From positions 1,701,501 to 1,765,500 of the forward strand of contig NZ_CP106759.1 in assembly GCF_025642255.1 (NCBI RefSeq): a stretch of DNA of 64,000 bases. The letters run 5' to 3'. This document shows positions 1 to 64,000 of the stretch, piece by piece (the stretch's first letter is position 1; every line of letters starts with the position of its first letter). The notes beneath the pieces are model-generated. The model had not been told where the DNA came from. It worked only from the letters and a program-made list of their open reading frames with translations, and ran no database searches. The position numbers and the translations under genes were made by a program. This DNA is from Stenotrophomonas maltophilia (GTDB lineage: Bacteria > Pseudomonadota > Gammaproteobacteria > Xanthomonadales > Xanthomonadaceae).

Positions 1-701
1 AGGACATCACCCTGGAACTGCGCGGCGGCAGCGTAACGGTGCTGATCGGCCCGTCCGGTGCCGGCAAGTCGACCCTGCTGCGGCTGATCAACCACCTGGA
101 GCGCGCCGACAACGGCTTCGTCAGCGTCGGTGGCCAGCTGATCGGCTATCGCCGTGACGGCGACACCCTGTACGAGCTGCCGGAGCGCGAGATCCGCCGC
201 CGTCGTGCCGAGGTGGGCATGGTGTTCCAGGGCTTCAACCTGTTCCCTCACCTGACCGCGCTGGAGAACATCATCGAGGCGCCGATGGCGGTGCGCGGTG
301 TGCCGCGTACGCAGGCCGAACAGCAGGCGCGCGTGCTGCTGGAGCGCGTCGGTCTGGCGGACAGGGCCGATGCGTTCCCGCGCCAGCTGTCAGGTGGCCA
401 GCAGCAGCGCATCGCCATCGCCCGTGCACTGGCCCTGCAGCCGAAGGTGCTGCTGTTCGATGAGCCGACGTCGGCGCTGGACCCGGAACTGGTGGCCGAA
501 GTGCTCAGCGTGATCGAAGAGCTCGCCCGTTCCGGCACCACGCTGGTGATCGTCACCCACGAACTCGGCTTCGCCCGCCGCGTTGCCGACCACGTGGTGA
601 TGATGGACCAGGGCCGGGTGATCGAGCAGGGCACGCCCGAGGCCGTATTCGAACACCCGCGCCAGCAGCGCACCGCCGATTTTCTCGCCAAGACCCTCTG
701 A
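1..701 (+). CDS. Polar amino-acid ABC transporter ATPase (5' end outside window)
   Basis: Cytoplasmic ATPase that powers amino-acid uptake through an inner-membrane ABC importer. The reading frame is open to the left edge, so the start codon lies outside the window and the GTG at 39 is internal. In order one sees Walker A (GPSGAGKST), the Q-loop (VFQGFNLFPHL), the signature LSGGQQQR, Walker B (LLFDEPTSALD) and the H-loop (VTHE). The insertion near YRRDGDTLYELPER is typical of the HisP/GlnQ group. A periplasmic-binding protein gene follows 16 bases downstream, so the two form an operon; a permease is presumably upstream. The substrate cannot be read from the sequence. Confidence 0.93.
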   Translation, partial: DITLELRGGSVTVLIGPSGAGKSTLLRLINHLERADNGFVSVGGQLIGYRRDGDTLYELPEREIRRRRAEVGMVFQGFNLFPHLTALENIIEAPMAVRGVPRTQAEQQARVLLERVGLADRADAFPRQLSGGQQQRIAIARALALQPKVLLFDEPTSALDPELVAEVLSVIEELARSGTTLVIVTHELGFARRVADHVVMMDQGRVIEQGTPEAVFEHPRQQRTADFLAKTL

Positions 702-717
702 TCCGGATGTGACCCCC

Positions 718-1692
718 ATGAGTCCTGCAACGTCCCGTCGTCCCTCGCGCAGCACCCTGCTGGTCATCGCTGTGCTTGTCATCGGCATTGCCGGCATCGT
801 CTATTCACGGGCACGGCATGCCCCGGAGGCCGTGCCCGCAGCGACCAGCAGCCTGGCCGGTGCCGGCGCGCCAGCGCTGCGGGGGACCGTGGATCCGAAA
901 GCGCAGGCGCTGGTTCCGGCGGACTTCCGCTTCGTGACGCCGGGCACGTTGACCGTCGCGACGCATCCCGGTCAGTTGCCGCTGGCCGACTATGGCGCCG
1001 ACAGCAAGGAAGTGATCGGCATCGAGCCGGACATCGCACGGCTGGTGGCCGATGCGCTGGGCCTGAAGCTGGTGGTGGTGCCGGTCGCCTGGGCCGACTG
1101 GCCGCTGGGACTGGAGTCGGGCAAGTACGACGCAGTGCTGTCCAACGTAACCGTGACCGAAGAGCGCAAGAAGAAGTTCGACTTCTCCAGCTACCGTTAT
1201 GACCTGCTCGGCATCTATACGCGCACCGACGGGCCCATCCAGAAGATCGAGAAGCCGGCCGATGTCGCTGGCCTGAAGGTGGTGGTCGGTGCCAGCACCA
1301 ACCAGGACCAGATCCTGCGGCAGTGGGATGCACAGAACATCGCGGCCGGGCTGGAGCCGGTGCAATACCAGTACTTCGATGATTCGGTGGTCGGCCGCCT
1401 GGCCGTGATCACCGGCCGGGCCGATGTGTCGTTCGAACCCAACGCCACCGGCGCGTACTCCGCGCGCGATGGCAAGGTGCGGCGCGTTGGCCTGTTTCCG
1501 GGCGGTTGGCCGAACGCTGCTGCGATCTCGGTCACCACGCGCAAGGGCAGCGGCCTGGCCGATGCGGTGACCCAGGCGCTCAATACCCAGATCGGCAGCG
1601 GCACCTACGCACAGGCACTGGCGCGCTGGAACGTGACCGAGGAAGCCGTGCCGCAGTCGCAGACCAACCCGCCGGGCTTGCCGGATCTCTGA
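718..1692 (+). CDS. ABC transporter substrate-binding protein, polar amino-acid type
   Basis: Family 3 extracellular solute-binding protein that should capture the ligand for the upstream ATPase. I chose the ATG at 718 over an in-frame GTG at 709. The first ~30 residues hold a hydrophobic segment (LLVIAVLVIGIAGIVY) that is either an uncleaved anchor or a signal peptide; no lipobox Cys is visible. The mature part shows family features: PLADYG near the ligand pocket, IGIEPDIARLVADALG, a segment resembling the family GKYDAVLSNVTVTEERKK block, and GLKVVVGASTNQ. A long Ala-rich linker separates the anchor from the binding domain. The protein is 324 aa, slightly long for the family because of that linker. 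Ligand unknown. Confidence 0.88.
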   Translation: MSPATSRRPSRSTLLVIAVLVIGIAGIVYSRARHAPEAVPAATSSLAGAGAPALRGTVDPKAQALVPADFRFVTPGTLTVATHPGQLPLADYGADSKEVIGIEPDIARLVADALGLKLVVVPVAWADWPLGLESGKYDAVLSNVTVTEERKKKFDFSSYRYDLLGIYTRTDGPIQKIEKPADVAGLKVVVGASTNQDQILRQWDAQNIAAGLEPVQYQYFDDSVVGRLAVITGRADVSFEPNATGAYSARDGKVRRVGLFPGGWPNAAAISVTTRKGSGLADAVTQALNTQIGSGTYAQALARWNVTEEAVPQSQTNPPGLPDL

Positions 1693-1725
1693 CGCCGTGC
1701 ATGCCCCGGCACCAAGGCTGCTTCT

Positions 1726-1756
1726 GTAGAGCCGAGCCATGCTCGGCTGCTCTACC
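1726..1756. repeat. GTAG-headed palindromic repeat (SMAG/REP type)
   Basis: The sequence starts GTAGAGCCGAGC and returns as GCTCGGCTGCTCTAC after a 3-base loop, giving an imperfect hairpin with a 3-nt bulge. GTAG-headed hairpins of this kind are the SMAG elements described in Stenotrophomonas maltophilia. It sits between two convergent genes, and the TAG stop codon of the - strand glycosidase (1752-1754) lies inside its right arm. It may also act as a transcription stop or mRNA end. Only this one clear copy was recognised in the window. Confidence 0.8.
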
Positions 1757-4700
1757 AACGCGCCTCCAGCGTCCTGAACGGCTTCGCCAACCGCACACCC
1801 TCGGCATCGAAGTCGGAAACGCTATGGCCGTCCACGCGCACCTGCTTCGGTGCCGTGCGCGCGGGCCACCAGACCTTGACGGCCGTGGCGCTGCGCAGCC
1901 CTTCGCCGAGCGTCACGGTCAGCGTACCGTCGCGTTGCTGTGCCTGCATCCGCAGCGTGCCGTACGCCGTCGGCAGGCGCTCCACCGCAAGGCCATCGCC
2001 GGCCAGCCAGGAGGGCGGCGTACCCGGCAGCAGTGACAGGGCATCGTCGTCCTCGCGCATCAGCATCCCGAACAGGGTGCGGCCGTATTCAGCACCGATC
2101 CAGGTGTGCGGCATGTCGCCCAGGTAGCGCGGAAAACGCAGCCGTGAGTGCACGACTTCGGCCAGCACCTGCCATTGCAGCGGGCGACGGTCGCGCAGCA
2201 GGCCCTGCAGCAGTTCGTCGGCCGCTGCGGGCTGGCCCAGATGCACATAGCTCAGGACGTTGCGGATTTCATAAGGGGTGTACGCATACAGCGCACCGGG
2301 CTGGTTGCGCTTGCGGACGTCGTCAAGATAGCGGGCAAAGGTGGTGCGCAGCGCATCAGCCGGCAGCACGCTCTGCGCACCGGTGGGATCCAGCGCGATG
2401 GAGACGCCGGTCGGGTCGCCATCGCCAAGATCGGCGGAGGAGGGAATGAAATCGATGCCCTTCCACGCCATCGTCGCGCGGATCGAAGCGTGCAGTGCGT
2501 CATACAGCGCCTTGTACTGCCCGCGTGCCCAGGTGGCGGTGGCGTGGTCGCCGAGTGATTCAGCCAGCCATGCGCCGTCATGCCAGCCCTTCAGGCCCCA
2601 GTAGTCGTCCCAGTAGCTGTGGGTGGGAGAGGGATAGCCCTCGTGGCTGATCGACGGTGCCAGGATGCCGGCAAAGCGTTCCGGCGCCGGTTGATCGGCC
2701 TTGTAACCGGGTACCAGCGTGCGCTCACGCAGTTCCTGCAGGAAGCGCAGCGCGGCCTTCACTTTCGGCAGGTACGCACGCACGGACTCGGGGCCACCGT
2801 CGAGGCGCGCGACATCGGCCACCAACGCGACGTACTGCCCCTGGCTGTCGTACTCGATGTCCGATCCGAAGCCGGTGTTGACGCTGCCATCGTCATTGAG
2901 GATCGGCGACACCAGGCCGTTGGCATGTACCCCGTGTTCGCTGTACCACGCCAGGTAGTCGCGCGCGACCTTGGCTTCGCCCATCCGCAGCAGCACCGCC
3001 GAGGTGGCCATGCCGTCGCGGATGAAGGAGCGGTTGTAGTTGCGTGGGCCGGGTTGCATGGCCGGGCCGGTCTGGTTGATCAGCATGTACGCGGCCTGGG
3101 CACGCAGCATGTCGACCAGCGACGGATCGGGCAGGCGCAGGCCGACCTGGCCCAATCGTGCCTGCCAGTCCGCGGAGGCTTCGGCGGCCAGCGTCTCGAA
3201 GCCGGCATCGGCATCGCCTGGCAGGCGCGCGAGGTCCAGTGCCGGTGGCTCCGGAAGTACACCCTTGGCGTCGGCCGCCGCCGTACCCAGCGGGAAGGCG
3301 ACGACCACGGATTGGCTGGCGCCGGGTGCGAGTGTGATCCGGTAGTCCAGCGCCGCCGCCGCCAGCCCACGCGCATCGGTAGCCTGGCGTGCGCCGGGCA
3401 ACCGGCCCGAAGCGATGGCGGAGGTGATCTCGGTTTCGCCGTTCGGGCCGAACGGTGCCGCGCCGGAGGCGCTGACCGCCGACAGCGAGTGCAGCAGGGT
3501 ACGACCATTGACGCGCACGCTCTGGCCGTCGATGGCCACGTCGCGGATCGGCGACAGGCCACCGTTCTGCCACGGCGGGTTCATCTGCATCGGCCGCACC
3601 ACCAGGCTCAGCGTGCCCTCGACCGGCGTGGTACCGGTATTGCGCAGTCGATGCCGGAGGAAGGTGACGGGCTGGCCGTCGCGCTCGATCGCGAACGCTT
3701 CGCTGCGCAGTTCCAGACCGGGCTGCGGCGACCAGGCGGCCGAGGGCATCGGCTTCCAGCCGTCGCGCAGGGCATGCTGCACGGTCTGTTCCGCGGCACC
3801 GGCGGCACGCCCATCGGCATTGCGCCAGATCGGCTGCACCAGCGGTGCGCCCTTGAATGCCTCGATGTTGCCGTATTCGTCGAAGATCGACTTCTGCCGT
3901 CCGGCATGCACGCCCACGGCCGTCCAGTACGTCTGCTGCATCTGCAACGACGCCGGGAACAAGCCACGCTGCGCGCCGCTGGCGGCGATCTGGTACTGCT
4001 TCATCGGCGTCATCACGGCCTTTGGGCCGAGCAGGCGCAGGCGCGTGACCTGTGGCGAGGGCCCGTCGACGATGAGCCGCAGGGCACGCACATCGTGCAC
4101 CGTATCGCTGGCCAACCAACTCTGGGCATGGCTGGCGGCCTGCGTGTCCTGCGCCAGCGGTTGCCAGCGCCCCTGCGCATCCTGGGCCTGCAGGCGTGCG
4201 GCGCCACGCTGGCCCGCCCACTCCACCGCCAGGCCGGTGCCCGGCTGAGCGCGCGGCAGGGTGATTTCAAGCACATGGCTGCCCTTGCCATCGGTAGGGA
4301 GGGCGACGCCGCTACCGCCTTGCCACAACGCGGCTGCCTGTGCGCTGTCGAGTCCGTGCACGCGTGCACTGAGCGTGGCGTCCAAGGGTTCCATCTCGAA
4401 GATGGAGACCCCCCAGTCCGACGTGCGCTGGGGACTGGCCAGCCTCAGATAGCGCGCCTGGCGCGGTTCGAAGTACAGCGTCTCCACATCGCCCAGCGAG
4501 TCGGCCATGGTGTAGGCGGTCTGCCACTGCCGGCCGTCCATCGAGGTCTGCAGCGTGTAGCCCTCGGGATTGGAGACATCCCAGGTCAGGCGCGCGCCCC
4601 CGAGCAGGGCAGGCGCGCCCAGATCGATCTGGAACCAGTGTCCGGGGCTGAAGGCGCCGCCGGTGACCGTCTTCGGGTCGTTGTCGATCAGATGGCCGAT

Positions 4701-4868
4701 GGCCATCGCCGGGACCTGCTGTGATGAGCTGCTGGCCTGCCACTGGCTGCGCGATGGCAGTGTCTGCGCCTGCGCGGCGGAGGCCATCACGGCCAGCGGC
4801 AGCAGAGCGCGCGCGACGTAGCGCAGGCAGGCCCAGGAGGGGCGGAAGCGATCAGCACGCAGCGTCAT
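1752..4868 (-). CDS. Secreted discoidin-domain (alpha/alpha)6 glycosidase-like protein
   Basis: Large exported carbohydrate-active protein of 1038 aa. A signal peptide with cleavage after AAQA (about residue 34) is followed by an F5/8 type C (discoidin) sugar-binding module at about residues 40-160 (GHWFQIDLGAPALLGGARLTWD, then QTSMDGRQWQ). A beta-rich linker region leads to an (alpha/alpha)6 toroid at about residues 590-930, with NYNRSFIRDGMATSAV, YDSQGQYV, YWDDYWGLKG and a conserved MPHTWIGAEYGR block near the end. Such proteins are usually named factor 5/8 type domain proteins or glucoamylase/GH63-like. A LacI-type operator lies 56 bases upstream, which suggests sugar-responsive control. 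The substrate and catalytic acids cannot be assigned with certainty. The stop codon lies in the SMAG repeat. Confidence 0.82.
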   Translation of the reverse strand: MTLRADRFRPSWACLRYVARALLPLAVMASAAQAQTLPSRSQWQASSSSQQVPAMAIGHLIDNDPKTVTGGAFSPGHWFQIDLGAPALLGGARLTWDVSNPEGYTLQTSMDGRQWQTAYTMADSLGDVETLYFEPRQARYLRLASPQRTSDWGVSIFEMEPLDATLSARVHGLDSAQAAALWQGGSGVALPTDGKGSHVLEITLPRAQPGTGLAVEWAGQRGAARLQAQDAQGRWQPLAQDTQAASHAQSWLASDTVHDVRALRLIVDGPSPQVTRLRLLGPKAVMTPMKQYQIAASGAQRGLFPASLQMQQTYWTAVGVHAGRQKSIFDEYGNIEAFKGAPLVQPIWRNADGRAAGAAEQTVQHALRDGWKPMPSAAWSPQPGLELRSEAFAIERDGQPVTFLRHRLRNTGTTPVEGTLSLVVRPMQMNPPWQNGGLSPIRDVAIDGQSVRVNGRTLLHSLSAVSASGAAPFGPNGETEITSAIASGRLPGARQATDARGLAAAALDYRITLAPGASQSVVVAFPLGTAAADAKGVLPEPPALDLARLPGDADAGFETLAAEASADWQARLGQVGLRLPDPSLVDMLRAQAAYMLINQTGPAMQPGPRNYNRSFIRDGMATSAVLLRMGEAKVARDYLAWYSEHGVHANGLVSPILNDDGSVNTGFGSDIEYDSQGQYVALVADVARLDGGPESVRAYLPKVKAALRFLQELRERTLVPGYKADQPAPERFAGILAPSISHEGYPSPTHSYWDDYWGLKGWHDGAWLAESLGDHATATWARGQYKALYDALHASIRATMAWKGIDFIPSSADLGDGDPTGVSIALDPTGAQSVLPADALRTTFARYLDDVRKRNQPGALYAYTPYEIRNVLSYVHLGQPAAADELLQGLLRDRRPLQWQVLAEVVHSRLRFPRYLGDMPHTWIGAEYGRTLFGMLMREDDDALSLLPGTPPSWLAGDGLAVERLPTAYGTLRMQAQQRDGTLTVTLGEGLRSATAVKVWWPARTAPKQVRVDGHSVSDFDAEGVRLAKPFRTLEARW

Positions 4869-4923
4869 GTCGACAGCCTTGGAGGTTCGGCCAGGATCGG
4901 GCAGGCGCTACGCTAGCAGGGGG

Positions 4924-4937
4924 TGTAATCGTTTACA
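4924..4937. promoter_or_regulatory. LacI/GalR-family operator
   Basis: TGTAATCGTTTACA is a 14-bp near-perfect palindrome with the central CG typical of LacI/GalR-family sites. It lies 56 bases before the ATG of the secreted glycosidase on the - strand. No LacI-family gene is nearby in the window, so the regulator would be encoded elsewhere. Confidence 0.7.
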
Positions 4938-5066
4938 TGACGCGCTGCAATAGGGGAAGAGTGCGGACGCGTGGCGCGACGCCCTGCACGGCGTCGCGAC
5001 AGCCATCGTCCGTAAGGTCACTGCCTGCACGAACCGGCGCCCCGTGACAGCAGCGCCCAGGCAAGC

Positions 5067-6146
5067 TCAGCGCAGCGCCACCTGTTCCCACCAGCGCGTG
5101 CCTGCCTGCGGCGCCTGCATGTCCAGCGCCTCGCCCATCATCGGCGTGGCGATCGGCACATCGTGCGCGGCTGCCAGCGCGGTGATGCGCTCGAAGGGCT
5201 GTTGCCAGTCATGCAGGGCCAGGTCAAAGGTGCCGTTGTGGATCGGCAGCAGCCACTTGCCGCGCAGGTCCAGGTGGGCCTGCAGCGTCTGCTCCGGCTG
5301 CATGTGCACGAATGCCCAGCGCGGATCGTATGCGCCGGTTTCGATCATGGTCAGATCGAACGGGCCGTACTTCTCGCCGATGGCCTTGAAGCCATCGAAG
5401 TAGCCGGTGTCACCACTGAAGAAGATGCGGAAGTCGCCGTCCTGGATGACCCACGAGGCCCACAGGCTGCGGTCGCTGTCGCCCAGGCCGCGGCCGGAGA
5501 AGTGCTGGCCGGGTGTGGCGGTCAGGCGCAGGCCATCGGCTTCGGTCGATTGCCACCAGTCCAGCTGTTCGACCTTGTCCGCGTCCACGCCCCAGGCGAT
5601 CAACTGATCACCCACACCCAGCGGCGCGATGAAGCGCGTGGTCTTGCCCGCCAGCTGCATCACCGCAGCGTGATCCAGGTGGTCGTAATGGTTGTGCGAG
5701 AGGATCACGCCGGCGATCGGCGGCAGCTGTTCGATGCTGATCGGCGGGGCGTGGAAGCGCGCAGGGCCCATCCACTGCACCGGTGACGCCCGTTCGGAGA
5801 AGACCGGGTCGGTCAACCAGTACTGGCCGCGCAGCTTCAGCAGGATCGTCGAGTGCCCCAGCCGGAACAGGCTGCGATCCGGCGCGGCTTCCAGCGCGGC
5901 ACGATCCAGCGCCTGCACCGGTATGGCGCCCGCGGGTACGGTCCCCTTCGGCTTGTTGAACAGGAAGGTCCACCAGATCTCCAGCCCGTTGCGCAGGCCC
6001 ATCGCCGGCCGCGGCAGTACGTTGTGGAACTTGCCCTCGCGGTATTGCGGGGAGTCGGGGAAGTCGGGGAGGGACCAGGACTTGCAGAAGGTGTAGGCGG
6101 TCACGGCGAGGATTCCAAGCAGGAGGACAAGGAGCAGGCGCTTCAT
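5067..6146 (-). CDS. MBL-fold metallo-hydrolase, NAPE-PLD/UlaG-like
   Basis: Metallo-beta-lactamase-fold hydrolase of 359 aa. An N-terminal membrane segment (LLLVLLLGILAVTAYTF) anchors or exports it. The metal-binding signature SHNHYDHLDH is at about residues 173-182, preceded by GHSTILLKL and followed by the SGDTGYFDGF and metal-ligand H blocks (LLPIHNGTFDL). This arrangement matches the N-acyl-phosphatidylethanolamine phospholipase D-like / L-ascorbate-6-phosphate lactonase-like group. The start is placed at the ATG at 6146, because the nine residues before it read into the divergent promoter. The neighbouring TetR gene is divergent and shares the control region, so this is its likely target. 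The physiological substrate is unknown. Confidence 0.85.
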   Translation of the reverse strand: MKRLLLVLLLGILAVTAYTFCKSWSLPDFPDSPQYREGKFHNVLPRPAMGLRNGLEIWWTFLFNKPKGTVPAGAIPVQALDRAALEAAPDRSLFRLGHSTILLKLRGQYWLTDPVFSERASPVQWMGPARFHAPPISIEQLPPIAGVILSHNHYDHLDHAAVMQLAGKTTRFIAPLGVGDQLIAWGVDADKVEQLDWWQSTEADGLRLTATPGQHFSGRGLGDSDRSLWASWVIQDGDFRIFFSGDTGYFDGFKAIGEKYGPFDLTMIETGAYDPRWAFVHMQPEQTLQAHLDLRGKWLLPIHNGTFDLALHDWQQPFERITALAAAHDVPIATPMMGEALDMQAPQAGTRWWEQVALR

Positions 6147-6163
6147 GGGTGACGTCCGCAGGG

Positions 6164-6214
6164 TACACTGCACAGTGTAGTTTCCTGCTGCGGAAAAGTA
6201 TACTCATCGGTGTA
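6164..6214. promoter_or_regulatory. Divergent control region with TetR-type operators
   Basis: TACACTG (6164-6170) and CAGTGTA (6173-6179) form a perfect 7-bp inverted repeat around a 2-base centre. A weaker copy of the same half sites (TATACTC ... GGTGTA) follows at 6199-6214. Both lie between the divergent starts of the MBL-fold hydrolase and the TetR gene. The spacing and symmetry suit a dimeric TetR regulator that represses its own gene and the hydrolase. Confidence 0.65.
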
Positions 6215-6249
6215 AAATGGGGGTGTCCGTTCAGTTATCTGGTGTCGCC

Positions 6250-6861
6250 ATGTCCCGTCCGCCGCAGCGCCTGACCGACCGCAAACGCGAGGCCATCGTG
6301 CGCGCGGCGGTGGAGGAATTCCGCACGGCCGGCTATGAAGCCACCAGCATGGACCGGATCGCGGCAGCGGCCGGTGTATCCAAACGCACGGTCTACAACC
6401 ACTTCCCCAGCAAGGAAGAATTGTTCTCGCTGATTCTGGAGGAACTCTGGGAACGCAGCATAGCCGGCGTCGAGCTGCCCTACCGTGCGGAGCAGCCACT
6501 GGAGCCGCAGCTGCTCGCGTTGCTGGAGCAGAAGCTGGAACTGCTGGGTGATGCCAATTTCATCGACCTGGCCCGCGTTGCCATGGCGGAGATCATCCAT
6601 TCACCCGAACGTGCGCAGGCAATCGTCTGTCGCATGGGCGAGAAGGAGAGTGGGGAAAGCGCCTGGATCCGTGCAGCGATCGCCGATGGCCGGCTGCGTG
6701 CGGTCGATCCCGAATTCGCCGCCCATCAGCTGCATGGACTGGTGAAGAGTTTCGCCTTCTGGCCGCAGGTAACGATGGGGCAGGCGCCGCTGGGGGCCGA
6801 CGAGCGCGCGCGGGTGGCGACATCGGCGGTCGCCATGTTCCTGGGCCACTACGCGCGCTGA
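6250..6861 (+). CDS. TetR/AcrR-family transcriptional regulator
   Basis: One-component DNA-binding repressor of 203 aa. The N-terminal HTH is clear: AIVRAAVEEFRTAGYEATSM, then DRIAAAAGVSKRTVYNHFPS KEELF, the standard TetR signature. The C-terminal ligand domain has the TetR_C layout seen in AefR-like members (VAMAEIIHSPE). The ATG at 6250 is preferred because upstream codons run into the operator region. It is transcribed away from the MBL-fold hydrolase and probably controls it and itself. The inducer is not deducible. Confidence 0.92.
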   Translation: MSRPPQRLTDRKREAIVRAAVEEFRTAGYEATSMDRIAAAAGVSKRTVYNHFPSKEELFSLILEELWERSIAGVELPYRAEQPLEPQLLALLEQKLELLGDANFIDLARVAMAEIIHSPERAQAIVCRMGEKESGESAWIRAAIADGRLRAVDPEFAAHQLHGLVKSFAFWPQVTMGQAPLGADERARVATSAVAMFLGHYAR

Positions 6862-6985
6862 CGCCGTGGCAACCGCGTCGGCATGGCTCGCCCGGCTCGC
6901 AAGCACAGTGCTGTGACGGACATGTCTGTGCCGTCGATGCGCCATCTGCGATAGTGACGTCGGGTATCAATGCACGATTGCTTCC

Positions 6986-8014
6986 ATGTCATCCGCTTCG
7001 GCGCGCCATATCGGCGAAGTCCTGCAACAGTCCTATGGCATCACCACCGCCGCCGTGGTGCCTCGCCCGGTTGGCGCAGACGCCAATGCCAGCGTTTACC
7101 GCATCGACGCGCGACGCGGTCAGTGGTGGTTGAAATGCCGCACCTACCAGGTGCAACCGGCGGTCTGGGACACGCTGCATTGGCTGCGGGGCACCCTGGG
7201 CATCGAGGAGATCGTGGCGCCCTGGCCGGCGTTGACCGGCGGCGCGTCGGTCCAGCGCTGGGGCCTGCAGTTCACGCTGTTTCCCTACATCGAGGGCCAG
7301 TCCGGTTTCGAGGCGCCGCTCAGCCATGCGCAGTGGCTGCGCCTGGGCAACGTGCTGCGCCGGCTGCATGACGCTGAGGTGCCCGAATCGCTGCAACGCG
7401 CGCTGCCGACCCTGCGCCTTGAAGCGGATGCGTTGACCACCGTTGGGCGCTGGCTGCAGCCGGGCGATGCCTTGCCGGTCGCGCAGGATCGGTTGGGCAG
7501 CGCGTTCCTGGCCGTCTGGGAGCTGCGCCGCGAACGCATTGCCGAGGTCCACCGCCGCGCGTCGGAACTGCACGATGAACTGCGCGACGAACGGCCGCCG
7601 CTGCGGTTGTGCCATACCGACCTGCATGCGGGAAACCTGCTGATGGGTAACGAGGGCAACCTGCACCTGATTGATTGGGATGGCCTGTCCCTGGCGCCGC
7701 GCGAGCGGGATCTGATGTTCCCCGGCGCGGCGGTGGGTGGACGCTGGGGGCGCGAACGTCCGCTCGGTTTCGTGGAAGGGTATGGCCCGGACCTGGGGGA
7801 CCCACGCTGGATCGCCTGGTACCGGCATTGGCGGATCCTGCAGGACCTGATCGAGTTCGAACAGGTGCTGCTGGGGGGCGACGCGCTGGAGCGCTCGCCG
7901 CAGCTGCGCCGTCAGTCGCTGCACTACCTGGGCGAACAGTTCGCGCCGGGCAATGTGTTCGACGCAGCCGAACGCGCGTATCGCGCGCTGGATGCGTCGC
8001 CGCTGCAGCGTTGA
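6986..8014 (+). CDS. Aminoglycoside-phosphotransferase-fold kinase
   Basis: APH/choline-kinase-fold phosphotransferase of 342 aa. It has a nucleotide-binding beta-hairpin (NASVYRIDARRGQWWLKC), the catalytic Brenner motif CHTDLHAGNLL and the metal-binding LIDWDGLSLAPRERD that replaces the DFG. The overall layout resembles spectinomycin/aminoglycoside phosphotransferase-like proteins found in many soil bacteria. Whether it acts on a drug, a sugar or another metabolite cannot be told from the sequence. It stands alone, convergent with the DMT transporter gene, whose end lies 8 bases away. Confidence 0.83.
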   Translation: MSSASARHIGEVLQQSYGITTAAVVPRPVGADANASVYRIDARRGQWWLKCRTYQVQPAVWDTLHWLRGTLGIEEIVAPWPALTGGASVQRWGLQFTLFPYIEGQSGFEAPLSHAQWLRLGNVLRRLHDAEVPESLQRALPTLRLEADALTTVGRWLQPGDALPVAQDRLGSAFLAVWELRRERIAEVHRRASELHDELRDERPPLRLCHTDLHAGNLLMGNEGNLHLIDWDGLSLAPRERDLMFPGAAVGGRWGRERPLGFVEGYGPDLGDPRWIAWYRHWRILQDLIEFEQVLLGGDALERSPQLRRQSLHYLGEQFAPGNVFDAAERAYRALDASPLQR

Positions 8015-8021
8015 CGGTGGA

Positions 8022-8945
8022 TCATTCGGCGGGCTTGGCCGCCGCTGACGCCGCCGCCGTCGCCGCCCGCCGCGACAGCACGGCCTCGCGGTGGGCGATG
8101 TAAGCGTTGGCGGCCAGAATGATGCCCGCACCGACGATGGTCCAGCGGTCCACGGTCTCGTTGAACAGCAGCCACCCGCACAGGGTCACCAGCGGCAGCT
8201 GCAGGAAGCTGATCGGCGTCAGCGCCGACACTTCTCCCAGGCGCAGCGCGCGCGTCCACAGCAGCTGGCCGACCGTGCCCATCACGCCGGTGACCAGCAG
8301 CCACAGCCAGGCCACGCCACTGGGCCAGACCCAGACAAACACTGCCGGAACCAGCGAAAGCGGCACCCAGAAGACGTAGGTATAGAGCACTACGGTATCG
8401 GCGCTGTCCACGCGGGTGAGCTGCTTGATCTGGATGGCCACCAGTGAACTCAGCACCGCAGCGGCGACGGCGACCAGGCTGCCAGCGGTGAAGCCGGTGG
8501 TGCCCGGCCGCACGATCACCAGCACACCGATGAAACCGACCACCACTGCGGCCCAGCGGCGCACACGCACGGTTTCGCCCAACCACAGCACGGCGGCGAT
8601 GGTGACGAACAACGGTGTGGAGTACGAGAGCGATACCGCCTGCGCCAGTGGCAGATGGCCCAACGCCCAGAACGCGCACAGCATCGAACCCAGGCCGATC
8701 GCACTACGCACGAAGTAGCGTGGCAGCTGCTGGGTCTTCAGCGGCGCATGGCCCGGCCGCAGCAGCATCGGCAGCAGTGCCAGCAGGCCGAACGCGTTGC
8801 GGAAGAAGGCGACCTCCTGGGTCGGTACGTAACGGGTGGCGTAACGGATCGCCACCGCCATCATGCCGAACGCCAGGGTGCTGCCGAGCATCAGCAGCGC
8901 CGCCCGCATCGGGGTGGCGCCGGTGGAAAGGGCGGGGGTGTTCAC
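8022..8945 (-). CDS. EamA-family DMT transporter
   Basis: Inner-membrane drug/metabolite exporter of 307 aa with ten predicted helices in two EamA repeats (first from [19 protein letters not shown], second from [18 protein letters not shown]). The second GTG at 8945 is chosen as the start because it overlaps the murB stop as GTGA, a translational-coupling arrangement repeated between pyrD and murB; a GTG one codon earlier (8948) is also possible. It is the last gene of the pyrD-murB operon. The C-terminus is Ala-rich and cytoplasmic. Substrate unknown. Confidence 0.88.
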
Positions 8946-10015
8946 CACTGTGCGCCGAGCAGGCGGGGCTCCGGTTCGATCGGTACGCCGAATTTCTCCA
9001 GCACCGACGCGGAAATGCGCCGCGCCAGCGCAAGCAGCTCGGCCCCGGTGGCGTTGCCATGGTTGACCAGGACCAGCGCATGGCTGGCAGCAACGCCTGC
9101 ATCGCCCTCACGGAAGCCCTTCCAGCCGCAGGCCTCGATCATCCACGCTGCGGAGACCTTGCGCCGGTCCTCACGATCGGCCGGGAACACCGGCAGGTCC
9201 GGGAAATGCTGCAGCAGCACGTCGACCTGCTCCAGGGGCAGGACCGGATTCTTGAAGAAACTGCCGGCATTGCCCAGCACCTCCGGATCGGGCAGCTTGC
9301 GGCGGCGGATCGCGATGACTGCGTTGGCCACGTCCACGGCACTGGGCAGCTCCACGCCCTGCGCCTGCAGTTCTTCGCGGATGCCGGCATAGTCCATGCG
9401 CAGGTCGTGCAGCAAGGGCAGCTTCAGCTCGATGGCGGTGATCAGGTAGCGGTCTGCCTGCTGCTTGAACACGCTGTCGCGGTAGGCGAAGCCACACTGT
9501 TCGTTGTCCAGCCGCACCCAGGCCTGCTCGTGGCAGTCCCAGGCTTCCACTGCCTGGATGAACTCGCCGACCTGTGCGCCATAGGCGCCGATGTTCTGGA
9601 TCGGCGCTGCACCGGCCGTGCCTGGAATCAGGGCCAGGTTCTCCAGCCCGGACAGGCCTTCCTGCAGCGACCACATCACCAGGCCGTGCCAGGGCACGCC
9701 GGCACCGGCGCGGATCACCGCATGATCGGCGCGATGCTCCAGGAAACTGATGTCGCGGTTGCCGAACACCAGCACGGTGCCAGGCACATCGTCGGCGATC
9801 AGCACATTGCTGCCGCTGCCCAGCACCAGCAGCGGTCCGCCGGAAACCTCCGGCAGCGCCAGCACGTCCGGCAACAGCGATGCGTCATGCAGCTCCAGCA
9901 GCTGCGCGGCATTGGCACGCACGTGGAAGGTGTTCAGCGCCTGCAGCGGCGCGTTCCGGGTCAGTGTCCAGCGCAGCGGTGCGGCGGTGTCGAGTCCATC
10001 CATGGGGGTGCTCAC
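8942..10015 (-). CDS. murB: UDP-N-acetylenolpyruvoylglucosamine reductase
   Basis: FAD-dependent enzyme that reduces UDP-GlcNAc-enolpyruvate to UDP-MurNAc in cytoplasmic peptidoglycan synthesis. Visible motifs are the PCMH-type FAD-binding block ([14 protein letters not shown]), [10 protein letters not shown], the catalytic-serine region NAGSFFKNP and the C-terminal EPEPRLLG with the catalytic glutamate. Its 357 aa and sequence end suit the type I (E. coli-like) enzyme. The GTG start at 10015 overlaps the pyrD TGA as GTGA; an ATG at 10003 is the alternative. The gene is cotranscribed with pyrD and a DMT transporter. Confidence 0.95.
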
Positions 10016-11067
10016 AGCGGCGCCACCGCGCCACGGCTGGGCGCTTCGCGGCGGCGGCGGATCGCCTCCACGCATTCCGATACCAGCGCCGGCCCGCGGA
10101 AGATCAGGCCGCTGTAGCACTGCACCAGCGAGGCGCCCGCCGCCATCTTGGCCACTGCGTCGGCGCCGGACAGGATGCCGCCGACACCGACCAGCGGCAC
10201 CGACTCGGGCAGGCGCGAGCGCAGCCGCCGCAGGACCAGGGTGGACTGTTCCAGGACCGGGGCACCGGACAGACCGCCGGCTTCGTTCGCCAGGGGATCG
10301 CCGGCCACCTTGCTGTGGTCGATCGTGGTGTTGGTCGCGATCACGCCGTCCACCTGCAGCTCGCCGAGCACGCGCGCAGCAGCGTCGATGTCGCGCTCGC
10401 TGAGGTCAGGCGCCACCTTCACCAGCATCGGTACGCGCCGGCCATGCCGCGCGGCCAGGTCTTCCTGGCGGTCACGCAGCTGGCTGACCAGCTGGCGCAG
10501 TGCGGTCTCCTCCTGCAGCTCGCGCAGGCCGGCGGTGTTGGGCGAGGAGATGTTGACGGTGATGTAGTCAGCCAGCGGGTACACCTTGTCGAGGCAGGCC
10601 ACATAGTCGTCGACGGCCTGCTCGTTGGGGGTGTCCTTGTTCTTGCCGATGTTGATGCCGAGCAGGCCGCGACGGTTGCGTGCACGCTCGACGTTGCGCA
10701 CCAGTGCATCCACGCCGGCGTTGTTGAAGCCCATGCGGTTGATGATGGCGTTGTGCTCCGGCAGCCGGAACAGCCGCGGCGTCGGGTTGCCCGCCTGTGG
10801 CCGCGGCGTGATCGTGCCGATCTCGACGAAGCCGAAACCCAGCGCGAACAGCGCATCGATGTGCTCGCCATTCTTGTCCAGGCCGGCCGCCAGGCCGACC
10901 GGATTGGGGAATGTCAGCCCGAACACGGTGCTCGGCAGCGGCGCGATGCGTGCGGCCAGCAGCGGCGTGGTGCCGGTGCGGTAGGCCACGTCCAATGCGG
11001 ACAGGCCGAGGCCGTGGGCGCGCTCGGCGTCGAGCGAGAACAGGAAGGGGCGGGCAAGCGAATACAT
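10012..11067 (-). CDS. pyrD: Dihydroorotate dehydrogenase (quinone), class 2
   Basis: Oxidises dihydroorotate to orotate in pyrimidine synthesis and passes electrons to membrane quinone. The 351-aa protein has the class 2 N-terminal membrane-associating helix ([18 protein letters not shown]), the FMN-binding [13 protein letters not shown] and the catalytic-serine motif [14 protein letters not shown] that separates class 2 from the cysteine-based class 1. FMN phosphate contacts appear near [13 protein letters not shown]. It heads a three-gene - strand operon coupled to murB. The methyltransferase gene ends 8 bases upstream and may belong to the same transcript. Confidence 0.97.
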
Positions 11068-11075
11068 GCGTCGGT

Positions 11076-11843
11076 TCAGTCCAGCGTGCCGAGGAAGGCT
11101 CGGGTTCGATATTCAAAGGCGACCTGGCCGTTGACCGCGTGGGCCGCGAACAGATCCTGCAGTGCCGCCAGCATCGGTGCATGGCGCGGATGCCCGGGCT
11201 GTGGCGCATAGGAGGACGACAGCAGGCGGCCGCGCAGGGCGTCCAGATCCAGGTGCTGCACGTTCGGCAGTTCCACCTGGCCGCGCAACCCGGCGCCAAA
11301 CCATGCCTGCATCGTGGCGTCATCCTGGTAGCGTTCGGCCACGGCGGAATAGTCCGTGCCGTAATCGAGCAGCAGCTGCTCATAGCCGACCAGGAACGGG
11401 CTGGCATCGAGCAGGCGTGAGTTCCAGTAGATCAGCGCCAGTCCGCCGGGGCGCAGGATGCGCTGCCATTCGACACGGACGGCGTCGGTGTCGAACCAGT
11501 GGAAGGCCTGCGCGGCACTGACCAGATCGACGCTGTGCTCTGCCAGGCCGGTGGCCTCGGCACGCCCATCGACGGCCTGGAACAACGGATATGCAGCCAG
11601 CCAGCCTTCGGCGGCGGCGCGCATGGCGGCGTTGGGTTCGACCGCGACCACAGGATGGCCGGTGTCGAGGAACAGACGGCTGGAAATGCCGGTACCGGCG
11701 CCGATGTCGGCCACCCGTGCATCGTGGTCGACGCCCATCGGTCCATGCAGCCATTCCATCAACGCCGGCGGGTAGTCAGGCCGGTAACGGACATAATCGG
11801 CGACGCGGCTGCTGAAGCGTTCGGTGCTGTCGGAGGAGGTCAT
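11076..11843 (-). CDS. Class I SAM-dependent methyltransferase
   Basis: Small-molecule-type methyltransferase of 255 aa. SAM-binding motif I is [19 protein letters not shown], the acidic residue of motif II follows in [11 protein letters not shown], and [15 protein letters not shown] gives the post-II block common to Methyltransf_11/UbiE-like proteins. The ATG at 11843 is chosen because it begins the conserved [16 protein letters not shown] region a few residues in. It lies directly after a DUF4190 gene (5-base gap) and before pyrD, all on the - strand. Methyl acceptor unknown. Confidence 0.9.
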
Positions 11844-11848
11844 GGCGT

Positions 11849-12133
11849 TCAGTTCGACAGTGCGGCGAGCCAAGCCAGGCCACCGAAGAAGAGGATGAAG
11901 GCCAGGACTGCCGCCAGGGCGGCTGCCACCATCACCCAGCCCAGCACCAGCCCGGTGACCGCCAGGCCATCGCCTTCGAGTTCATGCGGGCGGCGGCGGA
12001 TCTCGGCGCGGGCCATGTGGCCGGTGACGATGGCGACGATGCTGGCCACGAAGGGCAGGACAGTCCAGGCGGCAATGCCCATGACCAGGCTGACCACGGC
12101 CAGGGCGCTTGTCTGTCGGGGTGCCACGCTCAT
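11849..12133 (-). CDS. DUF4190 small membrane protein
   Basis: A 94-aa protein with two hydrophobic helices (LAVVSLVMGIAAWTVLPFVA and LVLGWVMVAAALAAVLAFI) joined by a polar, Arg-rich loop containing GHMARAEIRRRP. The pattern A-x-x-S-L-x-x-G at the start and GHxAxxEIRRxP in the middle is the DUF4190 signature. The function of the family is unknown; it is thought to be inner-membrane. It precedes the methyltransferase gene by 5 bases on the same strand. Confidence 0.85.
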   Translation of the reverse strand: MSVAPRQTSALAVVSLVMGIAAWTVLPFVASIVAIVTGHMARAEIRRRPHELEGDGLAVTGLVLGWVMVAAALAAVLAFILFFGGLAWLAALSN

Positions 12134-12209
12134 CGGGTCCTCCTTGCAGTACGCACATGATAGTGCCTCCGTCCGGGCAATCCCATGGGCAGTGCCCGGC
12201 CCGAGCGGT

Positions 12210-13013
12210 TCAGCCCATCAGTACCTGGCCACCATCGACGTTCAGCACGTGACCGGTGATCCAGCGCGCCAGCGGCGAGCACAGGAACAGCGCGGCATCG
12301 GCAATCTCGCGTGGTTGGCCGAAGCGGCCGAACGGAATTCTTGCCAGGGTGCCGTGATACAGCGCCGGGTCGCTGGTTTTGCGCCGGTCCCACAGACCGT
12401 CGGCAAACTCGATGGAGCCCGGGGCGATGGCGTTGACCCGGATCCGGTCCGGCGCCAGTGCCAGCGCCTGCGACGTGGTGTAGTGCGAAAGAGCGGCCTT
12501 GGCAGCCGCATAGGGAGCGCCCCCCGGCCGGGGTTGCTGCGCGGCGATCGAGGAGAGATTGAGGATGCAGGCGTCGCTCGATTCGCGCAGCCAGGGCAGG
12601 GCGAGCCGCGAGGCCCGCACCGCGGCCATCAGGTCGACCTGCAGGCTGGCGGCCCAGCCGTCTTCATCGTCGGTCATGCCGTATCCCGTGGCATTGTTGA
12701 CCAGCACGTCGATGCCGCCCAGGGACGCTGCGGCCGCATGCAGCCAGGCGTCGATCTGGCCGGGGTCGGCCAGGTCGGCGGCAAAGGCGTGCAGTGATGC
12801 CCCCTGGGCCGCTGCGTCGGCCAGCAGGGCGTCGAGCCCCGCCTGTCCTCGTGCGCAGACCGAGACATGGGCGCCGGCCGCAGCGAAGGCCAGGGCCATC
12901 TCACGGCCGATGCCCTTGCTGCCACCGGCAACCAGCACCCGGCGGCCGCTGAAGTCGAGGATTGGAGCCCCCGCGGGGGCCCCACCCTCGGCGCCGTCCG
13001 TGCCGGGATGCAT
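12210..13013 (-). CDS. Short-chain dehydrogenase/reductase (SDR)
   Basis: Classical SDR oxidoreductase of 267 aa. It has the nucleotide-binding AGGSKGIGREMALAFAAAG, the NNATGYG that corresponds to the NNAG motif, catalytic Ser in LNLSSIAAQQ and the YAAAK active site, ending with the usual NVDGGQVLMG. An Arg-containing segment after the glycine motif (VCARGQ) favours NADP. The ATG at 13013 is chosen because it overlaps the aldehyde dehydrogenase stop as TGATG, so the pair is translationally coupled. The joint pathway is uncertain; lysine or pipecolate breakdown is an inference from the ALDH. Confidence 0.9.
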   Translation of the reverse strand: MHPGTDGAEGGAPAGAPILDFSGRRVLVAGGSKGIGREMALAFAAAGAHVSVCARGQAGLDALLADAAAQGASLHAFAADLADPGQIDAWLHAAAASLGGIDVLVNNATGYGMTDDEDGWAASLQVDLMAAVRASRLALPWLRESSDACILNLSSIAAQQPRPGGAPYAAAKAALSHYTTSQALALAPDRIRVNAIAPGSIEFADGLWDRRKTSDPALYHGTLARIPFGRFGQPREIADAALFLCSPLARWITGHVLNVDGGQVLMG

Positions 13014-14545
13014 CACAGGTCGAACTTGATGCCCTGGGCCAGCGGCAGCGAATCGGAGTAGTTGATGGTGTTGGTCTGCCGGCGCATGTAGACCTTCCAT
13101 GCGTCCGAGCCCGACTCGCGGCCACCACCGGTGTCCTTCTCGCCACCGAACGCGCCACCGATCTCCGCACCGGAGGTACCGATGTTGATGTTGGCGATGC
13201 CGCAATCCGAGCCCGCGGCCGACAGGAAGCGTTCGGCGGTCTTCAGATTCTGGGTGAAGATCGACGAGGACAGGCCCTGCGGCACCCCGTTCTGCATGTC
13301 GATGGCTTCGTCGATGCTGTCGTAGGGCATCACGTACAGGATCGGCGCGAAGGTCTCGTGCTGGACCACGGCATCGCTGTTCTTCAGGCCGCTGACAATG
13401 GCCGGCAGCACGAAGTTGCCGGCGCGGTCGATGCGGGTGCCACCGGTCTCGATGGTGCCGCCGGCGGCCTTGGCCTGGGCAATTGCATCGAGGAACTGCT
13501 GCACGGCACCCTCGCTGTTCAGCGGACCCATCAGGTTGGCGGCATCGGTCGGATCGCCGATCTTGCCTTCCACCTGCTTGTACGCCTTGACCAGCGTGGC
13601 CAGCACGTCGGCGTAGATCGAGCGGTGCACGATCAGGCGGCGGGTGGTGGTGCAGCGCTGGCCGGCCGTACCGACGGCGCCGAACACGATCCCCGGCACA
13701 GCCAGCTTCAGGTCGGCGGTCTCGTCGAGGATGATGGCATTGTTGCCACCCAGTTCCAGCAGGCAGCGGCCCAGGCGGCGCGCCACCTTTTCATTGACGG
13801 TGCGGCCGACCTGGGTGGAGCCGGTGAAGCTGATCAGCGGCACGCGACGATCATCAACCAGCTTTTCCGACAGTGCGGTGCCGGCATCGTTGACCAGGTA
13901 GAAGATGTCCGGGAAGCCGGCTTCGCGCAGCGCGTCGTTGCAGATCTTCATCGAGGCGATGGCGGTCAGCGGCGTCTTGTTGGACGGCTTCCAGATGCAC
14001 ACGTCGCCGCAGATCGCCGCCAGGAATGCATTCCAGCTCCACACCGCGACCGGGAAGTTGAAGGCCGAAATGATGCCGACCAGGCCCAGCGGGTGGTACT
14101 GCTCGTACATGCGGTGGCCGGGGCGCTCCGAGTGCATCGTGTAGCCATACAGCATGCGGCTCTGGCCGACGGCGAAGTCGGCGATGTCGATCATCTCCTG
14201 CACCTCGCCATCGCCTTCCGGCTTGCTCTTGCCCATCTCCAGGGCAACCAGCGAGCCCAGCGCGTCCTTGTGCCTGCGCAGCGCCTCGCCGCACAGGCGC
14301 ACGGCTTCGCCACGGCGCGGGGCAGGGGTGGTGCGCCACTGCTTGAACGCTTCCTGGGCGCGGGCGATCACCGTTTCGTATTCAGTCTCGGTGGTCGCAC
14401 GCACCTGTGCGATCGGCTCGCCCGTGGTCGGGTTGACCGGGGTGATCAGCTCACCGCTGGCAGCGCTCGACCACTCCCCGTTGCCCAGGTACGTGCCAGC
14501 GTTGATCGCGTCCAGGCCAAGGGACTTGAGCAGCTCGGAAGACAT
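13013..14545 (-). CDS. amaB: ALDH7-family aldehyde dehydrogenase (L-piperidine-6-carboxylate / aminoadipate semialdehyde type)
   Basis: NAD-dependent aldehyde dehydrogenase of 510 aa that best fits the ALDH7 (antiquitin/AmaB) group, which oxidises alpha-aminoadipic semialdehyde in lysine breakdown. Evidence includes the N-terminal [20 protein letters not shown], the NAD-binding [16 protein letters not shown], the general-base glutamate in [11 protein letters not shown], the nucleophile Cys in [10 protein letters not shown] and the family-specific [17 protein letters not shown] near the end. The length equals the family norm. It is the first gene of a two-gene unit with the SDR. The substrate assignment comes from family resemblance, not from tested residues. 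Confidence 0.88.
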
Positions 14546-15028
14546 GCAGACTCCTGTGTTTCGTTACGTTGTTTGGCGTCATCGCGGGCGGGTGGGGGGC
14601 GATGAACAGAACCGCCGATGGTAGCAGAGGGCGATGAGCGGCCTTGGTGCAGTGCAGGGTGCCAGGCCTGGCGGACGTGCTGGGACGGGACGTCCCGGCG
14701 GCGCCAATCGGGTTGATCCTTCGGAGCGTGATGGGATGATTCCGTGCAACAAACGTCAATTTCTGGACGCTGCTGGACGTAGTACGAATCATTTTGACGC
14801 ATTTTGAAATATTAAAAAATAGGAATAGTTCTAATGACTTAGGGTGGGTCGGGCGGGTGAATGGGCGCCCGACGGGCTGCCGCTTCCTACCAATTGCCTT
14901 TCACATCATTCACAATCACGTTCGACTTATTGACGCAATTCCGTCTGTTCGCACCGGCTTGGGGAGGCCTGGTATGCGACAGCCATCACATTGTAGTGCT
15001 GGATCGGAACACAGCTTGGAGAAGTGCA
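14546..15028 (+). promoter_or_regulatory. Long AT-rich leader upstream of the polysaccharide operon
   Basis: These 483 bases hold no convincing gene. The centre (about 14785-14835) is strikingly AT-rich for this genome and includes TTGACG at 14794-14799, followed about 17 bases later by A/T-only sequence that could serve as a -10 box. A second TTGACG occurs near 14928. A perfect palindrome GGGACGTCCC is near 14690. The region is the likely promoter and long 5' leader for the exopolysaccharide operon beginning at 15029. Confidence 0.5.
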
Positions 15029-16486
15029 GTGCTACATGGATCGGTAGATGACCTCCCCGCAGAGCGTGCCGATGCCGGCCGCCGCCGGGTCGAAGCCCGG
15101 GCGGCCCTGGAACTGGGGCTTCGCCTCGGAGACCTGTTGCTCCTGCCCGGCATGGCTGCATTGGCTCACGTCGTGTGCTATGGGACGGCGGCGCCCAACC
15201 AGTCCCAACGCATCGTCTTCGGTGCGGTGATTCTCAGCGCCATCGTCTGCTTCTCCATCGCACCGGTCTACCGCAACTGGCGCCTGCGTGGCCTGCTGGC
15301 CGACCTCTGGCTGCTGCTGCTGGCCTGGTCCGGAAGCTTCGCCCTCTTCTCCCTGTATGCCGTGCTGGTGGGGCTGGCCGATGCCGTTCCGTCGCGCTGG
15401 CTGGTGGGCTGGTACATCGGCGGCCTGGCCTCGATGGTCGGCCTGCGCGTACTCCTGCGTGTCCAGCTGCACCGGTTGCGCTCGCGTGGACTGGATCATG
15501 AGCGGATCCTGCTGGTCGGGCTCCGGGCCCCGGCGCTCAGGCTGCATCGCCTGCTGCGCGGCAAGCCCGAGATGGGCAAGGAAGTGATCGGCTACTTCAC
15601 CAGCAAGGGCGACATCGCCACCCGGCGTGGCGGCGATGCCCCGCAGCGCCTGGGCGCACTGGATGATGTGCCGCGCTACCTGGATGCGCACCGGGGGGAG
15701 TTCGACCAGGTCTGGGTGTCCCTGCCGCTGGGAGATACCGCGCCCATCCGTGACATGCTCAAGCAGATCGAGCGGTTCCCGGTGCCGATCCGCCTGATTC
15801 CCGATACCACGGGCCTGGGAGCACTGAACCCGGGCGTGCACCAGGTGGGCGATGTGCCGATGATCGGCGTGCGCCAGGGCCTGGTGGACCACAATTTCCG
15901 CCTGTTCAAGCGCATCGAGGACATCCTCGTGGCCGGCGTGGCGGTCGTCCTGCTGGCGCCGCTGTTCGTGGTGCTGGCGATCGGCGTGAAGCTCAGTTCA
16001 CCTGGGCCGGTCCTGTTCCGCCAGCGCCGCCACGGCCTGGGCGGGAAGGAGTTCTGGATGCTGAAGTTCCGCTCCATGCGCGTGCATGAGGAAGGGACGG
16101 GGCAGATCACGCAGGCGACCCGGGGCGACCCGCGGGTGACCCGGTTCGGTGCCTTCCTGCGGCGCAGCAGCCTGGATGAGCTGCCCCAGTTCTTCAACGT
16201 GCTGGGCGGCAGCATGTCGGTGGTGGGCCCCCGTCCGCATGCGATCCAGCACAACAATCACTATGAACGGGTGATCGAACGCTACATGCACCGCCATTAC
16301 GTCAAGCCGGGCATCACCGGCTGGGCGCAGGTGCACGGGCTGCGGGGCGAGACGCCGGAACTGCGGTCGATGAAGAAGCGCGTGCAGTACGACATCGACT
16401 ACATCCGTCGCTGGAGTCCGACCCTGGATGTGCGGATCATTGCGTTGACGGCGCTGAAGGTTCTCGGGCAGAAGTCGGCTTATTGA
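15029..16486 (+). CDS. Undecaprenyl-phosphate sugar-1-phosphate transferase (GumD/WbaP-like)
   Basis: Starts each repeat unit by moving a sugar-1-phosphate, probably glucose, from UDP-sugar to undecaprenyl phosphate at the inner membrane. Four N-terminal transmembrane helices are followed by a CoA_binding_3-type domain (ERILLVGLRAPALRLHRLL) and a C-terminal bacterial sugar transferase domain with a fifth helix, FRQRRHGLGGKEFWMLKFRS, LRRSSLDELPQFFNVLGG, GPRPHAIQHN and YVKPGITGWAQVHGLRGET. The C-terminal half closely follows Xanthomonas GumD as I know it. I placed the start at GTG 15029 because GGAG lies 7 bases upstream; an ATG at 14861 would add 56 non-family residues. It begins the + strand operon. 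Confidence 0.92.
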   Translation: MLHGSVDDLPAERADAGRRRVEARAALELGLRLGDLLLLPGMAALAHVVCYGTAAPNQSQRIVFGAVILSAIVCFSIAPVYRNWRLRGLLADLWLLLLAWSGSFALFSLYAVLVGLADAVPSRWLVGWYIGGLASMVGLRVLLRVQLHRLRSRGLDHERILLVGLRAPALRLHRLLRGKPEMGKEVIGYFTSKGDIATRRGGDAPQRLGALDDVPRYLDAHRGEFDQVWVSLPLGDTAPIRDMLKQIERFPVPIRLIPDTTGLGALNPGVHQVGDVPMIGVRQGLVDHNFRLFKRIEDILVAGVAVVLLAPLFVVLAIGVKLSSPGPVLFRQRRHGLGGKEFWMLKFRSMRVHEEGTGQITQATRGDPRVTRFGAFLRRSSLDELPQFFNVLGGSMSVVGPRPHAIQHNNHYERVIERYMHRHYVKPGITGWAQVHGLRGETPELRSMKKRVQYDIDYIRRWSPTLDVRIIALTALKVLGQKSAY

Positions 16487-16629
16487 CGCCTTCTCCTGTA
16501 GACACATTCCGTAATGTGATGAATTTCCTGACGTTTTCATCCCTCGTCATCGCCGTGTAAGGTATCCTGTAAGGCTGTCACCACCCTTGGTGGGGTGGTG
16601 CCGCACGGAATGCCACAGGATTCGAGTCA

Positions 16630-17064
16630 GTGTTCAAGAACGTTCTTTTTGTTTGCGTTGGCAACATCTGCCGCAGTCCGTCCGCCGAAGTCATGCTTCG
16701 TCAGGCGCTGCAGGGCAAAGATATCCAGGTGTCCTCCGCCGGCCTGGGGGCACTTGTAGGCCATGGCATCGATGCCACGGCACAGGAACTGTTGATCGAA
16801 CATGGCCTCACCGGCGACTCGCATCGCGCCCGTCAGATCGACGACGCCATTCTGGCGACGGCTGATCTCGTGCTCACGATGGAGCGCAAGCATGTGCGCC
16901 GGATCGCCGAGATCGCGCCGCAGGCCTCCGGAAAAACCTTCCTGCTGGGCAAGTGGCAACAGGACCGGGAAATCCCCGACCCGTACCGCCAGCAACGCCC
17001 GGCATTCGAGCATGTCTATACATTGATGGCCGAGGGTGTCCAGAGCTGGGCGCGGCACATGTAG
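16630..17064 (+). CDS. Low-molecular-weight protein-tyrosine phosphatase (Wzb/Etp type)
   Basis: Cytoplasmic phosphatase that removes phosphate from the tyrosine autokinase encoded next, which allows cycling of capsule export. The P-loop CVGNICRS has the nucleophile Cys near residue 9, and the general-acid motif DPYR lies at about 117-120. The 144-aa length is the family norm. The start is GTG at 16630. The preceding 143-base gap contains an 8-bp hairpin (CACCACCC at 16579-16586 with GGGTGGTG at 16593-16600) without a T-tract, so it is not an obvious terminator. The pair with the kinase corresponds to etp-etk or wzb-wzc. Confidence 0.95.
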   Translation: MFKNVLFVCVGNICRSPSAEVMLRQALQGKDIQVSSAGLGALVGHGIDATAQELLIEHGLTGDSHRARQIDDAILATADLVLTMERKHVRRIAEIAPQASGKTFLLGKWQQDREIPDPYRQQRPAFEHVYTLMAEGVQSWARHM

Positions 17065-17121
17065 TGCCCGCCGCATCCACCCTCCGACATCCCGCATACC
17101 TGATTTGAAGAGCTCTCACAG

Positions 17122-19332
17122 ATGACAACCAATACCCGTAATCCGGCGCAGGACGAAAACGATGAAATCGATCTGCGTCAGCTGCTTGGCACGCTGATTG
17201 ACCACAAATGGTGGATTGCGGGAATCACAGGAGCCTTCTTCATCGCGGCAGTGGCCTACGCCCTGTTGGCGACGCCGATCTATCGCGCCGATGCGATCGT
17301 GCAGGTCGAATCGAAGGTGCCCAGCCTGCCTGGCCTGGCCGACATCAGTCAGTCGCTGGGAATGAGCGCGGGGTCCCCCGAGGCGACGACCGAGATCGCG
17401 TTGATCACCTCTCGCGCAGTCGTGGGTAGTGCGGTCAACGCGCTGAAGCTTGACATCGATGTCGAGCCGAATCGCTTTCCGGTGCTGGGTGGGTACTTTG
17501 CGCGCCGTGCCGAGCGGAGCGCGCCGGATACCTTGGCGGATGTTCGTTTCGGCCTGGCCCGTTTCGGCTGGGGCGGCGAAAGGCTGGACATCTTCCAGCT
17601 TGACGTGCCGCGCCACCTGCTGGCGCGCCCGTTGACGCTGGTTGTTGGTGAGAACAGCAGCTACGAGCTGTTCGATGAAGATGACAACCTGTTGGTAAAG
17701 GGGAGTGTCGGCAAGGTTGCGGCCGGGAATGGCGTCACCCTGCAGGTCGCCGAAATGCGCGCGCACCCGGGGATGCGTTTCGAAGTGACCCGCCAGCGTC
17801 ACCTGACGGTCGTCAACGAGCTCCAGAAGGAGGTGTCCGTCAGCGAGTCGGGCAAGGATTCCGGCATCCTGACGTTGGCCTACCAGAGCGCAGATCCCGA
17901 TCTGGCGCAGAACTTCCTTCAGCAGGTCGCGCAGGCGTACGTGAGGCAGAACGTTGAGCGCAACTCGGCCGAGGCCTCGGCGCAGCTGACGTTCGTCAAG
18001 GAACAGCTGCCGAACGTGCGCAACCAGGTGGACGCAGCACAGAAGTCTCTGAGCGCCTACCAGATGCGTGCCAATTCGGTCGACCTGACGCTCCAGACCA
18101 AGGGCCTGCTGGATCAGGAGGTCGCTGTCGAGACCAGCATCCAGCAGCTGCGCCTGCAGCAGGCTGAGATGGACCGCAAGTTCACCCGCGATCACCCGGC
18201 CTACCAGGCGTTGATGCGTCAGATCGGGGACCTGGAGTCCCGCAAGAGTGGGTTCCAGGGGCAGGTGAAGCAGCTTCCGGAAGCCCAGCAGGAACTGCTG
18301 CGTTTGACCCGTGATCTGCAGGTCAGCAACGAGATGTACACCGCGATGCTGAACCAGGCTCAGCAGTTGGACGTGGCGCGTGCCGGCACGGTCGGCAACG
18401 TGCGCATCGTCGATGCTGCCGAAGTCGACGCTACCGAGCCGGTCAAGCCGCGCAAGGGATTGGTCGTACTGGTGGGCACCCTGCTGGGCGCGTTCCTCTC
18501 CATCGGTCTGGTGCTGCTGAGGCAGCTGCTCAACCGTGGTGTTGAAGACCCCTCCCAGATCGAGGAGATCGGCCTGCCGGTCTACGCGTCGATTCCGGTC
18601 AGCCCCGGCCAGCAGTCCGACTCGGTGCGTGGCAAGTTCCGCGCCGACGGCAAGCTGCACCTGCTGGCGGTAAAGGATCCGGCCGACCTCGCGGTGGAGG
18701 CGGTGAGAAGCCTGCGTACCAGCCTGCACTTCGCGCGGCTGGAGGCAAAGAACAATATCGTCCTGATCTCGGGTTCGAGCCCGAATGCAGGCAAGACGTT
18801 CGTTTCCTCCAACCTGGCTGCGGTGATTGCCCAAGCCGGCCAGCGCGTGCTGATCATCGACGCTGACATGCGTAAGGGCACGCTGCACAAGGCATTGGGT
18901 GCCTCCCAGACGCCGGGCCTGTCGGACGTACTCGTCGGCAAAGCACCCCTGGATACCGCCATCCGTACGGTCCAGGGCCTGGACAACCTGAGCTACATTT
19001 CCCGCGGCGACGTACCGCCGAATCCGTCGGAACTGCTGATGCACCGCAACTTCACGGAGTTGCTCGAGCAGGTCGAAAAGCGTTTTGATCTGGTGATCAT
19101 CGATACGCCGCCGATCCTGGCGGTCACTGATGCGGCGATCATCGCTCATCACGCCGGCACCTGCCTGCTGGTCGCGCGTTTCGGCCTGAACCAGCCCAAG
19201 GAGCTGGCACTTGCCCGCAAGCGCTTCGAGCAGAACAACGTTCAGCTGAAGGGCGCCATCTTCAACGCGGTCGAGCGCCGTGCAACCGGCTACTACAGCT
19301 ACGGCTACTACGAATACAAGTCGACCCGATAA
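17122..19332 (+). CDS. Polysaccharide co-polymerase / tyrosine autokinase (Wzc/Etk type)
   Basis: Inner-membrane BY-kinase of 736 aa that controls chain length and couples polymerisation to export through Wza. An N-terminal Wzz domain lies between two transmembrane helices (about 31-50 and 451-470), with a long periplasmic coiled-coil stretch between and a GNVR-like region. The C-terminal kinase shows Walker A GSSPNAGKT (about 550), Walker A' IIDADMRKG (about 580) and Walker B LVIIDTPP (about 657). A C-terminal tyrosine cluster of six Tyr (YYSYGYYEY) is the autophosphorylation tail. The cognate phosphatase is immediately upstream. It is separated from the gene encoding its outer-membrane partner Wza, which sits in the convergent operon. 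Confidence 0.96.
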   Translation: MTTNTRNPAQDENDEIDLRQLLGTLIDHKWWIAGITGAFFIAAVAYALLATPIYRADAIVQVESKVPSLPGLADISQSLGMSAGSPEATTEIALITSRAVVGSAVNALKLDIDVEPNRFPVLGGYFARRAERSAPDTLADVRFGLARFGWGGERLDIFQLDVPRHLLARPLTLVVGENSSYELFDEDDNLLVKGSVGKVAAGNGVTLQVAEMRAHPGMRFEVTRQRHLTVVNELQKEVSVSESGKDSGILTLAYQSADPDLAQNFLQQVAQAYVRQNVERNSAEASAQLTFVKEQLPNVRNQVDAAQKSLSAYQMRANSVDLTLQTKGLLDQEVAVETSIQQLRLQQAEMDRKFTRDHPAYQALMRQIGDLESRKSGFQGQVKQLPEAQQELLRLTRDLQVSNEMYTAMLNQAQQLDVARAGTVGNVRIVDAAEVDATEPVKPRKGLVVLVGTLLGAFLSIGLVLLRQLLNRGVEDPSQIEEIGLPVYASIPVSPGQQSDSVRGKFRADGKLHLLAVKDPADLAVEAVRSLRTSLHFARLEAKNNIVLISGSSPNAGKTFVSSNLAAVIAQAGQRVLIIDADMRKGTLHKALGASQTPGLSDVLVGKAPLDTAIRTVQGLDNLSYISRGDVPPNPSELLMHRNFTELLEQVEKRFDLVIIDTPPILAVTDAAIIAHHAGTCLLVARFGLNQPKELALARKRFEQNNVQLKGAIFNAVERRATGYYSYGYYEYKSTR

Positions 19333-19436
19333 ACGGGAGGCGGGCAGGGTGCGACCACGCATCCTCGCCGACAGGGAAGTCACGGCAACTGCGACCTGCA
19401 GGCCCGCGACGCAATCGAGATACAGCGGAGATAGGC

Positions 19437-20570
19437 ATGAAAGTACTGATCACGGGTGGCGCAGGATTCATCGGCAGTGCATTGGCGCGCGCGCTGGTTG
19501 CGCGGGGAGACCAGGTCACGGTCCTGGACAATCTTTCGCCACAGATCCACGGCGAGAATCCGCAGGACTCTGCACTGCTGGCCTCTCTGCCTGCCGAAGT
19601 CACGGTGGTCAGGGGAGACGTGCGCAGGCGCGAGGACTGGCTGCAGGTCCTGCCGGGCCAGGACGTAGTGGTTCATCTGGCCGCCGAAACGGGTACCGGG
19701 CAGTCCATGTACGAGATCGACCGCTATGTCGACGTCAACGTTCGTGGTACCTCGCTGTTCCTCGATCTGATCGGCAACAAGGTGCAGGGCTGCGAGTCGG
19801 TCAAGCGCGTGGTGGTGGCATCCTCCCGCTCGATCTACGGCGAAGGCCGCTACCAGGGAGCCAACGGCCCGGTCTACCCCGGGGCACGTGTCGATGCCGA
19901 TCTGCGTGATGGCGTGTTCGAATGCCGTGATCCACAGACGGGTGATCTGGTGGCGCCGCTGCCCACGGACGAGGACTCGCGCATCCACCCCAGCTCGATC
20001 TATGGCATCACCAAGCAGGTCCAGGAACAGCTGGTCCTGGTTGGTGCGTCCGCCATCGGCATCCAGGGTATCGCCCTGCGTTACCAGAACGTCTATGGGC
20101 CAGGCCAGTCCTTGAAGAATCCGTACACGGGCATCCTCTCGATCTTCTCCACTCTGCTGCTGCAGGGCAAGGATGTGAACATCTTCGAAGATGGCAAGGA
20201 AACCCGTGATTTCGTTTTCATCGACGATGTGGTCGTGGCTACCGTTGCGGCAATCGATGCGGATGTCAGCGGTCAGGCGTTCAATGTCGGCACCGGCGAG
20301 GCAACCGACGTCATCACCGTTGCCAGCGCGTTGAAGAATGCGTACGGCAAGGGAGGAGAGATCAGGATCTCCGGCAACTACCGTATCGGGGATATCCGGC
20401 ATAACTTCGCCGATCTCAGCCGCGCTGAGGCCGCCTTGGGCTACCGTCCGCGTGTCACTTTCGCAGAGGGCGTGAAGCGCTTTGCCGCATGGGTTCTGAC
20501 ACAACAGATCGAAGACTCCGGTTACCAGCGGTCGGTGGACGAAATGCGCGCGAAGGGACTGCTGAAGTGA
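19437..20570 (+). CDS. NAD-dependent nucleotide-sugar epimerase/dehydratase
   Basis: Extended SDR of 377 aa that remodels an activated sugar for the polysaccharide. It has the NAD-binding GGAGFIGSALARAL, acidic VLDNLSPQIHG, catalytic Ser region VVASSRSIYGEGRYQG and the active-site YGITK. The SSRSIYGEG block and the following GPVYPGARVDADL insertion are seen in dTDP-L-rhamnose 4-epimerase-like proteins (WbiB type), which would give a 6-deoxy-L-talose donor; UDP-glucose epimerase activity is an alternative. A good GGAG ribosome site precedes the ATG. It is transcribed with the polysaccharide operon. Confidence 0.85.
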   Translation: MKVLITGGAGFIGSALARALVARGDQVTVLDNLSPQIHGENPQDSALLASLPAEVTVVRGDVRRREDWLQVLPGQDVVVHLAAETGTGQSMYEIDRYVDVNVRGTSLFLDLIGNKVQGCESVKRVVVASSRSIYGEGRYQGANGPVYPGARVDADLRDGVFECRDPQTGDLVAPLPTDEDSRIHPSSIYGITKQVQEQLVLVGASAIGIQGIALRYQNVYGPGQSLKNPYTGILSIFSTLLLQGKDVNIFEDGKETRDFVFIDDVVVATVAAIDADVSGQAFNVGTGEATDVITVASALKNAYGKGGEIRISGNYRIGDIRHNFADLSRAEAALGYRPRVTFAEGVKRFAAWVLTQQIEDSGYQRSVDEMRAKGLLK

Positions 20571-20598
20571 ATTCCGCAGTACAGCCGGGGCGTGCAGT

Positions 20599-21600
20599 AT
20601 GAGCGAGTCACTCGCCGGCAAGCGCGTGCTTTTCATCGCGCCGATGTTCTTCGGCTATGAGAAGTTGATCAAGGGTGAGCTTGAACAGCTGGGAGCTGTC
20701 GTCGATTACTTCAGCGACAGGCCGGGGGCGGACTTCCTGACCAAGGCCCTCATCCGGGTGGACCGGCGCTTCCTCGCAAGGAAGATCGAGCGCTACTACG
20801 GTGACATCATCGAACAGACCCGCGATCGCGACTACGATCTCGTGCTGATCATCCGTGCCGAGGCTGTGTCCGGCAGCATTCTTGATCGGCTGCGCAGCAT
20901 GCATTCGCGCGCGAAGTTCGTGCTGTACCTCTGGGACTCGATGCATTACAACCCGAATGCACGCAAGGTGTTGGGCAAGTTCGACGCCGTTCTCTCCTTT
21001 GATCGTGCCGATGTTGATGCCAATCCTCAGATGCAGTTCCTGCCATTGTTCTATGGCAGGGAGTTTGAGCGCGCTGCCAACTGGAGAGGAGAGTTCAAGT
21101 ACGACGCGTGCTTCATCGGAACCATCCATACCGACCGCTACAAGGTTCTCGAACAGATCATCGATCAGCTTGAGAAGGACGGGATGAAGGTGTTCGTCTA
21201 CTGCTATTACCCATCCCGCATGCTCTTCCGCTTGCGCGCGCTGTTCGATGGCGGCTTCCGTCGCTTCGCCAGGAAGTACATCGATTTCAAGGGAATGCCG
21301 CTGTCCGAAGTGGTTGATCGCATCGCGGAGAGTCGCTCCGTGATCGACGTGAACAGGCCTGGTCAGCTGGGTCTGACGATGCGGACGATCGAGGCGATCG
21401 GGGCACAGCGGTTGCTGGTGACCACGAACGAAGACATCGTCAACTACGAGGTCTACTCGCAGAAAGGCATGTACCTGATTGACCGACGTGCGCCGAAAGT
21501 GACTCGCGAGTTCATTCTGCGTGAGGGCGTCCCCCACGATGAATCAGTTCGTGTTGGACTTTCTGCCAGGAATTGGGTACTGCGCGTTCTTGGAAAATAG
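20599..21600 (+). CDS. CgeB-like glycosyltransferase
   Basis: Cytoplasmic protein of 333 aa, probably a GT-B glycosyltransferase adding a sugar to the lipid-linked repeat. The N-terminal half starts with GKRVLFIAPMFFGYEKLI and contains the paired acidic stretch DYDLVLIIRAEAVS and FVLYLWDSMHYNPN. The C-terminal half has ACFIGTIHTDRY, SRSVIDVNRPGQLGLTMRTI and EAIGAQRLLVTTNEDI, the donor-binding layout of the spore-protein CgeB / Glyco_trans_1_2 group. No signal or membrane helix is seen. The donor is unknown. It is one of only two clear elongating transferase candidates in the locus. Confidence 0.72.
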   Translation: MSESLAGKRVLFIAPMFFGYEKLIKGELEQLGAVVDYFSDRPGADFLTKALIRVDRRFLARKIERYYGDIIEQTRDRDYDLVLIIRAEAVSGSILDRLRSMHSRAKFVLYLWDSMHYNPNARKVLGKFDAVLSFDRADVDANPQMQFLPLFYGREFERAANWRGEFKYDACFIGTIHTDRYKVLEQIIDQLEKDGMKVFVYCYYPSRMLFRLRALFDGGFRRFARKYIDFKGMPLSEVVDRIAESRSVIDVNRPGQLGLTMRTIEAIGAQRLLVTTNEDIVNYEVYSQKGMYLIDRRAPKVTREFILREGVPHDESVRVGLSARNWVLRVLGK

Positions 21601-21669
21601 CCGGGGCGGCCCAGTGACGCGTCACGCCGCCCCTCCGTTCGAACGCTCCTCCAATACAAGCTACCTAGC

Positions 21670-23016
21670 ATGAAGTACCTCACCGTCGTCTACTACGATA
21701 CTTTTGCCCGCTTCTTCTCTGCTATCGAAGATGAAGTCCGGCTGCGGGACGGCGAGGCGGAGTTCCTTCACCTTGCGCTGTTTCCAAGCGCCTATCTTTA
21801 CCTGGCCATTGAGCGGAAGGCAGTTCGACTGCTTCCTTGGGAGGCCACCAAGGCCTCGTCGGAAGTTGAGGCCGTCGAAGAGGCGGAACTGGATCGTATT
21901 GGCGCATATCACTCGTACATCCTTTCCGGAGCGGGAGGGCGGCCCGATCTGCGTGTCCGCGAACGAGCGGCGAAGTATGTCAACGCCGTGTCGGAGATCC
22001 TGCGTGAGTTCCGTCCGGACCGCGTCATCATGTCGGGCGACACACGGATCGCCTGCGAAGCGTTGTCCTTCTGCCTGGCCCGCGACTGGCCTGATGTGCC
22101 GAAGTTCCACTTCGAGCAGGGGCCGGGCGGCACGACGATTCTTGATCGCAAAGGCGTCAATGCGAACTGTTCTTTCCGTCATGACGTAGCGGCGTTGACG
22201 GGGGAGGGCTATTCCGCCGAGGCGCCGCAGAAGCGTTCCCGCTTCAAGCGCAATCCGGTGTTTAGAGCCATGGACCACCTGCTGTCCCGTGCGTTGAAGG
22301 CGGTAGCGCGTCTGCCGGTAGAGTGGGAAACACTGCCCATGCCCCGATATCCAGAGCGGCGCTACGCTGCCTGTTTGCAGCAAGAGGCGATCGCTGGTAC
22401 CAACAGCGCGCCGCATGTGCTGGTGGCGCTGCAGGTCCCGGATGATGCGAACAATATTCACCATAACCCTCTCGGTCTTGGTGATGCGCAGTTCGTCGAA
22501 CTGGCGACGCGCGCTGTCCGCCAGTCTGGCGGGCATGTCCTTGTTCGCGAGCACCCGCTGTATCGCCGTAAATACAGTGCAGAAATGTATAAGTTCATCT
22601 CGGAGACCCCGGGTGTTGCGCTTTCCAGTGCTGAACTGAAGGACGATCTGTTGGGTGCGTCGCTGGTGATCACGGTCAATTCGATGACCGGTTTCGATGC
22701 TTACATGTCCGATGTGCCCTCAATCGTGCTGGGGCGCGCGTTCTACGATCATCTTCCGGGCATCGTGCGGGTGGATCGAGAGGAGGAGCTCGTCGCGGCG
22801 ATTGATTCGGTGAGGGAGAGATCGGTCTGCGAGCTTGTTGGTGGGCGTGACCCTAAGGCGATCTTTGCCGAGGCAAAGGCGCGCTATCTGATCGAAGGGC
22901 ATTGGCTTGACGCTGATCTCGCCGCAACAGCAGTCATCGCAGACCGTGTTGTTGAGCCCGAAGGATTGCTGTGTGACACGGCGCGGGTTCCTGCTGGCCT
23001 GGTGGCAACGGAATGA
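21670..23016 (+). CDS. Capsule-synthesis family protein, possible Kdo transferase (KpsS/KpsC-like)
   Basis: A 448-aa cytoplasmic protein that resembles the Capsule_synth family (KpsS, KpsC, LipB). Family-like features are the central HFEQGPGGTTILDRKGVNAN (a Q-G-P-rich start of the second domain), VLVALQVPDDANNIHHNP and the late VITVNSMTGFDAYMSDVPSI followed by VLGRAFYDH, which match the conserved S-x-x-G-x-E/D and G-x-A-x-Y blocks. KpsC and KpsS are beta-Kdo transferases, and three Kdo-supply genes lie in the same operon, so Kdo transfer is a reasonable inference. No Shine-Dalgarno site is evident before the ATG. Its stop overlaps the flippase start as ATGA. Confidence 0.7.
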   Translation: MKYLTVVYYDTFARFFSAIEDEVRLRDGEAEFLHLALFPSAYLYLAIERKAVRLLPWEATKASSEVEAVEEAELDRIGAYHSYILSGAGGRPDLRVRERAAKYVNAVSEILREFRPDRVIMSGDTRIACEALSFCLARDWPDVPKFHFEQGPGGTTILDRKGVNANCSFRHDVAALTGEGYSAEAPQKRSRFKRNPVFRAMDHLLSRALKAVARLPVEWETLPMPRYPERRYAACLQQEAIAGTNSAPHVLVALQVPDDANNIHHNPLGLGDAQFVELATRAVRQSGGHVLVREHPLYRRKYSAEMYKFISETPGVALSSAELKDDLLGASLVITVNSMTGFDAYMSDVPSIVLGRAFYDHLPGIVRVDREEELVAAIDSVRERSVCELVGGRDPKAIFAEAKARYLIEGHWLDADLAATAVIADRVVEPEGLLCDTARVPAGLVATE

Positions 23017-24311
23017 CCGCCAAGGGAATCTACTGGGGAGTGGCATCCAACCTTCTTGGCAACGCGCTGATGCTCGGCGCGACCCTGTGGTTGACCCGAT
23101 TGATCAGTCCGACGGAGTTCGGTGAGTTCCGGGTAGGTGCCAATTTTTCCACACTGATGATTCCGTTCCTGGCTTTGGGGGGCGAACGGCTGATCAGCCG
23201 ATTGATCCAGAAGGGCGACTCAGCGGGCGTGGCCAGGACGGTGCGGATGGTCATGACGATCTCCTTAGTCGGTGCCGCCATCCTGCTTCTGGCCTACCCA
23301 CTGCTCGCTCGCTACGCATTCGCAGGCACTGTGGGATTCCCTGTTTTCGCACTAGGGGTACTGCTTGTTCCACTGACCATCTGTTACAACCTCGCCAACA
23401 CGATCTGGAGGCATGTGGGATCCCCTGCCAGGGCCCAGATCCACCTGAACTTCCATCAACGTCTTCTGCGGGCACCGCTTCTGATTGTGTTCGCTTGGCT
23501 GCATCCGACTGCGGTCTCTGCATCTGCCGCGATGTTCGTCGCGCAGGGGACGTCACTGTTGCAGTTGTGGAAGCACGTGCGGCTGGCGCTGAAGGGTGGC
23601 TCTGATCCAGCGAAGCCTCGTGCCCGCAGTAGATCCGTGATCGCTGAGATGCTGGTAATCGGATTGCCGGTGGCGCTTCTGGCAGCAGTCGATCGCGTTG
23701 ACGTCCTGATCATCAACGCCGTAATGGGTGTGGAGACTGCCGGCGAGTACGATCTGGTCTACATGCTGGCCCTTACCGCCATGTTCCCGGCGATGGCGAT
23801 GTCCAAGACGTCGGAACCATTGCTGCTCTCTCTGACCGCTGACGTCGGCCGCCAGGACCGCATCAGGTCGCTGCAGAATCGGACACTGTTGTTGTCATGC
23901 GCTGCGTTGATCGGGATCGCGGTCATCTCGCCCTTTATTCCGATGGTTCTGGGTGTGGCCGGACCGGATTTTCCGGCTGCGGTGCTGATTCTGTCTGCGG
24001 GACTGGCACTTTCCAGTGTATGCGGCCCAGTGCTTGAGTACATGCAGATCAACGGGAGGGCCAGGGTGGCATTAATCCTGGCCATGTCGCTGATGGGTTT
24101 GTTCGTCTGGATGAAGTGGCTTGCCGCGACTGCAGACAGTCTTGTGATGTTTGCATTCCTTGGTGGGCTTTTCTACTTCATTCTTCGCCTGTCGCTTGCC
24201 GCCTATATTTTCTTCAACGATCGCGTGCTACTCACGAATCCTTACCTACTCGCCGCATCTATCGCGCTCTATGGAGTAGTTGGGGCGTGGGTCATCGGGG
24301 GGCAGGGATGA
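23013..24311 (+). CDS. Lipid-linked oligosaccharide flippase (Wzx-like)
   Basis: Multi-pass inner-membrane protein of 432 aa that should flip undecaprenyl-linked repeat units to the periplasm. About 12 hydrophobic helices are visible, beginning with GIYWGVASNLLGNALMLGAT, LWLTRLISPTEFGEFRVG, the typical N-terminal start of MOP/PST-family flippases. Arg and Lys in the cytoplasmic loops fit the topology. The start overlaps the upstream gene as ATGA, and its own stop overlaps a 61-codon ORF as ATGA. Substrate specificity cannot be predicted. Confidence 0.88.
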   Translation: MTAKGIYWGVASNLLGNALMLGATLWLTRLISPTEFGEFRVGANFSTLMIPFLALGGERLISRLIQKGDSAGVARTVRMVMTISLVGAAILLLAYPLLARYAFAGTVGFPVFALGVLLVPLTICYNLANTIWRHVGSPARAQIHLNFHQRLLRAPLLIVFAWLHPTAVSASAAMFVAQGTSLLQLWKHVRLALKGGSDPAKPRARSRSVIAEMLVIGLPVALLAAVDRVDVLIINAVMGVETAGEYDLVYMLALTAMFPAMAMSKTSEPLLLSLTADVGRQDRIRSLQNRTLLLSCAALIGIAVISPFIPMVLGVAGPDFPAAVLILSAGLALSSVCGPVLEYMQINGRARVALILAMSLMGLFVWMKWLAATADSLVMFAFLGGLFYFILRLSLAAYIFFNDRVLLTNPYLLAASIALYGVVGAWVIGGQG

Positions 24312-24493
24312 GCACTCATAGATTCGGTGGTGTGTACAGTGCCATACGATTGTGGAATGCGCATCAGGTCATTCAGAGTGGTCTACCTCGCGCTGTTTGC
24401 TTTTGTGAAGACGCGTGGAGGCTGCAGTTGAGCTTGAAGTCCAAGCTACATTTCTTTAGCCGCGGGAGGGCTGCGGATGCGATTCTCTTCTGA
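24308..24493 (+). CDS. Small ORF bridging flippase and polymerase genes
   Basis: A 61-codon reading frame (MSTHRFGGVYSAIRLWNAHQ at the start, ending RAADAILF) that begins inside the flippase stop (ATGA) and ends 14 bases after the polymerase ATG at 24477. I recognise no family. It has three Cys/Trp-rich spots and no membrane helix. It could be a real small protein, a remnant of a lost glycosyltransferase, or a reading frame that mainly serves to couple translation of wzx to wzy. Base composition falls to the AT-richer level of the following wzy gene here. Confidence 0.4.
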   Translation: MSTHRFGGVYSAIRLWNAHQVIQSGLPRAVCFCEDAWRLQLSLKSKLHFFSRGRAADAILF

Positions 24494-25451
24494 CGTCCTG
24501 AAGCATTCGACAGCCGGAAATGGCGGCGGGCTGCGCCTCTTTATTAGGGTTTGCCTCTTCCTGTTGCTGGCTGCCTTGTATGTATTCAAGTACGACGGAA
24601 ATGATTATTCCATGTACGAGAATTACTATGAGCTTGGAACAGGTTTTGAGATCGGCTATGAGCTCTTGGCGGCGCTGTCAAGAGCATTTGGATTCGACTT
24701 CAAGTACTTCTACGGGATGTACAGCGCACTGAATTTACTGCTGTTCTGCATGCTGTGTAGATGGCGCACGGAGCGGATGCTTTTGGCGCTCATTCCACTA
24801 ATGCTTTTTCCTGGTTTGCCGCTTAACACCATCCGGCAGCTGACCGCCAGCCTCATCTGTGCGCTGGCCTATGACAGGTTCTACCCGCAGGAAAACAAGA
24901 AGTTCTCGTTGCTTATCCTGGTGGCGAGTCAATTTCACATTTCCTCTGTCCTGTTCCTGATTCCGCTTGCATGGAAGAGGATTGGAGTCTTTGTCGCAAT
25001 CTCTCTGATTTCGATAGCGGCGCTTGCATACTTCAGCACCTACACAAGCTATCTGACCGGAAAGATCGTGTACTACACAGGGGGTGCTGCCCAATCTGGG
25101 TGGTACGAGCAGGGGGCCGGGAAGTCATTCGCATTCGTGCTGTTTGGACTGATGCTGTTGGCGGGCGGCTTCCTTTGGCGTGTAGGTGACTACAGGAAGT
25201 ACATGCCGATCCTGTTGCTAGCGGCTGTGGCCATGTTTGCTTCAGCGTATATGAGCATTTTCATGCGGTTCATCTACCTGTTTTTGCCCGCGATATCGGT
25301 TTGGATGTACAGCTGTTCGAGACGCATCAAGCTGATGGTGTTCATGCCTCTTTTCCTGGTTGGCGTGGTGAATCTGTACTTCGTCGTGGCCGTCTGGGGT
25401 GAGGGCGCCTATCAGCATAGGAATCATCTCATTGAGTATCTTTCTATTTGA
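24477..25451 (+). CDS. EpsG-family polysaccharide polymerase (Wzy-like)
   Basis: Inner-membrane protein of 324 aa with about nine helices, likely polymerising the repeat units in the periplasm. The N-terminal YVFKYDGNDYSMYENYYELG, followed by GFEIGYELLAALSRAFG and the later FHISSVLFLIPLA, are the recognisable blocks of the EpsG family (YxxxxxD-Y...Y and FH-S motifs). A strong GGGAGGG site lies upstream of the ATG. GC content is visibly below that of the rest of the window, as is common for wzy genes acquired by exchange between strains. Confidence 0.85.
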   Translation: MRFSSDVLKHSTAGNGGGLRLFIRVCLFLLLAALYVFKYDGNDYSMYENYYELGTGFEIGYELLAALSRAFGFDFKYFYGMYSALNLLLFCMLCRWRTERMLLALIPLMLFPGLPLNTIRQLTASLICALAYDRFYPQENKKFSLLILVASQFHISSVLFLIPLAWKRIGVFVAISLISIAALAYFSTYTSYLTGKIVYYTGGAAQSGWYEQGAGKSFAFVLFGLMLLAGGFLWRVGDYRKYMPILLLAAVAMFASAYMSIFMRFIYLFLPAISVWMYSCSRRIKLMVFMPLFLVGVVNLYFVVAVWGEGAYQHRNHLIEYLSI

Positions 25452-25538
25452 TGGCTTCGTCACGTGAGATGACATGGCGCCGCATATGGTGCCGGACACG
25501 TACGCGCAGGGTCAGAATGGGCCTTTTCTGGAGGCGGA

Positions 25539-26093
25539 ATGCATCATCTGTTCAAGATTTTCTGGGCCGCAAGAGCGGTCGTATACAAGTTGTTCTTCGG
25601 ACAGTTCGGTTGGCTCAGTTACATTGGCAGGCCGATCTTCCTCTTGGGTGCTCGGCGGATGCACATCGGTAGGCAGGTACGGATATTTCCGGGGTTGCGC
25701 GCCGAATGCCATGGTGATGGGCGACTTTTCATCGGTGACAATGTGTCGATAGGGCAGAATTTTCATGTAATTGCCGGTTCCGAGTTGCATATTGGTGGCG
25801 GCTCTCTCATTTCGGGTGGAGTTTTCATCACCGATACGGATCACACGTTCGATGAGGTTGGTATTCCCGTGTTCGATCAGCCGGTCAGGGTCACTCCGAC
25901 TCGCGTTGGGGAGAATTGTTTTCTCGGTATCGGTGCACGCATCCAGGCCGGTACCATTCTGGGCAATGGTTGCGTGGTCGGGGCAAATTCGGTAGTTAAA
26001 GGCAATTTCCCGGATCACAGCATGATCGTCGGTACGCCTGGGCGCATCGTCAAACGTTACAACGCTGCCAGCAGCATGTGGGAGCGTTGTTGA
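25539..26093 (+). CDS. Left-handed beta-helix acyltransferase (WcaF/NeuO-like)
   Basis: Hexapeptide-repeat transferase of 184 aa, probably O-acetylating a sugar of the polysaccharide. Repeats of the (LIV)-G-x4 type run from about IGDNVSIGQNFHVIAG to IGARIQAGTILGNGCVVGAN, with the catalytic His in the loop TDTDHTFDEVG and the typical C-terminal VVKGNFPDHSMIVGTPGRIV. An N-terminal amphipathic or membrane-associating stretch is present. A GGAGGCGGA ribosome site precedes the ATG at 25539. It lies between wzy and kdsA in the same operon; the acetylated sugar is unknown. Confidence 0.87.
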   Translation: MHHLFKIFWAARAVVYKLFFGQFGWLSYIGRPIFLLGARRMHIGRQVRIFPGLRAECHGDGRLFIGDNVSIGQNFHVIAGSELHIGGGSLISGGVFITDTDHTFDEVGIPVFDQPVRVTPTRVGENCFLGIGARIQAGTILGNGCVVGANSVVKGNFPDHSMIVGTPGRIVKRYNAASSMWERC

Positions 26094-26106
26094 ATAGTGT
26101 TTTTAG

Positions 26107-26961
<855 letters not shown>

Positions 26962-26962
26962 C

Positions 26963-27514
26963 ATGGCATCGGCGAGGTACCAGGGACCGATCAAGCTGGT
27001 CCTGTTCGATGTGGATGGTGTATTGACCGATGGCGGCCTGCACATCGATGGCAAGGGCGAGCAGTTCAAGACCTTCAATGTCCGCGATGGTCTGGCGGTC
27101 GCATTGCTGCGCGTGTATGGCATCCGTTGTGGCGTGCTGTCAGGCAAGGCCAGCCCGTCCCTGGATTTCCGGATCCGGCAGCTGGGCATGGATGTGGCTG
27201 TGACGGGCCGGCTGGAGAAGCTCGACGCGCTGGCTGCCATCTGTGGTGACGTGGGTGTCTGCGAAAGCGAGATCGCCTATGTCGGGGATGATGTCGTAGA
27301 CCTGCCGTTAGCCGGCAGGGTGGGGCGCTTCTATGCGCCTTCCGACGCGCATCCTCTGGTGTTAGCCGCCGCCGACGTGGTCACGGATGCTCGAGGCGGC
27401 CGCGGCGTGGGGCGGGAAGTGGCCGAGCGTGTCCTTGCCGAGGGCGGCGTGGATCTTCAGGCAGCCTACGCGCCGCTCATAGCAGGATGGAGCGCCGCTG
27501 GAGCGGTGCAGTAG
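26963..27514 (+). CDS. kdsC: Kdo-8-phosphate phosphatase
   Basis: HAD-type phosphatase of 183 aa that dephosphorylates Kdo-8-P. The nucleophile motif FDVDGVLTDGGL is at about residues 16-27, the T/S motif lies in GVLSGKASPSLDFRIRQLG and the acidic motif in YVGDDVVDLPLAG. The small C0/C1-cap layout and length are those of KdsC. The chosen ATG at 26963 follows one base after the kdsA stop; an upstream in-frame ATG would overlap kdsA. Operon position directly after kdsA and before kdsD supports the assignment. Confidence 0.93.
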   Translation: MASARYQGPIKLVLFDVDGVLTDGGLHIDGKGEQFKTFNVRDGLAVALLRVYGIRCGVLSGKASPSLDFRIRQLGMDVAVTGRLEKLDALAAICGDVGVCESEIAYVGDDVVDLPLAGRVGRFYAPSDAHPLVLAAADVVTDARGGRGVGREVAERVLAEGGVDLQAAYAPLIAGWSAAGAVQ

Positions 27515-27587
27515 CCGGCGCAAGGTTGCGCGGGTAAGCGCGGCGTAGCGAGGTTCGCCGCGAATTATCATCAGAAGGAAACAAGGT

Positions 27588-28535
27588 ATGTCTTCCGTGG
27601 TATCAGTCGCCGATCACATCGCATCGGCCAAGCGTGTCCTGCAGATCGAGGCGTCGGCTGTCGCCGCGCTCGCCAGCAGGCTAGATGGGCAGTTCACCCA
27701 GGCAGTCGAGCAGGTGCTGGGTTCTCAGGGCCGGGTCATCATCTGCGGCATGGGCAAGTCGGGAATCATCGGGCGCAAGATCGCCGCCACGCTGGCCAGT
27801 ACGGGAACGCCCAGCTTCTTCATGCATCCAGGTGAGGCTTTCCACGGCGACCTGGGCATGGTGACAGCCACCGATGTGTTCGTTGCGATTTCCTACTCCG
27901 GTGAAACCGAAGAAGTGGTGAAGCTGCTGCCGTTCCTCAAGGACAACGGCAATTTCCTGGTGGCAATCACCGGTCGGGCGACATCGACGCTGGCGCAGGC
28001 TGCCGATTGCCACCTGGACGCGGGTGTAGCGCAGGAAGCGTGCCCCCTTGCGTTGGCGCCCACCGCATCGACTACGGCGACGCTGGCGATGGGGGACGCG
28101 CTGGCGGTTGCGCTGATGGAGGCGCGAGGCTTCCAGCCGGAGAACTTCGCGCGCTTCCATCCGGGAGGTTCGCTGGGTAGGCGCCTGCTGTCGCGTGTCG
28201 AGCATGAGATGGTCGCCGGCGACCTGCCGGTAGTGGACGAAGCCGCATCGATGATGGATGTCCTCCAGGCCATCACCCGGTCCAGTCTGGGCTTGGCGAT
28301 CGTACGGGCCGGCGCGAGCTACGCGATCATCACCGATGGTGATGTTCGCCGGGCGCTCGAGCGTCATGGTCGCGAGGTGTTCGACAAGTCTGCGGCCGAG
28401 CTGATGACGGCGTCGCCGGCGCAGGTCAGCGTGGGTACACGGGTCGAGGATGCGCTGGTACTGATGGAGCGACGCAGGATCTCGTCGCTGCTGGTCTTTG
28501 ACGGCGACGTACTGGTCGGAGTCTTCAAGAAGTAG
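27588..28535 (+). CDS. kdsD: Arabinose-5-phosphate isomerase (KdsD/KpsF)
   Basis: Converts ribulose-5-phosphate to arabinose-5-phosphate, the first step of Kdo synthesis. The 315-aa protein has an SIS domain with CGMGKSGIIGRKIAATLAST, HPGEAFHGDLGM, the SYSGETEE phosphate-binding loop and CPLALAPTASTTA, followed by two CBS domains from about residue 205 (MMDVLQAI and VEDALVLMERRRISSLLV). In E. coli the capsule-linked paralogue is KpsF and the LPS-linked one KdsD; the location here argues for the KpsF-like role. It is the last gene of the + strand operon and ends just before a strong terminator. Confidence 0.94.
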   Translation: MSSVVSVADHIASAKRVLQIEASAVAALASRLDGQFTQAVEQVLGSQGRVIICGMGKSGIIGRKIAATLASTGTPSFFMHPGEAFHGDLGMVTATDVFVAISYSGETEEVVKLLPFLKDNGNFLVAITGRATSTLAQAADCHLDAGVAQEACPLALAPTASTTATLAMGDALAVALMEARGFQPENFARFHPGGSLGRRLLSRVEHEMVAGDLPVVDEAASMMDVLQAITRSSLGLAIVRAGASYAIITDGDVRRALERHGREVFDKSAAELMTASPAQVSVGTRVEDALVLMERRRISSLLVFDGDVLVGVFKK

Positions 28536-28540
28536 GAAGA

Positions 28541-28573
28541 AGAAGGCGCCCGTGCGGGGCGCCTTCTTTCTTT
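28541..28573. terminator. Bidirectional intrinsic terminator between convergent polysaccharide operons
   Basis: AGAAGGCGCC (28541-28550) pairs perfectly with GGCGCCTTCT (28558-28567) around a 7-base loop. A T-rich tail (TTCTTTGT) follows on the + strand, and an A-rich flank before the left arm supplies the tail for the - strand. It serves both kdsD (+) and the gfcD-like gene (-), whose stop is 8 bases away. Confidence 0.88.
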
Positions 28574-28580
28574 GTCAGCA

Positions 28581-30722
28581 TCATTTCGCGATGGCGTCGA
28601 AGTTCCGATAGAAGAACTCCGAATCGCGTTCCGATGTCAGCTGGTACAGGCTGTGGGAATGCGCCAGGCGCGCGCCACCGTCCCGATACAGTGGGTTCCA
28701 CATGAAATCGGCGCGTGCGCGCGTCGACCGAGGCAGCATGAAATCGAACGGCACCGAGAAGTAGATGCCCTTGTCGAAGCTGCCCTCACCGAAGTCCCGC
28801 GATGAAACGTCGGTCTTGGTGGCGTAGGCACCCATCGTCACGCCATTGTCGAACATGCGGGCTACTGACACGGTCGCACCCCAGTCCTTGGCCAGGTATC
28901 GGCCTGCGCTGACCGCGCTGATGATGCGGCGCTGGTCGCCCCATAGGTAGTAGAGCGTGGCATGACCGGTGGCGACGCTGTAGTCGCGGAAGCTGAAGCG
29001 CTGGTTGAAATCCCGCTGCCTGACCCAGTTCAGTTCAGCACCCAGCGCCCAGCGCTCGTCCATCGGCCGATAGAGAATCTCGCCCCCGACGCCGCCGTAC
29101 ATGTATTCCAGAAGGCCGGCATAAGCCATGCCGTACAGGTCGCGGCCCAGCTGTTTGGTGCCAGTCAACTGCAGGTTGGGCAGGGTGAAGTCGGAGGTTG
29201 TCAGATACTGGCGCACGTAGGTGCGTACCCGCGGCAGCCTGCTGGGTGCGTCGTACTTGAACTTGTCGTAGTTGTTGTACGCGTTGTAGCTGGCGGTGCC
29301 GCTCAACCACAGGTTGTCGTTGAAGCGGAACGTCGCGCCATACATCGCCGCAACCTGGAACAGGATGAAGCCATCCGGGCCGCCGACGGACTGCCGGTAG
29401 CCGACATTGAACGCACCGTCGAAGCGCTTCAGCGGCGCTTCGTACAGCGTTTCCGACCGCCGGGCATAAGGAACGGTCATTTCGACATGGCGGCTGACCG
29501 CGGCCAGATCGGTGCGGTCGTCCAGGTAATCGTTGAACGTCTTGCGTTCGAGGCTGGTCTCGACGACAGGCAGACCCAGGCGCACATTACGCAGCGTCCA
29601 CCAGCTGACATCCGGCGAAGCGTGCCCGTCGAGGATACGCGCAGCGCGTCCAATGCCCTGCGCGGGATAGATGAAACGGCGCTGTTCGGCACTGACGATC
29701 AGCTCCTGCCCACTGCGATCGATGCGCTTCACTCGCAGGCCGGCATTGTCCTCCAGTTCGCGCGCGATGGCTGGCCAATCCGTGGTGGCGGTGGCCGCTT
29801 GGGCTTCTTCCACACCCGTTGCCTGGCTCACCGTAGCGCCGCGGGGTACTGGCGGTGGGTCCAGGAGCTTGGTCATGGGCGTGGCCTGGGCCAGGTTCGA
29901 GCGCAGCGTGATGCCCACCATGGCCGTGTTGCCACGCTCCCAGCCCAGATGCAGCAGCACGTTGTTGTTGACCGTGAACACCGCGCCGAGGTTGATGGGC
30001 GATGACTGTTTCTGGTTGTTGCGCTGGGGCTCGTTGCGATAGTCGTTACCGTCGTACTCGAGCTTCAGCTGCAGGCGGTCCCACGGCGTCTGGTAGCTGA
30101 TGCCACCAAATATGCCGAGACGGCCGCGGAACATGGCGCTGGTGTTGAAATCACCAGGGGTGTTGACGCCGGGACGTTCCTTGAAGCGGTCGTCGATGGC
30201 GCCGAGCGGATTGGCGATGTCGCCACGGTTGCCGATGTAGCCGGTGGCCACGCCAAGGCTGGCGTCCACCGGTCCGAATCGCTTGTTGGCGACGAGGTAC
30301 TCGCTGGAAAACAGTCCGGTGCCACCGAGATCGCGCGCACCGACGGAGACTTCCGGGAGCCAGCGACCTTCCTGCCACAGCCGCAGCTTGAGATCGATGG
30401 ACTTGTCCTTGTAGTTCTGGTCGCCACTGAGGTCTTCAGAACCATAACGTCGATTGGCGACCGAGATGTAGCGGAACGCACCCTCCACCCAAGGCAATGG
30501 CTGCATCACGACCGTGTACCGGCTGTAAGGCGATGTGTGGCTGGCAGTGAGGCTGAGTTCGCCTTCATCGCTCATGCGCGCACTTGGCGTCTGCAGAAGG
30601 CCGACGCCGCCCCAGTCGCTGGCGGTGGGGGCGGGGCCTTCCTGGGCGTGCAGGGCAGCGCTGATGCTCAGGCTCAGAAGAGCCACAGCGGCGCTCGCCA
30701 GCGGCATTCGATTACGGGACAT
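28581..30722 (-). CDS. gfcD: YjbH/GfcD-family outer-membrane protein
   Basis: Predicted outer-membrane beta-barrel of 713 aa that takes part in capsule or exopolysaccharide assembly. A signal peptide (ASAAVALLSLSISAALHAQE) precedes GGVGLLQTPSARMSDEGEL, the family's N-terminal signature, and then SPYSRYTVVMQPLPWVEGAFRY. The C-terminal half has many amphipathic strands and ends in an aromatic residue-rich sequence typical of barrels. The start at 30722 overlaps the gfcC stop as TGATG. The exact role of GfcD/YjbH is not known, but in E. coli its operon is needed for group 4 capsule. It is the last gene of the - strand operon. Confidence 0.88.
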   Translation of the reverse strand: MSRNRMPLASAAVALLSLSISAALHAQEGPAPTASDWGGVGLLQTPSARMSDEGELSLTASHTSPYSRYTVVMQPLPWVEGAFRYISVANRRYGSEDLSGDQNYKDKSIDLKLRLWQEGRWLPEVSVGARDLGGTGLFSSEYLVANKRFGPVDASLGVATGYIGNRGDIANPLGAIDDRFKERPGVNTPGDFNTSAMFRGRLGIFGGISYQTPWDRLQLKLEYDGNDYRNEPQRNNQKQSSPINLGAVFTVNNNVLLHLGWERGNTAMVGITLRSNLAQATPMTKLLDPPPVPRGATVSQATGVEEAQAATATTDWPAIARELEDNAGLRVKRIDRSGQELIVSAEQRRFIYPAQGIGRAARILDGHASPDVSWWTLRNVRLGLPVVETSLERKTFNDYLDDRTDLAAVSRHVEMTVPYARRSETLYEAPLKRFDGAFNVGYRQSVGGPDGFILFQVAAMYGATFRFNDNLWLSGTASYNAYNNYDKFKYDAPSRLPRVRTYVRQYLTTSDFTLPNLQLTGTKQLGRDLYGMAYAGLLEYMYGGVGGEILYRPMDERWALGAELNWVRQRDFNQRFSFRDYSVATGHATLYYLWGDQRRIISAVSAGRYLAKDWGATVSVARMFDNGVTMGAYATKTDVSSRDFGEGSFDKGIYFSVPFDFMLPRSTRARADFMWNPLYRDGGARLAHSHSLYQLTSERDSEFFYRNFDAIAK

Positions 30723-31495
30723 CAGTTTGAAACTCCCGGCGCGTCCAGCACCTGGGTGGCGAGGAAGCGGGCGGCTTCGTCGTTGATATCGGGGGCGATC
30801 GAGCGCACGGCCGAGCCCGCGATGGGGACGTAGATCACCGCACCCGGCGCGAGCGCCACGGGCGCACTGCGGTTCCACAGGGCGATGCCGATCTTCGCGG
30901 CGCGGCCGTCGGGTTGGATCACATACAGATCGTCAGGGCTGGCTGCCGGCAGCAACGCGCACTGGCTGCGATAGATGCGGGCATCCTGCATCGCAACGTG
31001 CGGTATCGCGCAGGGTTGCGCTACGGCGCCGGTGACGGTGACCGTCTGCGGCCGCGAGGGATAGATCAGCCGATCGCCTGCGCGGGCCGGTCGATCCTGC
31101 CTGCGGGCGGCCTCCAGCGAGCGCGGTTCGAGAAGCTGCACTTCGCGGCCAGTGACGGGCAGGTTGTTGAACTCGCGCGCCATGCGATCGGCGGCCTCCG
31201 CGACGTCGGTGTCATCCTGCAGGGCCGCAAGCGTCTGCAGGTCGAACAGGAGCCCTGCCTTCAGGCGTGTTTGCGGCAACACGGCATCGGTGCGCAGCAG
31301 GGCCGCGCCAAGCATGTAGGCTTGCTCGTCCGGGGCCGCAGCCAGTGCAGCAGCGCTGATGCGCGCGCCGGAGGCCAGACTGTGCACGCCTGGCGCGCGG
31401 ACGTGGCCGGAGACATCCACGGAAATCGGGGGGGCCGCCAGGGCGGAGTTGGCAAGTGTCAGGCCAAGCGTCAGGCCGATCAATCGCTGCTTCAT
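30722..31495 (-). CDS. gfcC: GfcC/YjbG-family periplasmic protein
   Basis: Secreted 257-aa protein with signal peptide (LIGLTLGLTLANSALA). The N-terminal part ISVDVSGHVRAPGVHSLASG resembles an SLBB/beta-grasp start, and the rest contains AYMLGAALLRTDAVLPQTRLKAGLLFDL, a block characteristic of GfcC. The C-terminal AARFLATQVLDAPG fits the amphipathic helix known to protrude in GfcC and proposed to act with Wza. The start overlaps the gfcB stop as ATGA. It occupies the same relative place as gfcC in E. coli, between gfcB and gfcD. Confidence 0.86.
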   Translation of the reverse strand: MKQRLIGLTLGLTLANSALAAPPISVDVSGHVRAPGVHSLASGARISAAALAAAPDEQAYMLGAALLRTDAVLPQTRLKAGLLFDLQTLAALQDDTDVAEAADRMAREFNNLPVTGREVQLLEPRSLEAARRQDRPARAGDRLIYPSRPQTVTVTGAVAQPCAIPHVAMQDARIYRSQCALLPAASPDDLYVIQPDGRAAKIGIALWNRSAPVALAPGAVIYVPIAGSAVRSIAPDINDEAARFLATQVLDAPGVSN

Positions 31496-32181
31496 CGGGG
31501 CTGCAGATCCGGCGAATAGGGTTTGAGCTGGATGATTTCCAGGCGGGTGCCCGGTGCGATGGCCTGCACGCTCTTCCAGATGAATCCGTTGGAAGGATCG
31601 ACCCAGTAATGATTGTCCTGCTTCCAGCCCTGGCCACTCAACCGTTCGCGGACGTGCAGCAGCTCACGCGTGCGTCCCAGAATTTCGACCTTTTCCTGGC
31701 CCAGCGGATGCAGCGTTCCGGTGACGTGCTGACCGAACTGGTAGCCGGGCATGACGTCATAGAGCCGCTGCACGGTGTCGCCGTTACGCGCCCTGCGCAG
31801 GTCGACGAATGGATCTGGGCCCGCAATGCGCATGCTCTGCAGTTCCGGTGAGCCGCCATGCGTTGCTTCAACCAGGCCGTTGCGCAGGAACACGATGCTG
31901 CGCTCGTTGCTGTACCACGCCTGGCGGCCGCCATCCAAGCCGCCCAGGACGAGCACGGCGCCGCCGGCAGGGCCATTGACCTTGATCTGCGGATAGCGGT
32001 TGCGTGCAACGTCCTCTGCCGTGGGCTCGACATCGGGCTTGCCCTGGATGGCGAGTTGTACTGCCTTGACACTGCTGCGGCTGACCACGCCGCAGCCCGT
32101 TGCTGCGGCGACGGTCAGCACAGCCAACACGCCTGCACGAAGACTCTGGAGGACGAGCGTCGCCCGAGCGTTGCTGCTCAT
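31492..32181 (-). CDS. gfcB: GfcB/YjbF-family lipoprotein
   Basis: Outer-membrane lipoprotein of 229 aa. The signal sequence ends in a lipobox (AAATGC, Cys near residue 30) and the mature part is a beta-rich GfcB/YmcC domain with YPQIKVNGPAGGAVLVLGGL, WYSNERSIVFLRNGLV and LRRARNGDTVQRLYDVMPGYQFGQ-type blocks. The C-terminus contains HYWVDPSNGFIWKSVQ, another conserved family block. Both neighbours are its usual partners: wza ends upstream by 10 bases and gfcC overlaps downstream. The molecular role is unknown, though it is required for group 4 capsule in E. coli. Confidence 0.86.
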   Translation of the reverse strand: MSSNARATLVLQSLRAGVLAVLTVAAATGCGVVSRSSVKAVQLAIQGKPDVEPTAEDVARNRYPQIKVNGPAGGAVLVLGGLDGGRQAWYSNERSIVFLRNGLVEATHGGSPELQSMRIAGPDPFVDLRRARNGDTVQRLYDVMPGYQFGQHVTGTLHPLGQEKVEILGRTRELLHVRERLSGQGWKQDNHYWVDPSNGFIWKSVQAIAPGTRLEIIQLKPYSPDLQPR

Positions 32182-32191
32182 GCCGACCTCG

Positions 32192-33301
32192 TCAGTTGTT
32201 GTCCAGATCGTTGCGAGCGCTGGCCGCGTTGCTGATGATGGCAGTGAACGGCAGCAGCTGGTTCACGAAGCGGCTCCAGCGGGTCACGCCGGCAGCGCCG
32301 ACGAACACGACGTCGCCCGGCTGCAGATTGAACTGGCTGGCCACCGCGAAGGCGGTCGGTGACTTCGCTTCCAGATGGAACACCTGCGACGGCCGCTCCT
32401 GCAGATCGTTGGAGCCACGAATCACGTAGACGGCGTTGCCGTTGGAGGTGGTCTGCAGCAGGCCACGGGCGCGGCCCAGCGCTTGGCTCAGCGAGATCTC
32501 GCCGGTCTTGAAATTCATGGCGCCCGGTTGGTTCACTTCGCCCACAACGAAGACTTCCTTGCGGTCGAGATAGGGCACGTACAGATGGTCGCCGGCCTTG
32601 AGGAACACGTTGGTGTCGCCGCCACCGTTGCGACCCAGCCGGTCAAGATCAAGTGTATAGGTGGTGCCTTCGCGGGTGAGGCGCACACCGGACAGATCCG
32701 CCTGGGTCGGGTCCAGCCCCGCCTGGCTGATCGCATCGCCCAGGGTCAGCGGGGTGACGGTCAGCGGAACGGTGGCCGGTTGGCGCGAGGCGCCCGTGAC
32801 CCAGACGCGCTGGCTGGCATAGGTCAGGATGGAAACATCAACCTGCGGCGCTTCGATGTAGCGGGCCAGCCTGCTGGTGATTTCCTCGCGCAGCTGCGCG
32901 GGGGTCTTGCCGGCAGCGGTGACCTTGCCGATGTAGGGATAGAACAGGGTGCCGTCGGAGTTCACCAGGCGGCCTGCTGCGCTGAGCTGCTGCTGCGGGC
33001 CTGCCGGTACGGTCAGCTCGGGGTGGTCCCAGACCGTGATATAGAGAATGTCGCCCGCGCCGATCTGGTAAGGACCAGGCTGGTACTGGGCCAACGCGGC
33101 AGGGAGGCCGGGAGCGACCTGGGTCGCGCGATCCATCGCGATCAACTTGGGCGTGATCGGAATCAGTTCAATCTGATCATTGCCAACCTGTTGGCTGTCG
33201 CGCACCAGTGAACTTGAACGCATGTGCTGGCCAGGGGCCCACACGCAGCCAGACAGGGTGAAGGCGAACGCCATGGTGGCGACGAGACGCTTGCAGTCCA
33301 T
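32192..33301 (-). CDS. wza: Polysaccharide export outer-membrane lipoprotein Wza (GfcE)
   Basis: Forms the octameric outer-membrane channel for polysaccharide export. The 369-aa protein has a lipobox (LSGC, Cys19), a Poly_export domain (YQIGAGDILYITVWDHPEL, then VNSDGTLFYPYIGKVTAAGKT), SLBB domains (QRVWVTGASRQPATVPLT and KEVFVVGEVNQPGAMNF) and a C-terminal amphipathic alpha-barrel helix (WSRFVNQLLPFTAIISNA). It is separated from gfcA by a strong terminator, so its expression probably depends on read-through or antitermination. Its cytoplasmic-membrane partner, the tyrosine autokinase, is in the convergent operon. Confidence 0.95.
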   Translation of the reverse strand: MDCKRLVATMAFAFTLSGCVWAPGQHMRSSSLVRDSQQVGNDQIELIPITPKLIAMDRATQVAPGLPAALAQYQPGPYQIGAGDILYITVWDHPELTVPAGPQQQLSAAGRLVNSDGTLFYPYIGKVTAAGKTPAQLREEITSRLARYIEAPQVDVSILTYASQRVWVTGASRQPATVPLTVTPLTLGDAISQAGLDPTQADLSGVRLTREGTTYTLDLDRLGRNGGGDTNVFLKAGDHLYVPYLDRKEVFVVGEVNQPGAMNFKTGEISLSQALGRARGLLQTTSNGNAVYVIRGSNDLQERPSQVFHLEAKSPTAFAVASQFNLQPGDVVFVGAAGVTRWSRFVNQLLPFTAIISNAASARNDLDNN

Positions 33302-33331
33302 CGTTAATCATTCCTGGCCCGAGCGGGCATG

Positions 33332-33366
33332 AAAAAGCCCTCGCCGAACTACCGCCCGGCGAGGGC
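33332..33366 (-). terminator. Strong intrinsic terminator between gfcA and wza, with an ops-like loop
   Basis: On the - strand GCCCTCGCCG pairs perfectly with CGGCGAGGGC over 10 bp and is followed by TTTTT. The loop is exactly GGCGGTAGTT, which contains the 8-base core GGCGGTAG of the ops element recognised by RfaH. It sits after the short gfcA gene and before wza, so transcription would stop there unless something allows read-through. Confidence 0.88.
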
Positions 33367-33390
33367 GTGGGTACTACAGCGGCGTTCCTA

Positions 33391-33690
33391 TCAGCGGGTG
33401 CCGGTAGTGCCGGTCGAACCGGTGGTGCCGCCCGGCGGGTTGGTGGTGCCGCCGCCGTTGTCGTTGCCTGCGTCATCGCTGCTGCTGTCAGCAGCGACAC
33501 TGTAGATCACCGCAGCCGCGGCGACGCCGAGGCCGATCGAGGCAGCAGTGTTCAGGGTGCCGGAGGCGGCAGCGCTGGCGCTGTCGGTGGTGGCCACTTC
33601 GTTGCTGCCGTCAGTGGAGGCCGGAGCTTCCTGAGCGAACAGCGGGGAGGACAGACCCAGGAGGGCCAGAACGGCAATCATCTTCTTCAT
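33391..33690 (-). CDS. gfcA: GfcA/YjbE-like small secreted Thr/Gly-rich protein
   Basis: A 99-aa exported protein with signal peptide (MIAVLALLGLSSPLFAQ). An Ala-rich hydrophobic segment (SIGLGVAAAAVIYSVA) is followed by a low-complexity tail rich in Asp, Gly and Thr ending GTTGTR. E. coli GfcA and YjbE have the same build: short signal peptide, Ala/Gly-rich hydrophobic middle and Thr-rich tail. Gene position directly before wza supports the assignment. It has its own promoter and is closed by a terminator, so it is likely made in excess over the other operon products. Function unknown. Confidence 0.8.
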   Translation of the reverse strand: MKKMIAVLALLGLSSPLFAQEAPASTDGSNEVATTDSASAAASGTLNTAASIGLGVAAAAVIYSVAADSSSDDAGNDNGGGTTNPPGGTTGSTGTTGTR

Positions 33691-33730
33691 CTACGGGGTC
33701 TCCTACTCCGTGAGGGAAATTTTCCAAGGC

Positions 33731-33760
33731 TATAGTCCCAGCCACAATGAGGCCTGTCAA
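33731..33760 (-). promoter_or_regulatory. Putative sigma-70 promoter of the gfcA-wza operon
   Basis: On the - strand a perfect -35 hexamer TTGACA (complement of 33755-33760) is followed by TATAGC-like sequence at about 33730-33735. The spacing is longer than optimal (about 19-20 bases), so the exact -10 is uncertain. It lies about 45-70 bases before the gfcA ATG, which also has a TAGGAGA ribosome site. Confidence 0.5.
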
Positions 33761-33812
33761 GGAAACTGGCGGTTTTTCCCGGGGGGATTCATCTGCCTGA
33801 TGGTCGTTCAGA

Positions 33813-34403
33813 TCAGAAGTGCTCGAAGACCGTCGTGCGACCGGAAAGCAGTTTGGCCAGCGCGATGACAAACCTGTGGGTGTGAAGTTCCGGAACGGCG
33901 AGGGGCAGCGCCAGTCCGGCCATCACGGCAGCACCCATCGCCCACGTCGGTATGCGTTCCGTAGGTAGGCCGCGGCGCAGCACCCACACGCTGCTGGCCA
34001 GGCCGAGCGCCAGGCCGGCCATCACCTCGGCCAGGCTGTGGGCGTGAAGCGGCAGGCGTGAAGCGGCGATCGCCACCGCAAGGCCAACGCCGGCCGCAGC
34101 GCCAAAATAGGCCCTGCTTCTGAAGGCGGTCGCCAGGAGTACGCCGACCACCGGGTAGACGGCGCTGGACATGGCGGCGTGCCCGGAAATGCCGGCGAAG
34201 TCCAGACGCTGAATGCCCAGCCCCCAGCCCATGAACGCCAGCTTGGAGGCCAAGGTCAGCCCGGCGGTCACGGCGATGGCGACGGCCCAGCGTCGCCTCA
34301 AGGACGATTCGCTTCGCGGCAATGCCAGCAGCAGCACCATGGCCATGGGCAGCAGCCAGCGGCTGTCGCCCAAATTGGAGAGGAAAAGCCAGAACTCGGA
34401 CAT
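33813..34403 (-). CDS. PAP2-family membrane phosphatase
   Basis: Type 2 phosphatidic acid phosphatase-like protein of 196 aa with about five membrane helices. The phosphatase motifs are recognisable: SGHAAMSSAVYPV (motif 2, with the catalytic His) and SRLPLHAHSLAEVMAGLALG (motif 3). Motif 1 (KxxxxxxRP) is degenerate or missing, being replaced around LASKLAFMGWGLG. In a polysaccharide locus such a protein could recycle undecaprenyl pyrophosphate, but lipid A modification or another lipid phosphate is possible. It lies upstream of gfcA on the same strand with 122 bases between them and may be independently expressed. Confidence 0.82.
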   Translation of the reverse strand: MSEFWLFLSNLGDSRWLLPMAMVLLLALPRSESSLRRRWAVAIAVTAGLTLASKLAFMGWGLGIQRLDFAGISGHAAMSSAVYPVVGVLLATAFRSRAYFGAAAGVGLAVAIAASRLPLHAHSLAEVMAGLALGLASSVWVLRRGLPTERIPTWAMGAAVMAGLALPLAVPELHTHRFVIALAKLLSGRTTVFEHF

Positions 34404-34512
34404 CCGGTGGGACTGATGTGGGGGCGGCCAGCATACCTGCCGCCGATGGCGCCGCCATCGGCGGTGGCTTGGTCCATTCAGCTGGACGCGGTATGCTTTA
34501 CCGCTTGCGCAA

Positions 34513-34589
34513 GGCCCCGTAGCTCAGCTGGATAGAGCGTCCCCCTCCTAAGGGGAAGGTCGCCCGTTCGAATCGGGCCGGGGTCACCA
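34513..34589 (+). tRNA. tRNA-Arg (anticodon CCU)
   Basis: A complete 77-base cloverleaf including encoded CCA. The acceptor stem GGCCCCG pairs with CGGGGTC (one G-U), the D-arm is AGCTCAGCTGGATAGAGC, the anticodon loop is CTCCTAA with anticodon CCT flanked by a 5-bp stem (TCCCC/GGGGA), and the T-arm is GCCCGTTCGAATCGGGC. It reads AGG arginine codons. Its 3' 49 bases form the attL repeat of the adjacent prophage remnant; a partial copy is at 42566-42614. Confidence 0.97.
34541..34589. repeat. attL: 49-bp direct repeat
   Basis: The 3' part of tRNA-Arg(CCU) from CCCCCTCCTAAGG to CGGGGTCACCA is repeated without mismatch at 42566-42614. Integration therefore leaves an intact tRNA at this left end. 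Confidence 0.95.
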
Positions 34590-34694
34590 GAATCAATGAG
34601 TTGCGTCGTTTCTTTAGAGAGGCTCAGCTCTATATCGCCGTGAATAGGCCGATTTCTGGCACAGTTGGCACAGTTCAATCGAGCTGTGCTGACC

Positions 34695-35582
34695 ATGGAA
34701 GAGCCTGAGAAGATGGACCTCTACTGCTGCTTGTCGTCTCTTCAGCTGGGAGGCCAGACGTTCGACCTGGGCCGTGGGTTGTCGATTGCCCCCGCTTACA
34801 CGCATGTCATGTCCAGCGCGATGATTGCCGTTAAGCGACCAGCAGCACCGGGCCGGCATCATCCCGGTCCTTGGGCTGCGACGGGGAACGGGTTCGCTTT
34901 CGATTCCGAGGCAGTTCTTTTTATCCCCGCAGGCTACAGTCGCGCCAAGTCTGACTCCGGAGCCGTGGCACGATACATCGCAGGGCTGCTTCGCCTGTGG
35001 GTCGATCCTCGGATTCGCTGGATCCTGGCGTCCAATATCCCTCCTCACAAAATTGAATGGGCGCCTGAAAAGGGGAGGGTGCAGGTTGCTTCTGCGGTCG
35101 AGGTTCAGCCCTGGTACTTCGAACTGCATCCGGCGACTGAAAGGGATGCTTTGAAGGATTTGGAGTGGATTCGAGATCACTGGGAAGCCGCGATCGATCT
35201 GGCTGAATCGAGCGCATCGTTCAGCCTGGCGTTGGACGCAATTTCGAACGTTCAATTGGTTCACAGCTCTGCCCTTGGACTGGTCTCTGTCTGGGGCGCA
35301 CTTGAAGCTCTTTTCACGGGGGCAAATAGCGAGCTCAGGTTTCGCGTATCAGTGATGATCGCCGCCTACCTGAGAGGTCCGGGGCCCGAGCGAATCGCCC
35401 AGCACAAGCGAGTCATGAAGCTCTACGACGCGAGGTCTGCCGCAGCCCACGGGTCTCCAAAGCATTCCTCGGACGACTTGCTGGCATCGCTGGAGCTACT
35501 GCGCAAAGTCATCATAAAGATGATCGAGTCCAGGCGTGTACCGACAAAGGAAGAGCTCGAAAGCCTTCTGTTTGGTGCATAG
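34695..35582 (+). CDS. ApeA-like HEPN-domain protein
   Basis: Cargo gene placed just inside attL. The 295-aa protein has no signal peptide or membrane helix. The N-terminal ~170 residues are beta-rich and unrecognised. The C-terminal part, from SSALGLVSVWGALEALF through LRFRVSVMIAAYLRG to KLYDARSAAAHG and ELLRKVIIKMIE, matches the ApeA-type HEPN domain, with an intact R-x4-H motif (R-SAAA-H) that forms the RNase site in active HEPN proteins. HEPN RNases often act in toxin-antitoxin and phage-exclusion systems. The start is uncertain (ATG 34695, ATG 34710 or TTG 34665). It is convergent with the integrase remnant. The defence role is an inference. Confidence 0.75.
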   Translation: MEEPEKMDLYCCLSSLQLGGQTFDLGRGLSIAPAYTHVMSSAMIAVKRPAAPGRHHPGPWAATGNGFAFDSEAVLFIPAGYSRAKSDSGAVARYIAGLLRLWVDPRIRWILASNIPPHKIEWAPEKGRVQVASAVEVQPWYFELHPATERDALKDLEWIRDHWEAAIDLAESSASFSLALDAISNVQLVHSSALGLVSVWGALEALFTGANSELRFRVSVMIAAYLRGPGPERIAQHKRVMKLYDARSAAAHGSPKHSSDDLLASLELLRKVIIKMIESRRVPTKEELESLLFGA

Positions 35583-35589
35583 AAGCGAG

Positions 35590-36135
35590 TCAGTACCTCA
35601 GCTTTGAGACGGCGCCGTCATCTCCATCTGGAGTCAGGTGAGCGTAGTACTTCTCAGTGGTTGCATAGTCTGCATGACCCGCGAGTAGCTGAACGCGACG
35701 CAATGGCACGCCAGCCATCACCATGTGGGCGCAGAACGTATGGCGAAGCCTGTGCAGATGCCCACCGACGCCGGCCAGCTCCGAATCCTTCTTGAACCAG
35801 TCCGACACGGTGTCCTTGTGCACGGTGACGAGCGGATCTGGCAGGTGGCGCAGCGCCCATCTGGCATAACGGTTGAGGGGAACCTCCCGCCACTTCCCTG
35901 ACTTCGTGCGGCCTTCGCCGCTTTCGTCCGGATCGCTTTCCACGAGGAGGCGCCCGGCCACGACTGAGCTCTTCTCCAGACCGATAATCTCGCCTCGCCT
36001 TAGCCCGGTGTGGGCCATGAAGAGCCACAGCGGCGCCCGCTCAGGATTCGCCCGATACAGCCGGCGCATTGCCGCTCGGCCACGCGCGGACAGACGCAAT
36101 GGCGACTGGGCATGCGGCTGGTGCCAATCACGCAC
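35590..36135 (-). pseudogene. Tyrosine integrase, N-terminally truncated
   Basis: C-terminal catalytic domain of a phage tyrosine recombinase, 181 aa from a GTG at 36135 against roughly 330-400 aa for complete phage integrases. All catalytic positions remain: Arg in HTGLRRGEIIGL, Lys in TKSGKWREV, the HxxR in HRLRHTF, His in LLAGHADYATTEKYY and the final nucleophile Tyr. The arm-binding and core-binding N-terminal domains are gone; the sequence beyond the GTG reads straight into antisense ninB. The fragment is therefore a deletion product and is unlikely to catalyse integration or excision alone. Confidence 0.88.
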
Positions 36136-36167
36136 TACGCCGGCCCGCTGTCGAAGAGGGAAGCAGA

Positions 36168-36572
36168 GTGACCTCCATCCGTCCCGAAGACTGGAAGCAG
36201 CGCGGCGAAGGCATGATGACCCCCAAGCAGCAGCGCATGCTCAACGCCATCTGCGGCGACTTGGCCGAGGGCCTGTCCTGGCACGGCCAGCGTCTGACGA
36301 AGGACGACTGGCGCCACATGGTGGCGGGCACGATGCTGGGTTGGCGCCTGATGCCGGCGATCGACCGGGGGCAGGGCGCCCCCGGAATGATCATGCTCGG
36401 CGGCTCAAGCTTGAAGCTCACCAGGTCGATGGCATGCGACGCAATCACCGTGCTGGTTCAGATCGGTGATCACCCCGAAGAGCAGGGCCTACGCGCCACG
36501 CCGGTTCGCTGGTCCGACACCGTGCTGCTCGGTCTTGGGTTCAATCCTCACGATTTTTCGGAGGCTGCGTGA
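36168..36572 (+). CDS. ninB: NinB-family recombination protein
   Basis: Phage DNA recombination protein (Orf family of lambda) of 134 aa that binds single-stranded DNA and helps load recombinase. The central block LSWHGQRLTKDDWRHMVAG, TMLGWRLMPAIDRGQG and the closing RWSDTVLLGLGFNP show the NinB family. GTG at 36168 is chosen because AGAGGG lies 7 bases upstream; the extra 33 codons further upstream read into integrase antisense. In lambda it starts the nin region, and here too rusA and a Q-like gene follow. An unrelated antisense gene separates it from the rest. Confidence 0.86.
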   Translation: MTSIRPEDWKQRGEGMMTPKQQRMLNAICGDLAEGLSWHGQRLTKDDWRHMVAGTMLGWRLMPAIDRGQGAPGMIMLGGSSLKLTRSMACDAITVLVQIGDHPEEQGLRATPVRWSDTVLLGLGFNPHDFSEAA

Positions 36573-36580
36573 GCACGAAC

Positions 36581-37243
36581 CTATTCAGCAGTACCTGCTG
36601 CAGCTTCCGCTGCAGCGGCTTTTCTTGCTGCGACCTGGGCCGGAAGAGTGAACGTGTAGGTCAGGAACAGTTCCGTGAAACTCGCAAGTTGTGCAATTTC
36701 CTCTTCGCTCAGTTCGTCGTCATCGTGCGCACCGTGGTTTCCGTCAAGCCGAATCAAGTGCGCCCATTCCTTCAGGTCATCGGTCAGCTTTCCAGCTTTA
36801 TGAAGGGCGTCAATTCGTGGAGCGAGGTTCTTTCCGGCCAGAGCGGGATCGATCTCTCGCGTAGCCACGTCAAGCGCCTTTCTGTACATCGCCGCAGCGG
36901 CGTCCGCATGGCCTCGCGCCGCATTGTGGGCACCCTGTATGTACGCCCTTTCTACCGACGGGGATATGTGCTGGGGGACCTCAAGTCGCCCTGGAGCTGG
37001 ATATATCTTGCGTATTTCAGCTCCCTGGCTACGACAAACCTTCTGAAACTCACCATTTTCTCCCGTTATCCAGCCATGATTCGTGGATCTATAACTGATG
37101 GAAACGCAAACGAGATCATTACAGGCGTTGCATCGAAACACGACAGTTGGATCGACACCCTTAGGAGCAGCGGTCGCCACGTAAGACATTCCGACCGATT
37201 CCGCCAAGCAATGTGGGCATGTGCCCACGAAGGTAGTTGCCAT
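36581..37243 (-). CDS. DUF4145 (HEPN superfamily) protein with zinc ribbon
   Basis: Cargo gene transcribed against the phage genes around it. The 220-aa protein starts with a zinc-ribbon (CPHC at about 9-12 and CNAC near 39-42), followed by a helical DUF4145 domain with AYIQGAHNAARGHADAAAAMYRKALDVA, IDALHKAGKLTDDLKEWAHL and IRLDGNHGAHDD. DUF4145 belongs to the HEPN superfamily and the R-LDGN-H stretch gives an R-x4-H motif. The C-terminus is an Ala-rich helix. Such domains occur alone or fused in restriction and defence loci, but their activity is untested. Its ATG (37241-37243) overlaps the ATG of the divergent ORF at 37242 by two bases. Confidence 0.75.
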   Translation of the reverse strand: MATTFVGTCPHCLAESVGMSYVATAAPKGVDPTVVFRCNACNDLVCVSISYRSTNHGWITGENGEFQKVCRSQGAEIRKIYPAPGRLEVPQHISPSVERAYIQGAHNAARGHADAAAAMYRKALDVATREIDPALAGKNLAPRIDALHKAGKLTDDLKEWAHLIRLDGNHGAHDDDELSEEEIAQLASFTELFLTYTFTLPAQVAARKAAAAEAAAGTAE

Positions 37244-37424
37244 GAATGAAATTCCTGTCCGGTCAATGGTAATTTCCGAGGAACTGAGGACGATCGACTG
37301 CAGGACTCCGGGGAGGCTGCTGGAGCATTATGAACGATGCTCAGAGGGGCAGCGACTCGAATATGTGGCCGCACTGGCGGTCGCCCTATGCGTCAGCGAA
37401 CAGCGGCGAAGGGCGGCCAAGTAA
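37242..37424 (+). CDS. Small phage protein, unknown
   Basis: A 60-aa protein beginning MNEIPVRSMVISEELRTIDC and ending in a basic RRRAAK. No family is recognised. It resembles the many short nin-region proteins of lambdoid phages in size and position. An AAGG site lies before the ATG. The stop overlaps the next gene's ATG as TAATG, so it is translated with the DUF1364 gene. Its start shares two bases with the start of the antisense DUF4145 gene. Confidence 0.6.
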   Translation: MNEIPVRSMVISEELRTIDCRTPGRLLEHYERCSEGQRLEYVAALAVALCVSEQRRRAAK

Positions 37425-37732
37425 TGCACGGAAACTACCGCGACCGCGACCTGCTGGACCTGGCGTATCGGATCCAGTGCACGCTCCTTATCCCTGGCGT
37501 CTGCGTGGGCGGATACGGCGAGCCTTGCCACAGCAACCAGAGCCGGCACGGTAAGGGTGGGGCGATGAAGGCCCACGACTGCTTCTTCGCCAGTGGCTGC
37601 CGGGCCTGCCATCAGGAGCTGGATCAGGGCCGCAGATACACCGAGGAAGAGAAAGCCCTCATCTGGCAGGCCGGCCATGAACGAACCGTTCTCGCCATGT
37701 GGCAGGACGGACTGGTCATGGTGGCCGTATGA
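37424..37732 (+). CDS. DUF1364 (YdfU-like) nuclease-type phage protein
   Basis: Phage protein of 102 aa in the DUF1364 group. It has a Cys/His pattern compatible with an HNH-like or zinc-bound fold: IQCTLLIPGVC, EPCHSNQSRHGKGGAMKAHD, and FFASGCRACHQELDQGRRYT. In lambdoid prophages the family sits in the nin region, near rusA, as here. The start at 37424 overlaps the upstream stop (TAATG) and the stop overlaps the rusA ATG (ATGA), so three genes are coupled. Nuclease activity is assumed from annotation of the family, not proven. Confidence 0.85.
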   Translation: MHGNYRDRDLLDLAYRIQCTLLIPGVCVGGYGEPCHSNQSRHGKGGAMKAHDCFFASGCRACHQELDQGRRYTEEEKALIWQAGHERTVLAMWQDGLVMVAV

Positions 37733-38367
37733 CCATCCGGATCGTGGTCTACGGATCCCCGGCACCTCAGGGGAGTAAAGCCTTCAAGGGCACCTACAAG
37801 GGCCGGGATGGGCTCGTTCACGCCAAACTGGTGGAGGCGTCGAAGAAGGTGCGCCCATGGCGACAGGACGTGAAGCTGGCCGCCGAACAGGTGCGCAAGG
37901 CACTGGGTCTTGCCGTGCTGGACGAGCCGCTGCAAGTCCGGATGACCTTCACGTTGTCCAAGCCGCTGAGCGCCCCGAAGCGCCGAAGGGTCTTCCCCAG
38001 TAAGTTGCCCGACCTGTCCAAGCTCGTGCGATCGACTGAAGACGCTCTGACCGACGCCGGCATCTGGCGCGACGACGCCCGAGTTGTGGAGTGCACCGCG
38101 GCGAAGCGCTACCCGGGCGAGGGGCGGACGCGCTCGATGCACCTGGTTGCGTCATCGAGATCAGCCGGGTCGGACCATGAGCCTCGCCGCCGCTGTCCGG
38201 TTCTGGATGGGAGAGCACCCCGGCTGGCACCTCGCTTCCGAGATCGCCGATGGCATGCAGGCGTGCGGAATCAACAGAAGGAAGGCCATCAAGGCGCTTT
38301 GCAACATGGCCGACGCCGGGCTTGTCCAGGTGGCCGGCAACCGCCGACACATGCGCTACACCATTGA
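37729..38367 (+). CDS. rusA: RusA-family Holliday-junction resolvase, frameshifted near the C-terminus
   Basis: Phage endonuclease that resolves Holliday junctions as a dimer. The family core is intact: YGSPAPQGSKAF near the start and LPDLSKLVRSTEDALTDAGI followed by WRDDARVVECTAAKRYP, which carry the metal-binding Asp residues and basic contacts. After GEG (about 38120) the frame changes into sequence antagonistic to the next gene, running to 38367. In the +1 frame the expected ending VIEISRVGP appears and stops at 38180, overlapping the next ATG as ATGA. A one-base loss in the G-run at 38121-38124 explains this. The normal length is about 150 aa. Confidence 0.82.
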   Translation: MTIRIVVYGSPAPQGSKAFKGTYKGRDGLVHAKLVEASKKVRPWRQDVKLAAEQVRKALGLAVLDEPLQVRMTFTLSKPLSAPKRRRVFPSKLPDLSKLVRSTEDALTDAGIWRDDARVVECTAAKRYPGEGRTRSMHLVASSRSAGSDHEPRRRCPVLDGRAPRLAPRFRDRRWHAGVRNQQKEGHQGALQHGRRRACPGGRQPPTHALHH

Positions 38368-38413
38368 CCGGCCAAGCCGGGACCATATGCAACAGGAGAG
38401 AAGAGATGGCTGA
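38177..38413 (+). CDS. Small winged-helix-like phage protein
   Basis: A 78-aa protein (MSLAAAVRFWMGEHPGWHLA at the start). The middle, SEIADGMQACGINRRKAIKA followed by LCNMADAGLVQVAGNRRHMRY, has the helix-helix-wing spacing of a small winged-helix DNA-binding domain such as those replacing repressors or replication factors in phages. No exact family is recognised. The ATG at 38177 overlaps the original (pre-frameshift) rusA stop as ATGA, and its own stop overlaps the next gene. Confidence 0.68.
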   Translation: MSLAAAVRFWMGEHPGWHLASEIADGMQACGINRRKAIKALCNMADAGLVQVAGNRRHMRYTIDRPSRDHMQQERRDG

Positions 38414-39119
38414 CCGACGCGAACTGCTGGCACGGCTCAATCCCCAGACCTGCAGGTTTGATGTCGGGCAGGGCGGTGGCACGCCCTCGTTGCAGACATC
38501 CGACATCGCCGCCGCGCTGGGAATGGTTCCGCCCGGGCTTGGCCGTGAGGTCATGGAGGCCGTCTACCTACCGGACGGGGCAATGCGGCATCGGGCTAAG
38601 TTGGCCGAGGCGGTGCTTGCAATCGTGCGCCCCGAGTTCACCCGGCGAGCGCGTGCACTGGCCGAGGCCGAAGAGGATCTGAGCTTCTCCAAGGAAATGG
38701 TCAGCCTGAGCCGGCGCAGTCTGTCCGACGCCCAGCGGCGGATCCTGGGGGAGCGGGAGGCTGCGGTGGCGAGCGCACGCGCCAACGCCTGGCCGAGGAA
38801 CACCTACCAGCACCTTTCGCGCATGGTCGACGCAGTGGTGGCGGAACTTTCCAGCGGCAACCGCTGCCCCCACTGCAAGGGCGCCGGACTGGTGAACGAC
38901 AAGGGGTGTCCTGAGTGCAGGTGCACCGGGATAGAGCCGTTGCCGGATCGCCGGCGAGCGATGGCCATCGACTGCCATCCTACGGACTATCCGAAACGCT
39001 GGAAGCCCGTGTTCGAATGGTTGCTTGCCGAGTTGAATCACGCCGGTGAGGCCGCAGCGCGACAGCTGTCCCGCGCATTGAGCAATCGCGACCAACCAGC
39101 TCAGCCGCGCGCTGCGTAG
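38406..39119 (+). CDS. Q-like phage antitermination protein with zinc motif
   Basis: A 237-aa protein at the position of the late antiterminator Q in lambdoid phages, after rusA and before the phage tRNAs and lysis gene. It contains a DnaJ-like zinc knuckle, CPHCKGAGLVNDKGCPECRC (about residues 156-175), preceded by helical sequence with SLSRRSLSDAQRRI and followed by a basic C-terminus, as in AntiQ-type proteins. The start ATG at 38406 has GGAGAGAAGAG upstream and overlaps the previous gene by 8 bases. With late genes gone, it has no obvious target left. The family call rests on zinc motif and gene order. Confidence 0.66.
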   Translation: MADRRELLARLNPQTCRFDVGQGGGTPSLQTSDIAAALGMVPPGLGREVMEAVYLPDGAMRHRAKLAEAVLAIVRPEFTRRARALAEAEEDLSFSKEMVSLSRRSLSDAQRRILGEREAAVASARANAWPRNTYQHLSRMVDAVVAELSSGNRCPHCKGAGLVNDKGCPECRCTGIEPLPDRRRAMAIDCHPTDYPKRWKPVFEWLLAELNHAGEAAARQLSRALSNRDQPAQPRAA

Positions 39120-39130
39120 GTTTCAAAAAT

Positions 39131-39149
39131 GTAGAGTTGCTGACTCTAC
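39131..39149. other. Perfect inverted repeat after the Q-like gene
   Basis: GTAGAGT (39131-39137) and ACTCTAC (39143-39149) form a 7-bp perfect inverted repeat with a 5-base loop, 12 bases after the Q-like stop codon. No T-run follows on the + strand, so a terminator is doubtful. It could be a regulatory site or a small GTAG-headed repeat relic. Confidence 0.5.
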
Positions 39150-39260
39150 GAAATCCCCTGTAGATTCCCTACCATCGCGAGGCTTGGCCACCGGCCAACA
39201 CTGACTTTGCTGTAAAATCAGCTCCGCGGAATGAGCCGCGCCCGTTCGAGTTGGATTTCT

Positions 39261-39494
39261 ATGCGAGTCACTTTGTCTGTACGAAAGCTCGGTGGACAAT
39301 GGATGTTTAACAAGGGCAGTCATCTTGGCGTCGGAGCGATGCCGGGACGGTGGCCGAATCTCGAAATGGCTCTGCAGGCGGCTGAGGACGAAGCGATGAG
39401 CCATCACAGCCGGACTGGCGACACTGTAGAGATAGTTGTGCACGAAGAAGGCCGTCAGTACCGGCACAATTACCAAGCCGGGATCAAGCCTTAA
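39261..39494 (+). CDS. Small DUF2188-like hypothetical protein
   Basis: A 77-aa protein (MRVTLSVRKLGGQWMFNKGS). A strand-rich first half is followed by a helix, LEMALQAAEDEAMSHHSRTG, then VEIVVHEEGRQYRHNYQ. This strand-helix-strand order with a closing V-E-I-V-V-H-x-x-G resembles the DUF2188/YegP type of small protein, but the match is weak. A terminator follows 26 bases downstream, before the phage tRNA genes. It is probably a phage moron-type gene. Confidence 0.6.
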   Translation: MRVTLSVRKLGGQWMFNKGSHLGVGAMPGRWPNLEMALQAAEDEAMSHHSRTGDTVEIVVHEEGRQYRHNYQAGIKP

Positions 39495-39520
39495 CAGGCT
39501 TTACATTGTTGCTTTGAAGG

Positions 39521-39545
39521 GCCCCGCCATCCCGCGGGGCTTTTT
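39521..39545 (+). terminator. Intrinsic terminator before phage tRNAs
   Basis: GCCCCGC (39521-39527) pairs with GCGGGGC (39534-39540) around a 6-base loop and is followed by TTTTT. It closes the transcript of the 77-aa gene. A Q-like antiterminator would normally be needed to pass such sites in the late operon. Confidence 0.88.
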
Positions 39546-39551
39546 CGTTTT

Positions 39552-39625
39552 GCGGGTCTGGCCGAGTGGTCAGGCTGCAGCCTTCCAAGCTGCCCACATG
39601 GGTTCGATTCCCATGGCCCGCTCCA
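39552..39625 (+). tRNA. Phage-borne tRNA-Gly (anticodon UCC)
   Basis: Seventy-four bases with encoded CCA. The acceptor stem GCGGGTC pairs with GGCCCGC (one U-G), the anticodon stem GCAGC/GCTGC encloses CTTCCAA with anticodon TCC, and the T-arm is ATGGGTTCGATTCCCAT. The discriminator base is T, as in bacterial tRNA-Gly. It lies inside the prophage remnant just before an initiator-like tRNA-Met. Confidence 0.92.
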
Positions 39626-39691
39626 TCTACGCCCGTGACCCCCGACCGGATCAACCCTCGCGCCCAGCCGGCAGCGGGGCGGGCACCTACC

Positions 39692-39766
39692 TGCAGCGTA
39701 GAGAAGCGGCATCTCGCCGGGCTCATTACCCGGAGGTCGCCCGTTCGAGTCGGGTCGCTGCTGCCA
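39692..39766 (+). tRNA. Phage-borne initiator-like tRNA-Met (anticodon CAU)
   Basis: Seventy-five bases ending in CCA. The stem TGCAGCG/CGCTGCT pairs at six positions and has a T-T mismatch at 1:72. The anticodon arm is CCGGG-CTCATTA-CCCGG, giving three G-C pairs next to the CAT anticodon loop. Both the 1:72 mismatch and the GGG/CCC pairs are hallmarks of initiator tRNA. The T-arm is GCCCGTTCGAGTCGGGT. The D-arm is short (GAG/CTC). It could be a functional extra initiator tRNA or a decayed copy. Confidence 0.85.
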
Positions 39767-39782
39767 CCGCAATGAGGAACCC

Positions 39783-40277
39783 ATGGTGAGCATCGAGACT
39801 GTCGCCGCCGGTATGGGGTTCTCCCCGGGCCTGGCGCTGGCGCTGGAACAAGCCTGCATTCGCTTCGGCATCAACACCGAGCTGCGGGTCTGCCATTTCC
39901 TCGCCCAGGTGGCGCACGAAAGCGGAACCGGGCGATGGCTCAAGGAGCTGTGGGGTCCAACCCCGGCCCAGTCGCGCTACGAGGGCCGCAAGGATCTGGG
40001 CAACACACAGCCCGGCGATGGCTTTCGCTTCCGAGGGCGGGGTGGCATCCAGCTGACTGGCCGGGACAACTACACCCGTTACAGCCAGGCCATCTACGGC
40101 GATGATCGCGCGGTCCGCAATCCGGACCTGCTGGCCAACCTTCCGGACGCTGCGCTGGCCGCTGGCTACTTCTGGCAGCGGGATGGGATCAACTCGGTCG
40201 CAGATGCTGCTGATCCCCCAGCACAACCTTCTCTTAGCCGCGCGCGGATCGACCCAGTTCTTTCTCCGGATCTATGA
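39783..40277 (+). pseudogene. GH19 phage endolysin, C-terminally broken
   Basis: Lysozyme/chitinase-fold endolysin that would cut peptidoglycan at lysis. About 140 residues match GH19: CIRFGINTELRVCHFLAQVA, the catalytic-glutamate region AHESGTGRWLKELWGP, RYEGRKDLGNTQPGDG and FRFRGRGGIQLTGRDNY, then AGYFWQRDGINSVADA. The conserved last helix (INGG...GLxDR) is missing; after about 40203 the frame enters unrelated sequence and stops at 40277. The break marks a deletion that joined the endolysin to remains of later genes. A GAGGAA site precedes the ATG at 39783. Confidence 0.85.
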
Positions 40278-41027
40278 GCTGGCTCTGCAGGCGAGCTTCC
40301 GGGCGGAGTTCACGCTGGAAAAGCTGAGTGGTGAGCTTGGCTCGGTCATGATCAGCTCTGGCCCAAGTACGAAGCGGCGGTGGCCGAGGCCGGTCTCCCT
40401 GTTGAGCGGCTGGGGACGGAGATCGTCCTGGGCGGGTGGTCGCCACAGCAAAGCTGGATGGTGGCGACCGCGTACCTGAAGAATGCCGACGGTCGACCTG
40501 CGACAGTACAGCCCATCGCTGGTCAGCTGGCGTCGCCAGGTGAGCCAGTCAGAGGCCTGACCCCGAGCATGGCTCAGGCAGAGATCTTGGCGGCCGGCCG
40601 CCTACAGGCGAGCTACCTCAACGCAGTTGAAGGGCGGCGGGTAGCCGGTGGCCGGCTCTTACTCGGATTCCTGCAGAAGGGCCAGGCAGTAGTGAAGGAC
40701 CTAGGGCCGATCGGAGGCTCAGACGCAGCGGGCTAGACGATTTGGCCGCACATTGCCGGAGGGTGGCCCGACCGGCTGTACCAGGGGCGTGTAGGGGCAC
40801 CTGACACGCCAAGGTGAGGGTCCGCCGCTGCCGCCGCCACTGCCCGGCCTGCCGCCTACGCCTGAGCAGCAGCAACAGGCGTGCCGTCTCGCTGAGTCTG
40901 GGGCATACGATCTTGCAGGGATCAAAGAAGCGCTGGATCAGCGTCTGTCGCGACCGGAGACAAGCTCAAGAACCCAACGATCCAAGGACGGTAAGCTGTG
41001 GCTAAGTGTCGTTCTAATGCGGGAAGC
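40278..41027 (+). pseudogene. Unrecognised late-phage gene debris
   Basis: No intact gene is evident in these 750 bases, but coding-like + strand fragments in different frames suggest broken phage genes. One runs from about 40370 (YEAAVAEAGLPVERLGTEIV) through GLTPSMAQAEILAAGRLQAS to a stop at 40736. Another from about 40813 is proline-rich (GEGPPLPPPLPGLPPTPEQQ) followed by AGIKEALDQRLSRPE. I recognise no family. They are likely 3' parts of structural or tail genes left after deletions between the lysis region and the right end. Confidence 0.55.
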
Positions 41028-41516
41028 TTACTGGCAGTCGGCGTCATCAACTGGATGCTCCGGCGGACGGAACACTGGAACCGTAATACTCGTAAGGCCG
41101 ACGCGTCCACTAATCGACTGAACGAGCTCGCGCCAGTACGGCCAAGCGTTATAGGGGCCGTTGACCTTTGCGAAGTGCTCGAGGCACTTCGCGTCTAAGT
41201 CAACATCGCGGTCAATCGAGTACGTGATCCCATACTCGGCTTCGACTACGAGCGCGTCGCTGTCGCTCGGCTCGGTATCCTCATCCTCAGGAGCGTCGGA
41301 GGCATGAAAGACGAACCCGACCAAGATCGTGAGAATGCCCTCGGATCGGAAGCGCGAGTCATCGCAAGCCGCACGGTAACCCTGTCGGAGTCCGAGAGAC
41401 CCAGGGATGTTGAGCACATCAAAATTGGTCTTGACGCTGCTGCTGCGGAGCGTAACAACTTGAATTTCGACGTGCTTAGCTACCCGTCGCGCCAAATCGA
41501 GATTGGTAGTCACCAC
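41028..41516 (-). CDS. SecB-like chaperone of a toxin-antitoxin-chaperone module
   Basis: A 162-aa cytoplasmic protein resembling solitary SecB-like chaperones (Rv1957 type), which protect an unstable antitoxin. Features are beta-strand-rich N-terminal half with SFMP-free acidic loop (DAPEDEDTEPSDSD), the strand EAEYGITYSIDRDVD, then CLEHFAKVNGPYNAWPYWRE and LVQSISGRVGLTSITVPVFR, the conserved PYxRE-to-G(F/L)xxxxxP stretch of SecB. It is the third gene of the operon; GTG at 41516 overlaps the antitoxin stop by 7 bases. Canonical SecB, with its secretion role, should be encoded elsewhere. Assignment rests on this motif and the operon context. Confidence 0.78.
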   Translation of the reverse strand: MVTTNLDLARRVAKHVEIQVVTLRSSSVKTNFDVLNIPGSLGLRQGYRAACDDSRFRSEGILTILVGFVFHASDAPEDEDTEPSDSDALVVEAEYGITYSIDRDVDLDAKCLEHFAKVNGPYNAWPYWRELVQSISGRVGLTSITVPVFRPPEHPVDDADCQ

Positions 41517-41926
41517 ATGGCACCCGCGCGGGCTTCACGCTGCCCGAGAGGATTCAAGTCGTCCTTCCACTGCGTCTTTTGCCGCAGAGGAATGACGGTA
41601 TTCAACGCATGCGGCCTAACAGGAGCAGGAATGAACTGTCCAAAACGAAGCGGCTCAAATTTCACAACGGCGCGCTTCCCGCAGGCCCATGCCAAGTCGG
41701 AGATGGTTGCGAGGGTCGCATTACGCGCGCCAGAGAAAACCTGGCTCACATGAGATCTGCTCGTGCCCAAAGTACGGGCAACGTCAGCTTTCGTGATTCC
41801 GGCCGCCTCCATCATTTCGGCAATAGAGTCAAGTGTCCAGAGCTGCAATCGCTCGCGCTCGTACTCTCTGCGCGCCTCTTCGCTCTCTTCCTGACGGTTA
41901 ACCCACAGCTCATTTGCCGTATTCAT
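41510..41926 (-). CDS. higA: HigA-type XRE antitoxin with long C-terminal extension
   Basis: Antitoxin of 138 aa that should neutralise the upstream HigB toxin and repress the operon. The HTH is clear at about 40-85: LDSIAEMMEAAGITKADVAR followed by TLGTSRSHVSQVFSGARNAT and LATISDLAWACG. About 50 further residues (FEPLRFGQFIPAPVRP onward, ending GAMW) form an extension that plain HigA proteins lack; in toxin-antitoxin-chaperone systems this part is the chaperone-addiction (ChAD) segment. The start overlaps the toxin stop as ATGA, and the 3' end overlaps the SecB-like gene. A matching operator palindrome lies in the promoter. Confidence 0.86.
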   Translation of the reverse strand: MNTANELWVNRQEESEEARREYERERLQLWTLDSIAEMMEAAGITKADVARTLGTSRSHVSQVFSGARNATLATISDLAWACGKRAVVKFEPLRFGQFIPAPVRPHALNTVIPLRQKTQWKDDLNPLGQREARAGAMW

Positions 41927-42291
41927 CCATCTTCTCCGTTAAAACGCTCTTTGCAGGCTTCCGCAAAGCTGATATCGGCCTTGCCGTGCTTATCCTTCTT
42001 TTTCCGAAGTGCACGACAGATGATCAAGCGCCCCCCAGGCGCATAGAAGCAAAGCAACCGGATTTGGAACGACTTGAATTCGAAAATTCCGTTGCTCCCT
42101 TCCAGCTTCTTAAACTTCTGATCGTTGGAAATCCGGCCTCGCTCTCCCATGAGCTCGAAAAGCGTATCCACCTTGCGTCGATCTGAAGAATCGAGCGCGT
42201 CCAAGAATTCTTGGACCTGTGATACGCCATCGTCCGTGCAGAGAAGTTCAATGCATTTCTGGGCCCCCTGATACGCAATCTTGGTAGCCAA
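41923..42291 (-). CDS. higB: HigB/RelE-superfamily toxin (Gp49-like)
   Basis: Toxin of 122 aa, likely a ribosome-dependent mRNA endonuclease. The sequence VQEFLDALDSSDRRKVDTLF, KFKKLEGSNGIFEFKSFQIR and LLCFYAPGGRLIICRALRKK is the HigB-2/Gp49-type layout, ending in a Lys-rich segment and AEACKERF. It is the first gene of a three-gene operon, the toxin-first order usual for higBA. Start is TTG at 42291, supported by GGAGG 7 bases upstream; the weak start may hold toxin levels low. Promoter and palindrome lie 50-80 bases upstream. Confidence 0.88.
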   Translation of the reverse strand: MATKIAYQGAQKCIELLCTDDGVSQVQEFLDALDSSDRRKVDTLFELMGERGRISNDQKFKKLEGSNGIFEFKSFQIRLLCFYAPGGRLIICRALRKKKDKHGKADISFAEACKERFNGEDG

Positions 42292-42342
42292 CTAGCGCCC
42301 TCCGTCGAAGACGAAGCACGGGCAAGCCTCTCGGCGAGGAGC

Positions 42343-42371
42343 ATTGTTAATTCGAGTATTAACAGTGTCAA
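42343..42371 (-). promoter_or_regulatory. higBA-secB-like promoter and operator
   Basis: On the - strand, TTGACA (complement of 42366-42371) is followed after exactly 17 bases by AACAAT (complement of 42343-42348). Inside lies a perfect inverted repeat TGTTAAT-TCGAGT-ATTAACA (42345-42364) that overlaps the -10 box. This is the expected site for HigA autorepression. The toxin start is 52 bases downstream. The flanking 42292-42565 stretch holds no other supported gene. Confidence 0.82.
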
Positions 42372-42565
42372 TAGCCTGCGCGTTCAGCTTCGCGAGGCCC
42401 GAGCCTACGTTCACCGCTCTACGAGACATCCGTGCCCCTCGCGCCCCTAATTTGTCGCTTGGCCTTTGTACCATGTGAACGAGGTCACGGTCACGGTTGG
42501 CAAGCTCGGCCACCCAAACATGGCACACCGCCGCATGACAGTCTTGAGGCAACTGCGCTGGGCGC

Positions 42566-42614
42566 CCCCCTCCTAAGGGGAAGGTCGCCCGTTCGAATCG
42601 GGCCGGGGTCACCA
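42566..42614. repeat. attR: 49-bp direct repeat of tRNA-Arg 3' end
   Basis: Identical over 49 bases to 34541-34589, including the encoded CCA. The upstream sequence does not continue as a tRNA, so this is only the partial copy left at the right junction. It marks the right end of the remnant; unrelated sequence follows. Confidence 0.95.
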
Positions 42615-42735
42615 TCGGTCAATTGCCCGCAGATGATCAGGCGGGTACCGCTTCTGCTTGCGGCGTGCTTGCCACCCGCCACAGTGCGTTGGAAAAGGGC
42701 GTGCGGCGGCCTTGTCTGCCTTCCGCCAGGCTCAC

Positions 42736-43035
42736 CTAGGGGCGATCCAGGTCGTCTGGCAGCAGGCCAGCGAGTGCGAGTATTCGATCGTGCCTGATCT
42801 GCTGCACCCAGTGGCCCCAGGCATCCGCCGCCGTCAGGACATCGATCGAGCCGCAGGCGGGACACCTCAGTTGCACCCCCCCGTGCACATCGGTGAGCCC
42901 GCACCCATGCGACATCCGTGATTCGTCCCCGCATGACTTGCACTTGGCCTGCACGGAATCCAACCGTTCGATGGTGGCATCCAGGCGCAGCAAAGGGCGG
43001 ATCCGCAGGATCCGGAATGCAACAGGAGTGGTCAT
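42736..43035 (-). CDS. Small zinc-ribbon protein, unknown
   Basis: A 99-aa protein (MTTPVAFRILRIRPLLRLDA). Four Cys in two knuckles, CKSCGDESRMSHGC and LRCPACGS, suggest a zinc ribbon, followed by a helical tail (GHWVQQIRHDRILALAGLLP). No known family is recognised. The ATG is clear but no strong ribosome site is seen. It lies just outside attR and is not part of the repeat-bounded element, although it could derive from an older insertion. It is divergent from nothing obvious. Confidence 0.55.
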   Translation of the reverse strand: MTTPVAFRILRIRPLLRLDATIERLDSVQAKCKSCGDESRMSHGCGLTDVHGGVQLRCPACGSIDVLTAADAWGHWVQQIRHDRILALAGLLPDDLDRP

Positions 43036-43481
43036 GTGTCTTGCCGGTCAGGGGCTGGACACGGAGGCGAGGAATTTCGCGCCCAAGAGAAGCCGAATGC
43101 AGTGACCATACAGCATGAACTGTTAAGACTCTCGTTCTTGACAGCCCTTATTTCGTTCTGGTGAGGGGCCGAGGGTTCGCGAGAGAGGCGAGGAGCCTGA
43201 ACATCCAGTCAGGTAAGCATGCCGTTTTCACACAAGGCTAACTGCTGAGCGCCCAGTTTCACTGCAGCGTGACGGGTCGGCAGGGGGACTCGTGGCAGGC
43301 GTTGGTCTGCGATGCGCAGCGCTTCCCCCATGACCAGCAGGATCCGAATGAAACGCAATGCCGTGACGTCCGTTGGCGTCGGACCGGGCGCCGTGCCCCT
43401 GTGCTGCCGGGGGCGCCATGCCGTCTTCCCTGCACGCGCACGTCGACCCGCTTGCCCGATCACTCCCCCGGCGGCCGGGTG
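43036..43481. other. 446 bases without a supported gene
   Basis: Several overlapping reading frames of 60-130 codons exist on both strands, but none shows a ribosome site, a recognised domain or a consistent composition. I see no tRNA, terminator or clear repeat. A TTGACA at about 43138 is a possible -35 element with no paired gene. Confidence 0.4.
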
Positions 43482-43664
43482 ATGGGGCGTTTCCAGTACG
43501 CCTTCCGCAAGGCGCGGGGCTGGCAGGCCTCCCTGGTCGCCGCCGCGTGGGCAGCGCTGCGCTATACCGTGAGCGGGGACACCGGCTACTTCCGCTCCCA
43601 CGGCGGCTGGCGAAGATCGCGGATCAGCCGGAAACCGGGCGAGGCCGATTCTCTGGATGACTGA
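43482..43664 (+). CDS. Possible small basic protein
   Basis: A 60-codon frame (MGRFQYAFRKARGWQASLVA at the start) rich in Arg and aromatic residues, with an Ala-rich helix and a polar, charged tail. The ribosome site is poor and no family is recognised. It is reported because its amino-acid make-up looks more protein-like than other frames here; it may still be spurious. Confidence 0.3.
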   Translation: MGRFQYAFRKARGWQASLVAAAWAALRYTVSGDTGYFRSHGGWRRSRISRKPGEADSLDD

Positions 43665-43796
43665 GACCGCGGGTGATTCTTGCCGGAAACGCATAGCAGT
43701 CTGCGGGCTGCATGGGTTTGCCGGGCCTACAGTGGCCCCCAATGCCGGGAGGGGTACCCGGCCACCTGCACGCCTTCGGTCCAGACGGGAGTCGCC

Positions 43797-43931
43797 ATGC
43801 ACCTGCTGATCGCCCTTGGCAAAGTGGCCGCGGTGTTTGCCTGCGTGCTCGGAATTCTTGAAATCTGCAGCCGGGTTCACCGTCGGCGCAGGGGCCGCAG
43901 CCGGCGTGCGGACAGGGAAAAACTCCCCTGA
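43797..43931 (+). CDS. Small single-helix membrane protein
   Basis: A 44-aa protein made of one hydrophobic helix (LLIALGKVAAVFACVLGILE) and a strongly basic tail (HRRRRGRSRRADREK). GGGAG lies 5 bases before the ATG at 43797. The layout implies a single membrane span with the basic tail in the cytoplasm. No family is recognised. It converges on the response-regulator gene, whose end is 15 bases away. Confidence 0.5.
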   Translation: MHLLIALGKVAAVFACVLGILEICSRVHRRRRGRSRRADREKLP

Positions 43932-43946
43932 CGCACTTGGCGAGGC

Positions 43947-44306
43947 TCAGTCCTGCCTGAGCAGCTCCACCAGTTGCCGCAGCCGATAGGGTTTGGGCAG
44001 GAACTCGACCTGTTCGGGCAGGGGAGGCAGCTGCGAACGCGCATAGCCGGAGGAGAGGATCATGCGGGCGTGCGGCTGGTCGCGCGCGACGTGTTCGCTC
44101 AGTTCAATGCCGGACATGCCATTGGGCATGCTGACGTCGCTGAACACCACGTCGAAGCGGGTATCGCCGCGCAGCAGGGCCACTGCTTCATGACCGTCGG
44201 CCGTGGTCGCCACGTCGATGCCGAAATCGCGCAGGGCCAGCCCTATCATTTCGCGCAGGTCGGTCTGGTCCTCCACCATCAGCACGCGGATCGGATCATC
44301 GGTCAT
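43947..44306 (-). CDS. Single-domain response regulator (CheY-like)
   Basis: A 119-aa receiver domain without output domain. It has the acidic pocket MVEDQTDLREM, phosphoacceptor Asp in VVFSDVSMPNG, the T/S region MILSSGYAR and the Lys in FLPKPYRLRQL. Its start overlaps the stop of the PAS histidine kinase as ATGA, so the pair is translated together and the kinase is the probable phosphodonor. The lack of an output domain suggests that it acts through protein contacts or passes phosphate on. Confidence 0.92.
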   Translation of the reverse strand: MTDDPIRVLMVEDQTDLREMIGLALRDFGIDVATTADGHEAVALLRGDTRFDVVFSDVSMPNGMSGIELSEHVARDQPHARMILSSGYARSQLPPLPEQVEFLPKPYRLRQLVELLRQD

Positions 44307-45457
44307 GGGGCGGGTTCCTCTAGTGCGGGTAACAGCAGGCTGACTGTGGTGCCGACGCCTGGCGTGGTGGAGACATCGACGAAGCCGCCGCTCTGGGTGG
44401 TGAATCCGAACACCTGGCTCAGGCCCAGTCCGCTGCCTTTGCCGATGTCCTTGGTGGTGAAGAAAGGCTCTGTCGCGCGTTCCGCCACATCGACGGGCAT
44501 GCCACGCCCCTGGTCACGCACGCTCACCGTCACGTATCGGCGCTGCTGGCCAGCCTCTCCATCCGGATCAAGGCGATGCTCCAGTGCGGTGGCGATCAGC
44601 ACATGGCCGCCATCGGCCGTGGCTTCGACAGCGTTCGCGACCAGGTTCGCCAGGGCGGTCTGCAGCTGCAGCGCGTCGGTGCAGACCGGCGGCAGATCGT
44701 GAGCCAGTTCCGTGCCCAGCAGTGTACCCGAGGCATGCGCGCGCCGCAGGCCCGGCAAGGACTCGACGATCAGTTCGTTGACGTCCACCGGTTCACGGAT
44801 CAGGGTCTGCCCGGTGCTGAAGGCAAGCAACTGGCGGGTCAACAATGCGCCGCGGTCGGTCGCCGTCTGTGCAGTGGAAAGCAGTTCGTGGGCCCGCGGA
44901 TCACTGCCCACGCGCAGCGCCAGCAGATCCAGTGCGTTGCCGATGGTGGTCAACAGATTATTGAATTCATGCGAGAGCCCACGACTCAGCCGGCCGACCG
45001 TCTCGAACTGCTGGGTCTGCCGGAGTGCACGCTGTGCGTCACGCAGCAGGCGCTGCGCCTGCCATTGTTCGGTGATGTCGCGGGTGATCTTGACGTAGCC
45101 GAGCAGCTCGCCGTTCTCCAGGACCGGCTCGATCACGATGCTGGCGCGGAACGAGGCACCGTCGCGCCGGACGCGCCAGCCTTCGGCGGAGCAATGACCC
45201 TGCTGCGCGGCCAGCCGGAGCAGCCGCTGCGGCTCGCCGGCGTCGCGGTCTGCTGGCAGGTAGAAGCGTCCGAAGTGGGTCCCGATGACTTCGTCGGCTG
45301 CATACCCCTTGATGCGTTCGGCCCCGGGGTTCCAGCTGCAGACGATGCCCTCGGGATCGAGCAGATACAGCGCATGGTCCCGCACGCTGTCTATCAGCAG
45401 GCGCAGCTGTTGGGAAGTGTCCGTCAGAGCGGACCTCGTAGAAGCGGGTGCGTCCAC
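44303..45457 (-). CDS. PAS-domain sensor histidine kinase
   Basis: Soluble kinase of 384 aa. A PAS domain at about 20-135 (LYLLDPEGIVCSWNPGAERI, then IGTHFGRFYLPADRDAGEP) with a PAC tail (GYVKITRDITEQ) is followed by HisKA with the phospho-His in LSRGLSHEFNNLLTTIGNAL and an HATPase with N, G1 and G2 boxes (LVANAVEATADG, VRDQGRGMPVDVAERATEPF, GSGLGLSQVFGF). No membrane helix is seen. The SHEFNN form of the H-box is that of the HWE/HisKA_4-like kinases often paired with single receivers. GTG at 45457 is the start. It is divergent from the hybrid kinase cluster. Confidence 0.92.
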   Translation of the reverse strand: MDAPASTRSALTDTSQQLRLLIDSVRDHALYLLDPEGIVCSWNPGAERIKGYAADEVIGTHFGRFYLPADRDAGEPQRLLRLAAQQGHCSAEGWRVRRDGASFRASIVIEPVLENGELLGYVKITRDITEQWQAQRLLRDAQRALRQTQQFETVGRLSRGLSHEFNNLLTTIGNALDLLALRVGSDPRAHELLSTAQTATDRGALLTRQLLAFSTGQTLIREPVDVNELIVESLPGLRRAHASGTLLGTELAHDLPPVCTDALQLQTALANLVANAVEATADGGHVLIATALEHRLDPDGEAGQQRRYVTVSVRDQGRGMPVDVAERATEPFFTTKDIGKGSGLGLSQVFGFTTQSGGFVDVSTTPGVGTTVSLLLPALEEPAP

Positions 45458-45609
45458 GTGGAAATGAGCATTACCCCTGTGAGGGCCGGAAAGCTAGGCA
45501 CTGCAGTGTGAAGGATGTGTGCAGGGATTGCCCGTGCCATTGGTCGTATGCGGCTGAATACGACACGGGGTACCATCACGCACTTCTTTGCCTTCTGGAA
45601 TCGCCCCGT

Positions 45610-48600
45610 ATGCGTCCCGGTGCAACCTCGCGCGACCGCTGGATATGGATGACTGCCGCCGCATTGCTGGCCGCAACCATCGCGTTGGAACTTGTCGTGC
45701 CTCTGGGTTATGCGGTGTGGCTGGCCTACTTCCTGGCCGTTGGCGTGACGGTGTTCCAGCGGAGTGCGCGCGCACCGTTCGTGGTCGCGGTGCTGGCCTG
45801 CGCGCTGCTGATGGTGGGCTATCACATTGCCCCGGCAAGCACGAATTCGGCGTTCTCGCTGGTGAACCGCACCATCGGCGGTGCGGCCTTCCTGATGATC
45901 GCGCTGATCGTGTCCCGCGCCATCCAGGCGCGCCGGCAGGCCATGCGCGCCCTGTGGCTGCAGGAGGCGGAGAACGCCGTGGCCATGAGCCTGCGGGGAG
46001 ACCTGGGGCCGGAGCAGATCGCCGAGGCGGCGGCGACCAGCCTGGCCTCGCAGCTGCAGGCCGATGTCGGCGCCGTGTACCGGCTTGAGGGCGGCCGCCT
46101 GCAATTGACGGGCGGACTGGCGTTGCCGGCCGGCATGCCGGCGTCGCTGGCACTGCAGGAGGGGCTGGCCGGACAGGTCGCGCGCGACCTGCGCACCCGC
46201 CACCTGCAGGGCGATGAGGCCTCGGTACTTGAACTCCAGAGCAGCCTGGGGCGGGTTCCGGTGCGTGAGCGGATCCTTGCACCGATCACCAGTGACGGTG
46301 CCGTGGTCGGCATCGTCGAGCTGGGTCGATCCAGCGTCGGCGAACAGCGTGATCTGGACCGCGAACTGCTGGAGCGCTGTGGCGACACCATCGGCATGGC
46401 CCTGCGGGCGTCGCTGCTGCGCGCGCAGCTGGTCGTGCTGCTGGAGGAGTCGCAGCGTCAGGGAGAGGAGCTGCAGGCCCAGCAGGAAGAACTGCGCGTG
46501 GCCAACGAGGAGCTGGAAGAGCAGAGCCGCAGCCTGCTGCAGTCGCAGACCCATCTGGAACAGCAGCAGGCCGAACTGGAGCAGAGCAACGTACAGCTTG
46601 AGGAGCGCACGCACGAGCTGGAGGCGCAGAAGCAGGCCCTGCTGGTTGCGCAGAGCCAGCTGGTGCGCAACAGCAACGAGCTGGCGGCGACGTCGCGCTA
46701 CAAGTCCGAGTTCCTGGCCAACATGTCGCACGAGCTGCGTACGCCGCTGAACAGCTCGTTGATCCTGGCCAAGCTGCTGGCCGACAACAAGGACGGTACG
46801 CTCACCGAAGAGCAGGTGAAGTACGCACGGGCAATCCTGTCGTCGAACAACGATCTGCTGGCGCTGATCAATGACATCCTCGACCTGTCGCGCATCGAAG
46901 CCGGGCATGTCGAACTGAGCGATGAAGTGGTCGCGGTCGACAGCGCGCTGCAGCGGCTGCGCGAGACCTTCGATCCGATCGCGCGGCAGAAGGGGCTTGC
47001 CCTGGAGATCAGCGCCGATGCGCTGGCGCCGGGTCAGCTGGTGGTGGACAGCCAGCGCCTGCAGCAGATTCTGAAGAACCTTCTGGCCAATGCACTGAAG
47101 TTCACCGAGCACGGCAAGGTCAGCCTGCAAGTGCGTCCCGGCGGCAGTGGCCGCATCCGATTCGAGGTCTGTGATACGGGCATCGGCATCGCACGCGAGC
47201 AGTTGCAGGTGATCTTCGAGGCTTTCCGCCAGGCTGATGGCAGTACCCGCCGGCGCTATGGCGGCACCGGGTTGGGCCTGTCGATCTCGCGCGACCTGGC
47301 TGCCCGCATGGGCGGCGAAATCCAGGTGGACAGCGAACCGGGGCGTGGCAGCTGCTTCGTGCTGGAGCTTCCGCTGCAGGGCGCCCCCGTGTCCGCGCCG
47401 GAGCCGGGAGCGGAGCCCGCGCGCGTGGCCACTCCGGCAGCGCGTCCGGTGGTTGCACAGATGGCGCCGACTGCGCCTGCGCCCCCGCCCGCAGCTGCCA
47501 CACACGTTCCAGATGATCGTGGCCGGCGGCAGCGCATGGGACGCCTGATCCTGGCGGTGGAGGACGACGTGGCATTCGCCGAAGCGCTGGTGGTGCTGGC
47601 GCATGAACTGGACTTCGACTGCGTGGTTGCCGGCACGGCAGAGGAAGCGCTGGCGCTGGCTGCCGAACTACGGCCGAACGGCATCCTGCTCGACATCGGC
47701 CTGCCCGACGTGTCAGGTCTGAGCGTGCTGGAGCGTCTGAAGCGCAACCCGGACACGCGGCACATCCCCGTGCACGTGGTCTCGGCGATGGACCGCAGCC
47801 AGGTGGCCCGTGAGCTTGGCGCGATCGGCTATGCGATCAAGCCGACCACGCGCGAGCGGCTGGCGGCGGCCATCGAGCAGCTCGAGCAGACCAGCCAACG
47901 CGATGTCAGGCGCCTGCTGATCGTCGAGGATGACAGCGAGCTGAGGCGCAACCTGGAGCTGCTGCTGGGGCGTGATCAACTGCAGATCGTCGCCGTCGGC
48001 ACACTGGCCGCAGCGCTGGAGCAGCTCAGCAGTGTCACGTTCGACTGCATGGTGATGGATCTTTCCCTGCCGGACGGCAGCGGTTACGACCTGCTTGAAC
48101 ACATGGCCGGCAATGATGACGTCGGCTTCCCGCCGGTGATCGTCTACACCGGACGTGCGCTCAGCCGCGAGGAAGAACAACGGCTGCGTCGTTATTCCAA
48201 GAGCATCATCATCAAGGGTGCGCGCTCTCCCGAGCGCCTGCTGGACGAGGTCACCCTGTTCCTGCACAGCGTGGAGGCGAGCCTACCCACCGATCAGCAG
48301 CGCCTGCTGCGCGAGGCGCGCCGGCGCGACACCATCCTTGATGGGCGCACCGTACTGCTGGCCGAGGATGATGTGCGCAACATCTTCGCGCTGTCGAGCG
48401 TGCTCGAGCCGCTGGGCGTCAACCTCGAGATCGCGCGCAACGGCCAGGAGGCGGTCGATCGGCTGGCGCAGCGCGAGGTGGACCTGGTGCTGATGGACAT
48501 CATGATGCCGGAGAAGGATGGTCTGACGGCGATGCGCGAGATCCGGGCGCAGCGCCACCTGCAGGATCTCCCGATCATCGCGTTGACCGCAAAGGCCATG

Positions 48601-48711
48601 CCCGATGACCGCGAGCGTTGCCTGCAGGCCGGCGCCAACGACTACATCGCCAAGCCGATCGATGTCGACAAGCTGGTTTCGCTGTGCCGGGTGTGGTGCT
48701 CGCGTCAATGA
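45610..48711 (+). CDS. Hybrid sensor histidine kinase with GAF and three receiver domains
   Basis: Membrane hub kinase of 1033 aa. Four N-terminal membrane helices (about 12-110) are followed by a GAF domain (about 130-280), a long coiled coil rich in Glu/Gln (about 280-365), HisKA with the phospho-His in LANMSHELRTPLNSSL (about 375), HATPase and three C-terminal receivers (about 645-760, 770-890, 915-1030). Each receiver keeps its Asp (LLDIGLPD, VMDLSLPD, LMDIMMPE) and Lys. The ATG at 45610 replaces an upstream ORF extension that reads into the divergent promoter. It overlaps cheR as ATGA. Signal unknown. Confidence 0.93.
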   Translation: MRPGATSRDRWIWMTAAALLAATIALELVVPLGYAVWLAYFLAVGVTVFQRSARAPFVVAVLACALLMVGYHIAPASTNSAFSLVNRTIGGAAFLMIALIVSRAIQARRQAMRALWLQEAENAVAMSLRGDLGPEQIAEAAATSLASQLQADVGAVYRLEGGRLQLTGGLALPAGMPASLALQEGLAGQVARDLRTRHLQGDEASVLELQSSLGRVPVRERILAPITSDGAVVGIVELGRSSVGEQRDLDRELLERCGDTIGMALRASLLRAQLVVLLEESQRQGEELQAQQEELRVANEELEEQSRSLLQSQTHLEQQQAELEQSNVQLEERTHELEAQKQALLVAQSQLVRNSNELAATSRYKSEFLANMSHELRTPLNSSLILAKLLADNKDGTLTEEQVKYARAILSSNNDLLALINDILDLSRIEAGHVELSDEVVAVDSALQRLRETFDPIARQKGLALEISADALAPGQLVVDSQRLQQILKNLLANALKFTEHGKVSLQVRPGGSGRIRFEVCDTGIGIAREQLQVIFEAFRQADGSTRRRYGGTGLGLSISRDLAARMGGEIQVDSEPGRGSCFVLELPLQGAPVSAPEPGAEPARVATPAARPVVAQMAPTAPAPPPAAATHVPDDRGRRQRMGRLILAVEDDVAFAEALVVLAHELDFDCVVAGTAEEALALAAELRPNGILLDIGLPDVSGLSVLERLKRNPDTRHIPVHVVSAMDRSQVARELGAIGYAIKPTTRERLAAAIEQLEQTSQRDVRRLLIVEDDSELRRNLELLLGRDQLQIVAVGTLAAALEQLSSVTFDCMVMDLSLPDGSGYDLLEHMAGNDDVGFPPVIVYTGRALSREEEQRLRRYSKSIIIKGARSPERLLDEVTLFLHSVEASLPTDQQRLLREARRRDTILDGRTVLLAEDDVRNIFALSSVLEPLGVNLEIARNGQEAVDRLAQREVDLVLMDIMMPEKDGLTAMREIRAQRHLQDLPIIALTAKAMPDDRERCLQAGANDYIAKPIDVDKLVSLCRVWCSRQ

Positions 48712-49532
48712 ACGAGCAGGCCTTGTTCGACCTGGAGCTGAAGGTGCTGCTGGAGGCGATCTATCAGCGCTACCACTACGATTTCCGCAGTTACGCGGTG
48801 TCGTCGCTGCGACGGCGCATGCGCCAGGCCATGCAGCGCTACGAGTGCGAGAAGCTGTCGGACCTGCAGCATCGCCTGCTCCACGAGCCGGAGCTGTTCA
48901 CGCAGGCGATGCAGTTCTTCACCGTGCAGGTCTCGGAGATGTTCCGGGACCCGGCATATTTCCGTACCCTGCGCGAACAGGTGGTGCCGGTACTGCGCAC
49001 CTATCCTTCGGTGAAGCTGTGGGTTGCGGGCTGCAGCACGGGCGAGGAGGTGTGGTCGTTGGCGGTGCTGCTGCACGAAGAAGGGCTGCTGGAGCGCAGC
49101 ATCGTCTATGCCACCGATATCAATCCCGGCGCCCTGGTCACCGCCGAGGCCGGCGCATACCCGATCGACCGCCTGGCGCAGTTCAGCCGCAATTATCTGG
49201 CGGCGGGGGGCAGGGCGTCGTTGTCGGACTACTATTCGACGGCATATGACGGGGCCGTGTTCGACCGTCACCTGCGACGCAACATCATGTTCGCCGACCA
49301 CAGCCTGGCGACGGATACGGTGTTCTCCGAAGTGCACCTGGTGTCGTGCCGGAATGTACTGATCTATTTCAACCGGGACCTGCAGGACCGGGCCGTGGGC
49401 CTGTTCCGGGAGGCGCTCGTGCACCGTGGCTTCCTCGGCCTGGGCAGCAAGGAGTCGCTGCAGTTCGGTTGCCATCACGACGCGTTCGATGTGTGTTCGC
49501 GCGAACATCGGCTGTACCGGAAGGTCGCCTGA
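48708..49532 (+). CDS. CheR-type protein-glutamate methyltransferase
   Basis: SAM-dependent methyltransferase of 274 aa related to CheR, which methylates chemoreceptor-like glutamates. The N-terminal helical domain has YDFRSYAVSSLRRRMRQAM, and the catalytic domain VSEMFRDPAYFRTLR, WVAGCSTGEEVWSLAVLL (SAM loop), YATDINPGALVTA and VSCRNVLIYFNRDLQDRAV. No receptor pentapeptide-binding extension is seen. It lies between the triple-receiver kinase and CheB and overlaps both (ATGA, TGATG), so it belongs to a dedicated signalling operon, not necessarily chemotaxis. Confidence 0.94.
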   Translation: MNEQALFDLELKVLLEAIYQRYHYDFRSYAVSSLRRRMRQAMQRYECEKLSDLQHRLLHEPELFTQAMQFFTVQVSEMFRDPAYFRTLREQVVPVLRTYPSVKLWVAGCSTGEEVWSLAVLLHEEGLLERSIVYATDINPGALVTAEAGAYPIDRLAQFSRNYLAAGGRASLSDYYSTAYDGAVFDRHLRRNIMFADHSLATDTVFSEVHLVSCRNVLIYFNRDLQDRAVGLFREALVHRGFLGLGSKESLQFGCHHDAFDVCSREHRLYRKVA

Positions 49533-50107
49533 TGAATGACGCCGGTCTGCCGGAAGTGATGGTGGTCGGTGCATCCGCTGGCGGGGTCGCTGCCCTGCAG
49601 GCCATCGTGCAAGCGCTGCCGGCGGGCCTGTCGGTGCCGGTGCTGGTGGTTCTGCATGTGCCCCGTGACCGCAACAGCCGCATCGTCGAGGTGCTGGCGC
49701 CGCATTGCGCGGTGCCGGTGCGCGAGGCGGAGGACAAGCAGCCGATAGAGCGCGGTACGGTGACGTTTGCGCCGCCGGACTATCACCTGCTGGTGGAAGA
49801 CCGGTCCTCGGTTGCCCTGTCGATCGATCCCCCTGTGCTGTATTCGCGTCCGGCCATCGACCCCCTGTTTGAATCGGCCGCGGCGGTGTTTGGTCCGCGC
49901 GTGCTGGCACTGCTGCTGACCGGCGCCAGCAGTGACGGCTCCGAAGGCGTGGCGGCAGTGCGCGAGGCGGGAGGTCGCGCCTGGCTGCAATGCCCCGAAG
50001 AGGCCGAAGCTTCCATGATGCCGGCCTCGGCCCTGCAGCATGCCGGCGCCGATGCGGTGCTGCCCCTTGAACTGATGTGTCGCCGCTTGAAGGAGTTGTT
50101 TTCATGA
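49532..50107 (+). CDS. CheB-type protein-glutamate methylesterase, catalytic domain only
   Basis: A 191-aa CheB_methylest domain without the receiver domain usual in E. coli CheB. The catalytic Ser is in VVGASAGGVAALQAI, the His in VVLHVPRDRNSRIVEVL and the Asp in LLTGASSDGSEGVAAV. Start and stop overlap its neighbours (TGATG with cheR, ATGA with the REC-kinase), which supports tight co-production. Control probably comes from receivers on the partner proteins instead of an attached one. Confidence 0.94.
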   Translation: MNDAGLPEVMVVGASAGGVAALQAIVQALPAGLSVPVLVVLHVPRDRNSRIVEVLAPHCAVPVREAEDKQPIERGTVTFAPPDYHLLVEDRSSVALSIDPPVLYSRPAIDPLFESAAAVFGPRVLALLLTGASSDGSEGVAAVREAGGRAWLQCPEEAEASMMPASALQHAGADAVLPLELMCRRLKELFS

Positions 50108-51231
50108 ACCTGTTGCCACCGGACCCTGCGCAGGCCCAGGCCCCGGTCAACCTGTTGATCGTCGATGACGTTGCACAGAACCTGGTGGCGATGCAGGCAC
50201 TGCTGCAGCGCGAGGGCGTCAACCTGCTGCTGGCCAGCTCCGGCGCCCAGGCGCTCGAACTGCTGCTCGAGCACGAGGTGGCGCTGGCGCTGCTGGATGT
50301 GCACATGCCCGAGATCGACGGCTTCACGCTGGCGGAACTGATGCGGGGCTCGCTGCGCAGCCGCGACGTGCCGATCATCTTCCTCACCGCGTCGCCGGAT
50401 GATCCGGTGCGCGCGTTCAAGGGATACGAGACCGGCGCGGTGGATTTCCTGCACAAGCCGGTGGCGCCGCAGGTGATCCTCGGAAAGGTCAATGTGTTCA
50501 TCGAGCTGTACCAGCAGCGGCAGCTGCTGAAGGTGCGCAACGAAGCCCTGGAGCGCGCGCTGAAGTTGAACGAGACCATGGCCGCGGTGCTTACCCACGA
50601 CCTGCGGACGCCGCTGTCAGCCATCCTGCTCTGCGCGGACAAGCTCAGCCTGGAACTGCCTGCGGGCAATTCCGCTGCACAGCAGACATTGCAGCACCTG
50701 GAAGCAAGCACGCTGCGCATGGCACGGATGGTCGAGCAGCTGCTGGACTTCTCGCGCATCCGCAGCGGCGGCCTGCGATTGCAGACCACGACCTGCGACC
50801 TCGACGCCCTGGCCCGCGCGGTCATTGCGGAGGCGGGCAGTGCCCACGGACTCGAGCGGATCCGCTTCCAGGCGCAGGGCGATACCGTCCTGCAGGGCGA
50901 CATGGACCGGTTGGGGCAGGTCGCATCGAATCTGATCGGCAACGCACTGACGCATGCTGGCGAAGCACATGTCCAACTGGACGGGCGTGATCCGCAGCGG
51001 GTGGTGTTGCGGGTCAGCAATGCCGGCCACATCGACGCGGCGCTGCTGCCGCGGCTGTTCGAGCCCTTCAAGGCCAGCTTCCACCAGAGCAAGGGCCTCG
51101 GCCTGGGGCTGTACATCGTCGATCAGTTCGTGCGCGCTCACGGCGGTCGATTGACCGCGCGCAACGACGCAGGGCAGGTTGTGCTGGAGGCGGCACTGCC
51201 ACGGCGGTGCGGTGGACCGGACATGGCCTGA
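50104..51231 (+). CDS. Receiver-histidine kinase hybrid (REC-HisKA-HATPase)
   Basis: Cytoplasmic protein of 375 aa with the receiver first. REC at about 15-130 shows LLIVDDVAQNLVAMQALLQ, the acceptor Asp in LALLDVHMPEIDGF and Lys in DFLHKPVAPQ. HisKA holds the His in AAVLTHDLRTPLSAIL (about 165), and the HATPase has NLIGNALTHAG and KGLGLGLYIVDQFVRAHGG. The order suggests a kinase switched by phosphorylation from another member of the cluster. It is the last gene of the four-gene operon and follows cheB by ATGA overlap. Confidence 0.93.
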   Translation: MNLLPPDPAQAQAPVNLLIVDDVAQNLVAMQALLQREGVNLLLASSGAQALELLLEHEVALALLDVHMPEIDGFTLAELMRGSLRSRDVPIIFLTASPDDPVRAFKGYETGAVDFLHKPVAPQVILGKVNVFIELYQQRQLLKVRNEALERALKLNETMAAVLTHDLRTPLSAILLCADKLSLELPAGNSAAQQTLQHLEASTLRMARMVEQLLDFSRIRSGGLRLQTTTCDLDALARAVIAEAGSAHGLERIRFQAQGDTVLQGDMDRLGQVASNLIGNALTHAGEAHVQLDGRDPQRVVLRVSNAGHIDAALLPRLFEPFKASFHQSKGLGLGLYIVDQFVRAHGGRLTARNDAGQVVLEAALPRRCGGPDMA

Positions 51232-51320
51232 ACCTGAATTCTTCAGCAAGCGGGGCGCAGCCTTATGACGGGCTCATCCGCAACTGCTACCGTGGCTGCA
51301 TATCTTGCCAGGGAAGCGCT

Positions 51321-51749
51321 ATGCCATTGCGAGCCATCGCCTACGTCAGCCAGGCGCTGCCGGATCTTTCCGCAGATCGCCTGCAGGCGCTGGTGGACGA
51401 CGCCGCCCGTTTCAACAAGCTGGCTGGCGTGACCGGGGTGCTGCTGCATGATGGCGGGCGCTTCCTGCAGTACATCGAAGGGCCGCCGGATGGCATTGAT
51501 TCGGTGTATGAGCGCATCCTGCAGGCCGGCAGCCATGCCGACATCGTCGAGCTGGCGCGCAGCAGGCTTGGCCAGCGCCAGTTTCCCTATTGGGCGATGC
51601 GTGTCCTGCAGGTGGAGGCGTCCATGCTGCATGGACTCACGGTGGGCGACTGGGCCGGATTCAGCCGTGCGCTGCAGGGCGACCGCGCGGCGCCGACGGC
51701 GGTGGACCTGCTCGCCGACATCGTGCAGCCGGCGCTCCACGCCGGCTGA
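51321..51749 (+). CDS. Single-domain BLUF blue-light photoreceptor
   Basis: FAD-binding blue-light sensor of 142 aa, about the length of PixD-type short BLUF proteins. The essential residues sit at canonical positions: Tyr8 (RAIAYVSQA), Asn32 (ARFNKLAGVTGVLL) and Gln50 (GGRFLQYIEG), which rearrange hydrogen bonds around flavin upon illumination. A Trp lies in QRQFPYWAMR in the expected late strand. No output domain is attached, so it must signal through a protein partner. The ATG at 51321 has AGGGAAG upstream. It follows the phosphorelay operon on the same strand by 89 bases. Confidence 0.92.
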   Translation: MPLRAIAYVSQALPDLSADRLQALVDDAARFNKLAGVTGVLLHDGGRFLQYIEGPPDGIDSVYERILQAGSHADIVELARSRLGQRQFPYWAMRVLQVEASMLHGLTVGDWAGFSRALQGDRAAPTAVDLLADIVQPALHAG

Positions 51750-51832
51750 GTCGCGGCAGGGGTGCCGGGCTTCACCGCTGTCTCACTCTGCATGCGCTGA
51801 GATTGGATCTCCAGGGCATGGAAGGGGGCGAC

Positions 51833-52885
51833 ATGGTACGGATGAAGCACACAGGGGCCGCGCTGCTGGTGGCGGCCCTGGCAGGCGCTGCAATGCCTGC
51901 CTTGGCCTGCACACGTGCGGTCTATCTGGGTGACAACGGCGATGTGATCACGGCGCGGTCGATGGACTGGAAGGTCGATGTGGCGACCAACCTGTACGTG
52001 TTGCCGCGCGGAATTGCACGGACCGGCGAGGCCGGGCCGAAGTCGTTGGCATGGACTGCACGGTACGGCAGTGTGGTGGCCACCGGCTACGACGTGTCGA
52101 CCACCGATGGCATGAACGAGAAGGGGCTGGTCGCCAATCTGCTATGGCTGGTGGAATCGGAGTATCCGCAGCAGCGCGGCAGCAAGCCCGGCCTGGCCAT
52201 TTCATTGTGGGCGCAGTACGTGCTGGATAATTTCGCGACAGTCGCAGAGGCCGTGGCGGCGCTGCAGCGCGAGCCGTACTCCATCGTCACCGACAAGGTG
52301 CCCGGCGAGGACCGGCAGGCGACCCTGCATCTCTCTCTGTCCGATGCCAGCGGCGACAGCGCGATCGTGGAATACATCGGTGGCCGTCAGGTCATCCATC
52401 ATGATCGCCGCTACCAGGTGATGACGAATTCGCCCATCTTCGAGCATCAGCTTGCGCTCAACAGCTACTGGCAGCAGATCGGCGGCACGGTGATGCTGCC
52501 GGGCACCAACCGATCGGCCGACCGTTTTGCACGCGCGTCGTTCTACATCAATGCGATTCCCAAGGCGGAAGACCCCGTGGTGGCACTGGCCAGTGTGTTC
52601 AGTGTGATCCGCAATGTCTCGGTGCCGTACGGAATCACCACGCCGGGCGAGCCCAACATCTCGTCCACGCGCTGGCGCACCGTGGCCGACCACAAGCGAC
52701 GCCTGTACTTCTTCGAGTCCGCGATGACGCCGAATACGTTCTGGGTGGACCTCAACAGGATCGACTTCGGTGGCAAGGTGCTCAAGCTGGACCTGGGCAA
52801 GGACCAGCGCAACACCTTCTCCGGCGATGCGCTGGAGCATTTCGTTCCCAGCGCACCGTTCACCTTCCTCGGTGTCGGGAGCTAG
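51833..52885 (+). CDS. Secreted choloylglycine-hydrolase/penicillin-V-acylase-family amidase
   Basis: Exported Ntn hydrolase of 350 aa. Signal-peptide cleavage after ALA would expose Cys26 as the N-terminal nucleophile (ACTRAVYLG). Further family residues are Arg and Asp in ITARSMDWKVD, NEKGLVANLLWL, the Asn in VMTNSPIFEHQLALN and the Arg in TNRSADRFARASFY. Substrates in the family include bile salts, penicillin V and acyl-homoserine lactones; which applies here is not decidable. GGGGG precedes the ATG. The TAG stop shares the palindrome CTAG with the stop of the convergent gene. Confidence 0.9.
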   Translation: MVRMKHTGAALLVAALAGAAMPALACTRAVYLGDNGDVITARSMDWKVDVATNLYVLPRGIARTGEAGPKSLAWTARYGSVVATGYDVSTTDGMNEKGLVANLLWLVESEYPQQRGSKPGLAISLWAQYVLDNFATVAEAVAALQREPYSIVTDKVPGEDRQATLHLSLSDASGDSAIVEYIGGRQVIHHDRRYQVMTNSPIFEHQLALNSYWQQIGGTVMLPGTNRSADRFARASFYINAIPKAEDPVVALASVFSVIRNVSVPYGITTPGEPNISSTRWRTVADHKRRLYFFESAMTPNTFWVDLNRIDFGGKVLKLDLGKDQRNTFSGDALEHFVPSAPFTFLGVGS

Positions 52886-53655
52886 TTCGACGCCTGGGTC
52901 GCGGCCGGGTAGACCGCCTGGATCTGGCAGCTGCCGCGGGTGTACAGCGGCAGCGGCCCCAGGCCGCGCTCGTCGCCGGGCTCGAACTCGGCACTGAGGA
53001 TGCGATCACCCGGATTGCCGCAGATCAGGCCGTTCTGCAGCCCGGACTGGAAGCTGACCTGAGGCGCGCGGTCCAGCTGGCGGCAACTGCCGCCCAGTTC
53101 GACGCGGTAGTAGCGGTGGCCGCCATTGCGGCGTGGATTGGTCTCCACCAGCAGCCCCTGCTGATCGGAGGACCAGGCACGGACGTTGCGGGTTGCAAAA
53201 CAGTAGGCGGGCGATCCGCCGAAGCTGCGGCGCTGCTCGCGCCGCTCGCTGATGGTCACCGCAGGCAGGGTCGCGGTGCTCAGGCGGTCACTGTCACGGG
53301 CGACAGTGGCGTAGTCGCGGTTCTGCACTGGACTGACCGCGCTGACCGCGCAGCTGTGCCCGTCCACGACAACACGTTCGCTGGGGCGGCCGCAGGCCCA
53401 GCCTGCCGGCGCTTCCAGCTTCAGGGAGGTGGCGGCACGCACGTTCGGGCAGTCTTCGCTGAAGTCGATCCGGTAGGCCTGGCCGGAAGCGGCACGGACG
53501 GCGATCGAGCGCGGCGAGGCCTGCTCCACCTCCTGCACGCCCACGGCGTCGAGGCAGTGCGGTGCCGGCGCCCGGCGTTCCTGCCCGCTGGCGGTGACGG
53601 AAAGGGACAGGCCGATGCTCGCGGCCAGAGCCAGGGAAACCTGTCGATATGCCAT
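52882..53655 (-). CDS. Secreted Cys-rich hypothetical protein
   Basis: A 257-aa exported protein with a signal peptide (LALAASIGLSLSVTASGQE). The mature part has paired cysteines (PHCLD, EDCPN, WACGR, HSCAV, YCFAT, SCRQL, ICGNP, SCQIQ), enough for four disulfides, and looks beta-rich. I recognise no family. GGAG precedes the ATG at 53655, and the larger open frame upstream is antisense to the AraC gene, so it is excluded. It is divergent from the AraC gene and may be controlled by it. Confidence 0.7.
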   Translation of the reverse strand: MAYRQVSLALAASIGLSLSVTASGQERRAPAPHCLDAVGVQEVEQASPRSIAVRAASGQAYRIDFSEDCPNVRAATSLKLEAPAGWACGRPSERVVVDGHSCAVSAVSPVQNRDYATVARDSDRLSTATLPAVTISERREQRRSFGGSPAYCFATRNVRAWSSDQQGLLVETNPRRNGGHRYYRVELGGSCRQLDRAPQVSFQSGLQNGLICGNPGDRILSAEFEPGDERGLGPLPLYTRGSCQIQAVYPAATQASN

Positions 53656-53735
53656 GACCTGCACTCCTTGCTGGATAGACGGCCCGACTATAGCAGTCAA
53701 TTGCACCGCCGGTGTCAGGCGCGCAGACTTGCCGA

Positions 53736-54431
53736 ATGGGCGCCATTTTCCACCTCCGGCACTATGGCCAGGCCACCGGCCTGGATCGCCACGACTACGC
53801 GCAATGGGTGCTGCCACTGCAGGGCGAGCTGCAGTTCGAGCTGGAAGGGCGGGGCGGCCGGCTGGACCTTCTGCAGGGCGCATTCGTGGCCGCCGGCGAG
53901 GCGCATGACCAGATGGCGGAGGGTCCGAACGGTTTCGTGATCGTTGATTGCGGTCCGGATGTTCTGGACGACGACACGCAGGAGCACCTGTGCAGGCAGC
54001 GGTGGCTGCATCTGCCGCTGGCCCTGCGCCAGGGGCTGGCCGAGGTGCGGCAGGGGCAGCCGCTGCCGTTGCTGCTGCCTGCCTTGCTGAGGGTGTTTGC
54101 ACCGGCAGGCAGTGGCGCGCGCATGCAGGGGCTGTGCACGGCGGTACAGGCCGACCCGGGGCAGCCCTGGCCGGTCGCGCGCATGGCGGCATTCGTCGGC
54201 GTCAGCGAAAGCCGGCTGCATGCGTTGTTCCAGCGCGAATTCGGCTTGAGTCCGCAGGCCTGGGTCAGTGCCTGCCGCCTGCGCTGGGCCAAGCACCAGC
54301 TGCGGACCAGTGCGCTGCCGATCAGCGAGATTGCGCTGGCCGCGGGGTATTCCGAACAGAGCGCATTGACCCGAGCGCTGCGCCGGGAGAGCGGCGTAAC
54401 CCCTGCGGCCTGGCGGCGGGGCAGCCTCTGA
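53736..54431 (+). CDS. AraC-family transcriptional regulator
   Basis: DNA-binding regulator of 231 aa with a cupin-like N-terminal domain (FHLRHYGQATGLDRHDYAQW followed by VLPLQGELQFEL) and a C-terminal double HTH: MAAFVGVSESRLHALFQREF then ISEIALAAGYSEQSALTRAL, RRESGVTPAAWR. The family signature is complete. ATG at 53736 is chosen over an upstream codon. It lies 80 bases from the divergent secreted protein gene and upstream of a DMT exporter; either may be a target. The inducer is unknown. Confidence 0.9.
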   Translation: MGAIFHLRHYGQATGLDRHDYAQWVLPLQGELQFELEGRGGRLDLLQGAFVAAGEAHDQMAEGPNGFVIVDCGPDVLDDDTQEHLCRQRWLHLPLALRQGLAEVRQGQPLPLLLPALLRVFAPAGSGARMQGLCTAVQADPGQPWPVARMAAFVGVSESRLHALFQREFGLSPQAWVSACRLRWAKHQLRTSALPISEIALAAGYSEQSALTRALRRESGVTPAAWRRGSL

Positions 54432-54557
54432 TCCATGGCGCTGCGGGAACGCCGCCGAGTGCGTCCGGCTCTGCCGGGACAGCAATAGCCTGGGTCAAGA
54501 GAGGTCGTCCGGTGGGCGGCTACACTGCGCGGCCTCTTCTCCCCCGAAGAATCCGCA

Positions 54558-55508
54558 ATGCGCAACAATCCGATGGTCCTGGGCATCGCCAATGGCGTAG
54601 CCGCGGGCGCGCTGTGGGGCGTGGTGTTCCTGGCGCCTGCCGTGCTGCACACGTTCAACGCCCTGCAGCTGTCTGCCGGCCGTTATCTGGTCTATGGCCT
54701 CATCGCCGTGATCCTGCTGCTGCCGCGCTGGATGCGGCTGGCGCCGAGGCTGGGGCGCGCGGAATGGTACGCCCTGCTGTGGCTGAGCCTGGCGGGCAAC
54801 CTGGTGTACTTCCTGCTGCTGGCCACGGCCGTGCAGTGGGCCGGTGGCGCTGCGGCCTCGCTGATCGTCGGCCTGATTCCGGTCGTGGTGACCCTGGTGG
54901 GCGTGCGCGAGCAGGGGGCGGTTCCCCTGAAGCAGCTGTTGCCCGCCTTGGCGCTGTGCGTGCTCGGCGTGGCCCTGGTCGGGTGGGAGGCGCTGATGTC
55001 CGAACACCTGGCGACGCCCTGGCGGCAGCGCCTGATCGGCCTGCTGTGTGCCTTCGGTGCACTGTTCTCGTGGGCGTTGTACTCGATCGGCAACAGCCGC
55101 TGGCTGGCGCGGCGCCCGGATCTGTCCAGCCATGACTGGTCGTTGCTGACGGGTGTCACCACCGGCGGGTTGTCCCTGCTGCTGGTACCGATGGCCTTCG
55201 CCGGGTCCGCCGGCAGCCATACGGCCGCACAATGGGGCGCATTCTGGGCCATCAGCGCAGGTGTCGCGGTCGTGGCGTCGATCGTGGGCAACGCATTCTG
55301 GAACCGTGCCAGCCGTCTGCTGCCGCTGACTTTGACCGGGCAGATGATCGTGTTCGAAACCCTGTTCGCGCTGCTGTACGCATTTGCCTGGCAGCAGCGC
55401 TGGCCAACCGTGCTGGAGGCACTGGCGATCGTGTTCCTGGTGGCGGGAGTGATGCTGTGCGCGCACGCTCACCGCGCGCCACGCGCGATCGCCGAACATG
55501 CCGGCTGA
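54558..55508 (+). CDS. EamA-family DMT transporter
   Basis: Inner-membrane exporter of 316 aa with ten helices in two EamA repeats, starting GIANGVAAGALWGVVFLAPA and again near LIGLLCAFGALFSWALYSIG. It is unrelated in detail to the DMT gene at 8022. Position directly after the AraC gene (126-base gap, same strand) hints at common control. It lies just upstream of the threonine operon; members such as RhtA export threonine or homoserine, so an amino-acid export role is possible but unproven. Confidence 0.88.
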   Translation: MRNNPMVLGIANGVAAGALWGVVFLAPAVLHTFNALQLSAGRYLVYGLIAVILLLPRWMRLAPRLGRAEWYALLWLSLAGNLVYFLLLATAVQWAGGAAASLIVGLIPVVVTLVGVREQGAVPLKQLLPALALCVLGVALVGWEALMSEHLATPWRQRLIGLLCAFGALFSWALYSIGNSRWLARRPDLSSHDWSLLTGVTTGGLSLLLVPMAFAGSAGSHTAAQWGAFWAISAGVAVVASIVGNAFWNRASRLLPLTLTGQMIVFETLFALLYAFAWQQRWPTVLEALAIVFLVAGVMLCAHAHRAPRAIAEHAG

Positions 55509-55609
55509 ATGGCCATCTCAGAGTCGACGATCGCTGCTTTGTCTCAGTTGCAACCAAATGACGGCACGTTGGCAGATGATCGGCGCAGGGAGTTTTTGCG
55601 CTGCAGCAC

Positions 55610-55646
55610 TTGACAGCAGCGGGGCGAACAGTGTTTTCTGTCCGCC
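55610..55646 (+). promoter_or_regulatory. Putative thr operon promoter
   Basis: TTGACA at 55610-55615 is a perfect -35 hexamer. The best -10 at 16-17 base spacing is weak (TGTTTT, 55632-55637). Transcription from it would begin about 55644, only a few bases before the leader-peptide ATG at 55647, and there is no Shine-Dalgarno sequence. A leaderless transcript is therefore possible; an upstream promoter is the alternative. Confidence 0.45.
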
Positions 55647-55781
55647 ATGGTCCTTGATGCCGCCACCGCCAGCCTGATCGCACCCGCTACTGCGGGGCGT
55701 CCGACTGCACCGGTCGCCATCACCACCATTACCACCACCACCGTCACCACTGCCCTGGTGCGGCCCGTCGTCTTCGTGTAA
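55647..55781 (+). CDS. thrL: Threonine operon leader peptide (ThrL)
   Basis: A 44-codon leader whose middle reads AITTITTTTVTTA: within 11 codons there are eight Thr and two Ile. This is the classic design by which ribosome stalling on threonyl- and isoleucyl-tRNA shortage controls attenuation of thrABC. The peptide begins MVLDAATASLIAPATAGRPT and ends RPVVFV. It lies 84 bases before thrA, with pairing elements between. The codon run uses ACC almost only. No Shine-Dalgarno site is evident. The gene is too short for ordinary gene calling but strongly supported by composition and place. Confidence 0.88.
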   Translation: MVLDAATASLIAPATAGRPTAPVAITTITTTTVTTALVRPVVFV

Positions 55782-55795
55782 CTCCCGAAAACCAC

Positions 55796-55849
55796 GGCCC
55801 CGCACCATCCAGGTGGCGGGGAAACTCGACACCTGCATGCGACGGGGCC
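55796..55849 (+). promoter_or_regulatory. Alternative hairpins between thrL and thrA (attenuator candidate)
   Basis: CCCCGCACC (55798-55806) can pair with GGTGGCGGGG (55812-55821) with one bulge. Alternatively GGCCCCG (55796-55802) can pair with CGGGGCC (55843-55849). The two structures share the CCCCG strand and exclude each other, as expected for an attenuation switch. Neither is followed by a clear U-run, so control may act by another termination mode or on thrA translation; the second stem ends shortly before the GAGG site of thrA. Confidence 0.6.
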
Positions 55850-55865
55850 TCCTGCCGAGGTCTGC

Positions 55866-58370
55866 ATGTCTTCCCACGTTCTCCCCCCTCCTGTTGCCCC
55901 GGCCGAGCTGGCCTCGCCGTCCATGGTCGTGCACAAGTTCGGCGGCACTTCGGTGGCCGACGCCGAGCGCTACCGCCATGTCGGCGGCCTGCTGCGAGCC
56001 CGCCCCGAATCGCAGCAGGTCACCGTTGTCTCGGCCATGAAGGGCGTCACCGATGCGTTGATTGAACTGGCCCAGCTGGCGGCGCAGGGAGACGAGGGGT
56101 GGCGCGAGGCCTGGCATGCGTTGCGTGCCCGCCATCGTGGGGCCGCGGTGGCCCTGCTCGGCGAACAGGTGGGCGACACCGTGGAGTGGATCGACGCGCG
56201 TTTCGAGCAGCTGTCCGAAGTGCTGGCCGCGCTGACCGTGATCGGGGAGCTGCCGCGTGAAGTGCTCGACCGCGTGCAGGGCCTGGGCGAGGTGTTCTCC
56301 GCGCAGCTGCTGGGTACGTACCTGCGCGCATGCGGCGAGGACTGCGCCGTCCTTGATGCACGCGACGTGCTCGTGGTCGGCCACGGCGAGCTGGGCGTGG
56401 ATGTGGACTGGGAAGCCAGCGCCGACCGTCTGGCGAAATGGCGCCTGCAGCATCCGCAGACGCGCGTGGTCGCCACCGGGTTCGTCGCCCGGGACCGCAA
56501 CGACCGCATCACCACGCTTGGCCGCAACGGCAGTGACTACTCCGGCGCGATCTTCGCCGCGCTGTTCAATGCCGACGAGCTGCACATCTGGACCGATGTC
56601 GATGGTGTGCTGTCGGCCGACCCGCGACTGGTGCCGGAGGCGGTGCAGCTGGAGTCGCTGAGCTACGACGAAGCCTGCGAGCTGGCGTACTTCGGCGCGA
56701 AAGTGGTGCACCCGCAGACGATGTCGCCGGCGATCCGGCTCGGGCTGCCGATCTTCATCCGCAACACCTTCCAGCCGACCCACCCGGGTACGCGCATCAG
56801 CGCCGAGCGCTCGCCGCGCGGACCGGTGAAGGGGCTCACGCTGAGTCCCGACCTGGCCCTGCTGAATCTCGAGGGGACCGGCCTGATCGGCGTGCCTGGC
56901 ACCGCCGAGCGCGTATTCGCAGCGTTGCGCCAGGCGCAGGTGTCGGTGGTGATGATCTCGCAGGGTTCTTCGGAGCACTCGATCTGCTGCGTGGTGCGGG
57001 CTGCCGAAGCGGGCCGTGGCCGCGGAGCGTTGCTGCAGGCCTTTGCCCATGAACTGTCGGTCGGCCAGGTGCAGCGCGTACAGGTCCACGAAGGGGTCAG
57101 CGTGCTGGCGGCGGTGGGCGATGGCATGGCCGGCCAGCCCGGTGTGGCTGCGCGCCTGTTCGAGGCGCTCGGCCGGGCGCAGGTCAATATCCTGGCGATC
57201 GCCCAGGGTTCCTCCGAGCGCAACATCTCGGTGGCCGTGGACAGCGCTGACGCGACGCGCGCGCTGCGCGCCGCCCACGCCGGATTCTGGTTGTCGCCGC
57301 AGACGTTCGCGGTGGGCGTGATCGGGCCGGGCAACGTCGGTGCCGCGCTGCTGGATCAGTTGCTGGCGGCGCGCCCGCAGCTGCTGGCCAAGGCCAATGT
57401 CGATCTGCGCCTGCGTGCACTGGCATCGCGTTCGCGGATGCGGCTGGAGGCCGATGGTCTGCATGCCGACTGGCGGCAGGCGCTGCAGGCGGGCGGTGAG
57501 GCCAGCGATCTCGACCGCTTCACCGAGCACCTGTTGGCCGCGCACCTGCCGCATGCGGTGGTGATCGACTGCAGTGGCAGCAGCGAGGTCGCCGAGCGCT
57601 ATGCCGATTGGCTGGCCGCGGGCATCCATGTGGTCACCCCGAACAAACAGGCGGGCGCCGGCCCGCTGTCGCGCTACCAGCGGATCCGTGCGGCGGCGGC
57701 TGCCAGTGGCGCGCGCTTCCGCTATGAGGCGACGGTGGGCGCCGGCCTGCCGGTGATCACCACGCTGCGCGACCTGGTCGATACCGGCGACGAGGTGCTG
57801 GCCATCGAAGGCATTTTCTCGGGCACGCTGGCCTGGCTGTTCAACCGCTTCGACGGCAGCCAGCCGTTCTCCTCGCTGGTGGCGCAGGCGCGTTCGATGG
57901 GCTACACCGAGCCGGATCCCCGCGATGACCTGTCGGGGGTGGATGTCGCGCGCAAGCTGGTGATCCTGGCGCGCGAGGCCGGCCACGCACTCAGTCTTGA
58001 ACAGGTGCAGGTGGAAAGCCTGGTGCCGGCGCTGCTTCGCGAAGGCAGCGTCGAGGACTTCATGGCCCGCCTGGGCGAGTCTGATGCATCACTGCAGCAA
58101 CGCCTGCAGGACGCGCGCGAGCGCGGCGCAGTGCTGCGCTATGTGGCCAGGCTTGACGCGGACGGCGCGTCGGTGGGTCTGCACGAGCTGCCGGCGGCAC
58201 ACGCGTTCGCCAACCTGCGCCTGACCGACAACGTGGTGCAGTTCCGTACCCGCCGCTACTGTGAGAATCCGCTGGTGGTGCAGGGGCCCGGCGCGGGACC
58301 GGAGGTCACTGCTGCAGGCGTGTTTGCCGACCTGCTGCGGGTGGCGGCCGGTGAAGGGGCGCGCCTGTGA
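55866..58370 (+). CDS. thrA: Bifunctional aspartate kinase / homoserine dehydrogenase
   Basis: Catalyses the first and third steps from aspartate to threonine. The 834-aa protein has an N-terminal kinase ([19 protein letters not shown], then [17 protein letters not shown] and [13 protein letters not shown]), a central pair of ACT domains for allosteric control (about 320-465, [20 protein letters not shown] and [19 protein letters not shown]) and a C-terminal homoserine dehydrogenase ([34 protein letters not shown], and [15 protein letters not shown]). E. coli ThrA has 820 aa. GAGG precedes ATG 55866. Its stop overlaps thrB as GTGA. Confidence 0.97.
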
Positions 58371-59281
58371 TCGCACGTGCATTCGCGCCGGCATCGGTGG
58401 CCAATGTGGCAGTGGGGTTCGACATTCTGGGCCATGCCATCGCCGGTATCGGCGACACGGTCAGCGTGCGCCGCATCGATGAGCCTGCGGTGCGTATCGC
58501 GGCGATCCGTGGCAGTGCGGTCGAGCTTCCACTGGAGGCAGCGGGCAACACGGCTGGCGCGGCACTGCTGTCACTGCGCGAAGGCCTGGGCCTGGGCTAC
58601 GGGTTCGAGCTGGAGATCGACAAGGGCATTCCGTTCGGCTCCGGCATGGGTGGCTCAGCAGCATCCTGCGTCGCGGCACTGGTTGCAGCCAACGCGCTGC
58701 TGGATGCGCCGCTGCCACGCGCCGCCCTGTATCCGCACGCGCTCGACGGCGAAGCGGTGGCCAGCGGCGGTCGCCATGGCGACAACGTCGGACCCTTGCT
58801 GGCGGGCGGGCTGGCGCTGTGCACCGCCGACAGGGTGGTGTCGGTGCCGGTGCCTGCGTGCTGGCACAGCCTGCTGGTGCATCCGCATGCCGTGCTGGAA
58901 ACGCGCAGGGCACGGCAGGCGCTGCAGGGCAGTTACGCGCTGCGCGAGTTTGTCGCCCAGAGCGCGAATCTGGCCCTGGTCCTCAGCGGCTGCCATCGCG
59001 GCGATGCCACGCTGGTGCGCGCCGGCTTGCGCGATGTGCTGATCGAGCCACGACGTGCCGGCCTGATCGCGGGATTCGAGGCAGCGCGTGACGCCGCGCT
59101 GTCGGCGGGCGCAATGGGCGCGGGTATTTCCGGTGCCGGTCCCAGCGTGTTCGCCTGGTTCGAAGATGCGGTGCAGGCGCAGGCTGCCGCAGGGCAGGTT
59201 CGGGCGGCATTTGCGGCTGCCGGCTTCGACAGTGACGCCTGGGTCTCGCCGTTGGACGCGGCGGGAGCACGACTGTGCTGA
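58367..59281 (+). CDS. thrB: Homoserine kinase
   Basis: GHMP-family kinase of 304 aa that phosphorylates homoserine. Motif 1 lies in [19 protein letters not shown], the ATP-binding loop in [17 protein letters not shown] and motif 3 in [18 protein letters not shown]. The GTG start overlaps the thrA stop (GTGA), so synthesis is coupled. Length and sequence follow the E. coli enzyme. It is the middle gene of thrABC. Confidence 0.97.
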
Positions 59282-59310
59282 CTTCTTTCCTCTCATTGGA
59301 TACCGATCCC

Positions 59311-60597
59311 ATGCAATTCGTTTCCACCCGCGGCCAGTCGCCGGCCGTCGGCCTGAGTGCCGCCATCGCCGCCGGCCTCGCCCCCGATGGGGGGCTGTAT
59401 GTGCCCAGCGCCTTGCCTGCGCCGCATCATGTGCAGCAGGGCGAGACCCTCGCCGAAACCGCCGCCGATCTGCTGGCACCCTTCTTCGACGGCGACGCGC
59501 TGCAGGAGGCGCTGCCTTCGATCTGCCGTGAGGCGTTCGATTTTCCGGTGCCGTTGCGTCCGCTTGGCGGTGGCGACTACGTCCTCGAGCTGTTCCATGG
59601 TCCCACTGCGGCCTTCAAGGACATCGGCGCACGTTTCCTGGCAGGCGCGCTGTCGAGGCTGCAGGCGGGCAAGGGACGCGACCTGACGATCGTCGTTGCC
59701 ACGTCCGGTGATACCGGTGCCGCCGTGGCGGCGGCCTTCCATCGCCAACCGGGCGTGCGCGTGGTGGTGCTGTATCCGGATGGCCGGGTATCGCCGCGCC
59801 AGGCGCACCAGCTCGGCTGCTTCGGCGACAACATCCAGGCGCTGCGCGTGGCGGGTTCGTTCGACGACTGCCAGGCCATGGTCAAGCAGGCGCTGGCCGA
59901 TCGGGCGTTGCAGGCGGACGTGCCGCTGAGTTCGGCCAACAGCATCAGCCTGGGGCGTCTTCTGCCACAGATGAGCTACTACGCGCATGCGGCACTCGTC
60001 CATCATGGGCAGCATCGGCGCCGGCTCAATCTGGTGGTGCCGACCGGCAACCTGGGCAACGCGATGGCTGCGGTGCTCGCACGCACGCTGGGGGTTCCCA
60101 TCGGCCAGATCGTGCTGGCCACCAATGCCAATGATGTGCTGCCGAAGTACTTCGAGGGCGGCGCGTATCAGCCGCAGGCCAGTGTCGCCACGGTCGCCAA
60201 TGCGATGGATGTGGGCGCGCCGAGCAACTTCGAGCGCCTGCGGTGGCTGTACGACGGCGACGATGCCGAACTGCGCGCAGCCCTCCGTGCTTTCGCGGTG
60301 GATGATGTGACCATCCGCGCCACCATCGCCAGTGCGCACGCCAGCGGGGGCGAGCTGTTCTGCCCGCATACCGCGACGGCAGTGAAGGTGCTGAAGGACC
60401 TCCGCGCGGGCGGGGCGAAGGGCGACTGGGCGGTGGTGGCAACCGCGCACCCGGCCAAGTTCGAGGCGGTGGTGGAGCCATTGATCGGCGAAGCAGTGCC
60501 GGTGCCTCCGGCGCTGGCGGCGCTGCTGCAGCGTCCCGCGCATGCGGAACCGCTGGCTGCCGACTATGCGGCGCTGCGCGAGGTGCTGCTGCGTTGA
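59311..60597 (+). CDS. thrC: Threonine synthase
   Basis: PLP enzyme of 428 aa that converts phosphohomoserine to threonine. The Schiff-base Lys is in [15 protein letters not shown], the phosphate-contact block in [17 protein letters not shown] and the PLP-phosphate loop in [15 protein letters not shown]. The ATG at 59311 begins the conserved [19 protein letters not shown]; an upstream ATG-like codon adds 12 residues that overlap thrB. It ends the operon; a GC-rich hairpin lies 54 bases downstream. Confidence 0.96.
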
Positions 60598-60650
60598 CCC
60601 ACAGGCGCCGGACACGGCGCGGCGTCGTCTGAAGCAAGGGGCAGGGTGGG

Positions 60651-60671
60651 GCGCCCGGTACCACCGGGCGC
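60651..60671. other. GC-rich hairpin between thrC and the Crp/Fnr gene
   Basis: GCGCCCGGT (60651-60659) pairs perfectly with ACCGGGCGC (60663-60671) around a 3-base loop. No U-run follows in either direction, so it is not a textbook terminator, but its place between convergent genes suits transcript-end protection or Rho-linked termination. Confidence 0.55.
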
Positions 60672-60688
60672 AGGTCGTGGCGCGACGC

Positions 60689-61441
60689 TCAAGCCTGGAC
60701 GTCGCCCGCCAGCTGGCGCAGCCCGTCCTCGTCGAGGATCTCCACGACGTTCAGATGCGGCAGCGCGATCAGCGCCTGCTGACGCAGCTTGGTGAAGGTG
60801 CGGCTGACTGTCTCCATGGTCAGGCCGAGGTGGTCGGCGATGTCGCCGCGCCCCATCGGCAGCGAGACGCGCAGGCCGTCGCCGCCCAGTCGCGCCTCGC
60901 GCGCGGCCAGGCGCAGCAGGAAGTCAGCCAGCTTTTCCGCAGGCTGCAGCCGCGCCAGGGCGAGGGCCGCATCCTGCGCAGCGTCCAGCTCCTGGCAGGC
61001 GCGTTGCAGCAGCTTGCGCTCCAGGTGCGGATAACGCCCGCGCAGCGCCTTCATCTGCGGCAGCGCGACGCGGCAGACCCGGCTGTCAGCGATCGCCTCG
61101 ATGTCGTAGCGGTGATGGTCGCTGCCGCTCAGGCCCAGGTAGTCGCCCGGCAGCACGAAGCCATTGATCTGGCGGCGGCCGTCGGCCAGCGTCCGCACCA
61201 GGCGCAGTGCGCCGGCGGTCAATGTATAGACATGCTGGCGCTCTTCGCCGGTGCGGGCGAGGGTGCTGCCCATCGTCACCGCCTGCGAGACGGTCACCTG
61301 TTCAAGTGCCTGCACTTCATCAGGAGACAGCGCCGAACACACCGCCAGGTGGCGGACCGAGCAGTGCAGGCAGTCCAACGTGGAGCAGGACTGCCCGGCG
61401 ATGTCGTTGTTGGCGGACGGGGCGCCGGAAGGCCGGGACAT
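60689..61441 (-). CDS. Crp/Fnr-family regulator with FNR-type cysteines
   Basis: Regulator of 250 aa with a cyclic-nucleotide-binding-like fold and C-terminal HTH. N-terminal Cys19, Cys24, Cys27 and Cys35 and central Cys123 (SRVCRVAL) resemble the four Fe-S ligands of FNR, though the CX2CX7C spacing differs from the E. coli CX2CX5C. The recognition helix [20 protein letters not shown] keeps the E--SR pattern that reads TTGAT half sites. It is therefore a likely oxygen-sensing activator for low-oxygen metabolism. It is divergent from hisS and convergent with thrC. Confidence 0.88.
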
Positions 61442-61579
61442 GGTGCGTGGGCGTATCGCGGGCGGGGAGGGCCTTATGATACTTCAAGCGGCTGTTCGAC
61501 CCTGCGTCAGGCGGCCGCGCGCTCCAGGGCGCTAGAATGTCGCCCCCTCCCACGTCCCGTTCCAGCAGGAGTTGCTCCC

Positions 61580-62977
61580 GTGATCAAGCCCCGTACCCCG
61601 CCCGGCACCCTTGAGCTGCTGCCGCGCGAGCAGATTGCGTTCCAGCGCATGCTGGACGTCATCCGCCGCAACTACGAGCGCTTCGGGTTCCTGCCGGTGG
61701 AGACGCCGGTGTTCGAGCTGTCCGATGTGCTGCTGACCAAGTCCGGTGGCGAGACCGAGCGCCAGGTGTACTTCGTGCAGTCCACCGGTGCGCTGGCCAA
61801 TGCCGCCGAGTCGGGTGACCGCTCGCTTCCGGAAATGGCCCTGCGCTTCGACCTGACCGTGCCGCTGGCGCGCTATGTGGCTGAGCATGAGCACGAACTG
61901 ACATTCCCGTTCCGGCGCTACCAGATGCAGCGGGTGTACCGTGGTGAGCGTGCCCAGCGCGGCCGTTTCCGCGAGTTCTACCAGTGCGACATCGACGTGA
62001 TCGGCAAGGACAGCCTGAGCGTGCGGTACGACGCCGAAGTGCTGGCGGTGATCCACGCGGTGTTCTCGGAGCTGCGCATCGGAGACTTCAGCATCCAGTT
62101 GAACAACCGCAAGCTGATGCGTGGCTTCTTCGAAAGCCTGGGCGTGGCCGAGGGCGAGCGCCAGCTGGCGGTGCTGCGTGAAGTGGACAAGCTGGACAAG
62201 CGGGGCGCCGACTACGTGCGCGAGACGCTGGTGGGCGACGGGTTCGGCATTCCGGCCGGACAGGTCGAGAAGATCCTGGCATTCGTGGCCGTGCGTTCGC
62301 AGGGGCATGCCGATGCGCTGGCCCAGCTTTCGGCGCTGGAGGACGCTGCGGGGTCCTCGGAAACGCTGCGTGCCGGCGTGGCAGAGCTGCGCGAAGTGCT
62401 GCAGCTGGTGCAGGCGCTGGGTGTGCCGGAGAGTGCCTACTGCCTCAACTTCTCCATCGCCCGTGGCCTGGATTACTACACCGGCACCGTCTATGAGACC
62501 ACGCTGACCGACCACCCGCAGATCGGTTCGATCTGCTCCGGCGGCCGCTATGAAGACCTGGCCAGCCACTACAGCAAGTCGAAGCTGCCCGGCGTCGGCA
62601 TTTCGATCGGCCTGTCGCGCCTGTTCTGGCAGCTGCGTGAGGCGGGCCTGATCGACGGAATCGAGGCCAGCAGCGTGCAGGCGCTGGTGGCGCTGATGGA
62701 CGAGCAGGGCATGGCGCAGTCACTGGATATCGCCCGCCGCCTGCGGGCCGGTGGCATCAACACCGAAGTGCAGATGGAGCCGAAGAAGATCGGCAAGCAG
62801 TTCCAGTACGCGGCCAAGGCGGGCATCCGCTTCGTGGCGCTCGCCGGCGAGGACGAACTGGCGCGGGGGGTGGTGGCGGTGAAGGATCTGCTCCGCGAGC
62901 AGCAGTTCGAGGTATCCCGCGAGGAGCTGGCCAGCACCCTGCAGGTGGAACTGGAACAGTCGAAGGTGATGGTGTGA
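61580..62977 (+). CDS. hisS: Histidine-tRNA ligase
   Basis: Class II aminoacyl-tRNA synthetase of 465 aa. Motif 2 lies in [20 protein letters not shown] and EFYQCDID, the His-specific blocks are [13 protein letters not shown] and [14 protein letters not shown], motif 3 is [15 protein letters not shown], and a C-terminal anticodon-binding domain follows (about 370-465). The start is GTG at 61580 with CAGGAG upstream; the open frame reaches far back into antisense of the Crp/Fnr gene and is not coding there. The sequence is closer to the eukaryote/archaea-like longer HisRS branch than to the short E. coli type in its motif spacing, though this was judged only by eye. It ends before a strong terminator. 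Confidence 0.95.
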
Positions 62978-63029
62978 ACTGACATTGCCGTGCCGCCGCT
63001 CTCCTGATGGGGCGGCGCTGACCTGGAAG

Positions 63030-63054
63030 ACGCCCGCCTCTGGCGGGCGTTTTT
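63030..63054 (+). terminator. Intrinsic terminator of hisS
   Basis: ACGCCCGCC (63030-63038) pairs perfectly with GGCGGGCGT (63042-63050) around TCT, followed by TTTT. It isolates hisS from the histidine operon that begins about 100 bases later. Confidence 0.93.
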
Positions 63055-63122
63055 CGTTTCCGGAACCTGAATGCTCGGGTGGAGGCGATGGGGTGGTTTG
63101 ACGCACTGCGCAAGAATGCGCT

Positions 63123-63146
63123 AATGTACTAGCGCGCTATTACATT
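63123..63146. promoter_or_regulatory. TrpR-like operator at the start of the his operon
   Basis: A 24-bp palindrome: AATGTACTAGCG followed by CGCTATTACATT, matching its own complement at 11 of 12 positions. The GTACTAG ... CTA-TAC half sites recall the E. coli trp operator. It ends at the base before the ATG region of the TrpR-family gene, so binding would block initiation of its own gene and of hisG downstream. Confidence 0.78.
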
Positions 63147-63147
63147 G

Positions 63148-63474
63148 ATGCAAGAGATCCGCCCCGTGAAAGCCCGCCCCGACATCGCCGCCAAAGACCC
63201 CCAGGCCGATCTGGAAGCCCTGGCCCAGGCGTTCGCGGCCCTGCGTGAGCCGGAGCAGGTCATGGCTTTCCTGCGTGACCTGTGTACTCCGGCCGAGCTG
63301 GAGGCCATGGCCGACCGCTGGAAAGTGGTGCCGCTCCTGCAGCAGGGGGTGCCGTACCGCGAGATCCACGAACGCACCGGGGTCAGCGTGACCACCACCG
63401 GGCGGGTGGCGCGCTCGCTCGAGCATGGCCATCGAGGCTATGCCGCTGCCATCGACCGTCTGGCCTCGCGCTGA
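63148..63474 (+). CDS. TrpR/YerC-family regulator of the histidine operon
   Basis: TrpR-superfamily repressor of 108 aa. LREPEQVMAFLRDLCTPAEL and the HTH MADRWKVVPLLQQGVPYREI followed by HERTGVSVTTTGRVARSLEHG match the YerC/YecD family. In Xanthomonadaceae a member of this family precedes the his genes and is thought to be their repressor. ATG 63148 is preferred over TTG 63145. A trp-like palindrome overlaps its start, so autoregulation is likely. The co-repressor is unknown; histidine is the natural guess. Confidence 0.9.
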   Translation: MQEIRPVKARPDIAAKDPQADLEALAQAFAALREPEQVMAFLRDLCTPAELEAMADRWKVVPLLQQGVPYREIHERTGVSVTTTGRVARSLEHGHRGYAAAIDRLASR

Positions 63475-63507
63475 TCCGCGCCCCGTACCGAACTTCGAGA
63501 CCTTCCC

Positions 63508-64000
63508 ATGAGTGCAACCCAGGCAGCCCCGGCACGAGACCGGCTGCGTATCGCCATCCAGAAGAGCGGGCGGCTTGCCGAGCCCGCCCGCAACCTGCTC
63601 AGTGCCTGCGGCCTGAGCTGGCGCGAAAGCCGTGACAAGCTGTTCTGCTACGGAGAATCGTTGCCGGTGGACCTGCTGCTGGTGCGCGACGACGACATTC
63701 CTGGCCTGATTGCCGACGGTGTCTGCGACCTGGGCATCGTCGGTCGCAACGAACTGGACGAGCAGGCCGCCGCGCGTCGCCAGATCGGCCTGCCGGATGC
63801 CTATCAGGCCCTGCGGGGGCTGGGTTTCGGCCAGTGCCGGCTGATGCTGGCGGTGCCGGAGGACTGGCAATGGCAGGGGCCGGCGCAGCTGGCCGGCATG
63901 CGGATCGCCACCAGCTATCCCGCCATCCTCAAGGCATGGCTGGTTGAGCAGGGCGTGGACGCGCAGGTGGTGGAGCTGTCCGGTTCGGTTGAGATCGCCC
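63508..64000 (+). CDS. hisG: ATP phosphoribosyltransferase (3' end outside window)
   Basis: First enzyme of histidine synthesis, joining ATP and PRPP. The frame opens at ATG 63508 and is still open at the window edge (164 codons). [40 protein letters not shown] and GRNEL, then [13 protein letters not shown] and [15 protein letters not shown] match the long-form HisG start. It lies 33 bases after the TrpR-like gene, within one operon. The C-terminal regulatory domain is not visible. Confidence 0.95.

Follow-up and report, generated by a model that had tools for sequence, protein, structure and literature searches.

Two HEPN-type genes as putative anti-phage cargo in a Stenotrophomonas maltophilia prophage relic

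A prophage relic of ~8 kb in the complete 4.12-Mb chromosome of Stenotrophomonas maltophilia carries two HEPN-type genes in separate slots, one proximal to the attachment site and one antisense between ninB and ybcO. The best overall explanation, considered fairly probable, is that both are prophage-carried cargo, probably encoding abortive-infection RNases whose activity is putative. As the slots hold interchangeable genes, and those of the first slot are mostly known or predicted anti-virus genes, the two HEPN-fold genes are probably remnants of anti-virus weaponry, not debris. The relic lies in a window of 64,000 nucleotides, the whole stretch that was analysed (Table 1). The core idea of an earlier note on this DNA, that HEPN-type cargo in these two positions is plausibly anti-phage, is supported on sequence grounds by the slot cargo of relatives.

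Table 1. Features of the prophage relic (positions in the window)
Feature	Position	Strand	Basis or remark
tRNA-Arg (CCT), intact, integration site	34513..34589	+	ARAGORN
attL core, 49 bp, identical to attR	34541..34589	+	exact repeat
Tandem TGGCACAGTTGGCACAG, left border of slot 1	34657..34673	+	distance from core conserved in occupied elements
Stand-alone HEPN-family gene, 295 aa	34695..35582	+	ORF from 34665; likely start ATG 34695 or 34713
Tyrosine integrase, C-terminal fragment, 5' part deleted	35590..36078	-	PF00589, 3.5e-19
ninB, 5' end missing	36079..36572	+	PF05772
DUF4145 protein, 220 aa	36581..37243	-	PF13643, 49.4 bits against the curated cut-off of 23.1
60-aa ORF, start codons overlapping with DUF4145 in CATG	37242..37424	+	same layout in 8/12 phage DUF4145 loci
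YbcO-like phage nuclease gene, right border of slot 2	37424..37732	+	
Orphan gene	41028..41516	-	phrog_16879
HTH antitoxin	41510..41926	-	
Gp49/HigB-type toxin	41923..42291	-	PF05973
attR core, 49 bp, copy of tRNA-Arg 3' end	42566..42614	+	exact repeat

The relic is bounded on both sides by an exact duplication of the tRNA-Arg 3' end, and in another genome of the same species (G042) the left flank runs directly into the right one at this tRNA, without an insert. The same core is also found beside this integrase family in other genomes. The integrase fragment shares up to 97% identity with intact integrases and is fused to ninB at ~36078. This is a deletion junction, and homology to two intact IMG/VR prophages (L023 and L025) starts at 36079. 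Both prophages match the nin region (ybcO, rusA, Q) collinearly, at 86–91% DNA identity, until homology ends at 40204, within the lysis endolysin gene. These data uphold the view of the earlier note that the locus is a phage relic with an attL and decaying phage genes. Phage-borne genes for tRNA-Gly(TCC) and tRNA-Met(CAT) lie between Q and the endolysin remnant (39552–39766), in a stretch common to both intact prophages. A further cargo block on the minus strand (41028–42291, GC 0.55) lies at the other attachment site, attR, and comprises a toxin, an antitoxin and an orphan gene.

The interval between attL and int, termed slot 1, was compared across elements of the genus that were collected via the window integrase, with the tRNA-Arg core sought beside int. 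Each species contributed one element (two in G084), none were picked by cargo, and G038 and G056, where the integrase match is short or degraded, were left out of the count. The core was at the expected place in 21 elements, which are not fully independent since they have an integrase clade in common. The gap between core and int measures 94–105 bp in 10 of these and 0.7–3.2 kb in the other 11. In every occupied element the cargo is oriented towards int, has a lower GC content (0.51–0.60) and starts after a conserved tandem repeat, which reads TGGCACAGTTGGCACAG in occupied elements and TTGGTCCCAGTGGTCCCAG in most empty ones and is probably an arm-type integrase site.

The contents of slot 1 are diverse. 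Besides the HEPN gene of the window, it holds PDC-M03A+B (G066 and, by sequence similarity, G037), a DUF2971 protein with a weak PDC-S31 match (G084), an AAA ATPase related to HEC-04 with a C5 methylase (G069), a Pycsar cyclase with PycTM (G030, locus L105), AbiLi+AbiLii (G040, L108), and a RelA/SpoT protein assigned to PDC-S33 at 2e-57 (G029, L110). The proteins in G078 (L101), G017 (L102) and G019 have no PADLOC match. PADLOC-type defence genes therefore fill 7/11 occupied slots, with no PADLOC match in the remaining four, the window's included, and it is chiefly this proportion that speaks for the HEPN gene having a role in defence. Comparison of these elements shows the attL–int gap to behave as an exchangeable cargo slot of phages with the window's integrase. 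Among the proteins found there, those of 251 aa in G078 and of 274 and 160 aa in G017 are candidate new defence genes. A literature search of open papers returned no description of the slot. In the accessible text of a survey of S. maltophilia defence islands, prophages and tRNA genes occur in many islands and this slot does not appear (PMC11680222).

As the earlier note described, the second gene runs antisense, with ninB on one side and further phage genes on the other. This ninB–ybcO interval, termed slot 2, holds an antisense DUF4145 gene in the window, G023, L023 and L025. In G063, G008, G058 and G069 the antisense ORF there has no Pfam match, and those of the first three genomes resemble each other in N-terminal sequence. 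Between the window and L023 the flanking genes differ by a dS of 0.3–0.5 while DUF4145 is saturated (pS 0.84, pN 0.16), so the slot 2 gene and its flanks do not share one history. This pN, set against a pS of ~0.8, also points to purifying selection on DUF4145. At ten other phage loci the DUF4145 gene is opposite in direction to its immediate neighbours in nearly all cases, and its GC content is below that of the flanks in nine. The interval is best described, again from comparison between relatives, as a second exchangeable slot in which antisense genes are swapped. The expectation that relatives would carry different genes at the same positions is thus borne out at both slots, with mostly defence-type genes in slot 1 and other antisense genes in slot 2.

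The att-proximal gene is intact and encodes an N-terminal alpha/beta domain (~1–150) and a C-terminal HEPN-like helical domain (168–283). R-x4-H and E-x3-[KR] are motifs that define HEPN proteins (PMC3710099). Both are present, the former as R247-S-A-A-A-H252, within the broader Rx4-6H pattern, and the latter as E213-x3-R217. Across 29 aligned homologues, down to 33–36% identity, R247, S248, H252, E213, F216 and R217 are invariant. The AlphaFold (AF2) model has a pLDDT of 87. When residues 168–283 were compared with 997 aligned chains, the best seven were all HEPN-containing, at Z scores of only 5.2–6.3 that may arise by chance for helical bundles; the best matches include 1wwp, the HEPN toxin 8xdj, AbiA and Csm6. 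A Foldseek search with the model against the PDB and viral models gave no significant match, nor did a PDB sequence search with the family, and no model in Pfam, PADLOC or NCBIfam matches the protein. Over the motif region the protein is related by profile (2.9e-8) to one from Sinorhizobium that bears a HEPN annotation. The 295-aa protein is judged very likely to be a HEPN member, because of its invariant motifs, the fold match and the one profile match rather than a curated family. Against its closest relative the gene has a pN of 0.26 and a pS of 0.77, which indicates purifying selection.

The antisense protein combines a zinc ribbon (C9–C12/C38–C41, CPHC...CxxC) with a HEPN-fold domain at ~91–203, and its Pfam score confirms the DUF4145 assignment. 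Its model matches 2hsb with a Z score of 14.2 over 113 residues, and the top 22 matches are almost all HEPN proteins, with HepT, Csm6, AbiA and the sacsin HEPN following 2hsb. A PDB sequence search gave only TPR and TFIIS-type ribbon matches, which carry little weight. The earlier placement of both genes in the HEPN superfamily is backed by a strong fold match for DUF4145 and, as very likely for the 295-aa protein, by motifs, a modest fold match and one profile match.

The active-site reading of the DUF4145 protein requires correction. The earlier note gave it as R-LDGN-H and held that both proteins keep R-x4-H, which is true of the 295-aa protein, where R247 and H252 are invariant, but results from a register error in DUF4145. 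Column 170 varies among eight close relatives (H, K, Q, E or D); invariant in the stretch R165-LDGNHGA-H173 are R165, G168, N169 and H173. In the family's other DUF4145 domains the conserved His falls at H173, and the Arg of a canonical R-N-x3-H, present in L115 and L128, aligns with G168. With 8 positions between them, the conserved R165 and H173 fall outside the Rx4-6H spacing. As H173 and not H170 is conserved and the canonical Arg is G168, the subfamily motif is [RK]xxGNxxxH. RNA-cutting chemistry by R165/H173 is uncertain, because the canonical Arg is Gly. This corrected reading of phage DUF4145 proteins bears on any mutant test.

Relatives of the att-proximal HEPN gene are sparse and scattered. 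Of 91 genus genomes (one per species, including one of the same species as the window) a single one has the gene, as do 4 of 397 genomes of the order, the window copy included. It is absent from 50,697 phage records and IMG/VR, and no active phage with the gene was found there. A single-sequence scan of genome contigs returned nothing; an alignment-based scan of 84,980 species genomes detected 27 loci, mostly in Proteobacteria, and one more lies on a Sphingomonas plasmid. One relative (L012) overlaps the end of the gene for a NACHT protein of 1480 aa, which has NCAB2 (1.8e-25) as its NACHT C-terminal domain and an N-terminus read here as HNH-like. Another (L002) is the first gene in a HEPN–unknown–SIR2 string behind an integrase, and a third (L048) adjoins a bSEFIR protein. 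The nearest relative (62%, L029) is an isolated gene between ureD and an aminotransferase gene. Overall, the neighbour tally reveals no single recurrent partner, and many relatives are isolated genes. The NACHT, SIR2 and SEFIR neighbours count in favour of the cargo explanation, the isolated relatives and the rarity of the gene against it. On a Sinorhizobium plasmid (L003), a HEPN protein related to that of the window (7407–8426) is encoded next to a DUF4145 protein (6032–6796) in divergent orientation, a second meeting of the two kinds that is possibly due to chance.

According to the favoured explanation, the relic descends from a lambdoid temperate phage integrating at tRNA-Arg via its tyrosine integrase. 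Phages with this integrase, as the comparison shows, keep slot 1 from the attL core/arm repeat to the int 3' end, and slot 2, antisense, between ninB and ybcO. The HEPN gene most likely acts as an abortive-infection effector expressed in the lysogen. Its N-terminal domain would sense an incoming phage or phage activity, upon which the C-terminal HEPN pair, a putative dimer with R247/H252, would cut RNA and growth would stop. The DUF4145 protein is probably of the same functional class.

Both genes could instead be neutral leftovers that once served the phage and have not yet decayed, in a relic without present function. Heavy deletion of the surrounding prophage fits this reading, as does the lack of the HEPN gene in G042 and in 90/91 genus genomes, and a scan upstream of this gene found no sigma-70-like promoter. 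It is opposed by the state of the two ORFs, which have kept their full length and every invariant residue next to disrupted int, ninB and lysis genes. This intactness alone is weak evidence, as it was deletion that removed the ends of the phage genes; on balance, neutral persistence is considered unlikely. A different role, in which both genes serve the phage through superinfection exclusion, host takeover or lytic-switch regulation rather than RNase defence, is given a smaller probability still. Here the DUF4145 protein may bind nucleic acid without cutting it, with the zinc ribbon as the suggested route. Such a role would suit the antisense position of DUF4145 relatives within the lytic operons of varied phages, the Gly at the canonical HEPN Arg, and the match to phrog_1305 (7e-40), which PHROGs labels 'DNA binding protein'. 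It is harder to reconcile with the known and predicted defence systems that occupy slot 1 in relatives and with the invariant R-x4-H of the HEPN gene product.

A further reading concerns the second gene only and is compatible with the cargo explanation. DUF4145 and the 60-aa ORF that begins head-to-head with it may form a two-gene module of a HEPN-fold toxin or defence protein and its inhibitor, whose expression falls in opposing phases of the phage cycle, like that of ith/tha. The CATG overlap with a similar small ORF recurs at 8/12 phage DUF4145 loci in two host groups, E. coli prophages among them, and three distant small ORFs score above 2,000 shuffles, although their HMM scores are weak (E 0.016–0.05). 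The arrangement is missing at the other four of the 12 loci checked (L018, L011, L144 and L145), and in some E. coli the small ORF is present without DUF4145. By analogy with ith/tha (PMC11087260), the product could serve as an inhibitor that is synthesised during lytic transcription directed against the DUF4145 gene. The ORF is a candidate partner or inhibitor of the DUF4145 protein, a lead only, and the module as a whole is judged rather improbable.

A broader proposal, which is tentative and on the doubtful side, joins three elements: the attL–int gap as a dock for defence cassettes, the HEPN gene as a member of an uncatalogued stand-alone anti-phage family delivered through this dock, and DUF4145 with the small ORF as a second, widespread prophage module. 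In temperate phages of the genus the dock would extend from the arm repeat of the integrase to the stop codon of int, and in the module lytic transcription would silence the DUF4145 HEPN gene and make its inhibitor. The attL–int gap of one integrase family offers a defined place to look for anti-phage systems. As it holds known defence systems in several relatives, the slot 1 proteins without a PADLOC match, the HEPN family included, can be ranked as anti-phage candidates.

Comparison with known systems places the 295-aa protein apart from its closest counterparts. ApeA is likewise a single-gene HEPN protein with R-x4-H, but its mostly-beta N-terminal domain (ApeA-NTD1) alone is ~300 aa (PMC3710099). 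The window protein totals 295 aa, with the HEPN part from ~168. The 'ApeA-type' label of the earlier note was dropped, as Pfam, PADLOC, NCBIfam and hhalign against an ApeA relative were all negative; PF18739 matched neither the protein nor five relatives at E values up to 5, and a search of the window's genome with this profile found none. Tha is a 301-aa, tail-activated anti-phage system with a C-terminal HEPN RNase, encoded by Staphylococcus prophages (PMC11087260). Both proteins are stand-alone, ~300 aa long and carry a C-terminal HEPN domain with R-x4-H behind an unassigned N-terminal part, and both genes are borne by temperate prophages, close to the int end. However, Tha is on the cI side of int with the overlapping antisense inhibitor ith, whereas the window gene is on the att side and convergent with int, and the host phyla differ. 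BLASTP and hhalign against Tha-1 of phage 80alpha were insignificant. The only library family that matches the HEPN gene product is phrog_28161 (8e-26), which covers its C-terminal half and leaves the N-terminal half unmatched.

The DUF4145 protein has closer counterparts. Members of DUF4145 (PF13643)/phrog_1305 share with it a zinc ribbon and DUF4145 domain over nearly the full length and, in phages, an antisense moron position, but the family motif is RNxxxH where the window subfamily has [RK]xxGNxxxH. BxaP, a DUF4145-containing anti-phage protein encoded beside BREX, has been tested experimentally (PMC10799925). BxaP differs in its C-terminal HEAT-like part and its linkage to BREX, while the likeness lies in an N-terminal DUF4145 within a defence protein.

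Follow-up and report, generated by a model that had tools for sequence, protein, structure and literature searches.

The locus raises the question of whether three small, overlapping genes at the edge of a broken prophage form a working chaperone-controlled toxin-antitoxin system and, if so, what such a system is for. The window, which is the whole 64,000-nucleotide stretch of Stenotrophomonas maltophilia DNA that was analysed, contains at positions 41028-42371 of the - strand three intact, overlapping open reading frames in the order toxin, antitoxin and SecB-like protein, just as an earlier note made from the sequence had read them. In particular, the third gene has a predicted SecB fold, a type II toxin-antitoxin pair lies upstream of it, and the antitoxin carries an extension that is absent from two-gene homologues; the operon belongs with the toxin-antitoxin-chaperone (TAC) modules of the Rv1955-1957 type and is a further example of a known module class.

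The toxin gene (41923..42291, - strand, 122 aa) begins with a TTG codon that is preceded by GGAGG seven bases 5′ of it, the antitoxin gene (41510..41926, - strand, 138 aa, ATG start) overlaps it by 4 bases, and the SecB-like chaperone gene (41028..41516, - strand) has an open frame of 162 aa. For this last gene, the second GTG (41513) is the more likely start, because it creates a GTGA overlap and lets the protein begin with M-[TI]-T-N, as in the relatives L021 (Rhodanobacter), L022 (Pseudoxanthomonas) and L032 (a MAG); the product is probably 161 aa long. According to the ORF and promoter scans, a single predicted promoter lies ahead of the toxin in this set of overlapping genes. This sigma-70-type promoter (TTGACA-17-AACAAT, 42343..42371, - strand) reads from 42371 to 42343 with the expected 17-base spacer, and matches 10 of 12 consensus bases; the scanned region has just one other promoter-like site (two in all, shuffle mean of 0.5); the same TTGACA ... 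AACAAT layout occurs in the toxin upstream regions of L021, L022 and L032. It is accompanied by an operator-like palindrome of 20 bp (TGTTAAT-ACTCGA-ATTAACA, 42345..42364, no strand assigned, core GTTAA-N8-TTAAC), the predicted site of HigA autorepression. The earlier note was right about the palindrome and less so about its placement over the -10 box: most of it falls between the two boxes, in the -35/-10 spacer, and it reaches just four bases of the -10 box. Across the family, GTTNA-N8-TNAAC is found upstream of 38 of 68 toxins, as compared to a shuffle mean of 0.33 and a maximum of 2.

The toxin is classed by its sequence as a Gp49/HigB family member of the RelE superfamily (PF05973, E 9.2e-10, 38.9 bits versus a cut-off of 23.9), which agrees with the HigB/RelE assignment and TTG start proposed beforehand, and is predicted to be a ribosome-dependent mRNA endonuclease. 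As a single sequence it has four weak matches in the PDB, none of them a HigB; the toxin-family profile (A6) matches the HigB of S. pneumoniae (E 2.2e-11) and HigB1 of M. tuberculosis (E 1e-4). Two residues, R78 and K97, are kept in 22 of 22 toxins and, in our own mapping through the profile alignment, correspond to R77 and K95 of HigB1. By the same mapping, K58, E66, R68 and K99 of HigB1 become K61, E71, K73 and K101 here, and N73 and Q98 have no counterpart in the window toxin. An ADP-ribosyltransferase match was absent from Pfam, PADLOC returned nothing up to E 1, and neither the HigB nor the HigB-like Pfam family appeared among the toxin's matches up to E 1, where PF05973 was found instead.

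The antitoxin matches the Pfam HTH_3 domain (E 1.8e-8), and its AlphaFold2 model has a pLDDT of 95-98 over residues 31-90, falling to 50-63 from residue 101, where the C-terminal tail is probably disordered. The tail contains 56 residues beyond C82, where two-gene relatives have 10-21, so that the extra length, put at about 50 residues in the earlier note, is by sequence comparison about 35-45; the HTH protein and the tail themselves are as described there. Tails of at least 48 residues (median 56) were found in 70 TAC antitoxins and tails of 10-21 residues in 16 two-gene controls. The comparison retained 70 of 73 antitoxin rows (L046, L047 and L073 dropped out), and the alignment range is 48-96, a value of 203 for L086 in the domain-end measurement reflecting a misplaced domain end. 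The controls were picked by hand from 37 loci (L108-L144) after setting aside the window's own locus, 4 duplicate places and 16 loci that had no neighbouring toxin and antitoxin matches at E 0.01; a SecB-like match occurred among these 37 only at the window's own locus. Tryptophan is present in 55 of 70 TAC tails and in 0 of 16 control tails, which are short, and the tails of the two nearest relatives (L021 and L022) lack it. The tail's position, disorder and tryptophans (W119 and W138) point to a chaperone-addiction (ChAD) region of variable composition; tail sequences are poorly conserved across the family alignment, and a Trp-bearing tail is consistent with chaperone addiction.

For the SecB-like third protein, the two approaches suggested in the earlier note, a PF02556 search and a structure prediction, diverged. 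The Pfam search stayed below the cut-off (E 0.24, 11.7 bits versus 26), and the PADLOC model PD-T4-9_C, which represents CmdC, gave a weak single-sequence score (E 0.0015); PADLOC had no match to the chaperones of L021, L022 and L032. The predicted structure (pLDDT 89.4; Foldseek E 6.9e-10) has a SecB fold, aligning by VIA-align to Rv1957 (5mtw) with Z 15.8 and an rmsd of 1.9 over 135 residues at 16% identity, and to E. coli SecB (1qyn) with Z 12.9. The outcome that the earlier note named as refuting, a third protein with no SecB-fold match, was thus not observed. Moreover, Rv1957 was the sole PDB sequence found by the chaperone profile A4 (E 4.3e-12), making it the best match by both fold and profile. 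The remaining VIA-align rows had Z below 9 and included two streptococcal proteins of unknown function (Z 8.3-8.7). The third gene is not the genome's housekeeping secB, because a canonical secB lies elsewhere (G000:C1:166817, E 4.7e-53) and the PF02556 score is under the cut-off.

The whole operon recurs in other genera, and its arrangement therefore exceeds chance. Among the best 80 of 229 confirmed relatives of the SecB-like protein, gathered through a single motif ([NH][VA]WP[YF]WR[EQ]) and so biased toward chaperones that carry it, 72 loci have an antitoxin homologue, including a few MqsA-like ones (for example L046, L047 and L073) called by a permissive iterated profile. Relatives of both partners lie upstream of the SecB-like gene in 67 of these best 80 loci, across phyla, and 65 of the 67 have the order toxin-antitoxin-chaperone; in the exceptions the antitoxin precedes the toxin (L042) or both share one read-through frame (L028). 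Three of the 13 loci without both partners (L037, L061 and L094) start less than 300 bases from the locus edge. The same three genes in the same order occur in the Pseudoxanthomonas and Rhodanobacter relatives at 41-59% protein identity to the window, and the toxin, antitoxin and chaperone lengths of 122, 138 and 162 aa compare with 120-122, 134-142 and 164-178 aa in these two nearest relatives. A scan of viral_contigs with the single SecB-like protein confirmed 0 of 9 candidates.

Comparison with known systems places the operon closest to M. tuberculosis Rv1955-Rv1956-Rv1957 (HigB1-HigA1-SecB-TA), in agreement with the order and make-up first proposed: the two share the toxin-antitoxin-chaperone gene order, a Gp49-like HigB toxin with matching active-site residues, an HTH antitoxin whose C-terminal extension has two tryptophans, and a SecB-like chaperone. 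In sequence the two are remotely similar (16% identity over the aligned structures) and their tails differ; further, the window operon is prophage-borne and its antitoxin lacks the Val-Ala end of HigA1, which is read by ClpX according to PMC8165232. The suggested CmdTAC type was not borne out. CmdTAC (PD-T4-9, E. coli, anti-T4) has the same three-gene TAC logic and a SecB-like third component; its toxin CmdT is an mRNA ADP-ribosyltransferase and CmdA ends in LAA, as PMC11618068 describes, whereas the window toxin is a Gp49 protein without such a match, which rules out membership, and the window antitoxin ends in GAMW. HigBAC of E. coli C496 is built from the same HigB-HigA-SecB-like parts with a RelE-superfamily toxin, and is grouped, in PMC11980606, under PF_HigB / PF_HigB-like (PF05015), apart from PF_gp49; the window toxin matches PF05973 and, up to E 1, neither of those families, and membership was likewise rejected. 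The MqsRA-SecB and HicAB-SecB TACs, including phage-borne ones beside cI, have a related SecB-like third gene and different toxin and antitoxin families (the labels for L004-L011 were assigned by eye from sequences). HigBAC of E. coli C496 is activated by the lambda major tail protein. Two-gene Gp49/HTH (HigBA) modules have a homologous toxin and HTH core, 10-21 residues after the HTH, and no chaperone gene found.

The element around the operon is an integrated temperate phage remnant, as the earlier note had supposed, because 53-nt att repeats in a tRNA gene enclose phage genes and a same-species genome has the empty site. This 8.0-kb lambdoid remnant lies at tRNA-Arg(CCT), where attL (34537..34589, + strand) is the 3′ end of the intact gene (34513-34589) and attR (42562..42614, + strand) is a 53-nt copy (98%) of that end. 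The operon sits just inside attR, with its -35 box 191 bases away. Between attL and attR are a tyrosine integrase truncated to its C-terminal part (35590..36135, - strand; PF00589 E 3.5e-19; phrog_1 positions 277-447 of 611), a NinB-like gene (36069..36572, + strand; PF05772 E 6.1e-8), a YbcO-like gene, a RusA-like Holliday junction resolvase (37711..38367, + strand; PF05866 E 1.3e-10; phrog_140 E 2.1e-27), a Q-like antitermination gene (38250..39119, + strand; phrog_127 E 8.2e-22), and a truncated GH19 endolysin (39783..40277, + strand; PF00182 E 1.2e-5, positions 53-155 of 232; phrog_181 E 1.3e-40). The same-species genome G081, without the insert, has one copy of tRNA-Arg and, after it, the right flank of the window, and the operon was found in 1 of 2 same-species genomes compared. 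PADLOC gave no match to six ORFs neighbouring the operon, Pfam gave none to the ORF at 34665-35582, and neither tool matched any of three ORFs at the equivalent place in G375's element. The argument that an operon intact among broken phage genes is under selection holds as to intactness, with integrase and endolysin both truncated; as to selection it is suggestive only, although the operon is likewise intact in the Pseudoxanthomonas and Rhodanobacter relatives.

Overall, the operon is very probably a TAC module carried as accessory cargo beside attR of what was once a lambdoid prophage and is now a remnant, and working as a chaperone-controlled toxin-antitoxin switch. By analogy with characterised TACs, from which we infer the toxin's activity, the autorepression, the chaperone tetramer, the chaperone dependence and the phage trigger, the HigA-type antitoxin would bind and silence the mRNA-cutting HigB/Gp49 toxin and repress its own promoter by way of the palindrome that lies between the -35 and -10 boxes. 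With an unstructured tail that carries tryptophan, it would be unstable or sticky unless held by the SecB-like chaperone. When another client, most plausibly a new phage protein (as with the capsid protein in CmdTAC), takes up the chaperone, the antitoxin would be lost and the toxin would cut ribosome-bound mRNA, stopping growth and phage production. A role in phage defence is plausible on this analogy.

The main rival to phage defence is selfish maintenance, where the same TAC biochemistry would keep the prophage stable through killing after segregation or after excision, and the operon would persist since its loss is costly, not for defence; this is quite possible, if short of probable, and the two roles are not mutually exclusive. 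The position just inside attR suits it, as do the presence in only one of the two same-species genomes and the neighbours of the nearest relatives, which are an integrase (L021), a terminase small-subunit gene (L022) and a transposase-like ORF (L032, read by eye and without a PHROG match). However, the operon is intact within a remnant that lacks the majority of its phage genes and has a truncated integrase, and phage defence is the role of the known TACs CmdTAC and HigBAC as presented in PMC11618068 and PMC11980606.

Two further readings would deny the switch itself. It is highly unlikely that the operon is a plain two-gene HigBA followed by an unrelated gene, whose SecB-fold product serves export or another client: although the PF02556 score is far under the cut-off and the tails are poorly conserved, both partners recur upstream across phyla in 67 of the best 80 of 229 loci, tail length tracks the presence of the chaperone gene, and export has a canonical secB elsewhere in the genome. 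Nor do the data favor a decayed, inactive module whose frames are open by chance in a recently inserted remnant, a very unlikely reading in spite of the truncated phage genes around it (integrase and endolysin) and of relatives that are too distant for a dN/dS selection test; all three protein lengths match those of the two nearest relatives, the toxin's R78 and K97 and the chaperone's W125-E130 block are intact, and so are the promoter and operator.

Within the preferred reading, a chaperone-controlled switch, the antitoxin's GAMW terminus is a point against, since it is not the hydrophobic-Ala (ClpXP-type) end that ClpXP reads in HigA1 and CmdA, although such an end is a common and not a defining trait of TAC antitoxins. 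An AA, VA, LA or IA terminus is present in 48 of 72 other family tails, and in 46 of 70 TAC tails versus 4 of 16 controls (Fisher p 0.004), which is a moderate enrichment only; 7 of 16 controls end in Ala. Nor is it present in the three nearest relatives (GGL, KCG and SCM); the loci of these four antitoxins, which end in MW (window), GL (L021), CG (L022) and CM (L032), have each retained a chaperone gene and share the operator. On the chaperone tree, the window, L021 and L032 form one group (96/69) without hydrophobic-Ala ends, and the wider seven-row group that includes L022 (99/98) has three rows with them. As a clade marker, loss of this end was rejected: it requires 14 changes on the 49-row tree versus a shuffled mean of 14.6, and 225 of 500 shuffles were as low as 14. 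Tentatively, and with doubt, the window, Rhodanobacter, Pseudoxanthomonas and MAG TACs might free their toxins without recognition of a hydrophobic-Ala end by ClpXP. In that case, either the chaperone's main task would be to prevent aggregation or some other protease would recognise a different signal, and the phage trigger could be unlike that of CmdTAC or of HigBAC.

The operon is an additional TAC with the Rv1955-1957 layout, carried by a prophage in a genome from the family of Pseudoxanthomonas, and the gathered loci amount to a data set that spans phyla and covers a single TAC family with an operator in common. The chaperones of TACs are suspected of sensing phages. The operon is easily cloned, its chaperone is diverged and its antitoxin end is Ala-less, and with it one could ask directly whether TAC activation depends on ClpXP in general, and which phage proteins are sensed by chaperones of this sort.

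On the - strand, the operon (window 41028-42371) comprises three overlapping open genes between 42291 and 41028. The toxin gene (42291-41923, 122 residues) has a TTG start with GGAGG ahead of it, the antitoxin gene (41926-41510, 138 residues) carries an HTH_3 domain (Pfam, E 1.8e-8), and the SecB-like gene (161-162 residues) runs from a GTG at 41516 or, likelier, at 41513 to 41028. By sequence pattern, a sigma-70-type promoter (TTGACA-17-AACAAT, 42371-42343, - strand) precedes them, and a 20-bp palindrome (42364-42345) occupies most of its spacer.

The earlier note considered the third protein SecB-like, proposed a SecB profile search and a structure prediction, and regarded the lack of a SecB-fold match as decisive against its reading. 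As a single sequence, the protein scores weakly: it falls below the Pfam SecB cut-off (E 0.24) and matches the CmdTAC chaperone profile PD-T4-9_C in PADLOC at E 0.0015 and Rv1957 in the PDB at E 0.0056. A profile of 49 sequences, the window's among them, finds one relative by sequence in the PDB, Rv1957, the chaperone of the M. tuberculosis toxin-antitoxin-chaperone (TAC) module (5mtw, E 4.3e-12). The AlphaFold2 model (mean pLDDT 89.4, pTM 0.82) consists of a helix, four long strands and a long helix; Foldseek places 5mtw at the top (E 6.9e-10), followed by E. coli SecB, and VIA-align 2 superimposes it on 5mtw (Z 15.8, rmsd 1.9, 135 residues) and on the E. coli SecB structure 1qyn (Z 12.9, rmsd 2.7, 132 residues). 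By profile and model, the third gene encodes a SecB-fold protein, and therefore the result that would count against the SecB reading did not occur. A canonical secB lies elsewhere in the same genome (G000:C1:166817, E 4.7e-53).

The operon is a conserved unit. A chaperone relative is present at E 0.001 in 11 of 397 genomes of the order, the window's own counted, and in 6 of 395 genomes of the family. Two close relatives (G032 and G080) have the same three genes in unchanged order; their toxins and antitoxins are 53-59% identical to the window's, their chaperones 41-42%. The remaining eight order-level relatives adjoin antitoxins that, labelled by eye, are MqsA- or HicB-like. Further, scanning genome contigs with a ten-row chaperone alignment yielded 229 relatives. 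Among the best 80 of these, which were fetched, an antitoxin relative lies upstream of the chaperone in 72 and both antitoxin and toxin in 67, and the toxin-antitoxin-chaperone order holds in 65 of the 67 loci with both partners; these best-scoring loci come from Planctomycetota, Gemmatimonadota, Acidobacteriota, Actinomycetota, Pseudomonadota and others. Overall, the earlier observation was sound and its interpretation right.

SecB-like genes also occur in TAC-like trios beside cI in two phages described as lambdoid, Escherichia phage PhiR70_1 (L106 1685-3207; an MqsA antitoxin by Pfam, with the genes annotated as hypothetical proteins) and Klebsiella phage 2b LV-2017 (L105 2691-4207; unannotated). 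Two phage families of unknown function, phrog_16879 and phrog_20189, match SecB-like TAC chaperones.

The extra C-terminal residues claimed for the antitoxin are a family trait. Past the residue aligned to C82, 70 TAC antitoxins have tails of at least 48 residues (median 56; the longest value, 203, is one misplaced row and the next is 81), compared to 10-21 residues in all 16 two-gene controls, which are Gp49/HTH (HigBA) antitoxins with no chaperone gene found beside them (Mann-Whitney p 5e-10); such an extension has already been reported to set TAC antitoxins apart from two-component ones (PMC5105189). In HigA1, W108 and W137 of the extension are jointly required for chaperone binding, and removing the last 42 residues creates a chaperone-independent antitoxin (PMC5105189). 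A tail Trp is found in 55 of the 70 TAC antitoxins versus 0 of the 16 controls, whose tails are short, and in 58 of 73 tails with the window's counted, versus the 42% expected if Trp were as frequent there as in the HTH part (p 7e-11). The window's tail contains W119 and W138; the model of the whole antitoxin is confident at residues 31-90 (pLDDT 95-98) and falls to 50-63 from residue 101 on. Against the TAC reading, the tails of the two nearest complete relatives, a Rhodanobacter (L021) and a Pseudoxanthomonas (L022) locus, lack Trp, so it is not obligatory. CmdA ends in LAA, a ClpXP signal, like the antitoxins of other known TACs (PMC11618068), and HigA1 ends in Val-Ala (PMC8165232). An AA, VA, LA or IA end is present in 48 of 72 other family tails; the window's antitoxin ends in GAMW, and those of L021, L022 and a MAG locus (L032) in GGL, KCG and SCM. 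This trait is scattered across the chaperone tree, so it is within-family variation and was rejected as a clean clade marker.

The toxin matches Gp49/PF05973 (Pfam, E 9.2e-10, 38.9 bits versus a cut-off of 23.9), and a family profile built from 22 toxins detects both S. pneumoniae HigB at E 2.2e-11 and HigB1 of M. tuberculosis at E 1e-4. In HigB1, Ala substitution of K58, R68, R77, K95 or K99 inhibits toxicity, and substitution of N73 likewise had a strong effect (PMC9098466). In our own reading of the profile alignment, the five former residues correspond to K61, K73, R78, K97 and K101, where R78 and K97 occur in 22 of 22 toxins and the equivalents of K61, K73 and K101 are more variable; N73 and Q98 have no clear counterpart in the same alignment. 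Overall, the toxin appears competent. A TTG toxin start is common to the window, L021 and L022 and available in L032; it may hold toxin synthesis under antitoxin synthesis.

The prophage-remnant setting proposed earlier is well supported. The 3′ end of tRNA-Arg(CCT) is repeated over 53 nt: one copy lies inside the intact tRNA (attL, 34537-34589), the other, with 98% identity, at 42562-42614 (attR). In G081, a genome of the same species, there is one tRNA-Arg, and sequence like the window's right flank comes immediately after it, matching 42562-42651 and resuming from 43193. Encoded in the 8,025 bases between the repeats are the C-terminal part of an integrase, NinB, a DUF4145 gene (a DNA-binding protein per PHROGs), a YbcO-like ORF, RusA, a Q-like gene and a truncated GH19 endolysin, with the operon as the final cargo ahead of attR. 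Among the remnant ORFs scanned, none matches capsid or terminase, and the sole tail match is a weak one of the endolysin domain to tail-fibre phrog_3201 (E 3.6e-6). The operon's GC content is 54-57%, versus 63-68% in the chromosome on both sides of the element. Moreover, the nearest TACs adjoin mobile genes, an integrase (L021) and a terminase small subunit (L022). In the congener G375, tRNA-Arg(CCT) is likewise occupied by a related element, which matches parts of 35608-39687, and the family-level genome search finds no chaperone relative, so the TAC is accessory. Different DNA follows tRNA-Arg(CCT) in the congeners G086 (L102) and G375 (L103); because of these differences, the site looks like an integration hotspot.

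The remnant also contains tRNA-Gly(TCC) and tRNA-Met(CAT) genes (39552-39766), and the spacer between them matches the G375 element as well. At the element's left end, a 305-aa open frame (34665-35582) without a Pfam or PADLOC match may be further cargo. PADLOC finds no other defence genes among six ORFs neighbouring the operon. Right of attR, 42652-43192 is a second difference from G081, holding a 99-aa zinc-ribbon-like ORF with a weak Mu Com match (E 0.002).

In the likeliest mechanism, the antitoxin would bind both toxin and operator, its tail would require the SecB-like chaperone, and a competing chaperone client would set free the toxin, which would then cleave ribosome-bound mRNA. Of the 21 E. 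coli defence systems newly selected in one study, 12 lay in prophages (PMC9519451), so defence is our best guess for the operon's role, perhaps a little better than an even call. The main alternative, selfish maintenance, is compatible with defence. The nearest known system is Rv1955-1957; the operon has a diverged chaperone, an antitoxin end without Ala and a place in a prophage. Earlier catalogues already list SecB-associated toxin-antitoxin modules, HigBA, MqsRA and HicAB types among them (PMC4257090, PMC5105189), which makes the find only modestly surprising.

In the window, L021, L022 and L032 alike, the promoter has the layout TTGACA-N2-GTTAA-N8-TTAACAAT. Of 68 loci (67 fetched SecB-like loci and the window), 38 carry the palindrome GTTNA-N8-TNAAC, located at 42345-42364 in the window, no more than roughly 200 bases ahead of the estimated start of the toxin; across 200 first-order Markov shuffles, the count averaged 0.33 and never exceeded 2. 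It comes shortly after TTGAC in about half of these 38 loci. We take it as the predicted HigA autorepression site. Among the papers listed by a literature search, no title or abstract opening concerns a TAC operator shared across phyla. Its recurrence in TAC promoters of several phyla suggests that the family may share a conserved antitoxin-DNA code.
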